Of a stretch of DNA of 64,000 bases, positions 1 to 64,000 are shown one piece after another. The stretch is taken from positions 62,001 through 126,000 of the forward strand of contig JACGCK010000128.1 in assembly GCA_014925825.1 (NCBI GenBank). The letters run 5' to 3'. Each line of letters opens with the position of its first letter. Position 1 is the stretch's first letter. The DNA comes from Pholiota molesta. Taxonomy: Eukaryota; Basidiomycota; Agaricomycetes; Agaricales; Strophariaceae. The notes under the pieces were generated by a model that searched no databases, had not been told where the DNA came from, and saw only the letters and a program-made list of their open reading frames with translations. A program made the translations under genes and the position numbers.

Positions 1-608
1 GTGCGTCCGCCATGCTGAGGATGATAGTAGGGTGCTAAGATGGAGCTGAGGGGGCCTCTCTGCTCTTATACCGAAGTTCTAGGGCGGATTTATGTATCGT
101 CTATGTCCACAGTACACACGGGAGTTGCTTCGAATGCAAAACTCAGCAGTAGGACGCAGCGTCATATCAGTATCTGTCCTATTTGGTACGTTTGACGGAT
201 TATGGGAGTTGCGTCGTAGGCTATCTTCGCTGTCCGAGGGAGAATTTGGATGTTAAGTGGCGATCAGAGTATAAAAATAATCCGAGGGTGGCCACTTGTC
301 GATACTGGGAAACGGGAACTATGCACGCCGTTGGCTGGGATGGCGACAGAATGAAGTCCTAGTCCTGAATTGGCCTCGAAGACAGTATTTCCGAGGCTTT
401 TGATAGGTGCCACAAAGGGTTACAGTAAGGTCGCATATCCCCTTCCTGATGATTCCATGAGCGAGCTGTTAGCGGCTGTGAGAGTATGGAATAACAAAGG
501 TAAAGAGAAATATAACTCATGGCCATCATAAATCCGAATCGCGGCTTTTTCGTGTGCACGGTGTTGAACGAGAGACAAAATCGAAGCACACATACAATCG
601 TCCTTCAC
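1..608. other. Left-edge gene-free stretch
   Basis: No reading frame with recognisable protein character and no RNA gene was seen. The short minus-strand frames inside it lack codon structure. The right end should hold the promoter of the UstYa-like gene that starts at 609. Confidence 0.5.
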
Positions 609-1299
609 ATGTCCACATCCTCGAAGCAGCGCTATACACTATCTTTCGCTGGTATAAGCTTAGTGTTCGTGGGCTTGAGTCTCTTGGTCAAGCTTGCGGG
701 ATCAATATGGATCCATAAACAGATCGCCCATTTGACAAGGGAATACAGTGAGTAGCATCGTCGTCGGTAACTTGCAGACATTCTGCCATTTCTGAGCCTC
801 GTTCCCTTTGCTTGCGGGGTCCTGCTTCTCAGGCTACGTAGGAAACGACTATCCTGAAGTATGGCCTATTGAACGCAAATCTGTCCTGATGACATTCGAC
901 AATCCCAAGCACTTTCGCTTGGACACTGAAGATGGCGCCGCCGAGTGGGCCGCCATCGCACCTCAAAACGGTATCGTGCATCTTGGGCCCCACCGACAGC
1001 CATTCACCGTCGCCATGATGCACCAACTCAAATGTCTCGACATCCTTCGCCAAGAGATGGTGCGGGACCGCGATGAAGACGAGCAGCCCTCTGTGCTTGC
1101 CCGCCACTGTCTAAACTACGTGCGCCAAATGGTCATGTGTCACGGCGATTTGGAGCTCGAATCGTTTCAATTTGCCTCCCACAAGAACCCAATAGACTGG
1201 CACGGGGTGTATGAATGCAAGGACTGGGAAGTAGTGTTCAACGAGGTGCAGCGGAATCAAGCAGAGCATGGGAAGTGGCTGGAAACCCACGCAACGTAA
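609..1299 (+). CDS. UstYa-like (DUF3328) membrane-anchored protein
   Basis: Two exons (609-747, 833-1299) join in phase across an 85-nt GTGAGT...CAG intron to give 201 residues. The N-terminus is a short cytosolic stretch followed by one membrane helix (about residues 12-32). The junction recreates the family motif SYVGNDYPEVWP. Downstream are HQLKCLD and RHCLNYVRQMVMCHGDLELE, which correspond to the two HxxHC-type motifs of UstYa-family proteins. Known members catalyse oxidative cyclisation of ribosomal peptides (ustiloxin, cyclochlorotine) or related late oxidations. Here the first motif reads HxxKC and the second lacks its first His, so metal binding and activity are uncertain. No precursor peptide or other biosynthetic gene is adjacent. 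The start at 609 is chosen because it directly precedes the membrane segment; an in-frame upstream ATG at 519 is possible. Confidence 0.8.
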
Positions 1300-1697
1300 T
1301 GCGAGAACGCAAATCGACCACGGCTTTCGGTAATCATTCGGGGCGCGAACATTGCGAAGGGAATGCAGTGGGCGAGGCTTGAGTACTGTCTAGGGATTTC
1401 GTAATGTTCAAAGATATCTGTATGATTCGTATTGCGCCATGACGAAAATTGCGGGCTTAACAAGATAAAAATCGAGCGGTGTTACGTTGGTGATGGCTGA
1501 TAGCGAGAAATGTTTTCGAGTGCCTTCGTTATGCACCTTCAAGACCACCAAAATATCCAAGTCGAGCGTATTTTTACAGATTTTCTGTGGCGTACATCTT
1601 TGAAACGGACTGCGGCCGCAAAGAAGGGGTATGTAAATCGAGGGAGACCAAAAAAGAAGATCGCAGGTGTTGTCGGTACCTGATGATGCCACCAATC
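1300..1697. other. Convergent 3' intergenic region
   Basis: 398 bases between the stop of the UstYa-like gene (+) and the stop of the MET1-like gene (-). It should contain both 3' ends. No further gene seen. Confidence 0.5.
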
Positions 1698-3611
1698 TCA
1701 AAGATCCTCCCAGCCTGTCTCCAACCCCTCCCGCACTCTCCAGCCACAAGCATCGTCGCCGCCTAACCACCTGCTGACACGTGCCGCATCCTCGCGTTCT
1801 CCATTCTCGTCCAGAACTCCCATGTCGCCTTGGCCGTGAAGGGCTAAGACGGCCCAACCAATGATCATCAAGCCAGGAGGGCGCTGCTCGCCATTGCTCT
1901 CCAACGCTCTCACTATATCTTTCAAAGTTGACGCAATAACACGTTGATCGGGCATCGACGCGCGCTCGATGATGGCGATCGGCGTGTTGAGCGGATACGC
2001 GCGTCCGTCGCGGCGACCAGAATGCGCGTCGTCTACGAGTGCACGAATGACTTGCTGTAAGCGCGCTACGCCCATCAGGATGACGACAGTCCTCCCGCGC
2101 TCGTACCCGGGTAACTGGACGTCCTTTCCTTGCCGGCCCACGCCCGTGCACACGATAAGCGACTCGGCGACCCCGCGCTGCGTGACCGGTATCCCAGCGA
2201 ACGTCGGCGCCGCGAGTGCGGAGCTGACGCCAGGGATCACCAGCGGCTCGAACCCATGCGCGCGGAAGTATAGCACCTCTTCGCCCGCGCGTCCATATAC
2301 CACCGGGTCGCCTTGCTTGAGCTGCGCACACGCCCACGAATAGCCATGAGAAGCGTCAGCACAAAACGAGTTAAATAACGGCGATTAAGGATAACGTACG
2401 CGGACCACGGTCAAGCCTTGTTTCGCAGCGGCGACAGCTGCTTCCATCATCTCGATTTGTGCGCCCTCTGCGTTGCCGGGAAATTTTCGCGCAATGCGGA
2501 CCTCCACATGCTTCGGTATGAGTGCTAGGACCGCAGCAGGAACAAGCTTGTCAGACAGCACGAGATCGGCGTGTCGTGTAAGTGCGGTGTGGGTGGCGAT
2601 GGTGAGGAGGGAAGGATGGCCTGGGCCTGAGCCTACTAATAGGATGCGGCCTACTTTTGGGAACGGCGGGAAATGCAAAGAGGGCGATTGGGCTTGGGAA
2701 GTTTGAAGCTGATTTATCGCGCTATCCAGGGAAAGTGGGTTGGCGTCTGTGAATACGTCTTGCATCTCGGCCTCTGACATGGATGCGAGTTTTGAGATGG
2801 GCCAATATTCGCTGACTTGCGCGACCCATTTGATACGCCGCATTCGTGCCTCTGCGGCGCTTTCAGAGTTGCTTCGAGACGGGACAGGTCGATTAGGCGT
2901 CAAGACAGCACCCTCTTCGCAAATTTCTTCGTCTTCCAGACTATCTTCGAGATGCGTTTCCGATGCACCTGGGCCATCCTTTGCCATGCCACGCATCTGA
3001 CCGACTTTCTCCACAGCTGCGCCCACCTCTCGCGGAAGTTTAGACACGATCTCTCGGCGCAGACGGCCTGCCATACGACAGCCAAGGCCATTCGTGGTCA
3101 CTCCAATCTGAAGTGGTGTCTTTTCTCCTGTTTCGTGGTGCTCGAATCGATGTGACGACGTAAAGGAAAAATCGCAGAGGTCGGCCATATCCGTCGTGTT
3201 CACTGGAATGTTGCGAGCGTGGAGGACGTTGTAAATTTGCGTGGCAGAAGCGTGGCTGCGTCTCTGTAGCCCAGATAGTGTATCGGTGATAGCTGCCAGA
3301 GTAATGTTCGGAGTCGTCTTCAGGAACGCTTCGAGACGATCCGCTTCACTGTTGGACGCCGACGAGCTGGGCAGGTCTTCCCAGTTGATAAATTGGACTT
3401 GTCGCTGACGCACACGATATTGAAGTTCATCGCAAGCAGATTCGACGCCCCCTTTCGCCAATACAATGACCGCAGAATCTGCTTCTAATGCAGCAAAAGC
3501 TCGAGATGCGGCAAGGGTGCCAGAACCGATGATCAAGGTGGTCTTGTTTTGAAGTCTGAAAGAGACGATGAGAGAGGCGCCTCCCTTTGGCGACGAGTAG
3601 TGTTCCAGCAT
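1698..3611 (-). CDS. MET1: Uroporphyrin-III C-methyltransferase with Met8-like N-terminal domain (siroheme synthesis)
   Basis: Two exons (3611-2400, 2321-1698) join in frame across a 78-nt GTACGT...CAG intron, giving 611 residues, close to yeast Met1. The N-terminal third is a precorrin-2 dehydrogenase-like Rossmann domain (LIIGSGTLAASRAFAAL, an NAD-binding loop). The C-terminal 250 residues are a SUMT/CobA tetrapyrrole methylase with ILLVGSGPGHPSLLT, then VVRVR-LKQGDPVVYGRAGEE across the splice site, PGVSSALAAPTFAGIPVTQRG and a late GLMIIGWAV strand. The enzyme makes precorrin-2 from uroporphyrinogen III for siroheme, the cofactor of sulfite and nitrite reductase, in the cytosol. The usual Asp of the GxGPGDP loop is His here. 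Whether the N-terminal domain is still an active dehydrogenase cannot be told from sequence alone. Start: first ATG before the conserved SPKGGASLIVSF segment. Confidence 0.9.
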
Positions 3612-3973
3612 AGCTTATAGAGGTTGGCAAAGAAGTTGGATTCGTTCGCCGTCATCTTCGTCGTCGATGAGTAAAGCGTTGTCGTGCTCATGAGCAATTC
3701 AATTTTCCGGTCCGGTAAGCTGCTAACCACTTAGCATTTTTTATTATTACACGTTAACTACGTAATAAATGTACACGTGCACATATATTGTTAGCAAAAG
3801 TAACGGTCACGTGAATCAATTGACGAAATTACAAACGCAAGCGCTCGCCAATTGCTGGCCAACCTTCGCCAGCCCGACCACAACTCAATGCCAACTTCCA
3901 AGTCCTTTCTATATCTATATAATTCTACCAAGAGTCAAGTCTAGCACAGCCAATACTTGTAGATTCTGAGTCT
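3612..3973. promoter_or_regulatory. Divergent intergenic region MET1-like / Ubp-like
   Basis: 362 bases separate the two divergent start codons (3611 minus, 3974 plus). It is AT-rich, with several stretches of mixed A/T around 3735-3790. It must hold both promoters. No specific factor site is claimed. Confidence 0.45.
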
Positions 3974-5878
3974 ATGGACCATCCAGGGATACAGCACATT
4001 GACATCGACGGACGCGACAACCATGAGGAATCTCTGTGGTGGTGTCGAGAAGAACGCGAAAAGAATAAGCGCCTAGGACCCGGAATGCTCCCACCACTTC
4101 TAGCAGAAACTCTGCACCATCCATACCATCCTCTGTATTCCGTCAACTTCATTTCATTTCCTCTTACACCCACTGTTCCTGGGGAACAAAATTCAACCGG
4201 TTCATCTATTCTTTCAGCTGCTACCGGCCCATCATTCGAGATTCAACCGCCCTCAGAGACTGAAACGAGGAATTCCGTGCCCCATCCAAATGCCTATTAC
4301 TGTCCAACGGACAATGGATGGGTTATCTTGAGTTGGAAATCATCTCATACTATACCGCCGCTTGCGCAATCGTATTTAGACGTCGCAGAATTCCCTCTTC
4401 CAGACCTGAAACGACGTAGAACTCCATCGTGTATCAGTCTCTTTGGCAAGACCTTGAATATGACTCATCACTTCCACAAATACGAGAAAGCAGTCGACGG
4501 TCGCAAACTGAAGCCGCCTGTCCGCGAGGATCAGTGGAAATCCTTCGAGAACGAAGATGATCTGGGGGATGGGACACTCCTCGACCTGTACATGTGTTGT
4601 CAATGTTCATTCTATTGCATGGCTTCGGGGACCATTCTAGGGGTTATTCCCAGAAACCTTTTGGAAGAGCTTGTGCGCGACCGGACAGAAAATCCTCCCT
4701 CTGGGAAGACGGGTGCACAAGCAGTTGCTGATGCCATTGCCACGATCGCAATGTATGTACCGAAGTCGCATTTCCTCATTCTGCCTTTATGACCGACATG
4801 CATCTCAGGGCCATTGAGAATATATTGTGGAAAGGCGAAAGTCGTAAACTCTACGCCTCAAGTTCAACTTCATCGTTCAAAAAGAGGGTAGATTGGAATT
4901 CAAATGTGTGAGTTCTCGTATATCTTATGTTAATTAACTTTTGGCTAATTACCTATAGAAAACACATTTTCGAGCTTTTGGAATTCGTAGAAGCCGATCA
5001 TGGTATATTAACGCCTCCTAATTTGAGTACCCCGATAGGGAAGCTTGTAAGGCGAAAGCTCATTCGTGCTTGGTTGGAGTTAAATGCATGGATTGCGGGC
5101 TATAAACGCGCGAATGGTAAAAATCAAACCGTAATAATCTTTCGCTATGATGCTTATGCCTCTCTCAGCCATTCATTTCAACGATATGAAGAGCTCCAAA
5201 GCCTACGTGCGGCTAGATAGCGCACTCGAAATGTACCGGATTGCCATCGGCGCTCACTCGAACCAAAGTCAGTTCCAACCCACGTAGGACTGCCTTAGAC
5301 CCGCTAACGAGTCAACCACTAGTCCCGCGGGGCGTCCTCTCAGACCCTATTCTGCATGCCGTCTGGCCCTCGGTTGGAACATGGCACAGTCTCGGCCTAA
5401 CCCTAACGTCGTTTTCCGGAGGTGTGCTCTATTCCACACGTCGCTATCGGATTGAATTGACCCTCCATTACCTGCGAAAGACCTGCTTGCCTTCGCGTAC
5501 CTGGCGCAATGTCGCTGCGACCCAGCGCGAACGCCACTGTACTTCACCCACCTGATCGATATTGTGAAGCAATTAGACGAATACGGGCGCTGCCCAGCGG
5601 TACTGCAACAGCTAGTCGCTCAAGAACAGTCCAGACACCGATTTACATATGAAGACCTCAGCACCGCGGCCACTTTCCTTGGATTCGGCGCAGACAATAT
5701 CCTTGGCGTGGAGTACAGCGAAGATACGCCGGAAGAGGTCGTCGAAAACGCTTGGAAGGACTGTGTCAAGCGGTCTTGGAGGGATCCACAACACGGTGCG
5801 CAGACCCAGCGCCTTGCTAATGATTCTTTCAGAGTATTGTCCGAAATGCGCGGCAGCGCAGGAGCCAGCAATGAATAA
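3974..5878 (+). CDS. N-terminal-only homolog of a Ubp2-type ubiquitin-specific protease
   Basis: Six exons (3974-4752, 4809-4907, 4959-5116, 5169-5267, 5323-5421, 5481-5878) join in consistent phase with GT-AG introns of 51-59 nt, giving 543 residues. The sequence matches my recollection of the long non-catalytic N-terminal region of basidiomycete Ubp2-like deubiquitinases: LLDLYMCCQCSFYC, GVIPRNLLEEL, GKTGAQAV, HIFELLEFVEADHGILTPPN, LLAFAYLAQCRCDP and FGFGADN-like LGFGADNILGVEY. It stops in a stretch where the full-length family continues to the USP catalytic core; no Cys-box or His-box follows before a repeat-rich gap. The frame is clean throughout, so this is either a functional truncated paralog (a possible ubiquitin-pathway decoy or scaffold) or a recently truncated gene. 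Exon 2-6 borders are inferred from consensus sites plus family-like reading. Confidence 0.65.
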
Positions 5879-5973
5879 GGATAAGACGGCGATTTGACGC
5901 GCAAAATGTTCTTGCCTGGCTGTAATTAGTTTACTGTGGTGGGATTACTTAGAAGCCAAGCTCGGCCTTACAT

Positions 5974-6070
5974 GAATTTGTCCTCAGGCCATCATCGTAT
6001 ATCCTTCAATTCCATTGTAATAGAACACGCGACCAGGAAAACTGAATATGTTCTATGTATGTTTGGCGGT
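5974..6070 (-). repeat. Dispersed repeat family 2, copy 1 (inverted)
   Basis: The reverse complement of this stretch matches about 20085-20183 over roughly 100 bp at about 85% by eye. The best block is ttacaatggaattgaagg, then cgatgatggcctgaggac. Each copy lies downstream of a gene's stop codon. Confidence 0.7.
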
Positions 6071-6239
6071 ATGGTAAACATGTCATCAGCAAAAGAACAG
6101 TTTTAATACGTAGGTTTTTCTAGATATAATCCATACATAATGGATTCTAGCCCGAGTATAAGTATGCGAAAACCATGATGGAAACTTTTAACCATCTTGT
6201 AATGTAGCTACGGTTATTGTACCCATTCTGATTGCATCA

Positions 6240-6812
6240 TGCCAATGCCTCGGAAATGTTGTGCACCCATACAAGGATATTACTAGAGTTAAGTATTTCA
6301 TTGCTATTATGATGTTGACCACGCAATACAAATGTTCCCAAGATACCATAATCTTAGGAGATAAATTCTATCAAATTTCAATGGGTTAGAATCTTTATAC
6401 AACATAGATATCTTCATAAGCTACTTATTTGAAATTGGAATGATTTTCACGGACTGTATTTCACTCATTTCATCCAATTTTACAGTGTTCCATGGGATTG
6501 TACAGCTACAAGATAGAGAATACAATGGAATTCCAATGGAATTCATTTGCAAAGGTTTCGCAAGGTTTCCAAAGACTTCTAACTCTCAAATTCCTCGCAT
6601 AGGATTCCAGCTCAACAAACCCTTGTAATGATCGCTTGCATTCTAATGGATTCTATGGAAGAACTGCCTTGCAAACGTCAGAAGTGTTCCGAGCATTTTA
6701 TGACATTGTGATAAAACCTCTGTTACAACACGTTTGCAATACGTTTGTGACCAGTGTATGGGATCTTATAAGATTCCTTTACCTATTGTAGAGGGCGCTT
6801 TTTCGGCGATGG
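6240..6812 (+). repeat. Dispersed repeat family 1, copy 1
   Basis: Shares long blocks in the same orientation with 48163-48534 and 52536-52812: ttgtgcacccatac, ccatgggattgtac, tttccaaagactt, acccttgtaatg, tttatgacattgtgataaa and gtatgggatctta. Relative to copy 2 it contains about 200 extra bases between 6285 and 6487. No coding capacity or clear terminal inverted repeat was seen. It could be a SINE- or MITE-like element or an LTR fragment. Confidence 0.75.
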
Positions 6813-6966
6813 TTTATTGCCTTGTGGTCACGTTTAAGCTTGGCAACTTCTGGTGCGCAAGGACATCAGCCAATATTGTAGCCTTCTGAGGAGAGTCCAG
6901 TGGGAGATGCTTTCTGCGACAGGTCAAAATTCGTCAAAATTGATGTCAACGATGGAGAACAAACTC

Positions 6967-8702
6967 TCGGAGATGGTTGACAAAAAAGGATGCGAGGGAA
7001 ACAAGGCCTCGAGGCCGGGGCTATGCTATCAAAACAAATGCCACGTTTTTACCAAGTGCGGCGGCGTCCATTGTTCACATCTTTCTTTCTGCCATCACAG
7101 CCTGCGCTCATCGACATCGACATCGCCCACCAAGATTCGAGTTATCTGGGACGTTACTGGGACGCGCGGGTGAGTAAGGCTGTGTAATGGTTATCACACG
7201 ACCAGGCAGCTCATGTCAGGCTATAGATACATCCTTCAGCGCGATATTACTTTCGCATGCGCTAACGAGCAGAGGATATACTCCTTTGTGACAGGCTAGC
7301 CGCCGTAGTGCATTGATAGCATCAGAGCCAGGGACGCCCTGCGTTTATGGCCCCCAATTTCTTCCAAAAACTCGTCAAAGTCGCCAACAACAACCGCGAA
7401 ACCGCCCGCGAACGGGTCTCCTCCTCCTCCGACACCGTCGTCGACACCAGCGGCAGCGCCTTCCAGCAGCAGCGCAACCGCTCCCAGTCCGCCTCCGCCG
7501 TCTCCTCCCCCACCACCCCGACGCAGTCGAGCATCTCGCGCCAGAGCACTTCGCAGTTCTCTGCAGACAGCCGCGTCCCCAGCATCATCACCACCCTCAG
7601 TAACGGGACGAAGAGCCTCGGCAAGAAGAACAAGGGTCAGAATCGCAGCAGGAGCCTCAGCAGAGAGCGTGTCAGTCTGCGCAAGAGCATCGAGAGCATC
7701 GAGACCTTCAGCACCCAGCCGAACGTCACCATCGTACCCCCGAGCCCCCTTGCGTACAACGCCGACCTCTCGGATTCGGAAGACGAGGACGACAAGAGCA
7801 GTCTGAACGGCACTGCGGAATCCGCCAACACAGGCACGACTACCCCTGCAGCAGCACCACCGACTACCGCCAAGGAACCCGCAGCACCCGAACATCACTC
7901 ACCCACCACGCCAACCCCTGCCACCTTCGTCAACAAGTCGACCGCAGAACCTACTACTAATACAACCGCTGCCATGTCCAACTCACTAGCCCCTCGCCCA
8001 CCACCGCCAACGGGGCCCCGCCCGTGCCGCCGCTCCCGAACGGCGGCGCGATGCCGCCCGTGGCGCGCGAGAACACCAGCGCGACGCTCGCCGCGCCCGA
8101 CAGCAAGGGCAGCAAGCGCCCGTGGAAGCGCTCGACGACGCGCAAGCCCACGGGCCTCGCGTCCGCGATCGCCGCGTCCGGCCTCGCGATGGCGAACCCG
8201 TCGCTCTCCGCTGCGCAGCACGCGCAGATCGGGGGCCCGCCGCCGGTGCTCAGCCCCGGGTCGTCGAAGGGCTCCGAGAAGGACAAGCAGCCGTACCTGT
8301 CGCGCTCGCCCGCGCAGAGCAGCGTCAGCCAGCGGAGCCACGGGAAGGCGCGCAGCGCGGACCTCGGCAGCGCGGCGGACCTGGCGAGCCCGCGCTCCGT
8401 CGCGTCGCGCAAGTCCTCGCACGGGAGCGCGGGGCGGCGCTCGCGCAGGCCGTCCGCAGCGCACTCGGACGGGCAGGGTCCGAGCAGCACGCGCACGCGA
8501 GCGCGAACGGGGACGGCGAGTCCGTCGTGCGCGCGGACTACTACAGCGGCCTGGACCTGCTGGACGACGGGAGCTCGGACGAGGACGAGAGCGGGAGCGG
8601 CAGCGATATCGACGGGCTGATGGGCGAGGACGATATCCCGGTGACGGGGTTTGCGGTGGCGAGCAATAAGCGGAATGCGGACTTCCATGAGCTGTTCCCT
8701 AC
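6967..8702 (+). repeat. Segmental duplication, copy A
   Basis: Begins tcggagatggttgac and ends after gagctgttccctac. It is colinear and near-identical with 15287-17209, about 8.3 kb downstream in direct orientation. It covers the promoter/5' UTR and N-terminal coding part of the LAM-like gene. Copy A lacks about 200 bp present in copy B (B positions about 16308-16510). Confidence 0.9.
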
Positions 8703-8858
8703 GGTGAGTGGTGGGTTGTGCTGGTGCGCGTATGCCCCATTTGGAATGTCGGGGTGCAGGGTCGTGAGTCGGGAATTACCATACGGCGTGAAAATCGAAA
8801 AACACGTTAGTAACTGACTGTTTTTTGCGTGTAGGGAGATAGTAGGATCAAAGGTTAG
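7347..8858 (+). pseudogene. Broken partial copy of the LAM-type sterol-transfer gene
   Basis: The first 210 or so residues (MAPNFFQKLVKVANNNRE...) are nearly identical to the gene at 15653. A deletion near 7998 then shifts the frame, and a second one-base loss near 8470 shifts it again, compared with copy B. Only the disordered Ser/Pro-rich N-terminal region is present; GRAM, VASt and membrane segments are absent. Just where homology ends, a consensus intron (GTGAGT at 8703, acceptor at 8834 after a pyrimidine tract) leads to a short tail, GDSRIKG, and a stop at 8858. The first long frame would give a low-complexity Arg-rich tail if translated. I treat it as a pseudogene. Transcription is possible, because its upstream region is duplicated too. 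Confidence 0.8.
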
Positions 8859-8884
8859 CCCACCCCGAAGGGCAGGCTAACGTA

Positions 8885-9310
8885 GATAGCTCTAAAATGT
8901 AATAGTCAGTAGATAGTCAATAAACTGGTTTACGCACCAAGTGAAATGTTTGAAGCTCGCGAATTAGGCGCCAAGTACGACGCGGAAATTGTGATTGGTG
9001 GAATTTGAACGAGGTTAAGTAGTCGGTTGATAGTGATCTGCGCACCCTCGCACGGAAAAGTGAAGCTCATGAATTAGGTACCCAAGTTCTAGATAGCTCT
9101 AAAATGTTAGTTGATAGTCAATAAACGGATTTGCGCACCAAGTATTGACTCTCGCGCAGAGTTTGGAGCTCGTGAAGAGGCGCCAAGTCAAAAATGGTGC
9201 TGTGACGAATTGATATTCGCGCGGCAAGTTCAGTGTTCGATTCGAAAGCTCGCGGCGGCTGCATTGAGGTGTAAGTAATCAGTACGAAGTGAATAAATGG
9301 GGTATGCACC
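8885..9310 (+). repeat. Degenerate tandem repeat, about 100-bp monomer
   Basis: Four diverged units share the order gatagtcaataaa, gcgcaccaagt, gaagctcgtgaa, gcgccaag. The best pair begins at 8885 and 9092 with gatagctctaaaatgt (spacing 207). No coding sense was found. Confidence 0.6.
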
Positions 9311-9782
9311 GAGTCCTAATTTTTGACTCTGACTGGGGGAATGACAATGCAACAGATGCGCGGAATGTCCAATGCTTGATTTGAGAGATTGCGGCTATTG
9401 GAATTTCAAAAAGATGGGGATAACTGAAAGGCAGGAACGTACTCGCATTCGTCCATGGTTACGATGACGAGCTAAAATTGGACTTTAGCACATTTACCTC
9501 GAGACCAAATGCATACCATTACTCCTTATTAATTTTCGAGTCAACAGCACCTGAGAGAACAGTCATATAATAGATTCAAAGAAACATGCAATACCTGGAT
9601 AGTCCATGGACATGTGGGCGGTCGCAATTCATTTCCAACGGGCGCTTATTACATATCTCGGAATCATTATCAATCTTCTCTTGATGATGTTGCGCTTCTG
9701 CGAGCATAAAAGAGTCAGAGTTTGTTAGCCAGATATTCAAATATACTATTCGAGGAGCGTACTGTGGCATCAAGACCTAATT

Positions 9783-10205
9783 CAGTCCACGGGAAGTTGA
9801 AATTTGGTGTTGGAATATTTCAAGATTGAACACGGCATTGAAACCGAGTTTGCAAGATAGAGCAGTCCGCGGGAAGTTGAAAAATGGTGTCGGAGTATTT
9901 CTTGATAGAATTAGCACTGTATCATTTAAGGAAGATAACATACCATGCTTCGGAACATCCGGGCATTGGATTGAAGTCTGTGGGAAGTTCAAAAATAGTG
10001 TCAGGTCGAGAAGAAATACTCGAGAAGAGAACATACACATGTTTGGAACATTCTTGCAGTCCGCGGGAAGTCTAGATAAGGTGTCGGCATATCTACAGAT
10101 GGAATCAGTGTAGTATTGGGTAGAAAAGCGAATGTACTTCTCTTTAGAGCATCCCATCATCATTGTGCAGTCCGCCGGAACCTTGGATATGGTGTTGGGA
10201 CTGAG
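9783..10205. repeat. Degenerate tandem array with alternating 80/111-bp spacing
   Basis: Five copies of a core close to cagtccgcgggaagttgaaa start at about 9783, 9863, 9974, 10057 and 10168. Spacings are 80, 111, 83 and 111, suggesting a dimeric unit of about 192 bp. A minus-strand frame (9777-10280, 167 aa) stays open across the whole array, but its codon usage gives no clear domain. Confidence 0.65.
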
Positions 10206-11767
10206 CCGTGTGAGCGGGTGGATGGGCAATGGGGGTGACATCAGAGAACCGTGGCAGGAAGGAGGGCATGAAGCAATCACCCTCTGTGTATATGGTGCAA
10301 CAACTGCTCACCATGGATATCTCCGACAAGGACAACGTGTGCGGCGTGGTTCAATGACCAAGACGGCGCTGAGAGCGAGGCGACCAGTGCCCTTGAGTAA
10401 GTATCTCAAAGCCATATATGAATGATCTGACCTTGTCGCAAACCTCTGCGACCATGCCACCACTGCCCCGACCTCGATTACTTCACCTCCACGTCTACAG
10501 GCGTCAAAGTGCCTCTGTTGACACCGCACAGGTTATGTGCAGAGTGGGACAAGATCCTAATCTGCGGGCATGCATACGTAGTGGCCTGTCACAGCTGCGA
10601 CAATGCCGGGCGCCTAAATGCTGGGTGCAGGCCGTGCAGCAGTACATTAGCATCGTTTACATGTATAGAAAGAGTAGAAAAAATACCATACAAGGGACTG
10701 CTTATTGGAACGATTGGAACAAATGAGATGGGAGTGTATACCGTCATAAAGGCGGCAGGGATGGAAAGGGGGATTTGGGAGCGTCAAGAAAATTGCTCCC
10801 TTTAATATTTTCTGCTGCCAAGGGCCATCCAATTTCTGTTCGATTCCTGCTGACCCTTGCAGCATCTAGACGTGTGAGCGGTGCTAAAATTTTAGTTCCA
10901 GCCTTGCCAGCAAGCTGCAAAGGAAGCCCGACCTGAATATTACAATTTTCGTTCAGGGTAGCGGGGACCGGAAATATCATCTCGGGCATATCCACGCCCA
11001 CTTGTTTTCCCTCTGTGAAGTACATATTCGATAAATTGTATTGTGACGCTGCAAAGCGTCAAAAGTTCCCTGTCCAGTATGCCAATCTCAGAGGAAAGAA
11101 CAAAGAAAACTGAATCCATAGCATTTCTGTCAATACCAAATTGTGTCCGAGCTTCGTAAAAGTACACCGGAGTAGAATCGGTTACCAAATACACGTTTGA
11201 CGTACTTGCCAGCCCATTCATGTCCGTCTGTTTCGCAATGCAGAATTACGGTCTCGGAAGCTCGTTGGATCAAAGAATACCTACTCTTTGATCCGCCGTT
11301 TCCACCGCACTGTCCCACCATGTTTTGCCGTCTCATTACATATTTTTCAAGTCTACGTAGCCGTTAATCCAAGGTCGTACCATAGTATATCGCTGCGGTA
11401 TTTTTGTTTTAGACCATACAGCGAACGGAGTCTATTTCGTGCTGCATTATGATTTAGCGCCTGCACCCCGCATCATTTCGGCGCTAAAAATGCGCCGCCA
11501 GTTTGGCCAAGAGCTTTGGCCTCGAAGAATTAAGATATCGAGTTGTTAATTACTCTGCAAACATGCTATAATGTTGCTCCTCTTACAAGAGAACCGATGC
11601 GCAGATTCAATAGTTTGCGGCCATGATTGGATCTTGTGTGATCTGAATACGGTGGTTGATTTGAGTGCCAACACAATGTTATTAGACTTGCTGCATTATT
11701 TGCAATCGAAAAAGTTAGATAAGTAATAGCTATTGGTTCGAACAGCAGTGACATAAAGCATGAATGC

Positions 11768-12450
11768 CTAAACGAAACAGCGTACGGATTGTGGCATATC
11801 TGGGTGTAATCTTCGCATCACCAAACACCACATCAGTCTGTCTTCGAGCCCTAATAAATTGAATAGCGCAAAATCCCAGAATACCAGTCACAATTTAATG
11901 TTATTTATGCACATTCGACTGAATTCCCTACGGTGCTCCGTCAGAAAGACGAAGCGCGGATGCGCGGGACACAGATCCCAATCATGTCCGCCTCCTCACT
12001 GAATACACGATTTCAAAAGCCAAGAAGAAGCCGGTTCTTTTCACCTGTTATTAGGACCCTGACGGCTGGCCTACGTGGCAGCGAGCTTAGCGTGCGCAGA
12101 GAGATCTAAACGACACAAGATACGGATTGTGGCATATCTGTGTCTAATTTTCGCATCACCAAACGCTGCATCATGCCGTTCCGAGTCTTAACCAGTAGAA
12201 TAGCATAGAGCACCTATATAATAGTGGTTTTAAAGGAATATAATGAGATTTGTACATTGTGCCTTGAGTTAACTACGGCACTCCGTTAGAAAGACGAAGC
12301 GCGGAACACAGATACCAATCCATATCCGCCTCCTCACCGAATAAGTACGCCATTTCACGAGCCCCAAGCGAGCCGGTTTCTCACCTGTCAATAGGACCCT
12401 GACCCTTGGGGCTAGTATACGTGGCAGCTAGAATAGCGCGCGCAGTGCGT
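11768..12450. repeat. Two-unit direct tandem repeat, 338-bp period
   Basis: Unit 1 (about 11768-12105) and unit 2 (about 12106-12450) both run from ctaaacga through tacggattgtggcatatctg, cgcatcaccaaac, tccgt(c/t)agaaagacgaagc, tccgcctcctcac and ataggaccctgac to gtggcagc. They are roughly 75-80% alike by eye. No coding frame seen. Confidence 0.75.
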
Positions 12451-13304
12451 ACCAAGTGGGTGGAGGAAGTGTGTCCACCTCCCCGTAGTGTAACCGCGAT
12501 GATGAGCGCATTTCCAGTGCAATTCTTAATTATATTGTACAATTGCTTAAGAGTACTTTAGACTACTCTATAGACTACCTATCTCCAAATTTACAGAGGT
12601 GCAGGAGCAAACGGCGACCGCGAACACGACATGCCACCCAACGGTACCCTGTGTCTGGACCACCGCCTCGGAAACACATTCGAAATGCAGCGCAACCGGA
12701 GACCGCCAAAAAGCACGTCAATTACGTGCCATCACAGAAGCACGGAAGCATTAATCAGAGTGTTTCAGCCTCAGCCAGCTGGCTAATTCTTTGCGCGTGA
12801 AGTAGAAGATTCGGAGCAGGGGAACGTAGATTGAACGGAAGGCGCTAGAAACGCCGTTTCCTCGTTTCTTAGGGTTTTCGTGCAGGGAGGTATAGGCCAA
12901 GGTGCGGACGGAGCTCTGGTAGGGTCGTCTATGGTGAGATTTTGCACTGAGAGTGTGTTGTGAGGATTGGGCTGAGGATGCATTTGCGCGAGATATAATA
13001 ACATTGCATTGTAGACGGCTTGAACTACAGCAATAAAAATAAGAAGATCCTATTGATTTTATTCTACAGAAGCATGAATGGGTAGCTAATAGGCACGGAG
13101 AGATACTGTAGAGGTTGTGAGGTCAATAGTGCGAACGGGACAAGGGGACGCGGAGGGATGGCGCGAATTGGACTTGTTGCTTAATTTGACGATCCCGGTA
13201 TCTGACCCTGACGCACATCCGTTTCTTTCCCAAACCAATCTATTTCGTCTCCTACGTACATGGGGTTCCAGATGTATATAAGGGCTACCTAATTGACTAT
13301 CTAT

Positions 13305-13372
13305 CCTCATCCCCCACCGCCTCATCACATCCTCCTCTCCTCTCCTCTCCTCTCCCTCTCTCCTCGCCTTCG
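13305..13372 (+). promoter_or_regulatory. Pyrimidine-rich tract ((ctcct)n) upstream of a small gene
   Basis: A run of about 65 bases that is almost all C/T, including repeated ctcct units around 13329-13352. CT-rich tracts just upstream of transcription starts are common in filamentous fungi. A consensus donor (gtaagt at about 13399) follows, suggesting an intron in the 5' UTR. Confidence 0.45.
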
Positions 13373-13494
13373 CCGTCGACAGCCTGTGTACTTCCCGGGT
13401 AAGTGCGCGCCTGCTCGATGCTCGGTATGGCCATTGACGTTGTCCTTTACATGCCCACCTAGAGCCCGCAATCGACGACGAGCGCACTCGCCGC

Positions 13495-13958
13495 ATGAGC
13501 GAACGCTCGCCTTCGTCGAGTAAGTCGTACGGCCTGCCGATGATTCACCAGGTCTAAACGCAGGCGCCATCCAGAATGCGCCGCTCGCCGTCGAGTTAGC
13601 GATGGCGGCGTCCGTCCTGCCGTCTGTCTCCTCGCTGGTCCGCGCCTCTGCCCTTCGCTCGCTTTCGCAGCCCCCCGTCCGCACCCGATCACCGTCGTCA
13701 ATTCGCAGCAACAGCGTCAATGTCGTGGCCAGCCACTCCTCGCGGCAATCCGCGCGCAGCTCGCGCCCGAGCGTGTCCCGTACGTCCCAAGGGATCCGTC
13801 CTGCGGCTGAGCCGCCACTGACGCGAGTTTTGCTTCTTCCCGCAGGGCACGCCGCGTCCAGACCGAACGACGCAGACGGGAAGGGGCAACGAGAGTCGAC
13901 GGGTGCGCGTCGGCGACCGATGAGTCGGCAGGCGTCGAGGAGAGGGGGAATCGGCTAG
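13495..13958 (+). CDS. Small Ser/Arg-rich hypothetical protein
   Basis: Three exons (13495-13519, 13564-13779, 13846-13958) with textbook donors (GTAAGT, GTACGT) and CAG acceptors keep one open frame of 117 residues. It begins MSERSPSSS and is rich in Ser, Arg and Ala with no recognisable domain, signal peptide or membrane helix; it is probably disordered. A CT-rich tract and a possible 5' UTR intron precede it. I do not recognise a family. Splice-site quality and phase agreement argue for a transcribed gene, but the high GC content means chance open frames are common here, and the gene sits in a repeat-rich interval. Confidence 0.4.
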
Positions 13959-13984
13959 AGGCGCAGGCGTCTGCGGATGGTAGG

Positions 13985-15190
13985 AGTCAAAATACCTTCC
14001 GTGCCGCCGTACAAAGCGCTGACCTTGCTTTCGTTAGCTTTCCTGCACGCTGTCGCAACGAGCTCGGACGTACCATATACGCGGAGCCCGCGTAAGTTCC
14101 ATGTTGATGCCCTTCGACCTTCGGCTGACTGGCTCTGTTGCTAGCGCCCGGAATCGCCGTCGTCGAGGAGAGTTGTCCAGGCGAACGGCGGGTGTGGCAG
14201 CGGCGGGGCTTCGTCGTGATCGTCGTCGGCTGCGATGTCCTTGCGAATCGTTGTACGCGGCCGAGGGGGTTGGATGCCGCGAACACCGTTCGAGTTGGTG
14301 GGCGGTGGGTGGGGAGGAGCGCTGGCAGGGTCGAGGTAAGCACGGATGCCCAACAACGGAAGAAAACTCACCCAGGTATCGTCTGCTAGCATCCAACTAC
14401 GCCTCCCGCGGCGCCGAATGATGGGCCTGGTGTTCATACGGGACTCGTCGTCGTCGATGCCGTCGTCGATTCGGCGTCGTCGTGGATGGCCAGTTCACGG
14501 ATCTTGGCCGGATATTGTACGCCATGGATCCTTGCCGGGGCAAGGTAAGAGGCGGGTCCTCGTTGCAGAAGCAGGCGATCGTGCACGGATGGAGGTGGTG
14601 TAGATAGATAGGCCACTGTGTGAGGAGAGCATAACCCCCGGAGCGCAGGCGTCCGGGGTTGGTCACTGGTAAGGGGCAAGGTACCTTTCGTGCCCTGCAG
14701 AAGCAAACACATCGTCAGCTTGTGTTGCATGGCGCTGCAATGAGCTCCAACGTACCGTATAGGCAGGCGCCCGCGGTTTGCAGCCCCCTGTCTTCCCTTG
14801 TACGTACGGCGCCCTCTGCCCAGTCGGTGTAACCTCTAGCTGACGTGCTCCGTCCCGAGCGCCTGGAATCGCCGTGATAGCCAGGCCTCGGTTTGCGTTC
14901 GAGTGGAAGGGTGGTGGGCGAGGCGCTGGCATTGGCGCTGCTGTGCAAACAGATCATCAGCATAAGCTGCATGCCGTTGCAATGCGCTCCAACGTACCAT
15001 ATATGCACTCGAGCGCGCTGCCGGCTCACGTTGCCCATTCCATCCTGAGGTGCTGCGCCCGGAACGCCAGGAATCGTCGAAGGAGAGTGCGAAGGGCGGG
15101 TGTAACGGCGGTGGGGCTCCGTCGTCGTCTTCGGCGCTGGCACGGGCGAGGTAAGCGTGGATCCAGAGGAATGAAAGGGAACTTACATTG
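13985..15190. repeat. GC-rich degenerate tandem array between the duplicated segments
   Basis: Three units contain a block like gcatgccgttgcaatgcgct followed by ccaacgtaccatatatgc, at about 14045, 14725 and 14967. Units 1 and 3 also share the end gaggtaagcRYggat (near 14335 and 15149). Long overlapping frames exist on both strands. On the minus strand each unit encodes a similar peptide (for example YMVRWSALQRHAAYADDLF). Coding status is unresolved; I list it as a repeat rather than a gene. Confidence 0.6.
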
Positions 15191-15286
15191 TGGAAGGACG
15201 CTCGACTGGGGTATCTAGACGTTCTTGCGGAATGGACAAGAGGTGGCCGGCGGAACGGAACTGACCGTGAACGGCGGCGTGACCTG

Positions 15287-17209
15287 TCGGAGATGGTTGA
15301 CAAAAAGGATGGGAGGCAACAAGGCCTCGAGGCCGGGGCGATGGTATCAAAACAAATGCCACGTTTTTACCAAGTGCGGCGGCGTCCATTGTCCACATCT
15401 TCCTTTCTGCCATCACACACTGCGCTCATCGAATCGATATTGCCCACCAAAATTCGAATTATTTGGGACGCGCGGGTGAGTAAGGCTTTGTAATGGTTAT
15501 CACACGACCAGGCAGCTCATGTCAGGCTATAGATACATCTTTCAGCGCGATATTACTTTCGCATGCGCTAACGAGCAGAGGATATACTCCTTTGTGACAG
15601 GCTAGCCGCCGTAGTGCATTGATAGCATCAGAGCCAGGGACGCCCTGCGTTTATGGCCCCCAATTTCTTCCAAAAACTCGTCAAAGTCGCCAACAACAAC
15701 CGCGAAACCGCCCGCGAACGGGTCTCCTCCTCCTCCGACACCGTCGTCGACACCAGCGGCAGCGCCTTCCAGCAGCAGCGCAACCGCTCCCAGTCCGCCT
15801 CCGCCGTCTCCTCCCCCACCACCCCGACGCAGTCGAGCATCTCGCGCCAGAGCACTTCGCAGTTCTCTGCAGACAGCCGCGTCCCCAGCATCATCACCAC
15901 CCTCAGCAACGGGACGAAGAGCCTCGGCAAGAAGAGCAAGGGCCAGAATCGCAGCAGGAGCCTCAGCAGAGAGCGTGTCAGTCTGCGCAAGAGCATCGAG
16001 AGCATCGAGACCTTCAGCACCCAGCCGAACGTCACCATCGTACCCCCGAGCCCCCTTGCGTACAACGCCGACCTCTCGGATTCGGAAGACGAGGACGACA
16101 AGAGCAGTCTGAACGGCACTGCGGAATCCGCCAACACAGGCACGACTACCCCTGCAGCAGCAGCACCACCGACTACCGCCAAGGAACCCGCAGCACCCGA
16201 ATTTCATTCCCCCACCACCCCAACCCCTACTACATTCGCCAACAAGTCGACCGCAGAACCTACTACTAATACAACCGCTGCCATGTCCAACTCACTAGCC
16301 CCTGGGCCGTATCAAATCCGCAAACAGTCCTCCAACAAATCCATCAACAGCAGGAAAAACGCCCCTCCCGACATCAACGTCAACTCCCCCTCCCACCACG
16401 CCCGGGCGGCGACCGCGCCCCCTGAGGCCAGCGACAACGGCGCCGTGACGCACCGCCCCGTCGTCGAATCCCCCACCGAGATCAAGTTCCCCGCCAGCAC
16501 GCCCACCTCCGCCAATGGGGCCCCGCCCGTGCCGCCGCTCCCCAACGGCGGCGCGATGCCGCCCGTGGCGCGCGAGAACACCAGCGCGACGCTCGCCGCG
16601 CCCGACAGCAAGGGCAGCAAGCGCCCGTGGAAGCGCTCGACGACGCGCAAGCCCACGGGCCTCGCGTCCGCGATCGCCGCGTCCGGCCTCGCGATGGCGA
16701 ACCCGTCGCTCTCCGCCGCGCAGCACGCGCAGATCGGGGGCCCCGCCGCCGGTGCTCAGCCCCGGGTCGTCGAAGGGCTCCGAGAAGGACAAGCAGCCGT
16801 ACCTGTCGCGCTCGCCCGCGCAGAGCAGCGTCAGCCAGCGGAGCCACGGGAAGGCGCGCAGCGCGGACCTCGGCAGCGCGGCGGACCTGGCGAGCCCGCG
16901 CTCCGTCGCGTCGCGCAAGTCCTCGCACGGGAGCGCGGGGCGGCGCTCGCGCCGGCCGTCTGCGGCGCACTCGGACGGGGCGGGGTCCGAGCAGCACGCG
17001 CACGCGAGCGCGAACGGGGACGGCGAGTCCGTCGTGCGCGCGGACTACTACAGCGGCCTGGACCTGCTGGACGACGGGAGCTCGGACGAGGACGAGAGCG
17101 GGAGCGGGAGCGATATCGACGGGCTGATGGGCGAGGACGATATCCCGGTGACGGGGTTTGCGGTGGCGAGCAATAAGCGGAATGCGGACTTCCATGAGCT
17201 GTTCCCTAC
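15287..17209 (+). repeat. Segmental duplication, copy B
   Basis: Direct-orientation partner of 6967-8702. It includes about 365 bp upstream of the LAM-like start codon and nearly all of that gene's first coding exon. It ends 29 bp before the first intron of the gene. Confidence 0.9.
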
Positions 17210-19671
17210 AGTGCCGGAGGGCGATTATTTGATTGAGGGTACGTGTTGAGAGGGTCCTGCTGGACGGCCTCGTGTTTTACAGAGTCATGAGCTGACGCGT
17301 GTTGTTTGCAGATTATGGATGCGCGTTGCAGCGCGAAATCCTCATCCAGGGGCGGATATACATCTCGGAGAACCATATATGCTTCCATGCGAACATATTT
17401 GGTTGGATTACCGATGTGAGTCTTTCAAAGTTCATACCCTCCTTTTTATCCTGTTGCTGGGATTCTATAACATGTTCGCTCCTTAATGTTCGACTGGTCG
17501 TTGTTTCAACCTGTGGAGGACACCGCCTTTCTTCGTATTGTTGCATGCCTGCTTGTCCTTCATTCGTATTTTGGTTTCTATAATTGGCTATACTTTACCT
17601 AAAACGCCGCATGATGATGTTGCAAGACCGACGCATGTTAGGGTTTTAGGCCCCTTTGAAATGACTTCTTCGTTTCATGCTTTAGGAGACCAGCCTTCTT
17701 CCTCAACCCACTTACCGTTACATTCTGTGGGGGCTTTCTGCCCTCGTTGGTCTACTAACATTCCATGCATTCGCCTCTTTGCCCTCCCAAACTCTCTCCT
17801 GCTGTTTCTCTCGCCCCTTCGAAAGCCGATGCTAACCAAGCCCCTTCTTTCTCCTCCGTCGTCGGCCAGCTCTCCATCCCGATCTACGAGATCACGTCGC
17901 TCGAAAAGAAGATGACCGCGCTCTTCATCCCCAACGCGATCCAGCTCACCACGCGGCAGGCGAAATACACCTTCGCCTCCTTCCTCTCGCGCGACACGAC
18001 GTTCGACGTCATCTACAACATCTGGCGGCTCGCGAGGCCCGGCGGCGAGGACGGCGTGAGCGTCGTGTCGAGCGGGCGCGCGTCAGTCGAGGGGCTGCCG
18101 GGGGCGAATGGCAGCGGGCCGGGGAGCATCGCGGCGGGCGTGGTGGCGACGGCCGGCGGCGCGGGCGCCGGGCAGGCGCCGGGTGCGGCAGTGGCGGTGG
18201 CGAAGCAGGCGACGCAGTGCGCGTGTGGGCGGGAGGGCAAGCATTTTTCGGAGACGGCGATGGAGGTGGTGATCCCGGGGACACCGGAGAAGATACATAA
18301 TTTGATGTTTGCGAGTGGGTTCATCAAGGATTTCATGGTTGGGAACCAGAAGTTGCTCGGTGCGTTCTGTCTTCGTACTGTCTCTGACTAAATCTTACTC
18401 TCCTTTGCATTTTCATCTGTCCAGACATCCAGATGTCCGACTGGGCACCCGTCAACCCCGCCTCCAAGCTCCTCACGCGCAACATGTCCTACATCAAGCC
18501 GCTGAACGGCTCGCTCGGCCCCAAGCAGACCAAGTGCGAGATCAAAGACGAGATGGCGCACCTCGACTTTGACCAGTACATCACGACGGTGACGACGACG
18601 CGCACGCCGGACGTGCCCAGTGGCGGGGTGTTTGCGGTGAAGACGCGGACGTGCATCATGTGGGCGAGCGCGATCAGCTCGAAGGTGCTGGTGACGACGC
18701 AGGTGGACTGGACGGGGCGGAGTTTTATCAAAGGTGCGTTTTTGTGCCCGTTTTATGTGGTGTGGAAGAGGTGAACGGCAGTCGCCGGCATTTAGTCAAC
18801 ATTTTTTTTCTTTCGTCTTTGTCTGCCTTTCTATATGCGGCTTGTTGATATTTTCTACTCTGAAAGGCATTATTGAACGCTCAGCCATTGATGGCCAAAA
18901 AGTATACCACAACGAGCTCGAAAAAGCCATGCGGGCGTATATCCAAGAACACAAGTCTGAATTCCTCCCAGAAGGCATAGACGCCGTGATCGTTGAAGCC
19001 TTGCCAGAGGTATCTGCCGCATTTCCAGCAGTGCCAGGCGTGCCCGCGGTATCCGCAGGGGAGAAAGAGGCCACAGAGGAGCAGCTCAAGCGGCGCGAGC
19101 GCGAGCGCAACGCCCGCGGGCTCCAATGGGCGTACGACACCTTCGACGGCGCGTTCCAAGTCGGCATGCGCAGCGCGAAAGGCGCGCTGGAGCTCATCCG
19201 CGACGCGTGGGACCAGAGCACGAGCACGACGATCCTATGGTTCGTCATCGTCCTCCTCGTCCTGAGCAACCTGTGGACGCTCCTGCGCATGGGGTCGACG
19301 CGCGTCGAGGCGGAGCGCAAGCTCGAGACGCGCAAGCTGGAGGAGCGGGAGAAGTGGGTGCACAGTATTGTGACGGCGCTGTGGGACGAACTGGAGGCGG
19401 GGAAGCGCGAGGTCGCGCGCGTTGCGGATAGCGTGGTGCATCCTGCTGGCCACTCAGACATGACAATACCCCTCTGAGTGTTCCATCAGCTGTCGACGCC
19501 CAGGTGGTTGTGCCGCCGGCGCCTTCACTGCCCACCGACGGAAAATTCGACCTCAACACGTGGCAGGAGGATGTCGCAAACCTGCATAAAACTCTCGACC
19601 TGGTCGAACAAAGGGTGAAAGCCATAAGAGAGAGTCTGGCCTCATTTGAGCAGCTCGATGCATTGGACTGA
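15653..19671 (+). CDS. LAM/Ysp2-type sterol-transfer protein (GRAM + VASt + TM)
   Basis: Exons 15653-17238, 17312-17415, 17870-18359, 18425-18733, 18867-19432 and 19504-19671 give about 1,070 residues once a one-base discrepancy is allowed for. Order: about 520 disordered Ser/Pro-rich residues; GRAM (DYGCALQREILIQGRIYIS, ICFHANIFGWITD, then IPIYEITSLEKKMTAL); VASt/StART-like (PGTPEKIHNLMFASGFIKDF, MSYIKPLNGSLGPKQTKCEI, TTTRTPDVPSGG, VDWTGRSFIKGIIERSAI); one C-terminal membrane helix (STTILWFVIVLLVLSNLWTL) and a coiled tail. Yeast relatives are ER-anchored at membrane contact sites and move sterol between plasma membrane and ER. Near 16740 an extra C (ggcccc versus ggccc in copy A) throws the frame off; downstream sequence is natural only in the shifted frame, so it is a real frameshift or a sequencing error. 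Intron 2 is unusually long (454 nt). The last intron's donor (19433 or 19436) is uncertain. Confidence 0.85.
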
Positions 19672-20430
19672 TAAGCTTGCCCCCTCGAACGAGTCAGCTC
19701 CCTCTCTTTTCATGTGCTGTTTTGCATCAATTTCATTTCTTCATTGCTCAATGCTCTCTTTGTCGCTTTGGCTCTATTCTTTGCAGGTCTTCCGTGTTCT
19801 CTTGATGTAGTTTTCATGCTTCGCTTTCATTGGTTTCTCTCCTCTCCCCTCTCTCCCTCGGTCAACTCTGTTTCTATTTGACGTGCCTCTCTTTATATGG
19901 ACTTTTTCATACCCACCTTCACTCGTTTCCTATGGTTTACGACTGCGCGCGACTTTATTAGAGTCAGTCAGTCAACGCTGCATATCATGACTTTCACGTT
20001 CTAAAAATCCGATTACCCCAGCTCAACACTACTTGACTACAGGCATTTCTTTTCTCTGGACTTTCGTTGTGTTGGCTTACACAATGTACATAGAACAGAT
20101 TCAATTTTTCTGGTTGCATGTTCTATACTATTACAATGGAATTGAAGGTTATGCGATGATGGCCTGAGGACGAATTCATCTAATAAACATGTTTACCATA
20201 TACCACTATACTGCATCAAGGCTCTAATAGTACAAAAAACGTGGAGGCCTTCGCGACTTGAGCAGAGAAAATAAGTTATATGCGATTGTCGGGATGTCGT
20301 AGATATCATGATGCTATGTACATGCTGGTATAGAGAGTATAAAGGTAATATATAAAAGCGGATATGCAAGGTCGTAAAATCCAAAATCACAGCACAAACG
20401 AAGGAGAGCGAAAAAAAAAAAACACACAGC
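19672..20430. other. Convergent intergenic region
   Basis: About 760 bases between the LAM-like gene (+) and the ABCA transporter (-), pyrimidine-rich at its left. It contains copy 2 of dispersed repeat 2 (20085-20183). No gene seen. Confidence 0.55.
20085..20183 (+). repeat. Dispersed repeat family 2, copy 2
   Basis: Matches the reverse complement of 5974-6070 over its whole length apart from a small insertion. Shared blocks include acatagaaca, ttacaatggaattgaagg and gatgatggcctgaggac. Confidence 0.7.
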
Positions 20431-23400
20431 TCAATAATTCTTCCAAAGTGACTTCAAATTCGACGTCACACCCAGATCCTGCTCCCCCTCCTCCCTCACA
20501 TTATTCTCCTTAATCACCTTCAGAAACACGCTCTCCAACGACCCCCTCTCCACTGTATACTCCACCTCGCCGTCAAACCCACCACCATATTCCGCCAGGG
20601 TCTTGAACAGCGCCGCCAGCGAATACCCAGCGGTGATCGGCACCTCGAACCGCGTCGCGACGTCGTCCGCCATGCGCGACCCGGGGATGAGGTGCATGAG
20701 GTGCCGCGCTTTGACCACCTCGCCCCGCGTCCGGCACACGAATTGCACTTCATACGTCCCATATCGCGCGGCCAGCGAGGCCGTGGTGCCAAGCGCCAGG
20801 ATACGCTTGGCGAGGATGCCAACGTTGGTGGCTAAAGCAGCCGCCTCCTCCATCGAATCTACGCAGAGAAAGCGAAATCAATAAGAAAGATGAACCGGAT
20901 AACAAAGAGGCGCCACTTACGAGTGGTAATCACAATCGCCTTCCCGACGCCCACCCGCCGCAGCGTGTCCCACATCTCGCGCTTCATCCGCGGATCGACG
21001 CCCGTCGAGAACTCGTCAATCAGCACTACCGCCGGGTTGCCCAGCAGCGCAATTGCCAGCGCCAGCTTCCTCTGATTCCCGCCGGACAGCCTATTCGCCA
21101 GCCTTTCCGCGTAGCCCGCCAGCCCCGTCCCCTCCAACACCGCGTGCACACTGTCGTCCAGCTCCGCGCCGCGCGCCAGCCCCTTCAATCGCCCGTACAC
21201 GCAGAGGTGCTCGCGCACGGTGAGCTGGTCGTCGATCGCCGTGAACTGGGGGCACACGCCGAGCGCCATGCGCGCGCGCCGCGGGTGCGTGACGATGGAC
21301 GCGCCGTCGATGAAGACGTCCCCGGTATCTGGCACGACGTCGCCGCGGATGATGTTGAACGTCGTTGTCTTGCCCGCGCCGTTGGGGCCGAGCAGCGCGA
21401 AGATCGCGTCGCGCGGGATGTCGAGGTGCACGTCCTCCGTGACTTGCTTGCCGTGGAACGCCTTGGAGACACCGACGACGCGCAGTAGGCTGTCTTGTGA
21501 GGACTGATCGTCGACGGCGTCGGAGCTTTCGTTCAAAGTAGAGGTGGAGATCAATCGCCTATGTGCAATCGCCTTTTTGCTGCGCCCAAGGGGTCGAGGG
21601 TACCGATGGCCAGAATCGACCCAAACGAGGATAGCTAGGAGGATGAAGGCATGGACGATGAGGTACAGGATAGGACCTCCATATCTCTTGATGCCCAGAA
21701 GGGAGCTTGTCGAGACAATATCTGTTCCTTCACAGAGCAAAGAGAACAAATTGACGGAAACAAGAGTTGCACGAACCTATGGTATACGTGATGAATACGA
21801 GAAGATAGACGAACAAGAAAGAAAGAAACACTTACAACGCTGTCTACTGGCGCCAAGAACGAGATTGCGAAGTGAATAGTAGTAGCAATTTGGCTAGCAG
21901 CCTCCATTTTCGCAAAAGTGAAGACCAGAAGATACGAGGATAGATAAAGCTAAAAGAAAAATGTTAGGTTTCAACATAACGCGCGCCTAGAATCAAATAC
22001 GCACTACGAGCATTATAACCTGATATCCAGCGACGATGCCAAACGCCGCCAACGGAGACGAGACCATCAAGGAAAGCGAATACGAAAACAAAGCAGCAGT
22101 AATACCATACAGCACAAAAACGATCCACTATCCGCAAACATCAGCCAATGTCGAAGAATACTATACAGGTCATGGAGGATAACTCACCAGCAAACCAAGC
22201 CCGTGGAACTGGTTCGAAGCCGCCCCAAATATGATAATGATAATAGTCGAAAGGATAACAGAAGTGATAGTGTCGAACATGAGATGTCCAAGCCATAAAC
22301 CAACAGGGTTGGTCAACCCATTCGACAGCTGCATAGCCTGCACGTCGGACCGGCGCTCCTTGGAGACGTATAAAGCATAAAAAGCCGGATAGACAGCCTA
22401 ATATTTGAAAAAAGGTTATCAAAGAATCGAAAAATGGAGAGAACCAAAGAGCCCATACCATGACCGCTCCAAAGAAAAATATCCAGCGCAGATACATCAA
22501 CGTCGCTCTAGCCACCTTCGCAAATGCCCCATAATTCGTCGCAATCATCACCGGCCTTGGATCGTCAGACGTCGTCCCCGCGGTGCTCAACCCAACTGCC
22601 CGATGCAGCAGAACATTGCTCGCCATATTCAACATCGCAGGCGCCCTAATACCTGGTGGGCTCGCCTCCCAAGCCACCGTCGCAGACCCATCCGCCTGAT
22701 CCACCGACACACCTCCAAGGGCAAGCGTATGCCTTCCGCTCGTAACGGCCTCCGTGAACGCTGCTGCATCAGCCGCCTCGCTCACCGTCAGGTTCGAAGT
22801 AAGGTTCCCGAAAGTATTCAGCAGATCCGGCGGCGACACGACCATCCACGGCAAAGACCCCGCCGACGCAGTCGCCTGCGCAAACGGCGCATCCGGGAGC
22901 CACAGCGGCACCGCAACGATCGGCGCCGCCTTCGGGACGCAGAGCTGCTGCAGCCCAGTGGTGAACGTCAGCGGGATGGTCGCCCCGGCGACGGCGATCG
23001 CGATCGTGAGCAGGGGCGTCACCCACGCGCGCCGCGCGATCAGCAGGCGCTTGTGGAAGATGGTGAACGCCTGGCGGTAGGGCGACACGCCCCTTCCGTT
23101 CGGCAGATCCATGGCGGCCAGAGCGGGCTTGACCAAGGTCGTAGAGGACAAGTTGTCTAGAGACGACGCGGCGCTGTGCGTCTTGGTAGGCTTCGACTGC
23201 TCCCGATGCATCAAGTCCAAGAAAATATCCTCGATAGTCGTTCCAAGGATATCATACGACACGATCCGGCCCTCCCTTTCCTCCTCCTCCAGGAAATCAA
23301 GGACCTGACCCACAACACCGCTATCCCGCGTCTTGAGATGATAGACTGACACGGACGGCGAAGGCTTGATCGTGTATGCATCCGGCACAAGCGTGCGTAT

Positions 23401-26156
23401 GGCATGCAGCAAATCGTACGATGCCGACGAATACCCATAGAGCTTTTCCGGAGCGTCTTCGCCAGCAACTGATAGAGATCCGAAAGTGACTTGGACAGAG
23501 TATCCTTCGCCTAGGTCTCGCTTGAGGGCGACAGGCGAGCCTGATGCGACGACTTTGCCTGGAGCAGCGAGGATGGCGATGTGGTCTGCCAGAAGGTCCG
23601 CTTCATCGAGGAACTAAAATTTTCGAAAGTCAGTGCCAGTTAGCTGAGAAAACGCCGAAAGTGGGCTTACATGGGTAGTAAACACGATACACCGGTCCTC
23701 TCGGAACGCAGACAGCGTCTTCCAAATAGCCCTTCGGCTCAGCGGATCCACGCCCGACGTACATTCATCCACGAGAACAACTACACAACCGATGAGCAAT
23801 TCCAAAGCGAAAAGAAATTAGATGACATACTCTTCGACCCCCCAAGCAGCCCAATTGCCAACTGCAGCTTCCTCTTCTGCCCGCCGCTCAGCGTCTCCGC
23901 CACAGCATGCACCTTCCCCTCCAGCCCACACTCCCGCAGCAGCCGCTCCAGATCCGCCTCCGTCTCCCCTTCCTCTCCATCGTCAGACCACTTCACCGCG
24001 CGCCACACGCGGAGCGTCTGCATACACGTAAGGCCCTCGAACAGGACGTTCTTCTGCGGCACGATGCCGAGCACGCCGCGCGCGGGCCGCGGGTGCCCGC
24101 CGGCGAAGGTGATGGTGCCGCTGGTGATGCTCGAGAGGCCTGCTAGGATGGACAGCGTGGTCGATTTTCCGGCGCTGCATACATGAAATAGAAATTAGAA
24201 AGATCAATCAATATGTGAATCGCGTCTATGCGCACCCATTCGACCCCAGCATCACGAAAATCCCCGTCTTCGGAATATCGAGGCTCAGGTTCGCCACCGC
24301 AGTGACGTCGTCGCCGCCGCCGAACCACGACGTGCTGTAGATTTTGGTGAGGTTGCGGACGGAGATCGCCGTGTTGGCGGGCATCGGCTGGATGGGATAG
24401 TTCGCCGACCACGCTGACGACGACGACGGCGACTTCAGTATAGTCGCGGTGCTGTACATGTATCGCTCGAGGAAGACGGCGAGGAAGGGCCAGACGATGA
24501 TGTCAATCTAGCAAAATAAAACAAAATCGTTAGTTCCACAATCAATAAGCATTCGGCGCGCATCCAAAAACGCACAATCGCAACAACAAGCAGCGGCGCA
24601 ATCACAATCCCCCTATCCGGATCCGCGCTCAGCACATCCGCCGCCATCCGGTGGTTCTCGAACCCACACACCGCCTTCAGCGCAAAGATATACCACGCCG
24701 GCGGGAACAGCAGCGAGAAGAACACCAGCACCAGCGCGTTCGCCGTGTCCACGACCATCCCCAGGATCGCGAGCACCACGGCGAGGAAGGTCGCGACGAC
24801 CGCCGCGAGCTGCGGGCTCTCGCTGAACGGGACGGCGACGACCAGGGACCACGACGCGAGCACGAGCCCGAGGAGGACGTGCATGAGCACGATGAGGACT
24901 GCGCTGGTTTCGACGAAGATGATTGCTTTCCAGATGGCCGCGACGATGAGCCAGCCGGGGAGGTAGGTGAGGGAGGTGCCGATGTGCCATGACCTACGTG
25001 GACATTGGTTAGTCTCTTAAGAACTCGGTGGGATGGAAGATATACGTACAAGATGCGCGCGGAGTCGTAGAGGCCCATCGCTTTCATGTGTTCTGTAATG
25101 AGGAGGGCGCGTTCGTTTGCTATGGATCCGGGGATTTGGTATACGATTCCAGTGAATGTTAAGAAACTTGATTGATAAGCGTCAGTACACTTCGAATGAG
25201 ATAAGAGTTTTTCTGCAAGGTAACTTACAAGGCGAGTCCAACAATTTCCCTGATGCCTCTATCATAGCCTAAAGAGTAGATGTTAGCCTTCCCAAAGACA
25301 AACCATAGATTGTTACATACTCAGTCGAATCGCCATGTCTTGTTGTGCATTCGTCTGATTCGAATAGCCCCATTCTAGAGGAGTTTGCTGGGATACATTC
25401 GTCTGCAGTTCGATAATGGACTGGAATGTCAACGGATTCAATGAGTAATTCGAAACCTCGGAGCTCAGCAACACGCACTTTATCTATAGCCCACTGTAAG
25501 GGCAATATCCGCTTCACCAAATCGCTCGTATGACCCTCCACGTCTATATGTGTAAGTCCCGCATCCGCAAAAATCGTATAGTTGACTCCATGGGGGGTTG
25601 AACCATTTTGCGCCATGTCGGTAAAGACGACGACGGCATAACAGTTGGATAAGCCGTTGAAGTTTTGTGGACACTTCTTGGGAATATCGGAGGGACCATC
25701 GAGAATATCGACTGCGCTGAGCTGTTCCTTGGTAAAGTCCGCGAGGGCGTGTTTCATGATTTCGGATGGGGAAGGGACATCGAAGATGGTTTGCGAGGTC
25801 GCGTCGAGAAGATACAGTGACGTCTTTCCATCGAAGTGGTCTTTTAAAGAGGAAATAGGTGCGGGCGATCCAGGACCATACTATTGCAAGGACGCGTCAG
25901 TCAAGAGTTGAAGACAGGAATGAAGCTTACGAACATTGTTTAATCTATGTAACATATACTGGGCAAAAGATAGGAAGACTCCATAAGCAATAGGAAGCAG
26001 AAAGCATCGTAATATAAAGAACTAGACGTCGAGTCAGTGCTCGTCTTCACGAAAGGCAACAGAAGCACTCACATATGGGCTCTTTGAACTGATTATCCAG
26101 TTCTTCCAGACAAGAGCGCGAAACTGTAACCAGAAAAGGCCTAGCGCCTTGGTCAT
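20431..26156 (-). CDS. Full-size ABCA-type ABC transporter
   Basis: Many exons on the minus strand, starting at 26156 (MTKALGLFWLQFRALVWKNW, an ABCA-like first helix) and ending at 20431; roughly 1,500 residues. Layout: membrane domain 1 with a lumenal loop (exons 26.1-24.5 kb); NBD1 with GSNG/AGKST split by an intron near 24.2 kb, signature LSGGQKRK and Walker B VVLVDECTSGVDP; membrane domain 2 (about 23.1-21.6 kb); NBD2 with LLGPNGAGKTTTF, LSGGNQRKLALA and VVLIDEFSTGVDP; and a C-terminal regulatory segment ending LKSLWKNY. Both NBDs have complete Walker A, signature and Walker B. ABCA proteins move lipids or related amphiphiles across membranes; the substrate here is unknown. Internal exon borders were not all fixed by eye. 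It lies convergent to a sterol-transfer gene, which may be coincidence. Confidence 0.85.
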
Positions 26157-27603
26157 TATGAGAGGTGAAGGAATATACGAAGCGCCACCAGGGCTGCTGC
26201 TACTTTAATCCTCAAGATAGATCGCAGACTGCCAGGAAGGACCGACAGCGGGGTGGTTGACAGTCGGAAACGTAAGGCGGTTACAGCCCTTTGCAGGCCT
26301 AAGTATGCGGACTGGAGTCTGGAGCTGAAAAGTGGAGACGGCTCGGCTTATTGTGGCCTGGTTGCATCGCGTGTACACCGCCTCTTTAGCCGCTAGTACG
26401 AGGACAAAATGGTTCGGGATCAGATTACATACACTGCCGCCATGATAGCCGGAGTGGTATCCACCCATCACAAGATCAGTTGTGGTTGGCTATGGGTTTC
26501 ACGGAATACTTACCTTCATCAGGAAATTATCAATCCTTTGCAGATGGTGGTTTGCTACCATTAGCATTGGGAATAGTTTCTGAAGGTAGACCGTCTTATT
26601 TGTGAGAGTTTTAGTGATTGCCTACTATTTTAAATCGAGAAATATCTTGGTCTGACCTCTTCGAGGCTAGACAGAGACTGACGAGTAATATTAATGCGAG
26701 GTCCGCCTTGATGGAATCTGCCTTTTTATCTGCACTAGGTATATTCAGATTGTGCTAATACTTGACTTATACTTACATGTCAATTTATAGGTTTACGCCA
26801 TTCTCTTGAGAAGAGTCTGCATTATTATTGCACTTTTACATTGGCATCAACCTCAGCCTCCAGGGCGCCGTCTCTAAGCCAACCTCACAGATAAGGATCA
26901 CTGAACTGGTTCACCTAAATCCTCAATCATTCTCCCATATTACTTTTGGCTCCGCGGCTCGAGCGCTAAAGTGATTCAAGATAATTTGTAATACTCCACG
27001 TAACGGAACACGAGCGTCTGATGCAGTAATTAAAGTAGTATTGCGCAGCAGTTCAACGAATTATTGTTATTCAAGAGTCTATATCTATGTAGCGGCCATA
27101 TCGCCAAATTTATTGCGAAATGCCACGTTCGTCGTTTGCACTCAAGATGAACCGTCACTCCATGTCCAAGTTTCCAACTGAAGCAGAGCTCACAGGCAAT
27201 CGTCATCAATAACGTGTATGCTTACTGAATCGGCGGGCAGTCGACCTCCGGTCCTCCGCTGTCCTCTTGTCGTTCTCTTAAAGTTAGCGGCCTCACAAAA
27301 TCTGCGTCTTGACTAAAAGTATAAAAGTTCACAATTGTCAATGATTTGATTACTTATTAGTTGTCACTTTGTCATGGAGGTCATAGCGCGCAGATGAGAT
27401 AGTAACGATGGTGCAGAGCGCCCTTCAAGTTAGATGCAGCATCATAATGATTGGCTATAGTATTTCTATGAAACTTGAAATCAACGGACAAAAACCCAAG
27501 TTGAAGTATAGAACTGATAAAAGCGGGGGAGAACTAGACTACATAGATATATCTACTTGCACATGCTTTTTCGACACCAAAGCTAGAGATCGATGAATTC
27601 TCA
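26157..27603. other. Long gene-free stretch upstream of the ABCA gene
   Basis: About 1.45 kb, AT-rich in its right two thirds. It contains the promoter of the ABCA transporter at its left and the 3' end of the AA9 gene at its right. No convincing frame, repeat or RNA gene was found. Confidence 0.5.
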
Positions 27604-28794
27604 CTAGAAAATATTGCCTTCAATGCGATTCATGCCGCGCATGACCCTGCTGGCCCTCTTGGGTTGCATAGTGGGAGAAACCTCGCCGGCGGAAGACGCA
27701 GTAGAAGGGGATGCAGTAACAGTTGCAGCGTTGACAGTAACAGTCACCGTAATCATTCTCGCAGTCGTAGTAGGAGCCCTCGCAGAGGGAGTCACCGTCG
27801 TGAAGACAGTCAAAGTGGCCCCAGACGCAGAGGAATTTAGCGTGATGGTCGAAGAAGGGGCAGTAGAGGACCCAGTCCCAGTAGTGGCATTGGACGTAGT
27901 GGCATTGGACTGTCCGTCGACCAGCGTAGCGACGGGAGGGCCGGGGAAGACGTACGGCACGTCGATGTTGAACACGTCCTTGTCGTCGAGACCGGGGTCG
28001 GAGTCCTTGTACGCGCCGGGGATGCTGACGAGGTCGCTCTCTTTGGGCACCCCAGTTTGGTTGCCACCGACGCGGAGCTGCGAGCAGGAGGGGTAGAACT
28101 CAGCTTTGCCGGGTCCTTGATCGGCCAGATGCAAGGCGATGATTTCGTGGCGAATGAGGTAATTTCCGGGAGCGAGGGTGCTGGGAATTTGACTGGTGGC
28201 GACGCCGCCTTGCACTGGAAAATGAAAAAAAAAAATGAGTATGTCAGTCGCCAAAGTGGGTGGAAATAATAAAAAGAAGCCTTACTCAGATCGTTTTGGA
28301 CCCAGGTCCCGTTTTTGTCGTTCGCCTTTCTGCCAACTTCCTGAGTTTTGAACCACTTGGCTTTCGAGATATCGAATTTATCGCAGGTCACATTGCCGCA
28401 AGACGCCATATAGGTGAACATGGGTCCAATATTGTGTGGCCACTAAATACCAAACATCAGAAGTTAAGCCTTAGATATTTGGACGACAGATGAGGGAAAG
28501 ACGTACGGGTCCTAGGTCGCCACTTTTCCAGTCGAAAGTAACCTTGTCCCCAGGGTTCGCATCCGCAATCAGTGTTCCGGGAGTCGAATTGGGACCACAG
28601 GTGAGGGCAGTGTTATTAGCGAAATGGTTGGGGTCGGGGGTGCTAATTTGTCGAATAACGCTAGGATTTTTGGGACCGTTTGGGACGTTTCCATTGAAGG
28701 CCTTCCCCGCAATGGTAATGGTCATAACATGTCCGTGAGCCCAAGTGGATGTTGCCAACAGGACGGGGAGAAGGAGAGAACTGATGGAGTACAT
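27604..28794 (-). CDS. AA9 lytic polysaccharide monooxygenase
   Basis: Three exons (28794-28507, 28442-28286, 28214-27604) give 351 residues. A signal peptide ends at TWA, leaving His as residue 1 of the mature enzyme (HGHVMTITIAGKAFNG), as the copper histidine brace requires. The second His is in YLIRHEIIALH, and the axial Tyr is in AEFYPSC. The family's conserved Gln two residues before that Tyr is Glu here. Exon 2 starts with WPHNIGPMFTYMASC, typical of AA9. The C-terminus is a Ser/Thr-rich tail without a CBM1. AA9 enzymes oxidatively cleave cellulose or hemicellulose outside the cell using copper and a reductant. The gene is divergent from a GH28 gene 864 bp away. A TATA-like TATAAAG lies about 150 bp upstream of the start (28941-28947). 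Confidence 0.93.
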
Positions 28795-29658
28795 AGTAAT
28801 AGGCGAATAGAATAGAAAAATATGAAGGGAGTGTGTTTGGCTCAGGCGTTCGCGCAGCGATGACGAGTGGAGGGCTTTTTGGAGTGAAGTTGTGGGTAAG
28901 AAATGAAGAGGATGGATGTTGACGGTAATGCATTGACTGGCTTTATAGAAATAGAGAATTTCAGTGGCAGTTAAAGCGTCCATTGCTTTGAATGCTAGTG
29001 GCAGCTTCCAAAGTAAATGCAAAATTCTATTTGAACTGCATGAATCAATCAATGTGGCTCTCATGTTTGGACCTAAACTACCGTTTTAGGCTTCGCAAGC
29101 GTGGCCCTCGTCTTTGAGAGCGCGTTCTTTGTTACCGTGGCCCATCTTGTACATAGCATTAGCAAAGTCAAACTAATAGCTTTATTGGGCCCTTGTCTGC
29201 CGCATTCTTCTCAATCTAAGCTGATGATATATCGCCATGCCCCTGGCAGCCCAGAGGCGACCATTGTTTGTGGAAAATAAAACAATAGATTCAAGTCATA
29301 CTCAAAGCGTACACTGACTTAATGGCTTGAGTCATGCAAAGGTTATAGAAAGGAGACCACAAGTGTGTGCTTTGCAAGCGCTTCAAAGGAATTAAGCGCG
29401 CTTACATCAATGGGCGCCAGGCACTGATGACTCCCGGACCGCGCGGACCGCCTCATACCATCCCCGGCGCGCTGGCGGTTCCAAGCGCGTATTCTTCTTT
29501 GTTGCCGACGTCCATCATGACCGCGACGAATCGCACGCGCCATAGTCATGTGTGTTGAAGCAATATACGGCCTCTGATAGTAATGCGGCTCTATATCATG
29601 ACGAGAACCTGCAAAGGACATAAATCGCTGTCATCGAACCCAGGGAAGGGACCCCTTC
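28795..29658. promoter_or_regulatory. Divergent promoter region AA9 / GH28
   Basis: 864 bases between the start codons of two secreted plant-polymer enzymes. The AA9 side has a TATA-like element at 28941-28947 (minus). Joint control by carbon source is an inference; no specific regulator site is claimed. Confidence 0.45.
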
Positions 29659-32027
29659 ATGGCGCCTTCCTACTCGAAGTTTGGGTTCTTACTCGCGGGC
29701 ATACGCCTCGTGAATGCCTGGTCTACGTTTGTGGTTCCTCACCTCTCGGATACGGACGATACCCCGGCATTGCTCGCCGCCCTTCCTCAGTTCGCTGCGA
29801 ATGCCACCATCTTGTTCAAGGAGGGCATCACATACAACATCTTCACCCCAATCAAGTTTCCAGCCTTAACCAATGTGGAGGTCGTTATAGAAGGAAATAT
29901 AACCTATCCGACGGACATTCCAACCATACAAGGTACGTGTCAGCGACACGACCAGGTCGCAGCGGTGATGCTGATTTAATTCCCAATTTCAAGCTATTGT
30001 CGGCGCCTCAGTAAGTCCTTCTCGTGTTACTACAAGCAGCATCTTACACGCTTCCGCTAGGGCTTCCCAGGAGCATGGTAATACATTTGGCTTATCTTTC
30101 CAATACTCTTCTTCTCATACTCTGTTTTCGTAGGATTGCATTCACTGGCGGAACCAACGTGACATTACGAGGTTCTCTAAACCCGAAATGGGGATGGATT
30201 GACGGCCATGGCCAAGCAGTGAGTCTCGATTGAATGCTGTGATTTTGTGCGGCTGTTCACGTCGTCTGGAAGTGGTGGGATGCCGTGCAGCAGGTCGACC
30301 GACCCCATGGAGTCGCTTTCAGCAAGATCACAAACGGCGTCATTCGTGATATGAAGATCTGGAAGGTACGTCGACCGCACATCAATTTGTTTCCCCGCGT
30401 GTCTCCATTAATTCTGAAAAAAAAAATTACCACCAGCCGATTGGTTGGAACTTTGCCACCAGTGGCTCGGTCAACCTTCATGCGTTCAACAACAAGATCG
30501 TTGCTGTTTCGGATACCGATGTGAGTGTTTTTCAACTTTGATTAAAACCTTGCGCTCATATTTGAGTAGTCCTTCCCATTCAATACGTACGTATTATGCT
30601 TCCTTGCTGTGATATTCCACTTCTGAACCTTCTACGATTTCGCTGTTAGTGATGGTAAGCTGAAGTTATTTTTTATTCAATGGCATATGCTCACCTATGT
30701 TCAAGGATTTTCCGCGGGGGGAACTAACATGCTCTTCGAGAACAATCACGTTCAGAATGGCGACGACTGCTTGACAGTTGGTAATGGCGCAATAAATATT
30801 CATTTCAGGTGAGCGTCGTCCTCTTTTCTTTGTGCCCAGATTCTGAATTGACTTACGCTGCATATAATTTTTGAAGGGACTCTTACTGTGAAGGCGGCCA
30901 TGGACTATCAATCGGCTCCCTTGGAAGTGGCGGGTCGGTGGCGAATGTCCAAAACGTTTTGTGCGTTGTATTCTGTTTTGTTTGTGGTGATGTCGCCTCT
31001 AATTTTATGAGTCAGAATTGAAAATGTTGTTATGGTGAATAGTACTCACCTCATTATCTTTCTTTGATTATTGACAAACGTCCAGAATAATACTCTGTAT
31101 GGAGCGAGATTCAAAAGTTGGACAGGCGGAAATGGAATTGCACGCAAGTAGGTCTTTGGTCTTTCAAATTTTGAATAGGGTTTCAACGTTTTGTGCAGCA
31201 TTACATGGAAGAATATTGCATTCAAAGATGTTCCGTTTCCCGTAAGAATCTGCATTATACATCCTGAAAACCGTAACTGATCAAGGTGGAATGAAGATAT
31301 ATGTCACGCAAAAGTATGCACATCTGATGATTCTCTTTTGATGGCTTGACTGATCATCGAATCGGTCACCCTTTCTTAGCTACTGGGATCAAGGAGTGCG
31401 TTAATTTTTTTTGAGGCGTGCTATTGAAAAGCTAACCTAATATTGGGCTTCAGGTTGGTCCTCGGCCGAATACAAGTAGCATTAATAACACACATATTCA
31501 AGACTTCTTGTTCCAGAACTTCGTTGGAGTGATCAAGGAGTATGTGAATATATTTCTCATAGCACATTCTTCCATTGAAAGTCTTCCCAAGTGTTCCTTA
31601 CGTTGAAGGTAGCTGCGTCACTGATCCTTGTTGGTGCGTACAATTTACTCCCATTCGTTATGTGTATTCTATGTGTTGACCATTTTTCGCAACAGGTATT
31701 CTGTACCGGGTGCCACAGGAAAAGAAGTCATAATATTTGATCTCTACCCCGACACTGGTACGCTATGAGTACTAAGTACTGAGCTTCGATTCCTGACAAC
31801 AGATGTCCCATTGCCTATGTTCTATTAGCTGTCAACGTTGTCGCAAAAGACATTTTTGCGACGACTGAGACACATTCTCCCGTCGCTGTAATGTGCAACT
31901 CTACTGCTGTAAGTATTATCTGTTGCCGTTTATCCAAATTTTTGAGCTCTGTTGCGTATAGATTACAACAGATGTGGGATTCAAATGCTGGGATGGGCGT
32001 TTCATACGAACCAAGGCGGGATTATAA
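29659..32027 (+). CDS. GH28 pectinase (exo-polygalacturonase-like)
   Basis: A gene of many tiny exons, beginning MAPSYSKFGFLLAGIRLVNA (signal peptide) and ending with the exon ITTDVGFKCWDGRFIRTKAG. The parallel beta-helix core carries the GH28 catalytic set in order: NTDGF (about 30650-30710), NGDDCLTVG (30760-30790), GGHGLSIGSLGSGG (30894-30940) and ARFKSW (RxK motif, about 31105). These supply the three Asp, the His and the Arg/Lys pair. Substrate is likely polygalacturonan or a rhamnogalacturonan; the NGAINIHFRDSYCEGGHG context favours an exo-type member. Intron count is very high (more than ten), with several around 50 nt and exons of only 10-40 nt, so the exact peptide needs transcript support. 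Divergent partner of the AA9 gene. Confidence 0.87.
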
Positions 32028-32365
32028 TTAAATTTCTAACTTAGTGACCTTACATAGGTTACAGCTTCTTAATCGGGGAGGATAGCTGCGATATATCTTA
32101 TTTGTATTTTCTGTCAGACTCATCTGTTTGTCTACAAAATTTGAAGCTTTGACGCTCTGTGGAATTGAGAAAACCAGTCGGACAGGGGTAAATCCCAATT
32201 TGGGTTGCGGGGTGTTTGTCCAGCTTACCAAATACGCTGACGCTCCTCTCGTCTAACACCGTCATATCCTTCGTGCTCAAGCGCTCACAGCGCTCAATTC
32301 GCGCTCTATTTACTTCTAAGTATACTCCGGACTGGTGTTTCTTTTGCTGCTGATGATATGGAGAG
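32028..32365. other. Intergenic region
   Basis: 338 bases between the GH28 stop and the RWD-protein start; 3' end of one and promoter of the other. Nothing else seen. Confidence 0.5.
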
Positions 32366-33256
32366 ATGAACAGTGAATCCCTCAAACGACAACTGGAGGA
32401 ACTCCAACTTATCCAATGCTCTCTTCTTCCAACGGAGCACCTCACCTTTCTCGATGATACTGTTATCTGGATGGACGCCTTGCGTCAGTACTCTGAAGAC
32501 TCGTCTGCATCGTTGCTTGATCTGGACAATTCGCCCTTCATCGGTATTCATGTGGACGGCGCGAAGATATGGTTCGAAATGAAGCCGAACGAGGAAGCTT
32601 CGAAGATGATCATTTCTGTAAAGGGAGAGGGTATAACACGGGCGGAACAGGAACGTTGGCGATCTCTTGTAGTTGAGAAGATGGAAGAGATTTCTGATTC
32701 GGAGTTTGTCCCTTTTCTTCGTATTACTTGCTCCCGCTCATTTCTTCGACTTAGATTCCCAATGTATCAGCTCGTTTCTCTCCATCTACTCCCTTTGCTA
32801 CACGAAGAAGTGCAAATTGCGGAGTCTCAGAAATTCGACCAACAAGCAACTGCCAAGCCCGATTTACGTGACAGCGAGCCTTTCCATGTCCTCTTTACCT
32901 CGCACCACTTGATCTCTCCAAACAAACGCCGTTCTCTCCAACAATGGTGCTCTTCGCTCTCTCTTACCGGATTTGCGAAGGTTGGATACCCAGGTGTGAT
33001 TTATGCTCAAGGAGAACGCACGAACATCGAAGAGTTTGTGGACAACGTCAAGGCAATGCAGTGGCTCGCACTGAAGGTTAGGTTCGTGGAGCCTCTACCC
33101 ATCCCTGAGAGCGCAAATAGCTATCAGGCGGGGCCCGCATCATGGAAAGAATTTCAGAAGGTCGGGGAGGTGGTCGAGGAAATGAGGAGGATCGGCAGGG
33201 AGGAATACGTTGTCGAGATGGGTATTGGAAGCGCAGGCGTCAACACCGGCACTTAG
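32366..33256 (+). CDS. RWD and DUF1115 domain protein (RWDD2-like)
   Basis: The frame encodes up to 296 residues. The N-terminal half resembles an RWD fold (MNSESLKRQLEELQLIQCSL; PMYQLVSLHLLPLL). The C-terminal half matches DUF1115 (PFHVLFTSHHLISPNKRRSL, GFAKVGYPGVIYAQG). The stretch 32702-32752 (GTTTGT...TTAG, 51 nt, in frame) is probably an intron, because removing it gives the smooth RWD reading SDSEFPMYQLVSL. The function of RWDD2-like proteins is poorly known. RWD domains are protein-protein modules related to UBC folds. Confidence 0.75.
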   Translation: MNSESLKRQLEELQLIQCSLLPTEHLTFLDDTVIWMDALRQYSEDSSASLLDLDNSPFIGIHVDGAKIWFEMKPNEEASKMIISVKGEGITRAEQERWRSLVVEKMEEISDSEFVPFLRITCSRSFLRLRFPMYQLVSLHLLPLLHEEVQIAESQKFDQQATAKPDLRDSEPFHVLFTSHHLISPNKRRSLQQWCSSLSLTGFAKVGYPGVIYAQGERTNIEEFVDNVKAMQWLALKVRFVEPLPIPESANSYQAGPASWKEFQKVGEVVEEMRRIGREEYVVEMGIGSAGVNTGT

Positions 33257-33524
33257 AATTTGTCTGATTGAACTCTGGATTCTGGAAGTTCCAACCTCTT
33301 ATCTCCAGGGCTCAACTCAACGCCGAGAGCGATTGGCGGATTAGCTGGTGCTCAGCGAAGGCGTATGCATTTCCAACCGGATGCGCGGGCCGTTGTTATC
33401 CGATAATGAGAATCAACTTAAGCTTGCAGCTTCAAAATCCCACAGGATCAGCTCGCTACCTTCGTTCCTGCCGTCATCACAATTTTTCAGTCCTACGCCC
33501 TTCTTAGCTACTCTTCACGTTGAA

Positions 33525-35007
33525 ATGGCTGCTACGCTTGGATTCCGGGTTTCTCGTGGCGCTTTGACCACGATCGCGCCTCCGTATGCCTTTCCACACT
33601 ATAATCCAAATCGTACATCTGCCTAACATGCTTCCTTAATACCTCCAGGATCCCGCGCGCCTACGAATGGGCGAGCAGGTTCAAAGCCACCCCCGGCCAC
33701 CCACTACTGGACATGTCGCAAGGCGTACCCGGCATCCCGCCCCCTGAAGCCGTGCAATCCGCTTTAGGGGTTGCGGCCTCGTCGCCTTCGAGTTTTGGAT
33801 ACACGCGATGGGATGGCGAGCCGGCGCTGCGGAGGGCGCTCGTAGACGAGATGAAGGTGGTTTATGGAGGAGATTCAGATTTGAACGTGGATGATGTGGC
33901 GTTGACGGCGGGCTGTAATTTGGCGTTCGTGGCGGTTGCGATGAGTATTGTGGATCCTGGAGACGAGGTGATTTTGCCTGTGCCGTGGTGAGTCGCGTTA
34001 TGAGTGCGAATTAACAAATGAGGTGTCCTGATTCTGGATTTTGTGGATAGGTATTTCAACCATCAGTTAGTCTGATTACTTCACTTCGAAGAGCCCTTGG
34101 TCAATATTCGTTTTTCAGGATGACACTCAATTTGCTTGGAGTGAAGGCAGTTCCACTCCGCACTCGATCAGAAGACGGTTTTACGCCTTCTGTTGAACGC
34201 TGTCGCGAACTAATTACCCCCAAAACCAAAGCCATTGTCCTCATTTCGCCAAACAATCCAACAGGAGCGACCTACTCCCCATCGCTTATAGCATCATTCA
34301 CCAGCCTTGCCCGCGAGAAGAGCGTCGCGCTCATCATTGACGAAACCTACCGCGACTTCATCGTCACCGGAGCGCCTCCCCATAGCCTCTTCTCGTCACA
34401 TTCAGCCGACCCATGGCGGAGCACCTTCATCCACCTCTTCTCCTTCTCCAAATCCTACTGTCTTCCCGGACACCGCCTCGGCGCTATCGTAGCCTCGCCC
34501 TCTTTTCTCGCATCCGTGCGCTCTGTGCTCGACACGCTGCAGATCTGCCCCCCGCGCCCGATCCAGCTCGCACTGGCGCCGCTCCTCCCGGGCCTGCGCA
34601 CATTTGTGAAGGAGACGGCGGAGCGCCTGCATGCGAGGCATGTGCTTTTCAAAGAGCGTCTGCCGCCGCGCTGGCGCGTCGGAGCGCAGGGAGGGTATTT
34701 CGCGTTTGTCCGGCACCCGTTTATCGGGGTGAAGGCCGCGGATGTGAGCCGGCGGCTTGCGGAGGAGGTCGGGGTGGTCACTCTGCCGTCGGGATTCTTC
34801 TCGGAGGAGACGAGGACGGATGAGGCGGAGGTTGGTGAGGTTGATGTTGATTGGAGGAACGTGGAGTTGGACAGAGAGGTGGAAGAGGAGGACAGGTGGA
34901 TACGGTTTTCGGTTGCGAATGTGGACGATGAGAAGGTGAAGAAGGTGTGTCAGCGGTTGGGATCGTGCGAGGATGTTTTTGGATGGAGACTTGAGAATAG
35001 TGTGTAA
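33525..35007 (+). CDS. Class I/II PLP-dependent aminotransferase
   Basis: Four exons (33525-33583, 33649-33987, 34051-34065, 34119-35007) give 433 residues. Exon 3 is a 15-nt micro-exon encoding YFNH within the conserved PWYFNHQM. Family marks: LLDMSQGVPGIPPPEAV, a GYTRWDGEPALRRAL substrate segment, ISPNNPTGATYSP, IIDETYRDF, the Schiff-base lysine in FSFSKSYCLPGHRLG, and a C-terminal RFSVAN arginine segment. It is fold-type I and likely transaminates an aromatic or other large amino acid; substrate cannot be fixed by sequence. No targeting signal is obvious. Confidence 0.9.
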
Positions 35008-35589
35008 GGTACGAAATGAACGTCTTAGTTCTAGGGGTTTGCAATTGATTTGTGTAGTTTGGGCAAAGCCTGCAATATTCTACCGCATTTCAGTTTTCCA
35101 AATTATTGCAGTATGCACATGTTGGAGGTAAGTATTCTGGAGAACTTGAAGAGGCGGGCCATTCATTGACAATACGAATTATTCGGCGTATTGTCAAAAG
35201 AAATCATCAAACTGATTATCAGGAGCAAGGATGACAAGCAGACAAATGTTCATTGAAGATGTTGCAAAGCAAAGTTGACGTTGACTGGGGAAAGATTAGA
35301 TTGATAGAAATAGACGAACGGCCGGGGCCGCGATAGAAGTCCGCTTGGCGTGCACACAACGCTAACACACACTTCGACTCGTACCATTTACTGCGACACA
35401 AGGGCGAATTCTGGACAAACCTTGACAAGGTTTGGTTGCGTTATTTAGAGTGTTCACTGTCTGCTGGCTGCTGAGGTGTGTTATTCCTCGCATTACTTGT
35501 CCTGATGTACTGACATCCTGACAAGCGCTCCTAGATTTTGCACACGTCATCTACTGTGGAACAGCACATCCGCCTATTGTGCAGTCAGT
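35008..35589. other. Intergenic region with a hairpin
   Basis: 582 bases between the aminotransferase stop and the F-box gene start. It contains the perfect inverted repeat at 35166-35197. No gene seen. Confidence 0.5.
35166..35197. repeat. Perfect 11-bp inverted repeat (hairpin)
   Basis: ttgacaatacg, a 10-base spacer, then cgtattgtcaa. It lies about 160 bp after the aminotransferase stop. It could form a stem in RNA or be a factor site; the meaning is unknown. Confidence 0.7.
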
Positions 35590-37101
35590 ATGGCCGATAT
35601 GGATGAATCTGTCAGGCTTGCGATTATGGAAGCACTAGAACAACAGCTCCGGGAACGAGAGGCGAACCTTGTTGAACTGCGAAACAAAGTGCACCAGTTC
35701 AACATGCAAGCAATCCGCATCCGTGTCCAGTTTACTGACTGCCTACCCCCGGAAATTGTGGCAGAGATCTTCGAATTTTGCATACCCGACGTCAATTATG
35801 TGTCATCGAAATACAAGCTATCTGCTCCGTTGGTCCTTTCGGCCGTCTGCAGGAGTTGGCGAGACATAGCACATTCAACGCCTCGACTCTGGAACGTCCT
35901 TCCTCTTTATCTTCGGGATTCGGACTCTGGTCCGTTACCTGGTCCCCTCCTCGTCAAAGAGTGGATAGGCCGTGCAGGCCAGCTTCCGCTCTCAATATAT
36001 TTCTCCGTATTCGAAGCTCTTGATGGTCCAGAGAATTTGGGTGTTGCTGTCCAGATAATCAATGTCTTCAACCAATACTCTATTCGCTGGCGAGATCTCA
36101 AGTACGGAGGTCCGCCGTCACTGCTCTCCCACTTTTCGAGCGACATGCAAGGCCTTCCCCAATTGCGCAGCCTTAGCCTTGAGACTCGGAGTCGGGGACC
36201 TGATCAAGGCATAACGACATACGACGAACCACTCAAGCTACGTCCTAAAAAACTTAAGGCGCTTACGATTCTTGCAATTATTCCCCACACGTTGGACTTT
36301 GACTGGTGTCACCTCACGCAACTAGATATATCATTTGTCGCACTTGCCGATTACTTCGAGGTTCTCCGTAGAGCACCCCTCCTCACAAAATGCTCGTTTA
36401 GATGGGAAGCTACACACTATACAACGCGTCACGAACTCCCACCAAAATCCATTGTATGCTCCGGCATCAGGAGTCTTTATATCAGTGCTCCTCTATATGA
36501 GAAGATTATTGAACGTTTGATATGTCCTTCGTTGAAGGATCTCAAGCTCCTGAAATTTTATAACAGAACGGTCGAAATGCCCCTCATTGTCGATTTCCTC
36601 CGAAAATCCGGCTGTTCTTTGGAGGTTCTATCGCTTGAGGACAAGGTGAATTTATCTCAATCGCACATGGCCTTATTATGTCAAGCAATACCAAGCCTGC
36701 AGATCCTGCATCTAGAATTATCGCTAGCTTCAGCACCAAGTCATTTCCTGAAGCTCCTCGCAGCGCTTGCGACTATTGATGGACAAATAACACCTCAGTA
36801 TCTTCCCTCCCTTTCTTCCCTATACTTTGCCCAGGACACGTTCTACGATTGGAAAATACTCCCTGATGTTTTTGGTACTTCCGCCCTACGTCCAACTGAA
36901 CGCCATAGACATGCGCTCAAGAAGGTCAAAATCAGACTCACGGCACTACATGGGAGTCACATCAATTCAGGCCGACAAGTAATTTATGATATTGAAGAAG
37001 AGACGCTGAAGAGAATGAACTGGTTGGGAGAGTCGGATGTGTTGTGGGATTTGGATGATACTATACGATTTCGACGAGTCATTCGTACCTCGGATCAGTG
37101 A
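35590..37101 (+). CDS. F-box protein with LRR-like C-terminus
   Basis: A single uninterrupted frame of 503 residues. It begins with a short coiled-coil (ALEQQLREREANLVELRNKV), then a fungal F-box (CLPPEIVAEIFEFCIPD ... VLSAVCRSWRDIAHSTPRLW, about residues 52-100), followed by leucine-rich irregular repeats to the end. Such proteins are substrate receptors of SCF ubiquitin ligases and are strongly expanded in Agaricomycetes. Substrate unknown. The C-terminal half is similar to the next frame (37218-38255), showing a tandem duplication. Confidence 0.85.
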   Translation: MADMDESVRLAIMEALEQQLREREANLVELRNKVHQFNMQAIRIRVQFTDCLPPEIVAEIFEFCIPDVNYVSSKYKLSAPLVLSAVCRSWRDIAHSTPRLWNVLPLYLRDSDSGPLPGPLLVKEWIGRAGQLPLSIYFSVFEALDGPENLGVAVQIINVFNQYSIRWRDLKYGGPPSLLSHFSSDMQGLPQLRSLSLETRSRGPDQGITTYDEPLKLRPKKLKALTILAIIPHTLDFDWCHLTQLDISFVALADYFEVLRRAPLLTKCSFRWEATHYTTRHELPPKSIVCSGIRSLYISAPLYEKIIERLICPSLKDLKLLKFYNRTVEMPLIVDFLRKSGCSLEVLSLEDKVNLSQSHMALLCQAIPSLQILHLELSLASAPSHFLKLLAALATIDGQITPQYLPSLSSLYFAQDTFYDWKILPDVFGTSALRPTERHRHALKKVKIRLTALHGSHINSGRQVIYDIEEETLKRMNWLGESDVLWDLDDTIRFRRVIRTSDQ

Positions 37102-37217
37102 TGAGCAGAGTTCGCTGGATAGTTGTTTCACAACTCAGTGTATATTGCATACCAGTATGAAGAGACAACGGGTGGTGGTGTTGACAACGAGGTTCGAGTT
37201 GAAATTGAAATTATTGA

Positions 37218-38255
37218 GTTGAAAGCTGGCGTCATCGCTGGGTGAAACTCCAGTACGATGGTCCCTTACATCTGGCAGCAAACTTCCTAGGAGATCTTCC
37301 GCGCTTACACACTCTCCACCTATTCAGCCCTGGCCGTTTCTGGGGAGAACCCGAAGTCGCGTTCAGGCTGAATGCCCCAAAGCTACATACGATGATGCTA
37401 GTTGGGCACGTTTTCAGTAGAATACAACTCGATTGGCATACCGTCAGGAAAGTCGAAATGGAATTAGCCACTCTCACCGAATGCATAGAGCTCCTCAACC
37501 AAGCGCCTCATCTGGCGCATTGTGTCTTGGGACCACTCCGCCGCGAGGCAGACTTTGACGCATTCCCCCCACATCCCATCCGGATTGTCCTCCCCGCAAT
37601 GGACCATCTCGTGATGTGTGCTCCCCTGCATGAGGGGATCTTGAGCCGCGTAATGATGCCCTCTTTAAAGACTTTGGTGCTCGATTATACCGGCGGACAC
37701 TTCGATCTGCCCCTTCTCCTCGACTTTTTACGGGAGTCGAACTGTTCATTGGACACCTTATCCCTTTCGTACGTAAATCTATCTGAATCGGATATCGTTG
37801 CAGTGTGCGAGAAGGTACCCACGTTGAAGTCTCTTTACTTGAAATTGGAAGACGCATCGTCGCCAAAAGGCATCTTGGCATGCCTCGCAGAGTTATCTAC
37901 CGTTGATGGGAAATCGGAGCCCCGATATCTTCCCCACCTCACTTGGCTCAATTTGGCCTATGATGCATTTGATGATTGGAATATGCTCCCTGATATATTC
38001 GCTGCTTCGCCTTCTGACACCAAACACCAGAGAGAACACTGCAGGCCCGCCCTCCAAACCATCATCATGACCGTATTTCCACAAGCGACGATGGACGATA
38101 AGGTGTTGGTGTATAAGATTGGCGAAGAGACATTGATGAGGATCCTGCGGTTAAGGGAGGCGGGTGTGAAGTGGAAGATATGGTTTGGTCAAAATAGAAT
38201 TGACATGCTTCGCCTTGCAATTGAGGGTTATGGTATACCATACGTGTATGAATGA
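37218..38255 (+). pseudogene. Headless tandem copy of the F-box gene
   Basis: The open frame begins after a stop at 37215 and is related to the upstream gene from SWRHRWVKLQYDGP onward (compare SIRWRDLKYGGP). It ends YGIPYVYE. The F-box and about 175 N-terminal residues are missing, and no in-frame ATG precedes the conserved part, although the remaining 340 residues have no stop or frameshift. Matching blocks include LPLLLDFLRESNCSLDTLSL and GKSEPRYLPHLTWLNLAYDA. Either a recent truncated duplicate, or a 3' exon reached by splicing from the gene upstream, 140 bp away. Confidence 0.7.
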
Positions 38256-38321
38256 TACAAGTTACAGTCGCGACTCCCGATATGTATTATGAACATCCTC
38301 TTATAAAATATAGTTATGTTT

Positions 38322-39787
38322 TCAAGCATACTTCTTCACGTCGTCCGCAGAAGGTCCGGCGGGTTCGTCCGATGCTGCAAGGTTGCATTGGTGGAACGCG
38401 CGGACTTGATCAGGCTTGAATGCGCCGACGACGGTGTGCAGAACGCCGCGGTTGTGGAACAAGACAAAATCGTTTTCTCGCCTGCAAAGATAAGCTTTGT
38501 TAACTTTGAGGTCAGTAATTCAATAAAAAAAGGGACTTGCCAGTCATGGGGGTAAACAAGCTGAGAAAAATTATGATCAATTGAGTCCTTGGTCAAAAAA
38601 TTAGACAAACGCACCTCGGGTGCGATTCCAGGCCTTTGCATCTGATAGAGGAGTCCTCTAACTTCTTTGAGATCAGTGATATGAGCACCATCCGGATACA
38701 GAGCACCCTCGCGACTAGCGCCTTCAGGTAGCGGGTCGATAATCAGCTCACGCGCACCGCAAGGATGAACCTCGAAGTGCAGCCCTCCAGTGACGGGATT
38801 CTTCCAGAGCTATAAATAGATCAGCCCTGTAGCGCTCCTCCTGAACCGAACAGCACGCACCACCGGGAAGACCTTCACTTTCGCCTCGTTCCACTCCGGG
38901 AGCTCGTCGAGCGGCAGCTCCAGCCCCTCCGACTCGATCCCGAGGCCGGTGGACATCGCGTGCGCCGGGGCCATCCACACATACGGGTGCGGCGCATACC
39001 GCACCCGCGCGCGCACCGCGACGCTCTTCAGCGCCCGCGGCAGGATCTCGAACATCGTGCGCCCCGACACGAACGCCGTCGTCCCGAGCGGCACGGCGAG
39101 CGCGTCCCCGGTGCCGTCGTCGTACCGGCACACCTGCGCCGCGCCGGCGGGCACGGTGAGCCCGTAGAGCGTGGTCACCCTGGGCGGGTTCAGGTCGTAG
39201 AGCGCGGCGTCGATGTGCCAGCGGTAGAAGCGGGTCTCGCCGCGCGCGGCGTCTTCGGGGGAGACGACGGTCTTGTGGAAGGTGGTGTGGCTGGGGTGCT
39301 TGAGGCGCGCCTCGGCGAGGCCCTCGTGGTTGTAGACGGTGCCGTTGCCGATGAGCTGCACCTGCGGGACGGAGGGGATGGTCTTGAGGTCGGGGTGCAG
39401 GATGGACTTCTTGGTCTCGCCCGTCTTGTTGTTTCCGTGGCCGTAGCTCTCGGATTGGGGATCGAATGCCTGCAGCCTGCGTTGGTGTTTGAAGGATAAG
39501 ATGTCCACAATGTGCGTACCTTGGTGAGGGCATATTGCTGCACAGGGGTAACCTTTGCGTCTCTAAATAAGAGTGCACCATGCTACTCATTGGCGTTATG
39601 AGACGAGACGATGCATGACATAGATACTGTTGTGATAACGTACCTTGTACAGCGCCTCTTCGATCTCCTTGAACTGTTCAGGGGTGAATTCCGCAGGATT
39701 GACTCCCTTGACCTCTCTACCAAAGTCAGCAAACTTTGAAGCGTCGGCTGATGCGGGCAGAGGAAGAGGAATTAGTTCGATAGCCAT
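38322..39787 (-). CDS. xanA: Fe(II)/2-oxoglutarate dioxygenase, XanA-like (xanthine)
   Basis: Minus-strand gene of about five exons from MAIELIPLPLPASADASKFA (39787) to DDVKKYA (38322), TauD/TfdA superfamily. The metal triad is visible as FYRWHIDAALYDLNPP (HxD) and the distal His in FHNRGVLHTVVG; the 2-oxoglutarate-binding Arg is probably in VRAFHQCNLA. Two segments (GHGNNKTGETKKSILHPDLK and QLIGNGTVYNHEGL...HPSHTTFHKTV) match what I recall of fungal xanthine dioxygenase XanA rather than yeast taurine/sulfonate Jlp1. XanA converts xanthine to uric acid without a molybdenum hydroxylase, allowing purines to serve as nitrogen source. The specific substrate is an inference from remembered motifs; the superfamily is certain. 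Confidence 0.75.
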
Positions 39788-40439
39788 TGATATCTACGTA
39801 TCAGTCGATGGGGAGGAAGCTTAAGTGCGAGCAAGATCCGCATCATACCGTGGATGTTAGCTATTTATTGTGCAGTGGCATAGATTAGATGCCGCATGCA
39901 CTCCATATGTCATCGACAGCGGAGATCTAGAAATGAATCAGCTATCGTCACGAGGAAGATAACAGAGCCCAAATACCTGGGCGTCAAATCTTAGTCTTCA
40001 AGCCGCCGAGCCCAGATTCTACTTTTACGTTTGATAAGAGTCCAGACGCGAAGCTCTTATCATCTGGCTGACCAGAAAGGCGACCATAATCTTATTTTAC
40101 ACTCCATCTCAGTGTCTTTCCGACTCTCAAAGCACTTGCTCAAGACACAACTCAATGACATTTACATCGCGCTCAACATTAGTATCAAAGTCGCATACTC
40201 ATGCTCTGGGACCAGGAAGCCTGCGCAAGGCGCACGAGCGCATCATCAAAATAAAGATAACGCGGGCGGGACTTGCGTATTATGTGCGAATAGTCGATTC
40301 ACACTGGTTCATACAGTTCATGGATTTTTGGCGGGGATGCATATGCATAGAGCGATATAATGGGTGACATACAAGCATCCTGCATGCCGGAAGCGTGATG
40401 GAAACAAAGCAGAGGGAAAAAGCGTAGATCGTATTCCAT
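39788..40439. other. Intergenic region
   Basis: 652 bases between the dioxygenase start (-) and the RPL21 stop (-). It contains the dioxygenase promoter and the RPL21 3' UTR. Short frames only. Confidence 0.5.
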
Positions 40440-41100
40440 CTAGATTGTTGTCTCGTAAGGAACAGGAACGATCGTCTGGGGAGCGTTCTGGGCGGTGGAA
40501 ACGGTGCGAGATTCCCGGGGGAGGGCGGGGATGCGGCGGAGGTTGATGCGCTCTGAACAACATGAATAGATCCGTAAGAATCATAATCCCAGAGGAATCT
40601 GCGATATAGCGACTCACCGCCCTTCTCCTTTGCAATAACATGCGCCTCGTGGTTAGCCTTCACTCGGTCCAAGAACTCCTGACGGCATTTTGAGTGACGG
40701 ACGTGCTCGACGCGGAGGTTCACTCGCTTCTCGATGTAGCGGTTACCGACAACCTTGTAAACGATGACGCCGACGGCGCTGGGGGTGACGTTGTAGACGA
40801 TTCCGGTACGTCTACAGACATTCAACATCTGTTGTTAGGCATACAATAAAAGAAGGATTGACTGGAAACATACCCATGGTAGTATTTGTGGGGCATACCC
40901 TTTTGCTGAGCGGCATTGGCCTTGATGTCAACGATGTCTCCCACATGGTAGTTGATCAAGAAGGTGGACAGCTTGACGGGGCCGTGGTCTGCACAAGGTC
41001 AGAGGTCCGCACTCCTGAATCAAGAAACTTTGGGCGTACCCTTAAACCCCCGCTTGAACATGTGGCGCGTACGCGCGCGGTAACCAAAGGAGTGCGGCAT
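40440..41100 (-). CDS. RPL21: 60S ribosomal protein L21 (eL21)
   Basis: Four or so exons on the minus strand. Start at 41100: MPHSFGYRARTRHMFKRGFK, the hallmark eL21 N-terminus. Then GPVKLSTFLINYHVGDIVDI, KANAAQQKGMPHKYYHG, RTGIVYNVTPSAVGVIVYKV, RYIEKRVNLRVEHVRHSKC, and the last exon INLRRIPALPRES ending at 40440. The protein is about 160 residues, the normal size, and a structural component of the large subunit. It is divergent from RPS9, with 277 bp between start codons. Confidence 0.95.
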
Positions 41101-41377
41101 CTTGAGGACTGCGCGTCGGACAGATCATCAGCATGGTCGGCGGCGGCGACGACGGGGAGCATACGTACATCAGGCGTTGGCGATGTCCTATACGATGTCC
41201 AGAGCAAGCAGAATTGGGTGTGGCCCGGCAAATTCCGGGTGGCTGGCGGGGTGCTGTATAGTTGCGGCTGTGCTGAGCCTATTCTATTTGTCCTTCTTTG
41301 GCTGGCCCACCCAATTGGAAGCGTCGAGCTCGTTTTCCGCCGAATCCACATCATCAAGACCCCTCGTCGCCGCCAAC
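41101..41377. promoter_or_regulatory. Bidirectional ribosomal-protein promoter RPL21 / RPS9
   Basis: 277 bases separate the two divergent ribosomal-protein start codons, so the genes must share a promoter region. No canonical Rap1/Fhl1-like site is claimed. Confidence 0.7.
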
Positions 41378-42223
41378 ATGCCCAGGTAATGTCCTCGTCG
41401 TCGTTCGCAGTGCTTAGCGTATTAATGGCTGTTACAGGGCCCCGAGGAACCACAGCAAGACGTGAGTCTGATATAACTTTCTTCAAGATCCACACTATGT
41501 GGAGGGTGTAGCAGTTGTGCTGACAAGCCAATGCTCCCCATGTTACTTTGTAACTCTATAGCTACAAGGTCCCCCGTCGTCCTTTTGAGTCGGCGCGCCT
41601 CGATGCTGAACTGAAGGTATGGCGCACCCAATCCCATTTTCTCAGGCTTTATCTCATACACGGGATGCTAGCTCGCCGGAGAATACGGTCTCCGCAACAA
41701 GCGCGAGATCTGGCGCATTGCCCTTATCCTTTCCAAGATCCGTCGTGCCGCCCGTGAGCTTCTCAAGCTCGATGCCAAGGACCCCAAGCGTCTCTTCGAG
41801 GGTAACGCCCTTATCCGCCGTCTCGTGCGCATCGGTGTGCTCGACGAGACCCGCATGCGTCTCGATTACGTGCTTGCCCTGAAGATCGAGGATTTCTTGG
41901 AGCGCAGGCTGCAAACCCAAGTGTTCAAGATCGGTTTGGCTAAGAGCATCCACCACGCCCGTGTCCTAATCAGGCAAAGGCACATCCGGTGCGTAGCTAT
42001 CTTTTCTGCTCATTTTCATCTGCTGATTTTGTGTTCTGCCGCCAGTGTTGGCAAGCAAATGGTCAACGTCCCATCGTTCGTCGTTCGTCTCGACTCCCAA
42101 AAGCACATTGACTTCGCCCCCACCTCTCCCTACGGAGGAGGCCGTCCCGGACGTGTCAAGCGCAAGCGTGCCGCCGCTGCCGCCAAGAAGGAGGAGGGCG
42201 GTGACGAAGAGGATGAAGAGTAA
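41378..42223 (+). CDS. RPS9: 40S ribosomal protein S9 (uS4)
   Basis: Five exons (41378-41385, 41438-41461, 41562-41616, 41672-41988, 42046-42223) give 193 residues. The first coding exon has only 8 nt (ATG CCC AG) and the second 24 nt. Motifs: [43 protein letters not shown], the S4 domain around [20 protein letters not shown] and [20 protein letters not shown], and an acidic tail [10 protein letters not shown]. It binds 18S rRNA early in small-subunit assembly and matters for decoding accuracy. Confidence 0.95.
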
Positions 42224-42405
42224 ATTAGTCGCTATCCACTCATCACACTCTCATCTCCTTGTTGTACTGTATGCCATCGATTCTATGCTATCATGCTGCA
42301 TGCTTCTCCATTCCTTTTCGAGGATTATTTTTTTATTACATTTGAATCGGTGTCTAAACTATCCTACTTGCCAAATTGTTTCCAGAACAATTTGAGTGCT
42401 ATGCT

Positions 42406-45034
42406 TTAGTGCGGACCTTTGGCAGGTTCAAAGACGGGGAGAGGGTGTGCTTCTGTGTTCAACACATACCCTGAAAATCATACATGTTAATGCTTTGATC
42501 TGCGACATGAAGGAACGACTCACGATCCAGAGGTATCACGTCAGAACTTGCAAATAAGAGATACAGATACTTCAGTGTCTCGCTCTAAAAATCCCATTAG
42601 CTACAAAACCCCAACGCCAGCAAGGACAAACGCACCAAGAAGAACGTCTCCATCTTATCCTCCAGGCGCGCTGGATTCTCGTCGACGTTGATGATCGTCG
42701 CGTACCCGCCGCCCTCGACGCGGCAGTGCCTCTCGATGGCCTGGAATATCCGCCAGCCGTGGTCGCGGTAGAGCTGGTCGCCCGTGAGGCGGTACGCGAG
42801 GAAGAGCGACTCGACGGTTTCGGGGCGCAGCATGTAGCGCGCGTCGTAGGGCGGGAATTCGCCGATTCTGGGGCAAGGCGTTAGGTGAGCGAGGGGGTGG
42901 GGGAAGGGAGTATCAAGCGGGTGGACAGCTTACGCAGCGCCTTTGATGTACCAATCCGGGGGTGCGTTCGGCAGGACGTCCATCCCGTCGCTGGGCACTC
43001 TGAAGTAGACGATTTCAGGCGATAGCCCGCTATATAAGGATCCGTCAGTCAGTCAGCGTCCTCTGCTCGCGGCACATGTTACTTTGGGACGAACGCACGT
43101 TGCGGTATCATGCGTATTCATGCACGTCTTGACAAGCTCCACGCCCGTCTGCCAATCGCGCTTGCCCCTCTCAGAAGCTCTTCCGGTCGCGGGGGCACGG
43201 AGACGGCTGCGTCAGTGCGCCGGTGCGTGTGGCGCCCAGCATGAGAGAACCGCCGAGGAAGCAGACGAGGTGGTCTTGCTTCGGTGTGAGGCGCCATACC
43301 CTTTGGGTTGATGCGTGTCAGTGTCATGATAGTAGGTCTGGTAAAGCGCGCTTACAGTTCGCCCTGTGGTCCGTTTTCGGCGACGAGCTCGGATGTATAG
43401 GTCATTTTGTTGCCCATGCTCTTTTGGACGAGGTGGTTGTGGATACCGTCCATGGCGTCGTCGTACATCTGGTGATGGGTTAGTTTGGAGTGTATAAGGT
43501 GTGGGATGTTACTGCCTCACGATAAATGTCTTCCGAATTATTCTGATACGTTGATTAATGAATAAATTCCGGCCAAAGAAATTTGAGGATCTGCTTACAG
43601 TTTGGAGATATTGTTTTCTATTCAAGTGACGGAAGTTAGAATGCTGCACCTGAAGATATACATTAGACTTACAGGAGGTATTCGTAGAACGAGTCGCCAC
43701 GGAGCCAAGACGAATAGTAGACGTCTCGTATTGTCCGTTGTCGATGCTGTAAATCCTAAGTAAAGAAGTGGTCGAGAAAGAAAGTCAGAGTACTGACTTC
43801 ATGAATATAGAAGCCAATCCATGGGGAAGACGAGCGCGCTTGATAACTTGCATGACCTGCACTGAACTGAGCAATATGGCCATTGCCAAAACCCAATTTG
43901 AACGCACTTTAACAACCGCCTTCCAATAATCCTCGTTCCGGTTAGGTAGCTCAGATATCGGAACTCCAATTGGAGGGTTCCGATCTCGGCAATGCTGGAC
44001 AGCCCCGGAAAGTCGTCGGTGTGGTACCCCTTCTGCTGCGCGAGGTTGATCACAGGCAGTGGTATGCCGAGGTCCGTTTCGAATGCAGGCATCATCCGGT
44101 CCGCGAGGTCGATGGCCTTCTCGAGATACAGAGAATCATTTCCTGAAAGGTGGTATGTGGACAGTAGGCCGCCGAGTACCCGAATTGTCGTCTAACCAGC
44201 CCGGTGAGCTGGCAAAAGGGTCTCAAATTGTATGGAACGTACCTCGAATGTGCTGAACCTATCATCTCGGTCGAATGTGAGCTTCTCCGCAACCCACTTT
44301 CTCGCGCGTATGTATTCGTCTTGGAGGCCCATTATTTGCATGGTGTCCAGCACATCGACAACCATGTACCCTATGCCTCCCGCTTCTGTGAGGTTTGAGC
44401 CTCTTTTGTCGATGGGGTGATATTCATCGTCGCCCATAGCGTCTCGTTCTGGAGAAACAGGATCCTCGTTAGCCGCCATAATCCTGCGCTGCCAATAGAC
44501 CTCACCATATGCATGCCATGAATGCTACGCATAACGTCAATCCCAAGGTTCTTTCTGGCACTAGTAGATTATAACGAACCTTGAAAGCTGAGACGATAGC
44601 GTTGCGTTTTGGAACATCCGCTGGAAGGAATGTTTTGGGAGACTGATGAGCTACCGGAGCTGCATCATAGTGGTCCGAAAACCCAATCCACTCGTCAATA
44701 AAGGATGCAACGATTGCAGGATTCTAAATGTAATAGAGCAAATTTAACTCCCCGCCCACGGAAGCTCAGAGAGTACGCACCAAATATAGATATACAGCAA
44801 TAGAGAGTAATACAGGTATCCAAAGGATCGTTGACGACAATGAAGAGGTTGGACTGCCAGCGTTCGCGCCCTACGCCATGTTAAGAATAGACAATTATGA
44901 TGATGAGAGCCTTGTTCCCTTCGGGGTGACATTGACACGGAATGACAGACCTCTTTTCGTTTTTTCTGGGTATCGGTGGCCTTGTTTGTAGGAGGATCCT
45001 TCCTCAACTTCCTGCGCTGGCGAGAATCACTCAT
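42406..45034 (-). CDS. Class I alpha-1,2-mannosidase (GH47), type II membrane
   Basis: Many short exons. Start at 45034 (MSDSRQRRKLRKDPP), a basic cytosolic tail, then one membrane helix (TILWIPVLLSIAVYLYL) and a lumenal catalytic domain: HSWHAYGEVYW-like entry, FETTIRVLGGLLSTYHLSGN, TDDFPGLSSIAEIGTLQLEF, LVCFLGGSLMLGAT, YMLRPETVESLFLAYRLTGD, and the calcium-binding Thr in YVLNTEAHPLPVF near the end. These carry the conserved acidic residues of GH47. The family trims Man9GlcNAc2 in the ER or Golgi during N-glycan maturation and glycoprotein quality control. Exon borders in 43.3-44.1 kb are approximate. Divergent from the RNA-repair fusion gene. Confidence 0.88.
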
Positions 45035-45519
45035 CAGACCAGCCGTTGTCGTCGTCAAAAGTTGGAGTGGGTTACGATCATTTCCTGCTTGCCGCTGTCT
45101 CTCTCGACGCCGAGCATTGACCCGCGTTCTCACGTGGTATTGATCATGATCGAATGATCGTCACCAATGTTGAAAACGTTGAACGTTAACTTGAACGTTT
45201 GAACAGGTTTGAACTCGTACCCAGCTTGAGCTCGTACCAACCGTCGAAGCCCTCTGACCAGAATCTCGTCATACTGACTCACCGTGCACTTCTGAATGAT
45301 TATAGCGATGATCTTATGACGCCCGTATTTATTGGCAAAATCTCATGCCACGCACGAGCTGCTATGACTCGACTCCGCCTCCGATGTTGCCATCATAAAT
45401 CCCTTTCGAACGACTCCAATACAATTGCTGTGCAACTGGACCTTCCTACATAAACGCCATGGACGGACTCATCGATTACACTGCACTATCCTCACCTCAA
45501 AAGTAGCACAACACAACTT
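45035..45519. promoter_or_regulatory. Divergent promoter region GH47 / RNA-repair fusion, with TTGAAC repeats
   Basis: 485 bases between divergent start codons. At about 45169-45215 the hexamer ttgaac or its extended form ttgaacgtt recurs four times or more within 50 bp, next to nested gatcatgatc-like palindromes (45141-45160). This looks like a clustered protein-binding region, but no factor is known to me. Confidence 0.5.
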
Positions 45520-48132
45520 ATGGATGTTACTTTCCAAAAATACGGAGGCGCCCTCGCTCTCGTCGGACCAGCTGTGGACAGCTTCGCCCATACCACTATA
45601 AACTCCAACAGTATCCCAAACCAAAATCTTGTCCCTCTCACCTCAGGGTACCACATCACCGTCATTACGAAAGACGAGCTACGAAGCCTTATGCCGGAAC
45701 AACACCTCCAAGTCAAGTCCGTCAAACCCGACACCCGACATATATTCTCAGCGGGACTTGGAGGGAAACCACACGCCGGAGCCTACTGGGTCGTCATCAT
45801 CTGGGCTGCGGGGCAGCAGATTCGGAAACAGCTGGGGCTGCCTCCTAAACATTTCCACATCACACTCTCCGCCGCCGATGTACACGACGTGGACAAAGGC
45901 GTCGGGTCCCTTCTACTCGAGGAACAACTCCCCTCGATTCATAGTGTCGAATTCCTGGACCATACCGCATTCACCTTGTATTCTTTTGGGCAGCATGAAA
46001 TTGCTCTGGATTATTGCTCCCGACTTATTCTTCTGGATTCCACCTCCTACAAAGGTTTTTTGAGAATCGCAGACATCTGGCTGATCAAGGATCAGGTCAA
46101 GTTAGCTATGCTGGCCTATGCCTGTGCGTATCAGCGCACGGCAGACGACAAACTCAAGAAATACTGCTTGAAGAAGCTCGTTGAATGCTCAAAGGGAACG
46201 GAATGGGGTGCCGTCTTTCAGGAGCACGAGATGACGCAGATCGACGAATTCAAGATCATTTCATCTTTTTTGCTACTCCTATGGTCTGCCGACCTAAAAG
46301 AGGCGCTCAGCGATCTGAAACTAGCGCCTTCTTTGCTTTTAGAACCACGACAATCACTATATATCCCTTCGCCTTTGAGATCGCCAGATACGTACAAACT
46401 CCCCCGATTTTTCCGTTGGATGGTCCCATTTCACCTAGCGGTAATGTCGACGCCGCGCAATGAAGACGATATCACAGCGCTTTCTGCTCCGTATCTCGGT
46501 ATACGACATGTGTTAACGCTCACAGAAGAGACACCATTACCCGCGTCTTGGTTCAGCAACAAGGGGATCACCAACACCTTCCTTCCCATCCCCAACTTCC
46601 ATCCGCCGTCGATCGAACAGATGGATCTCATCATAAAACTAGTCGACGACTCGAAGAAACGTCCACTTCTCATCCACTGCGGAGGTGGCAAAGGACGCGC
46701 AGGGACGGTGATCGCCTGTTATCTAGCAGCATTCGGATTCCAAAAACCTATTGCAGACCAAGACCACCCAGAAATGACCGCTGTTGAGGCTATATCAACA
46801 CTGCGTTCTCTTCGGCCTGGGAGCTTAGAAACCTCTCAGCAAGAGGCCTTCGTTTCGAAGTGGTGCAGCACAATCTGGAAGCGCCAATCAGTCTATCCCG
46901 AAGTGCAGTCGGAGCCTCCGCCGTGCCCGATGGAGGTCGAAGGCAAGCTGACGCGGGACTGCGATTTGGTGATGCTCGTCGGCCTCCCGGGATCTGGCAA
47001 ATCGTGGTTTTCGAATTCCCTGCTTGCGCGAGAGCCGGCGAAATGGCTCCGCATCTCGCAGGACGACTCCGGCAGCAGGGACGCATGCGAGACAGAGATC
47101 AGCCGCGCTCCCAAGGGCAAGCACGTTCTCCTGGACCGCTGCAACACGTCCGCCGCCGATCGGAAGCTCTGGATGCAGCTGGCGTCCAACTGGTGCGCGT
47201 CCCCGATCTGCGTGTGGTTCGACTATGGCAGGGAGCTGTGCACGTCGCGGGCGCAGATGCGCGCCGGCCATCCGACGCTGCCGCCGGGGAGTCGCGTGCG
47301 CAATGCGGTGGAGCAGATGCAGAAGATCTTCGTAAGGCCGGCGCTTGGGGAGGGGTTCAAGGCCATTGTTGTCGTGCGTTCGATCGCGGCTGCTCAAGAG
47401 GCGATTCTGCGGCTTTCAACTCCATTGACGATGTACAAGTTTCCGCGGACGCCCCATCTGATTGATGTTGGTGCAGCGACTTCCGACGATGTTCATGTCG
47501 ACATTTCTTCGCTTACTGATATGCGCGGCCACGTCGTCATCACCGAGAAAATCGACGGCGCGAATATGGGCTTTTCACTCTCTTCGGATCGTTCTCGCAT
47601 TCTAGTCCAAAACAGGTCGCACTACGTCAATTCCTCCACTCATGAACAGTTCAAAAAACTTGGGTTGTGGGTCGAACTACACGAGGAAGAGCTGCGACAC
47701 ATCCTTGACCGCGATCCTTACTTCCCCGAACGCTACATTTTGTACGGTGAATGGATGTTCGCGACGCATTCCATTCCTTACGCGGAACTCCCGGACTACT
47801 TTATCGCCTACGACATCTTCGACCGATCGACCCAATCCTGGGCGGACACGAAGGCTTTGCATGCCCTTTTGAATAGTACAACAATAAACTCAGTGCCTGT
47901 TCTTCATGAAGGGAGCATGCCCGCGGAGGCAGAGCTGTTGCAGATGGCTCAGAAGCAATCGCAGTTCTATGATGGGCGGGTGGAGGGGATCTATGTGAAG
48001 GTCGAGGTGAATGGCCAGATCAAGTCTCGCGGAAAGGTTGTCAGGAGTGATTTTATTGCTGGAAACGAGCATTGGACGCGAGGCGGTATTCGGGTGAATA
48101 CTTTGCGCTTAAGTGCTGAATCAGATCCCTAG
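45520..48132 (+). CDS. Four-domain RNA end-healing/sealing enzyme: 2H phosphoesterase - DUSP23-like phosphatase - P-loop kinase - RNA ligase
   Basis: Single exon, 870 residues. (1) Residues 1-130: two HxTx motifs, YHITV (H45) and FHITL (H113), 68 residues apart, as in 2H/ligT-type cyclic phosphodiesterases. (2) 140-285: helical, TPR-like linker. (3) 295-455: DUSP23-like phosphatase, GIRHVLTLTEE, PIPNFHPPSIEQMD, then the Cx5R loop HCGGGKGRAGT (C387, R393) and LRSLRPGSLET. (4) 480-640: P-loop kinase, MLVGLPGSGKSWFS (K494), LLDRCNTSAADRKLW, resembling AAA_33/polynucleotide kinase. (5) 645-870: RNA ligase nucleotidyltransferase, VITEKIDGAN (adenylated K677), NRSHYV, ILYGEWMFATHSIPY, YFIAYDIFD, VEGIYVKVE and KSRGKVVRSDF, in motif I-V order. 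Together these could open 2',3'-cyclic phosphate, remove phosphate, phosphorylate 5'-OH and seal RNA. Fungal Trl1 has the reverse order (ligase-kinase-CPD) and no phosphatase. The lack of introns is exceptional here. Activities are inferred from motifs only. Confidence 0.8.
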   Translation: MDVTFQKYGGALALVGPAVDSFAHTTINSNSIPNQNLVPLTSGYHITVITKDELRSLMPEQHLQVKSVKPDTRHIFSAGLGGKPHAGAYWVVIIWAAGQQIRKQLGLPPKHFHITLSAADVHDVDKGVGSLLLEEQLPSIHSVEFLDHTAFTLYSFGQHEIALDYCSRLILLDSTSYKGFLRIADIWLIKDQVKLAMLAYACAYQRTADDKLKKYCLKKLVECSKGTEWGAVFQEHEMTQIDEFKIISSFLLLLWSADLKEALSDLKLAPSLLLEPRQSLYIPSPLRSPDTYKLPRFFRWMVPFHLAVMSTPRNEDDITALSAPYLGIRHVLTLTEETPLPASWFSNKGITNTFLPIPNFHPPSIEQMDLIIKLVDDSKKRPLLIHCGGGKGRAGTVIACYLAAFGFQKPIADQDHPEMTAVEAISTLRSLRPGSLETSQQEAFVSKWCSTIWKRQSVYPEVQSEPPPCPMEVEGKLTRDCDLVMLVGLPGSGKSWFSNSLLAREPAKWLRISQDDSGSRDACETEISRAPKGKHVLLDRCNTSAADRKLWMQLASNWCASPICVWFDYGRELCTSRAQMRAGHPTLPPGSRVRNAVEQMQKIFVRPALGEGFKAIVVVRSIAAAQEAILRLSTPLTMYKFPRTPHLIDVGAATSDDVHVDISSLTDMRGHVVITEKIDGANMGFSLSSDRSRILVQNRSHYVNSSTHEQFKKLGLWVELHEEELRHILDRDPYFPERYILYGEWMFATHSIPYAELPDYFIAYDIFDRSTQSWADTKALHALLNSTTINSVPVLHEGSMPAEAELLQMAQKQSQFYDGRVEGIYVKVEVNGQIKSRGKVVRSDFIAGNEHWTRGGIRVNTLRLSAESDP

Positions 48133-50004
<1,872 letters not shown>

Positions 50005-50712
50005 GCGCCCCGACGCCAGCAGGACACAGTCATTCAACAGGAAGCGCCCGATAGCCTGCTCGCACGATATCTGACCGTCGCAAGAACTTCTCAACAAGTT
50101 CGCGAGAGCTTTTTCAACAGAGCTCGATAGGGCTTTTCAACAAGGTTCACTCACACAGGAGGACGCACGCGCGGACGCGGCTGGCGTCGTTCCGGATGCG
50201 TAGGATACTGTTTTACATATGTAGATTGGAAAGCATGTAGGGTATTGGTTTTGGATGTAGATTGCGCGCTGCACGCGATGCGTGACGTTGGATAGCGACC
50301 GATGATGAACGGCCAGTACGACGACCGTGCCAATAAGAAATGAACCTAATACAAAGTGAGCGTCAAATCGAACGCCGAGAAGAACAAGAATTAAGCATGG
50401 TGTGACATAGTGTATAAAATAGTGCGAGAATAAAAAATGAGCAACCCAGTCGTTGTAATTTATGGAGCGTACTACTGCTACTTGACCTGTGTTCCAGATG
50501 TGATTAGCTTCGATGGGATATGGAGCTAAGTTACAATTAATGAATGGCGCATGTTTCATTGTCCGATAAGAATCGAATACTTAAAACCCGGGAAAAGCGT
50601 GAAGAAATGACGGTAGAGGGGGAAATGGAGTAAGGAAAGAAACAGAGGCGGAGAATTATGCATGCAAGAAGGGATATATATTCGAGAAGAGAAATTCAAC
50701 ATCAAGGGATCG
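50005..50712. other. Convergent intergenic region
   Basis: 708 bases between the adenosine kinase stop (+) and the zinc-finger stop (-). Near 50092-50150 the string ttcaacaag or close variants recurs three times. A hydrophobic minus-strand frame (50137-50559) is discussed among rejected items. No supported gene. Confidence 0.5.
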
Positions 50713-52264
50713 TCAGGGTGGTGGGGATTCTGCAAGTGATTCCTAAGGTAAAAGGCGCAAAACGAGTTGGTTGAGAAAGAAAGAAAAAACGCCGCGTACT
50801 TGAACTCACCTGTGTCAACAGCTCAGCTTTTAGTTCAGAAAACGTCAGCAAATACCAAAGCACAAGACAAGCAGGGACCGCATACCGGGATTCAGCATCG
50901 GCTCTCCATCCTCTGTCAGTATATGTTCCATAGGCTCCGGCCGCCGAAACGACAGCGACCCATACCCATGCAACCCGCCCATCCCATCCTCCATGCCCCG
51001 CTCCACATCCATCGCCTCCTCCTCCCCCGCGTTCCCCGCACCGTCGCCCTCCGCCTCCCGCTCGCGCAGCCGCCGCTCCTCCGCCTCCCTCTCCCGCTGC
51101 CGCTTCTCCTCCGTCTCCGCGGCCTGCAGCAGCACCGCCTGCACCGCCGCGACGACGTCCGCCGCCGTGAGCTCCGCGCCGCCCTCGAGCGCGGGGTCGA
51201 TGCACGACGCGATACCGGAGTCGGAAAGCGACGCGGACGAGTTCGGCGGCTCCGTGCGCGCGGTGCTGCTGCTGCCCGCGGACGGGCTGCCGCCGGCGCT
51301 GTGGTACAGTGGGGGCGGGGGCGGCTGCGGCGGGGGCGAGCGGCCGGTGTGGTACGCGTTCGTGTGCGGGCGGTAGTGCGGGGAGGGGTAGTACATGGAC
51401 ATCGTGTAGCCGATGGCGCCGACGTTCGGGGGGAGGGGCCCGTTCTGCCAGGGCGGGGGGTACTCGGGCCATGGCGGGCCTGTGCGTACGGACGATGTGG
51501 GGAGGCCGAGCTGCGCTGGGCGAGGGGGATGTAGGCTTTGATGATGTGGGGTTGAGGACAGCGGCTAAGAAGAGGAGAAATGCAACGTACGGGTTGTGGT
51601 TGCGGTGTGCGAGCGGTAGTAGCTTGAGGGTCCGGAGCTTGTGGGTGCTCCTTGGTAGGTCTGGACGGGAAGGCTGGTCGCCTTTTCCTTTCCTTTCAGT
51701 GAGGAGGGTGTTCCGCTGCGACTTCGGCTGTCGTCGTCGTCCTTGCTGCCCTCGATGGGTTCTATCACGACCCCATGGTGTCTGATAGGCGTCAATAGAG
51801 CACACACGTCTAAAAGAGTGGCACTCACCTCGATTTCTGGTGTCTCCTCAGCGCATCCGTCTAACACCTCACAATTAGTATATAGCACCTCAGAACAGCA
51901 AGCAGCACGACATTACCCGCGTGAAATTCGCATCGCATTGCGGGCAGGCACTGCATACAGATCAGCGGGGGGCGCACGCAGAGGAGGAGGGGCGCACGCA
52001 CAAACTGGGCATGGAGTGCAGCTTCGTCGTCCGCTGATGGCGCTTGAGGTCGGCCTCGCGCGCGAACTGCTTGTTGCAGCCGTTGATCTTGCACGGCCAG
52101 ACGCCGGTGGCGACGGGCTTCTTGCGCTGCGCGCGCTTCTTGAGCGACGAGGACTCGCCGGGGCTCGCTGGCGGGTCGGCCATATCAGGCGCGGCGCCCG
52201 CGTCGGGGTGGAGGAGGTAAGTGGGCTGCCAGACACTCACGGGCGTGCCGTCCGCTCTGACCAT
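50713..52264 (-). CDS. C2H2 zinc-finger transcription factor
   Basis: Minus-strand gene of about seven exons ending ESLAESPPP at 50713. Two C2H2 fingers in the first third: WPCKINGCNKQFAREADLKR (C-x4-C, His pair in LKRHQRTTKLH) and ACPQCDANFTR joined by splicing to TDALRRHQKSRHH. The remainder is low complexity (Pro-rich, Ser-rich, an acidic/Arg-rich REREAEERRLREREAE helix) and probably disordered. Two fingers with a split exon structure suggest a DNA-binding regulator. Targets unknown. The start at 52264 (MVRADGTPVSVWQPTYLL) is tentative: an in-frame, conserved-looking stretch continues upstream (IIRIVQLPPALRPALRRS) without an ATG, so an upstream exon is likely. Confidence 0.75.
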
Positions 52265-52997
52265 GGAGCGGCGGAGGGCAGGCCTGAGCGCGGGCGGTAG
52301 CTGAACAATCCTGATTATGGGCGTCCACGCGGTGGCACGGCCGTGGTCGGTGCTCGTCGTCGGGCTAGGTGGCGGGGATGCTCTAAGGGCGTCTGTCGGC
52401 GTCTGTTTGCATCCAAGGCCCTCATATTCAAACCCAGCAATTGCTCAGTCTAAGCGCAAGATCAGTCGTCAATTGATCGTCAAAGGTTGTCCAAAGGCCC
52501 CGGGAAGCTCCTGCAAAAGCTTATCCAGATTTTTGTCCAATTTTACAGTGTTGCATGGGATTGTGCGGCTACAGAATAGAGAATTCATTTGTAAAGTTTT
52601 CGCAAGCTTTCCAAAGACTTGTAACTCTCAAATTCCTCGCGTAGGATTCCTTGAGGATTCCAACTCAACAAACCCTTGTAATGGATCACTTGCATTCCAA
52701 TGGATTCTACTATAGAACTGCCTTGCAAGCTTCAGAAGTGTTCCAAGCATTTTATGACATTGTGATAAAGCCTCTATTACCCTACGTTTGTGACCATTGT
52801 ATGGGATCTTAGCAGGGCTTGTCTGGATATGTGTATTTGGGCGCCAGGAATATGCGGATTCAAGACCCATTTTGCGGTGTTTTTTAACGGACAAAGCTTT
52901 TGGGGGAGCTTCCCGGGGTTTGTCTCCATCCAGCTGCTAACCCAAGAAAGCATAAAAACATTATGGTATCTAATACATTATAGCCTATATCGCAGTA
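52265..52997. other. Gap between zinc-finger gene and p150 gene
   Basis: About 730 bases. The left part may contain an unrecognised first exon and promoter of the zinc-finger gene. The middle is copy 3 of dispersed repeat 1. The right part is the 3' UTR of the dynactin gene. Confidence 0.5.
52536..52812 (+). repeat. Dispersed repeat family 1, copy 3
   Basis: Shares tccaattttacagtgtt, gcatgggattgt, tttccaaagacttgtaact, caacaaacccttgtaatg, tttatgacattgtgataaa and gtatgggatctta with the other two copies. It starts further inside the element than copies 1 and 2 (5' truncated) and stops earlier. Confidence 0.75.
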
Positions 52998-55900
52998 TCA
53001 TAAACTCGCCCCCAGCGCACTCGCCCTCTCTAGTAGTCCATGCACCCGCCTACTCAGCCGCTCGCCCTCCATCTTTCTCTCCAGCACCTGCTGCGACGGC
53101 ATCTGCTTCCTCGGCATCCAGACCTTCCCGCCCTTCGCTTCTACCCTCTTCGCATTCAGCGCCGACAGATCGACCACCCGGGGCGCGGAAGAGTATTTCA
53201 TCACGTCGCGGTATAGTTTCTTCCTCTCGTTCGAAAGCGAGAATAATGTCACGGGTGGAGGCGCTTCGTCTGAATCAGACTCTTCCGTGTCCGAGTTGCC
53301 TGAGGCGACCAAGGGAGGCGGTTGTATTCTCATAGCTGGGTTAGGAAGGTGCGGCAGCGCCTCAATTTCCCGGAGAAGGTCGTGGCCTTTCAGATATGAA
53401 TTTTCTTGACGAAGGAACCGGACAGTCCCGCGCAGGGCCTCGATCTATCACTCTCCATTAGCGCTGCCGAACGAACAAACATACAGTAGGAAACGTACCT
53501 GTTCAAGTAAGTGTGACGTCTCCAAGCTGCCTTCAATTGGCACATTTTCAGGCTCTGGCTGCTGAGGGCCAGAAGCTGAACCACCTATCAGCATCCTATA
53601 CAACGCTGCATAAAAACAGGAACGCTCACCCTGTCTCTCCTGTCCGGCCGTCAAGCTCTTCAGTTTAGCATTATCCTGCTCCAAGCTATCCAGATCCGCC
53701 TGCAGCTGCTCCATCGCCTCCTCGTACGCGCGCTCCTGCTTGCGCGCCTTCGCGAGCTCGCCCTCGAGCTCCACGATCGCGTCCGCCTGCTTCTTCACCG
53801 CCTCGAGTCGGCGCTCCATCAGCGCGATCTTCACGCCCGCCTCCTGGACCGTCTGCTCCTTCGTGCGCAGGCTGCGCGCGAGCGCCTGGATCTCGTCGCT
53901 GAGCGACGCGACCTTGCGCTCGGCCTCGACGTTCACGGCGAGCGCGGCTTTGATCTCGGCGATGCGGGCTACCCACGGGGCGATGCCGGTTACTAGATAA
54001 AGAGATCATATCAGTGGCTGGTTTTCAGAGTGTGCGAAGGGCATACTCTTGAGAACGTTCTCCGGCTCAGAGATCGGTTGGACGAGCTTGCTGCTCTCTT
54101 CGATGAGGTGCGTGATGACCTCGCCGATGGCCTCCCATGGCGACGCGCCAGGCTTCATATCCTTCGCCACAGTCGCCGTCGCCGACTGCTTGACCACGCC
54201 CAGGATCGTTGTCAACTGGAATGCCGACTTGGATGCGCGCACGTCGCGCAGATGGGGCATGATCTGTTGCGCGACCTAGATGTGCATCAAAGCGTTAGAA
54301 CAAAGGGTGTGCAACGGATGCGGGCGAGCATGAACGCACCGAAATGCCGAAATTGACGAGCTCCGCGATGTAATTGCTGAGCGCCTTCATTTGCGGGATG
54401 ACGTGCGGCTTCACCGCTGCCGAATCGTGCGCGAGATCTTCGAGCCGCTTGATCATTTTCCTATCCGCCGTGCATCAAAACGCTCAGCCAGGACTCAACA
54501 GCACGATATGAGAGTGTGAAGGCGTACCTCGACAGCGTCTTCGCGCTCTTGCATCTCGTCAACAGCACGCCCAGCGGGTCGAACAATTCCTGATCAATAT
54601 CATATCCGCCCATATCGAGTTGGGTATCTGGATCCCAGAATGTTCGTTGAGCTTTCGTTCGTTCGCCTTTGTGTATACATGGTGTATGGCGACATACCTT
54701 CTTCCTTGATGAGCGCGGCCACAGACGTCCGCGTGAGACTGATCGACGCCGCGAACATGTCCAGGTCGTGGTCAAAGGACGCCACGTAGCCGAGCTCGCG
54801 CTCCGCCAGGTCGGTGTCGAACCCGTCAAAGTAGGTCTCCGCAAGGTGCTCGAACTGCGCCTGGATCCTAGAGTCGTGTTATTTTGTCAGTGCCCCGGAA
54901 GAGGAATAGCAGAAGACGTGAAAACGGACTTGGCGATGTCGCTGACACACTCCATGTCCCTGAACTCGTCGCGCCGCAGGAGGTCGATGTGCATGTCGAT
55001 GCGTTTCTCGAGAGGCGCGATTTCCGGGTATAAGCGACCGATGTTGAGGAACGCTTCGACGTCGCAGTGCCGGAGCACCGCCGCGAAGCGCTTGCACAGC
55101 GTGGCGAGGCCTGAGATCCGACCGCGCATCTGCCATTGCGATCAAACGAAGAGAAGGAGGAAGAAAATGGGTAAGTGGCAGTGAGAAAGAAAGAGGTGAA
55201 TGAATTGCTTACCTCGCACACGCCGACGAGCACCTCCGAGACGTCGCCGTTGAGCGCCTCAGGCAGGTTGTGGATTTGCGCGACGACATTGTTGATGAGA
55301 TCCGCCTTGTACGCCATCCGCCGGAAGAAGAGATAGCAGCTAGTCGCATCCGAATCGGACTCGACGTACAGTTGTGGGAGATACGGCTAGATATTCGAGT
55401 CAGATCGGTTTGAATATCAGATACGGATTGAATGTTAGCCTCACCTGAACGATCCCGAGCAGCTCTCTGCACTCCTTCGCCTCGATGCTTTTAACTTCCA
55501 GATCAATCGTCCGCGCTTGGTTCTTCTGTGCGGACGATTGTAATTTGAGGTTGAGCGACATGACGTTCGCTGCCTGGGATGCGGCAGAGGCCGACTCGGA
55601 TTGTGCGGTCTGCGTCTGTGTGCGCAGCTGGTCAAGCTCGCTGTGTAGTACGTATTTATCAGTCAGGAAAGATTGAACGGGAGACATGAGACGCACGTCT
55701 GCAGCTGCATGACGAGTTCGCGGAACTGGTTGATCGTGTTCTCGTAATCCTGACATGTCTCCTCGAGCGCTTCGATCTTGCGGAGGTGTTCCCGAATCTG
55801 CATGTCCTTGCCCTCTGTTACATCGCAAAGAAAGAGGATTCGTATCTCAATTGATCATAGCTCAGAAGCAGTGACTGAGGACCAGAAACTTACCAAGATC

Positions 55901-57818
55901 TTCGTGCAGCTGTTTCTCTGTCTCCATATGGTTCTCTTCAAGTTCGTCAGAGAGCTCCTTGAGGGATTCGAGATCTTCGATGGTGATGCGCATTTCTTCA
56001 ATTTTCTGAAAAATCTCGTGCGTAAGAAATAATGCTGCGAAACTCGTCAAAGAACAGACGCACCTCTCCAAGCATGAGATTCCGTTCTGTCAACTGCACG
56101 AGCATGTCCTCCGCCCCGAGCGCATCGTCGAGCTGCAGCTTGAGATCCTCGATTTGGACCTCTGCATTGGAGAGCTTGATGACGGCTTCATCGTAAGAGG
56201 CTGGAACTAAGTCAGCTACTGGTGATGGTGGAAGGGCTAGTGTGACGGACCTTGTAAGTTTTCGATTCCAGAGACATCTTTCTCCATCTCTGAAATTCGC
56301 CTTCGTTGTTCTTGTTCGGATTCCTGGGATATGTCGCGTAATCTAGCAGTGGAATTATTGAATTAGATAAAGTTTTTACAAAAAAAGGAGACGTACTTGA
56401 TGAGCGCCTCCTTCAATCGTTCGTTTTGCTTTTCCAATTGAATGTAGGCGAGGGAGTCCTTCGCAACCGGATTATCAGCGGCAATATTACCCTCTGTTTA
56501 GAAATAAAAATATCAAGTTCAAAGCACGAAAATGCAAGGGAAAAAACGCACCCTCTTTCAAAACATCCACTTCCACCTCTAAAATTGCCAACTTTTCCTT
56601 AACGTCCTCTAGCTCCGCCTCTGCCAACTCTGCACGCTCTTCCGCAACTTCTTTATCCAGCATGACCATCTCGAGCTGTTCCTGCGCATCAATAAAACGC
56701 GTCTCCGCAAGTTGCGATATCTGCTGTGCATCCGCAAGTTCACGTCGTGTCGCGATGAGGTCGGTCTGAAGGGAGCTGAGTTTGGCTTGGAGTTTCGGGC
56801 GGAGGGCGACAAAGGATTCGGCTTCGGAGAGGCGCGTTTCGAGCTCCCTGACGTGGCGCGCGTCGTCTGCGCGCTTTGCTTCGAGTACGCGGATCTTGGC
56901 GCGGAGTTCTTGTAGCTCTGTGTCGTCGACTACGGGGGGCGGTGGGGGCTAAATAATTTTCAATTAGAGATTTATTTTACTGCAGAAAAGATAGAGTAGT
57001 TTTACCGGTTTTACCAAAGCAGAAAGAGGAGGAGGAGGGGGAGGAGAAGACAGGCGCGAAGGCGGTCGCGCGCTTGGTTGAGAAAGTGCAGATTGGATTG
57101 GGGGCATACTTAAGGGAGACGATGTTCGCTTTGCGGGAAAGGGGCCAGAGCCTATGGACTGCCTCTTCGCGTGTGTGCTCGTCCCATTTCGAGTTGTCAG
57201 AGGAGAGTGGGGGGTATCTTGTAGGGGCGATTGGAGGGTTATTAGGGATTTGCGAGGAGCAGAAACTGATGTAGAAAGTTTGGTGGGAGATGGGGGACCG
57301 CGTATGGACACTGGTCTTGCTAGCGATGCAGATCCTAGAGATGGTATAGTTGGTTTGGCAGGACTGGCAGACCGTGTTGAGGAATTGGAACCAGCGGACG
57401 ACGGGGGTCCTTTGATGGAATTGGCGCGTAGCAGACCGCTGGAGCTGGGCACGCGTTGGTGGCCGACTGTTGGGCGCGTGGTGGGTGCTGGCCTCTATAA
57501 TGACGAGCTCTCAGCACGCATATATGCACTCTGGAAGGCGAATACACGCACCGTGGGCGCCGCTGTCGCTGCATCGAGCTCAGAACCATGGACCGCACGA
57601 ATTTGACTCGGCCGCACGAAAACGCCATACCCATGCTCGCAGGTGAAGTACGCGATCCCGTCTACCGAGCCATCGTTCTTCCCGTTCTTCTCGTACAGCT
57701 CTATGCCCACCCATTTGCCAGAGGCCATAAAGGACGTCGGACCCTTGAACCTGACGACGCCGCGACCTTGTGGAATGGACACAATGGACCCCAGAGGTGG
57801 GTCCATGACGTTTGACAT
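52998..57818 (-). CDS. Dynactin large subunit p150Glued homolog
   Basis: Start 57818 ([20 protein letters not shown]), end 52998, about 15 exons. N-terminal CAP-Gly domain (residues about 10-75) with [10 protein letters not shown], the diagnostic [10 protein letters not shown] and [15 protein letters not shown], which bind microtubule plus ends and EEY tails. Then a Ser/Pro/basic region (about 110-270), long coiled coils (heptad-rich, 56.9-55.2 kb), the conserved dynactin domain (about 55.3-54.0 kb) and a second coiled coil. The C-terminus is a short RWD-less tail ending [12 protein letters not shown]. p150 links cytoplasmic dynein to cargo and microtubules; in filamentous fungi it is needed for nuclear distribution. 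Divergent from KOG1. Confidence 0.9.
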
Positions 57819-58137
57819 GACCCAGTATTCACGACAAAATCGAGGTCTGTTTTAGGAGACTAGCATGGGCTGTTGGCGGAACGGATGAAAGAGGCGAGCT
57901 GACCGTGAACGGCGGCGCGGGCAAGGCGTGACGTTGGTTACAGCATGCGGCCCTGTTTATCCGCAATTCAACCGCAACTATCACCCGTCCACCGTCCACA
58001 ACGCCCCTTCTTCCCCGCCATTGGCCTCTGTGCCCATATAACTTGGGTATGTCGTTCATTTGATCAGCACCTTGCGTCAGAAACCCATTTCCAAGCAGCC
58101 AATTCTTCGTCACAATTGAGGCGGCGGTGAAGGCAGC
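57819..58137. promoter_or_regulatory. Divergent promoter region p150Glued / KOG1
   Basis: 319 bases between start codons. It contains ctgaccgtgaacggcggcg (57899-57917) with ggcggaacgga 14 bases before it. The same two blocks occur, more tightly spaced, at 15249-15279. Confidence 0.55.
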
Positions 58138-61100
58138 ATGAATACGCAATCACAGGCGCCCCCGAGGAACCCCAGCACCATATTTGCTACAGGTCAGTCG
58201 TCCGGACATATACGTAGTGGATCGCTAATACTCTCAATGTAGGCGCCGGGACTTGGCCACGCATAAAGGGGGGCGGACGCACGCAGAGCTCAGACTCAGA
58301 CACCGAACGAGAGTATCGCTCGACCTCGCGATCAGACCCTTCTTCCCAATCCCAGTCCCAGACACGCAACGGCCGCGGCGCGAACGGCCACCGAAGTCCA
58401 GAAGGACGAGTCAGCGCCTCGATAGAGACCACCCCGGATCCTGCCCCTCCTGTGCCTTACTGGTCAGCGAAGCGCCACCTGACATGCGGAAACCCGACCC
58501 CAGACCCGTATTGGTCGCTGAAGAACCTGAACTGGCGCGGTGCAGCGCCCGGGAAGCTGAAGACGGCGACGGCAGCCTTGGTGATCTGCCTCAACATCGA
58601 CGTTGATCCGCCCGATGTCGTCAAAACGAACCCTTGCGCCGTTTTGGAGTGTTGGGTCGATCCACATACGATGCCATCCCACAAAGCGTTGGAGGCAATA
58701 GGCTCAAATCTACAGCATCAATTCGAAGGACTCAGCCTCAAGATTTCGTACAAACCCATCCTCGACCCGTCATCAGACGACCTCAAACGTTTCTGTCAGA
58801 CCTTGCGTCGATCGGCGAAGGATGACGCCATCCTTTTCTACTACAATGGCCACGGTGTCCCGAAACCTACTGCGAGCGGAGAACTTTGGTGCTTCAACAA
58901 GAACTACACTCAGTACATCCCGGTATCGCTACAGGAAGTGCAAGGTTGGTTAGGATCACCCGGAGTCTATATATGGGATTGCTCAGCAGCCGGCAATCTA
59001 TTAACGAACTTCAACATGTACGCGGAGAAACGGGACCAGGAAGTGTATATGACGCACGGTGGGTATCCAGAAGGCGTCCAACCGATGATGAACTCGCTCC
59101 AGCTTGCTGCATGTGGTGCGAACGAAAACCTGCCTTCATGTCCAGAACTCCCAGCCGACATCTTCACATCATGCCTGACTTCTCCCATCGACATTGCTTT
59201 GCGCTATTTCATCATGAACCACCAACTTCCGAACAACATCACCGCCGACATGGTTATGCAACTCCCTGGCGACCTCAAAGATCGCCGTACACCTCTGGGC
59301 GAGCTAAACTGGATTTTCACTGCTGTCACTGATACCATCGCATGGACAACCTTCTCTCGCGAGACATTCACGCGTCTGTACCGCTGCGACCTGCTCATCG
59401 CATCTCTTTTCCGTAACTTTTTACTTGCCGAACGCATCATGAAGAACTACCATTGCACGCCACACACCTACCCGCCTCTCCCCGCCACCAATACACACCC
59501 TATGTGGGCCACCTGGGATCTCGCGGTGGACACGTGTCTGCGCCAGCTGCCCGAGCTTCTTGCCAAATCGCCCGCGCTACCGCTCAGCCCTGGGTCTGCG
59601 GTCGTCAGTGTCGGAAGTGTCGCGATGACACCTGGCCGAATTGGCCAGACCCGCCAGGACGCGGCCAAAGCGCATGGCGAGCGGGCGTATTCGTACACCC
59701 CGAGCCGATTCTTCGCGGACCAACTGACGGCATTTGAGGTGTGGATCTCGCGCGGCGGCTCGGCGCTGACGAAGAAAGGACCGATGTCGCTGCCCGCGCA
59801 ACCGCCAGAGATGACCACCACCACGACTGGCGCAACGACGACGGGTGCCGTTGTTGCCTCTGCCGCTGGGACGGCCGCTACTGCGCTTGCTGCTACTAGT
59901 GGCACGGCCACCGGCACCGAGGTGGTCAAAGCCCCACCGTCCGAGCCTGAACCTGAACACCATCTCGTGCCCAGGAAACCGCCCGACCAGCTCCCAATTG
60001 TCTTGCAAGTGCTGCTGTCGCAGCCTCACAGACTGCGCGCGCTCATCCTCCTATCCCAATTCGTGGACCTCGGGCCGTGGGCGGTGCATCTGGTGCTGAC
60101 CATTGGCATCTTCCCGTATATATCGAAACTGCTGCAGGCGGCCGGCCCCGACCTCCGACCGGTGCTGATATTCATCTGGGCGCGCATTCTGGCGGTGGAC
60201 GCGTCGGTGCAGACGGACCTGTACAACTCGACCGGGTTCCGCTACTTCTCGCACGTGCTCGGGCTGAAGAACGAAGACCAGCTCCCGAACAGCAGCGAGC
60301 ACAAGGCGATGTGCTCGTTCATCCTCGCCTCGATCTCGCGCGACTTCCCGCACGGGCAGAGCGCGTGCTGGGGCGAGAAGGTGTTCGACAACTGCTACGA
60401 CCGCCTGGAGGAGCCCGACTTTCTGCTGCGGCAGTGGACAGCGCTGTGTATTGCGCAGATGTGGGACGCCCACGATGAGATCAGGGTGTATGGCGTGGAT
60501 CGGGGGACGCAGGACAAGCTGATTTCGATGCTCTCGGATGACTCGGCGGAGGTGCGGGCGGCCGCTCTTTATGCGCTGGGCACTTTCATGGGCGCTAGTG
60601 GGTCCGCGAACCCGAACATTCATGGCGGGGGTGGTACAGGGACTATGTACCAACTAGAGGAACGCGTACACTTCCGGATGGAGGTGGCTGTCGCCACCGG
60701 CGCCACACTGGCTATCAAGGAAGACGCAAGCCCTATGTGTCGCAAGGAGTTACTGGTGGTTATTAGCTGCCTTGTGAAAGAGTGGCGCGGGTACTTTGTC
60801 GTTTGCGCGTGGTTGTACTGGGAAGAAGACAGGCGCTGGCGTTCGGGTTCGCTTGGACATAACGCCCCGTCAACCCACTATCACGAAGATGACATCACGA
60901 ATCAGGCAGTAGCGGAGTGGCTCGAAGGATTTGGCGAGGATGATGCGCTGCGAGAAGAAAACAGGGTGCTGCTCTCTTCCTTCTTCACCATATTCGTTTT
61001 GCTCTTGGACCTTTCAGTGGACCCGTATAACGAAGTGGCCACGAACGCGCAAACAATTGTCGACTACATCATGGCTCTCCTCCTCGAATCGCCCTTCACC

Positions 61101-63418
61101 CGACTCGAATCTACGTCTCTGCATACAGCGCCTACCGTTCCGCACGAAAAGCGTGGCTCGCCTCAATTAGGAAACGCGCGTACCCGTGTGGCCTCCCTCC
61201 AAACTTCGCCACCCTTCAGCCACATACCACCGCCCTCCCCTGGCGGCGAGCGTCCAGGCTTGTCGCGGAACGACAGCATGGCAAGCACGATCGCGGGCAG
61301 CGTCTCCAACACCCTCAAGCGGACATCTTCCTTCGCCAATGCTCTAAAAGCGCTCGGAGGCATCGCCTTCCCTACGCCCGAGGACGGACGGGCGTCGCCC
61401 AGCCTCAGCCTCGCTAGTACGCTCCTGCCCAGCCAGCTACGGCACGAGCGCTACCAGGACACATCGGTGGACGTCTCGCGCCCGCCATCGCCGAATATGA
61501 ACGTGGCGCAATACGCCTCGCCCTACTCCTATCCATCTACGTCATCCCAAAAAGCCAGAACTGCCACTCCTCCACCAGCGTCCCCGCGCTCGGTGGAGAA
61601 CCCGCCGATGGACTTCCTGCCGTGCGATGTCATGGAGGCTCTGATGGAGGAGGATATGGAGCGTCTGCGCGCACGGCGCAAGGCAGGGCTGAACGCACGT
61701 CGGCAGCAAACTGGCGCCTCGCTGCCCAGTCCCAGCAATAGCACATTCTCTATGGACTCGAATGCGAGCAGCGTTATCCTCGGGCTTGGTACTGGTTCTA
61801 GCATTCGCGATGTTCTGCCTTTGAAGAGTACATTCTTTGACTGGTGCGCGGAGTATTTCAAGGAACCACAAATGAGGGTATGTGCGCATTGTTTGTCGTT
61901 GGCGGTCTTTAAATTGATTGATTTTGTTTTCCGAACCTGCAGCAAGCGGAGGCCGATGAGCCGGGAAGTGCTCAGTACAATTATCAAGTATGGAGGCAGA
62001 TGCGTAATGACCAAGTCATTAAAGAGACTGAAGCCCAAGCTCCGTTGGCCGAGAAAAGTCGATGGGATCGCCCGGTCACCACTCTGAACATCTCTGGACA
62101 CCCTTTGACGATGGCGTTCCATGCCTATGATAACCATCTTATTGTTGCAAACGAACATGATATGATTAGGTTCGTCTCATGTCTTTCTGTTGATAACCTC
62201 TTCCTCATTCACTTTAGTGTCTTTGACTGGAGCACCCGCAAACGTCTGAATTATTTCTGCAACGGAAACCCAAAGGGCACCAGCATCACTGCACTCGAGA
62301 TTATCAATCAAGACGTCGGTGGGATCATATTAACTGGATCTGGTAAGTTGCTATCGTGCGCGTTTTGGTAATCCTTAGGCTGATCTTCGTCTCAGCGGAT
62401 GGCATCGTTCGACTGTATCGCAACTACGATCCTACCCTTGAACAAGGGCCCTTGCAGATGGTCAGCGCATTCCGCGGCCTAAATGAAATCGTGCAGTCAC
62501 GTCAAGGAACCGGTCTTGTCATGGATTGGAAGCAGACCGCTGGCACACTATTGCTAGGAGGCGATTCTCGTGTCATCAAGGTTTGGGATGCCCAGACGGA
62601 AACACAAGGCCTGGTGCGTATTCTACTTTTCCCAAACGATTCTTATGGCTTATAACATTTTTACAGGATCTGCTAACAAATTCGGAAAGCCCTGTAACTG
62701 CCATCGCGTCTGACTCGGGATCTTCCCAGACTTTCCTGGCGAGTTTCGCTGATGGCGTGGTGAAGGTCTTCGATCGTCGCTTGGAGGACGACGACGCTAT
62801 TGTTCGTACTTACGCAGACCATTCTTCATGGGTGCAAAATGTCCACTGGCATCCGACACTGAGTGGGCAATTCTTGTCTGCAAGGTGAGTTTTCGGTGTT
62901 TCGATAGGCAGTGATCGTCTGTCTCACTTTCTGCTTTTTATCAGTCTCGATGGTCAAGTCAAGCTGTTTGACCTCCGAGGTTCCGACTTCGCAAGCAAGA
63001 CGTGGTGTCCACAGAAATATGGCCTTTCTGCATTTGACGTTCATCCGATTTCAGGAGTGTTTGGGACGTGAGTGGACTCGTTTTTCTGGATAGCATTGAC
63101 CTTGGTTCTAATAAATTGAATAGTAATTCGTCGATTTCTCCCGTCTACTGGCGATCTCAGCGTATTGTTCTTCATTCGCTGAAGCAAAATACGACACTGT
63201 CTGCATTCAACATATCCACAGGTCTGACTACCCCTCCCACTCGCGGGCTTCCATCTCCCTTTATACCAAGATCAAGTTCTTTCGTCTTCCACCCTACTCA
63301 AATGATCTATGCCAACGGTGGACCGGATGGTTCTGGTATGTCCGGGTTTATGTTTCATATTTCCATCGACTAATCAACGCCATTCGTAGTCAAAATAATG
63401 GGTTGCAAACTCAATTAG
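58138..63418 (+). CDS. KOG1: KOG1/Raptor, TORC1 scaffold subunit
   Basis: First exon 58138-58192 (MNTQSQAPPRNPSTIFAT), then one very large exon 58243-61876, then small exons carrying the WD40 repeats, ending MGCKLN at 63418. Raptor N-terminal conserved (caspase-like) domain: LNWRGAAPGKLKTATAALVI, VLECWVDPHTMPSHKALEAI, ILFYYNGHGVPKPTASGELW, FNKNYTQYIPVSLQEVQ and VYIWDCSAAGNL. HEAT-like repeats follow (60.0-61.1 kb), a Ser/Pro-rich linker (61.1-61.8 kb) and a WD40 propeller (62.0-63.4 kb; for example DGIVRLYRNYDP). The protein presents substrates to the TOR kinase and is essential for nutrient control of growth; it acts at the vacuole/lysosome surface. Size (about 1,500 residues) matches fungal Kog1. 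Confidence 0.95.
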
Positions 63419-64000
63419 CACCCCAACACACGCTATGGTTCTATCGTCTATCGATGAACTTCGAGTAAAGACTAGCGACATTTGTAATCATATAGCCTTA
63501 TCATTCTTGTAATACGCTTTCTTCTGCCACGTTGATTTATTTGCTCTCCAATCGCTAAGCTCTGTATTGCCGATGCCATGGATGCCACAGGCCACGCTTT
63601 ATTTCTTCCTCTATCACACTATATCTCGGTCTTTCGGATTTTATCCACACGATTAATGATATAAATACAATTTCTTTGCTTTGCAGCCGATGGCCATATC
63701 TTACATAGCGTTCCACGAGGGTATCTGAAGATTGTCTCATACACTTCCAACTTCATATCGTGTCAGGATTAATCTTACAAACGCCACCTAATAAAATGTG
63801 CAAACGTCAGCAACTGACTTATGATATTGAAGGAATACGTACGTCTCTTCGTCCACAGCCATGACGTGAGCCTATGAGAAAGCTGAGTCGGGTGAGATTT
63901 GCGTAGATTTTCTCAAATTCCAACAAAGATTGTTAGCTGTGAATCGTTTATCTTCATCCGAGTTGACCATGCCGTCAAGGAAGACCAAGCTCAGGAATAA
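63419..64000. other. Right-edge stretch
   Basis: KOG1 3' UTR and following sequence. An ATG at 63970 (MPSRKTKLR...) runs to the window edge and could begin another gene. Too little is visible to call it. Confidence 0.4.

Follow-up and report, generated by a model that had tools for sequence, protein, structure and literature searches.

What task could call for two histidine motifs, a cysteine phosphatase loop, a kinase P-loop and a ligase lysine in one polypeptide? The question is raised by a reading frame at 45,520-48,132 (+ strand) of a 64,000-nucleotide stretch of Pholiota molesta DNA (contig JACGCK010000128.1), which is referred to here as the window. The frame runs for 870 codons without interruption and encodes a complete 870-residue protein, in which a 2H phosphoesterase, a TPR-like linker, a cysteine phosphatase (PTP), a polynucleotide kinase and an RNA ligase follow one another. 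A preliminary description of the locus had claimed four catalytic modules in a single frame of this length, and the uninterrupted frame with four Pfam matches above their cut-offs bears this out; H45, H113, C387/R393, K494 and K677 were likewise all found where that description had placed them. The protein, called SAK below, very probably functions in RNA end-healing and sealing.

The modules, all encoded on the + strand, can be delimited as follows. The 2H domain (45,550-45,885; residues 11-122) matches PF22547 (2H-SAK) with 84.3 bits against a cut-off of 27 (E 1.1e-23) and contains two HxT/S motifs, H45xT (H45 at 45,652-45,654) and H113xT (H113 at 45,856-45,858). The TPR-like linker of predicted helices (45,946-46,314; residues 143-265), which probably connects the domains or serves as a docking site for a partner, had escaped the preliminary description, as had N359 at the general-acid position of the phosphatase. 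The DUSP23-type cysteine phosphatase (46,402-46,854; residues 295-445) matches PF22784 (PTP-SAK) with 196.2 bits against a cut-off of 27 (E 4e-58), and has the nucleophile C387 at 46,678-46,680 and R393 at 46,696-46,698. The P-loop 5'-OH polynucleotide kinase (46,960-47,421; residues 481-634), with the key residues K494 (46,999-47,001), D515, D539 and R581, matches AAA_33 (PF13671) above its cut-off over residues 483-601 (E 2.2e-13). The ligase (47,422-48,072; residues 635-851) matches RNA_ligase (PF09414), also above the cut-off, over residues 671-840 (E 2e-36), and its K677, the lysine to be adenylated, lies at 47,548-47,550 in the motif EKIDGAN. Profile matching thus upheld both the 2H and the ligase assignment.

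Structure prediction agreed with most of this assignment. The domains fold with good confidence, and three of them match the expected solved folds: the phosphatase that of DUSP23, the kinase those of fungal and bacterial Pnk, and the ligase those of T4 Rnl2 and NgrRnl. The 2H domain and linker, folded alone, gave a pLDDT of 91.5 and a pTM of 0.87; no solved 2H chain was among the PDB structure matches of the 2H region, where TPR chains filled the list. The pTM of the full-length model (0.56) is too low for the domain arrangement to be read from it. By sequence, the best matches of the kinase domain were the Lichtheimia and Rhizopus kinases of PDB entries 9drz and 9d8a, for which a literature search found no paper.

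Is the architecture new? The novelty implied by the preliminary description does not hold, because Pfam already names the 2H-SAK and PTP-SAK models 'Swiss Army Knife' domains; the naming paper is reportedly that of Burroughs and Aravind from 2016. The Pholiota protein shares both domains with this family, above the curated cut-offs, and has the kinase and ligase in the same chain; it differs in that the phosphatase of the fungal clade contains N359 and E437 instead of the Asp, and in that some mushrooms lack a 2H histidine. The fungal tRNA ligase Trl1 also combines a ligase, a kinase and a 2H-type phosphoesterase in one chain, in the order ligase-kinase-CPD. SAK resembles Trl1 in uniting these three, but has an Rnl2-like ligase, an additional phosphatase, the TPR-like linker and, as had been proposed, another domain order, which is 2H-PTP-kinase-ligase by Pfam. 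A passage of PMC3400036 likewise describes the Trl1 phosphoesterase as being of the 2H type. Human DUSP23 (VHZ) shares with SAK the PTP fold, the CX5R loop and an equivalent of Glu134, but is a stand-alone enzyme and retains Asp65 where SAK has N359. The bacterial Pnkp1-Rnl-Hen1 complex similarly gathers active sites for the repair of ribotoxin-cut RNA, but comprises three proteins, and the abstract and outline of PMC4411300 mention no 2H or PTP domain for it. The name 'Swiss-army-knife' denotes a HAD phosphatase in passages of PMC7824862 and PMC9503650.

The ligase itself is a minimal Rnl2-like enzyme. It shows the nucleotidyltransferase fold, the K677 motif and the downstream motif residues of the Rnl2 type, and resembles stand-alone phage and bacterial ligases in sequence. 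The earlier proposal that it is nearer to bacterial stand-alone ligases than to Trl1 is supported by Foldseek, with E 2.5e-7 and 3.2e-6 for the Naegleria and T4 Rnl2 folds and 4.8e-5 for the Trl1-type tRNA ligase 6n0t, and by the lack of any match in SAK to RNA_lig_T4_1 at E ≤ 1. At this level tRNA_lig_CPD gave no match either (the filters of HMMER discard most hits weaker than about 0.1). Rnl2 has a C-terminal domain, for which SAK leaves no room: its last residue, 870, lies about 20 residues past the nucleotidyltransferase domain. The Rnl2 equivalog TIGR02307 scored 13.6 bits against a cut-off of 197.

A GTDB scan yielded 241 relatives of the ligase, and the loci of the best 80 were kept. 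An HD-kinase gene was strictly adjacent to the ligase gene in 63 of these 80; in 12 more it was present on the same strand at another position of the locus (75 on the looser total), and in five it was absent, as judged by a profile built from 23 of the 80 loci that it scanned. The two HD-kinase partners checked in Pfam contain HD and AAA_33. SAK-type 2H, TPR-like or PTP domains were found in none of the 80 loci (flanks of up to 6 kb, some shorter), and broader 2H and PTP profiles again gave no match in these flanks. The adjacency indicates that this ligase type belongs with end-healing enzymes, as HD-Pnk is called in a title cited by PMC9146567; the link between the ligase type and HD-kinase genes may already be known. 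SAK may be viewed as uniting in one chain what bacteria divide between two genes, a ligase of the same family and a neighbouring kinase that bears a phosphohydrolase domain, with 2H and PTP taking the place of the bacterial HD.

Is the fused protein maintained by selection? The searched genome (65.6 Mb, 625 contigs) contains a second SAK copy, on contig C79, which differs at 40 of 870 residues (95% identical); the two copies would represent the two nuclei of the dikaryon. A dN of 0.024 and a dS of 0.147 for the pair (dN/dS 0.17) indicate purifying selection on the gene, and the ratio ranges from about 0.11 in the TPR-like linker and the kinase to about 0.29 in the 2H domain. Of the 7,988 candidates scored in a protein search, 635 matched SAK at E ≤ 1e-3, and all four Pfam domains were present in 116 of the 120 matches listed, as read from the table, so the architecture is not a product of chance. 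In a set of 118 mushroom-type sequences of 780-1300 residues, including the Pholiota protein, C387, R393, E437, Q441, K494, D515, D539, R581, R592, K677, R699 and E744 are each present in every row. Among 75 more distant rows (those of at least 540 residues among P0122-P0199, pooled from both distant searches), C387 and R393 are again kept throughout. The key residues of the kinase and the ligase are near-invariant across both sets except for K827 of ligase motif IV, found in one of the 71 filled distant rows, most of which have Arg there.

The 2H histidines are less well kept in mushrooms. H45 is present in 108 and H113 in 112 of the 118 mushroom-type rows; 14 rows deviate, one (P0120) by a gap alone and 13 by substitution, with all 13 other scored catalytic residues intact. 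Both histidines are affected, in different species, and part of the substitutions may be gene-model errors. Of the 61 distant rows that have a residue in both columns, 60 keep the pair intact. With 13 rows lacking a 2H histidine, a full four-step series cannot be universal, and the losses suggest that a different enzyme can open the cyclic phosphate or that this step is sometimes dispensable.

The architecture occurs in mushrooms, in other fungi and in probable protists; on one contig, classified as viral, it is divided between two genes. Among the 120 matches listed, the named organisms are all ones that we take to be Agaricomycetes, and many rows are metagenome proteins. Four distant SAK proteins, one of them from Geranomyces, came up with a phage-ligase query that had been padded. 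When the distant protein P0122 was used as query, 75 proteins were obtained at E ≤ 1e-10, P0122 included, from Fimicolochytrium, Allomyces, Mortierella, Kockovaella, Vanrija, Myriangium and Rhodosporidiobolus, as well as MMETSP and EukProt entries and many nameless sequences; the same four Pfam domains are found in these fungal and probable protist relatives. The name probable protists for the second clade reflects the MMETSP and EukProt origin of the few members that carry a label. One protein placed within it, P0172, is labelled 'archaeon' and was probably mis-binned. Comparison with viral structure models recovered an 859-residue Terrestrivirus protein, 26% identical across 915 columns (E 1.2e-57, TM 0.27), and a 649-residue Bodo saltans virus protein (E 1.6e-32). 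One of 46 IMG/VR loci (L107:4947-7395) contains a 565-residue 2H+PTP+kinase gene and, next to it on the opposite strand, a 257-residue ligase gene; the flanks of the other 45 contain no 2H or PTP match. The split genes adjoin M13 peptidase and IMP dehydrogenase genes, so the contig is not necessarily viral, though filed as such. A genome scan with the full-length SAK alignment gave 28 pattern matches and a viral-contig scan with P0123 gave two, with no relative in either.

What kind of phosphatase is fused to these end-processing domains? A dual-specificity phosphatase had been proposed. The DUSP23-type fold and the HCX5R loop with C387 and R393 (118/118) stand, but the IPD-loop Asp is absent, and the domain is therefore not a plain enzyme of this type. 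Counted along the alignment, human DUSP23 Asp65 corresponds to N359 (46,594-46,596, +) and Glu134 to E437 (46,828-46,830, +), which makes E437 the candidate general acid. All five solved sequences aligned, including two of human DUSP23 and one of an engineered archaeal PTP, have Asp at position 359. The 118 mushroom-type rows have Asn there in 116 cases, Asp in one and a gap in one. According to a passage in PMC9038691, Glu134 is the primary acid of DUSP23 and Asp65 is subordinate. The D63N variant of the engineered archaeal PTP is described, in a passage of PMC12848742, as about 70-fold slower with its basic limb retained.

Among 193 proteins (six of 199 were left out for length), 129 combine Asn359 with Glu437, 60 combine Asp359 with Leu, Met or Ile at 437, three (Lyophyllum, Allomyces and Rhodosporidiobolus) have both Asp and Glu, one has a gap with Glu, and none has Asn without Glu. 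The 60 rows of the sister clade thus keep Asp359 and have no conserved Glu at 437, where the residue read depends on the anchor: in 58 of them the Q-loop has one residue fewer, and position 437 is Leu, Met or Ile in 60/60 when anchored on the invariant Gln (Q441), or Ser in 42/60 and Asp or Glu in 7/60 when anchored on R432. The distant alignment has 95 rows, and a quick-method tree of the kinase and ligase was built from the 83 with at least 780 residues and more than 250 residues in the kinase-ligase region. This tree separates 32 rows containing the named fungi from 51 others, with a support of 99 for each split, and requires four changes at site 359 and one at site 437; these few events point to a clade-level exchange and are not strong statistics. 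Since DUSP23 carries both acids, the ancestor likely possessed both as well, and each clade would have lost one. The Asp/Asn and Glu/non-Glu states of the sister clades provide natural variants for the question of the catalytic acid in PTPs. The N359/E437 state was not found in the open-access literature, with queries directed at other subjects and the SAK naming paper outside their scope. Neither the acid exchange nor the 2H decay in some mushrooms was found in print in the literature searched; the same holds for SAK alongside Trl1/Tpt1-type genes without RtcB, as in the Pholiota genome.

How might the activities work together in the cell? The Pholiota genome contains Trl1-type ligase and CPD exons on contigs C37/C184 and PTS_2-RNA (Tpt1-type) exons on four contigs, and gave no RtcB match at E ≤ 1e-3, a search in which nine of 14 control genomes matched. 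With these exons present and RtcB unmatched, SAK looks like a second RNA-sealing route beside Trl1/Tpt1. Rnl2-like ligases are not expected to need a 2'-phosphate, which leaves a job for the phosphatase. According to passages of PMC3400036, RtcB may have been lost in most Basidiomycota, and the CPD of yeast and plants leaves a 2'-phosphate on which ligation there typically depends. A 2'-phosphate left by 2H phosphoesterases needs further processing, for which a passage of PMC9503650 gives KptA/Tpt1 as one means. Besides SAK and the Trl1-type exons, this genome encodes a stand-alone RNA ligase of 442 residues (PF09511, Rnl1 type; C333, about 262,500-263,820, - strand; L105:997-2325:-).

From the domains, folds, conservation and co-occurrence observed, we infer the reactions, their order, the role of E437 and the RNA target. 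We somewhat favour the view that SAK is a single-chain repair enzyme for RNA that ribonucleases have cut to 2',3'-cyclic phosphate and 5'-OH ends, working through the following scheme. The 2H domain would open the cyclic phosphate, to a 2'-phosphate if it behaves like the fungal Trl1 CPD. The phosphatase would strip the remaining ribose phosphate through a phosphocysteine at C387, with E437 as the acid rather than a WPD-loop Asp; we regard removal of a ribose phosphate in this manner as evenly poised. The kinase would phosphorylate the 5'-OH end, and the ligase, adenylated at K677, would join the 5'-phosphate to the 3'-OH, giving a junction without a 2'-phosphate. SAK would operate alongside Trl1/Tpt1, which would handle tRNA splicing. 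Removal of a 2'-phosphate in particular, tRNA or rRNA as targets and a connection with ribotoxins may be envisaged. If the scheme is right, the tRNA ligase of mushrooms is accompanied by an enzyme able to mend RNA on its own. Only tentatively do we go further and propose that the fungal SAK phosphatase is a Cys-based RNA ribose-phosphate (2'- or 3'-) phosphatase in which the Q-loop Glu has permanently taken over the part of general acid from the WPD-loop Asp. It would then be a natural PTP operating without a WPD-loop acid, and an NAD-independent alternative to Tpt1, acting before ligation, in a fungus without detectable RtcB.

Other functions can be considered for the same domains. SAK has the three kinds of activity found in Trl1, in another order, and might have replaced it as the tRNA splicing ligase of Pholiota; this is highly improbable, given the Trl1-type ligase, CPD and Tpt1-type exons of the same genome and the lack of a Trl1-type ligase or CPD family match in SAK at E ≤ 1. 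It also appears quite improbable that the kinase and ligase alone form the working core, with the phosphatase and 2H domains serving mainly in regulation or sensing: the 13 mushroom-type rows with a substituted 2H histidine would fit such a role, but C387 and R393 persist in 118/118 mushroom-type and 75/75 distant rows, and the 2H pair is whole in 60/61 filled distant rows.

The loss of the canonical WPD Asp admits yet another substrate. Passages of PMC9038691 report that the WPD motif is absent from MCE1, the baculovirus phosphatase, DUSP11 and Siw14, and that AtPFA-DSP1 is proposed to cleave inositol pyrophosphates without any residue serving as acid. Cleavers of phosphoanhydrides thus occur among PTPs without a WPD acid, and a 5'-triphosphate or some other substrate is conceivable for SAK, the domain acting like the PTP-fold RNA 5'-triphosphatases in converting 5'-ppp to 5'-p before ligation, with the 2H product handled elsewhere. 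We consider this unlikely: E437, which corresponds to the alternative acid in DUSP23, is present in all 118 mushroom-type rows, although an enzyme working without an acid would have no use for it; the sister clade retains Asp at 359; and the solved proteins nearest to the domain in sequence include DUSP23. The triphosphatase reading, first prompted by N359, was demoted after the invariance of E437 and the literature on Glu134 had been considered.

The neighbouring genes were also noted. Upstream of the SAK gene, an exon that matches glycosyl hydrolase family 47 lies on the opposite strand (44,192-44,479, -). Farther along the window, an ORF of 1211 residues (58,452-62,084, +) contains Raptor_N and HEAT repeat matches and likely encodes Raptor, judging by these domains, presumably the TORC1 subunit. 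A pfkB-type kinase exon lies downstream of SAK (49,529-49,936, +), and a pfkB domain is fused to SAK in a gene model of Mycena maculata (P0075), which suggests either that the two genes have stayed neighbours or that they were merged in that model.
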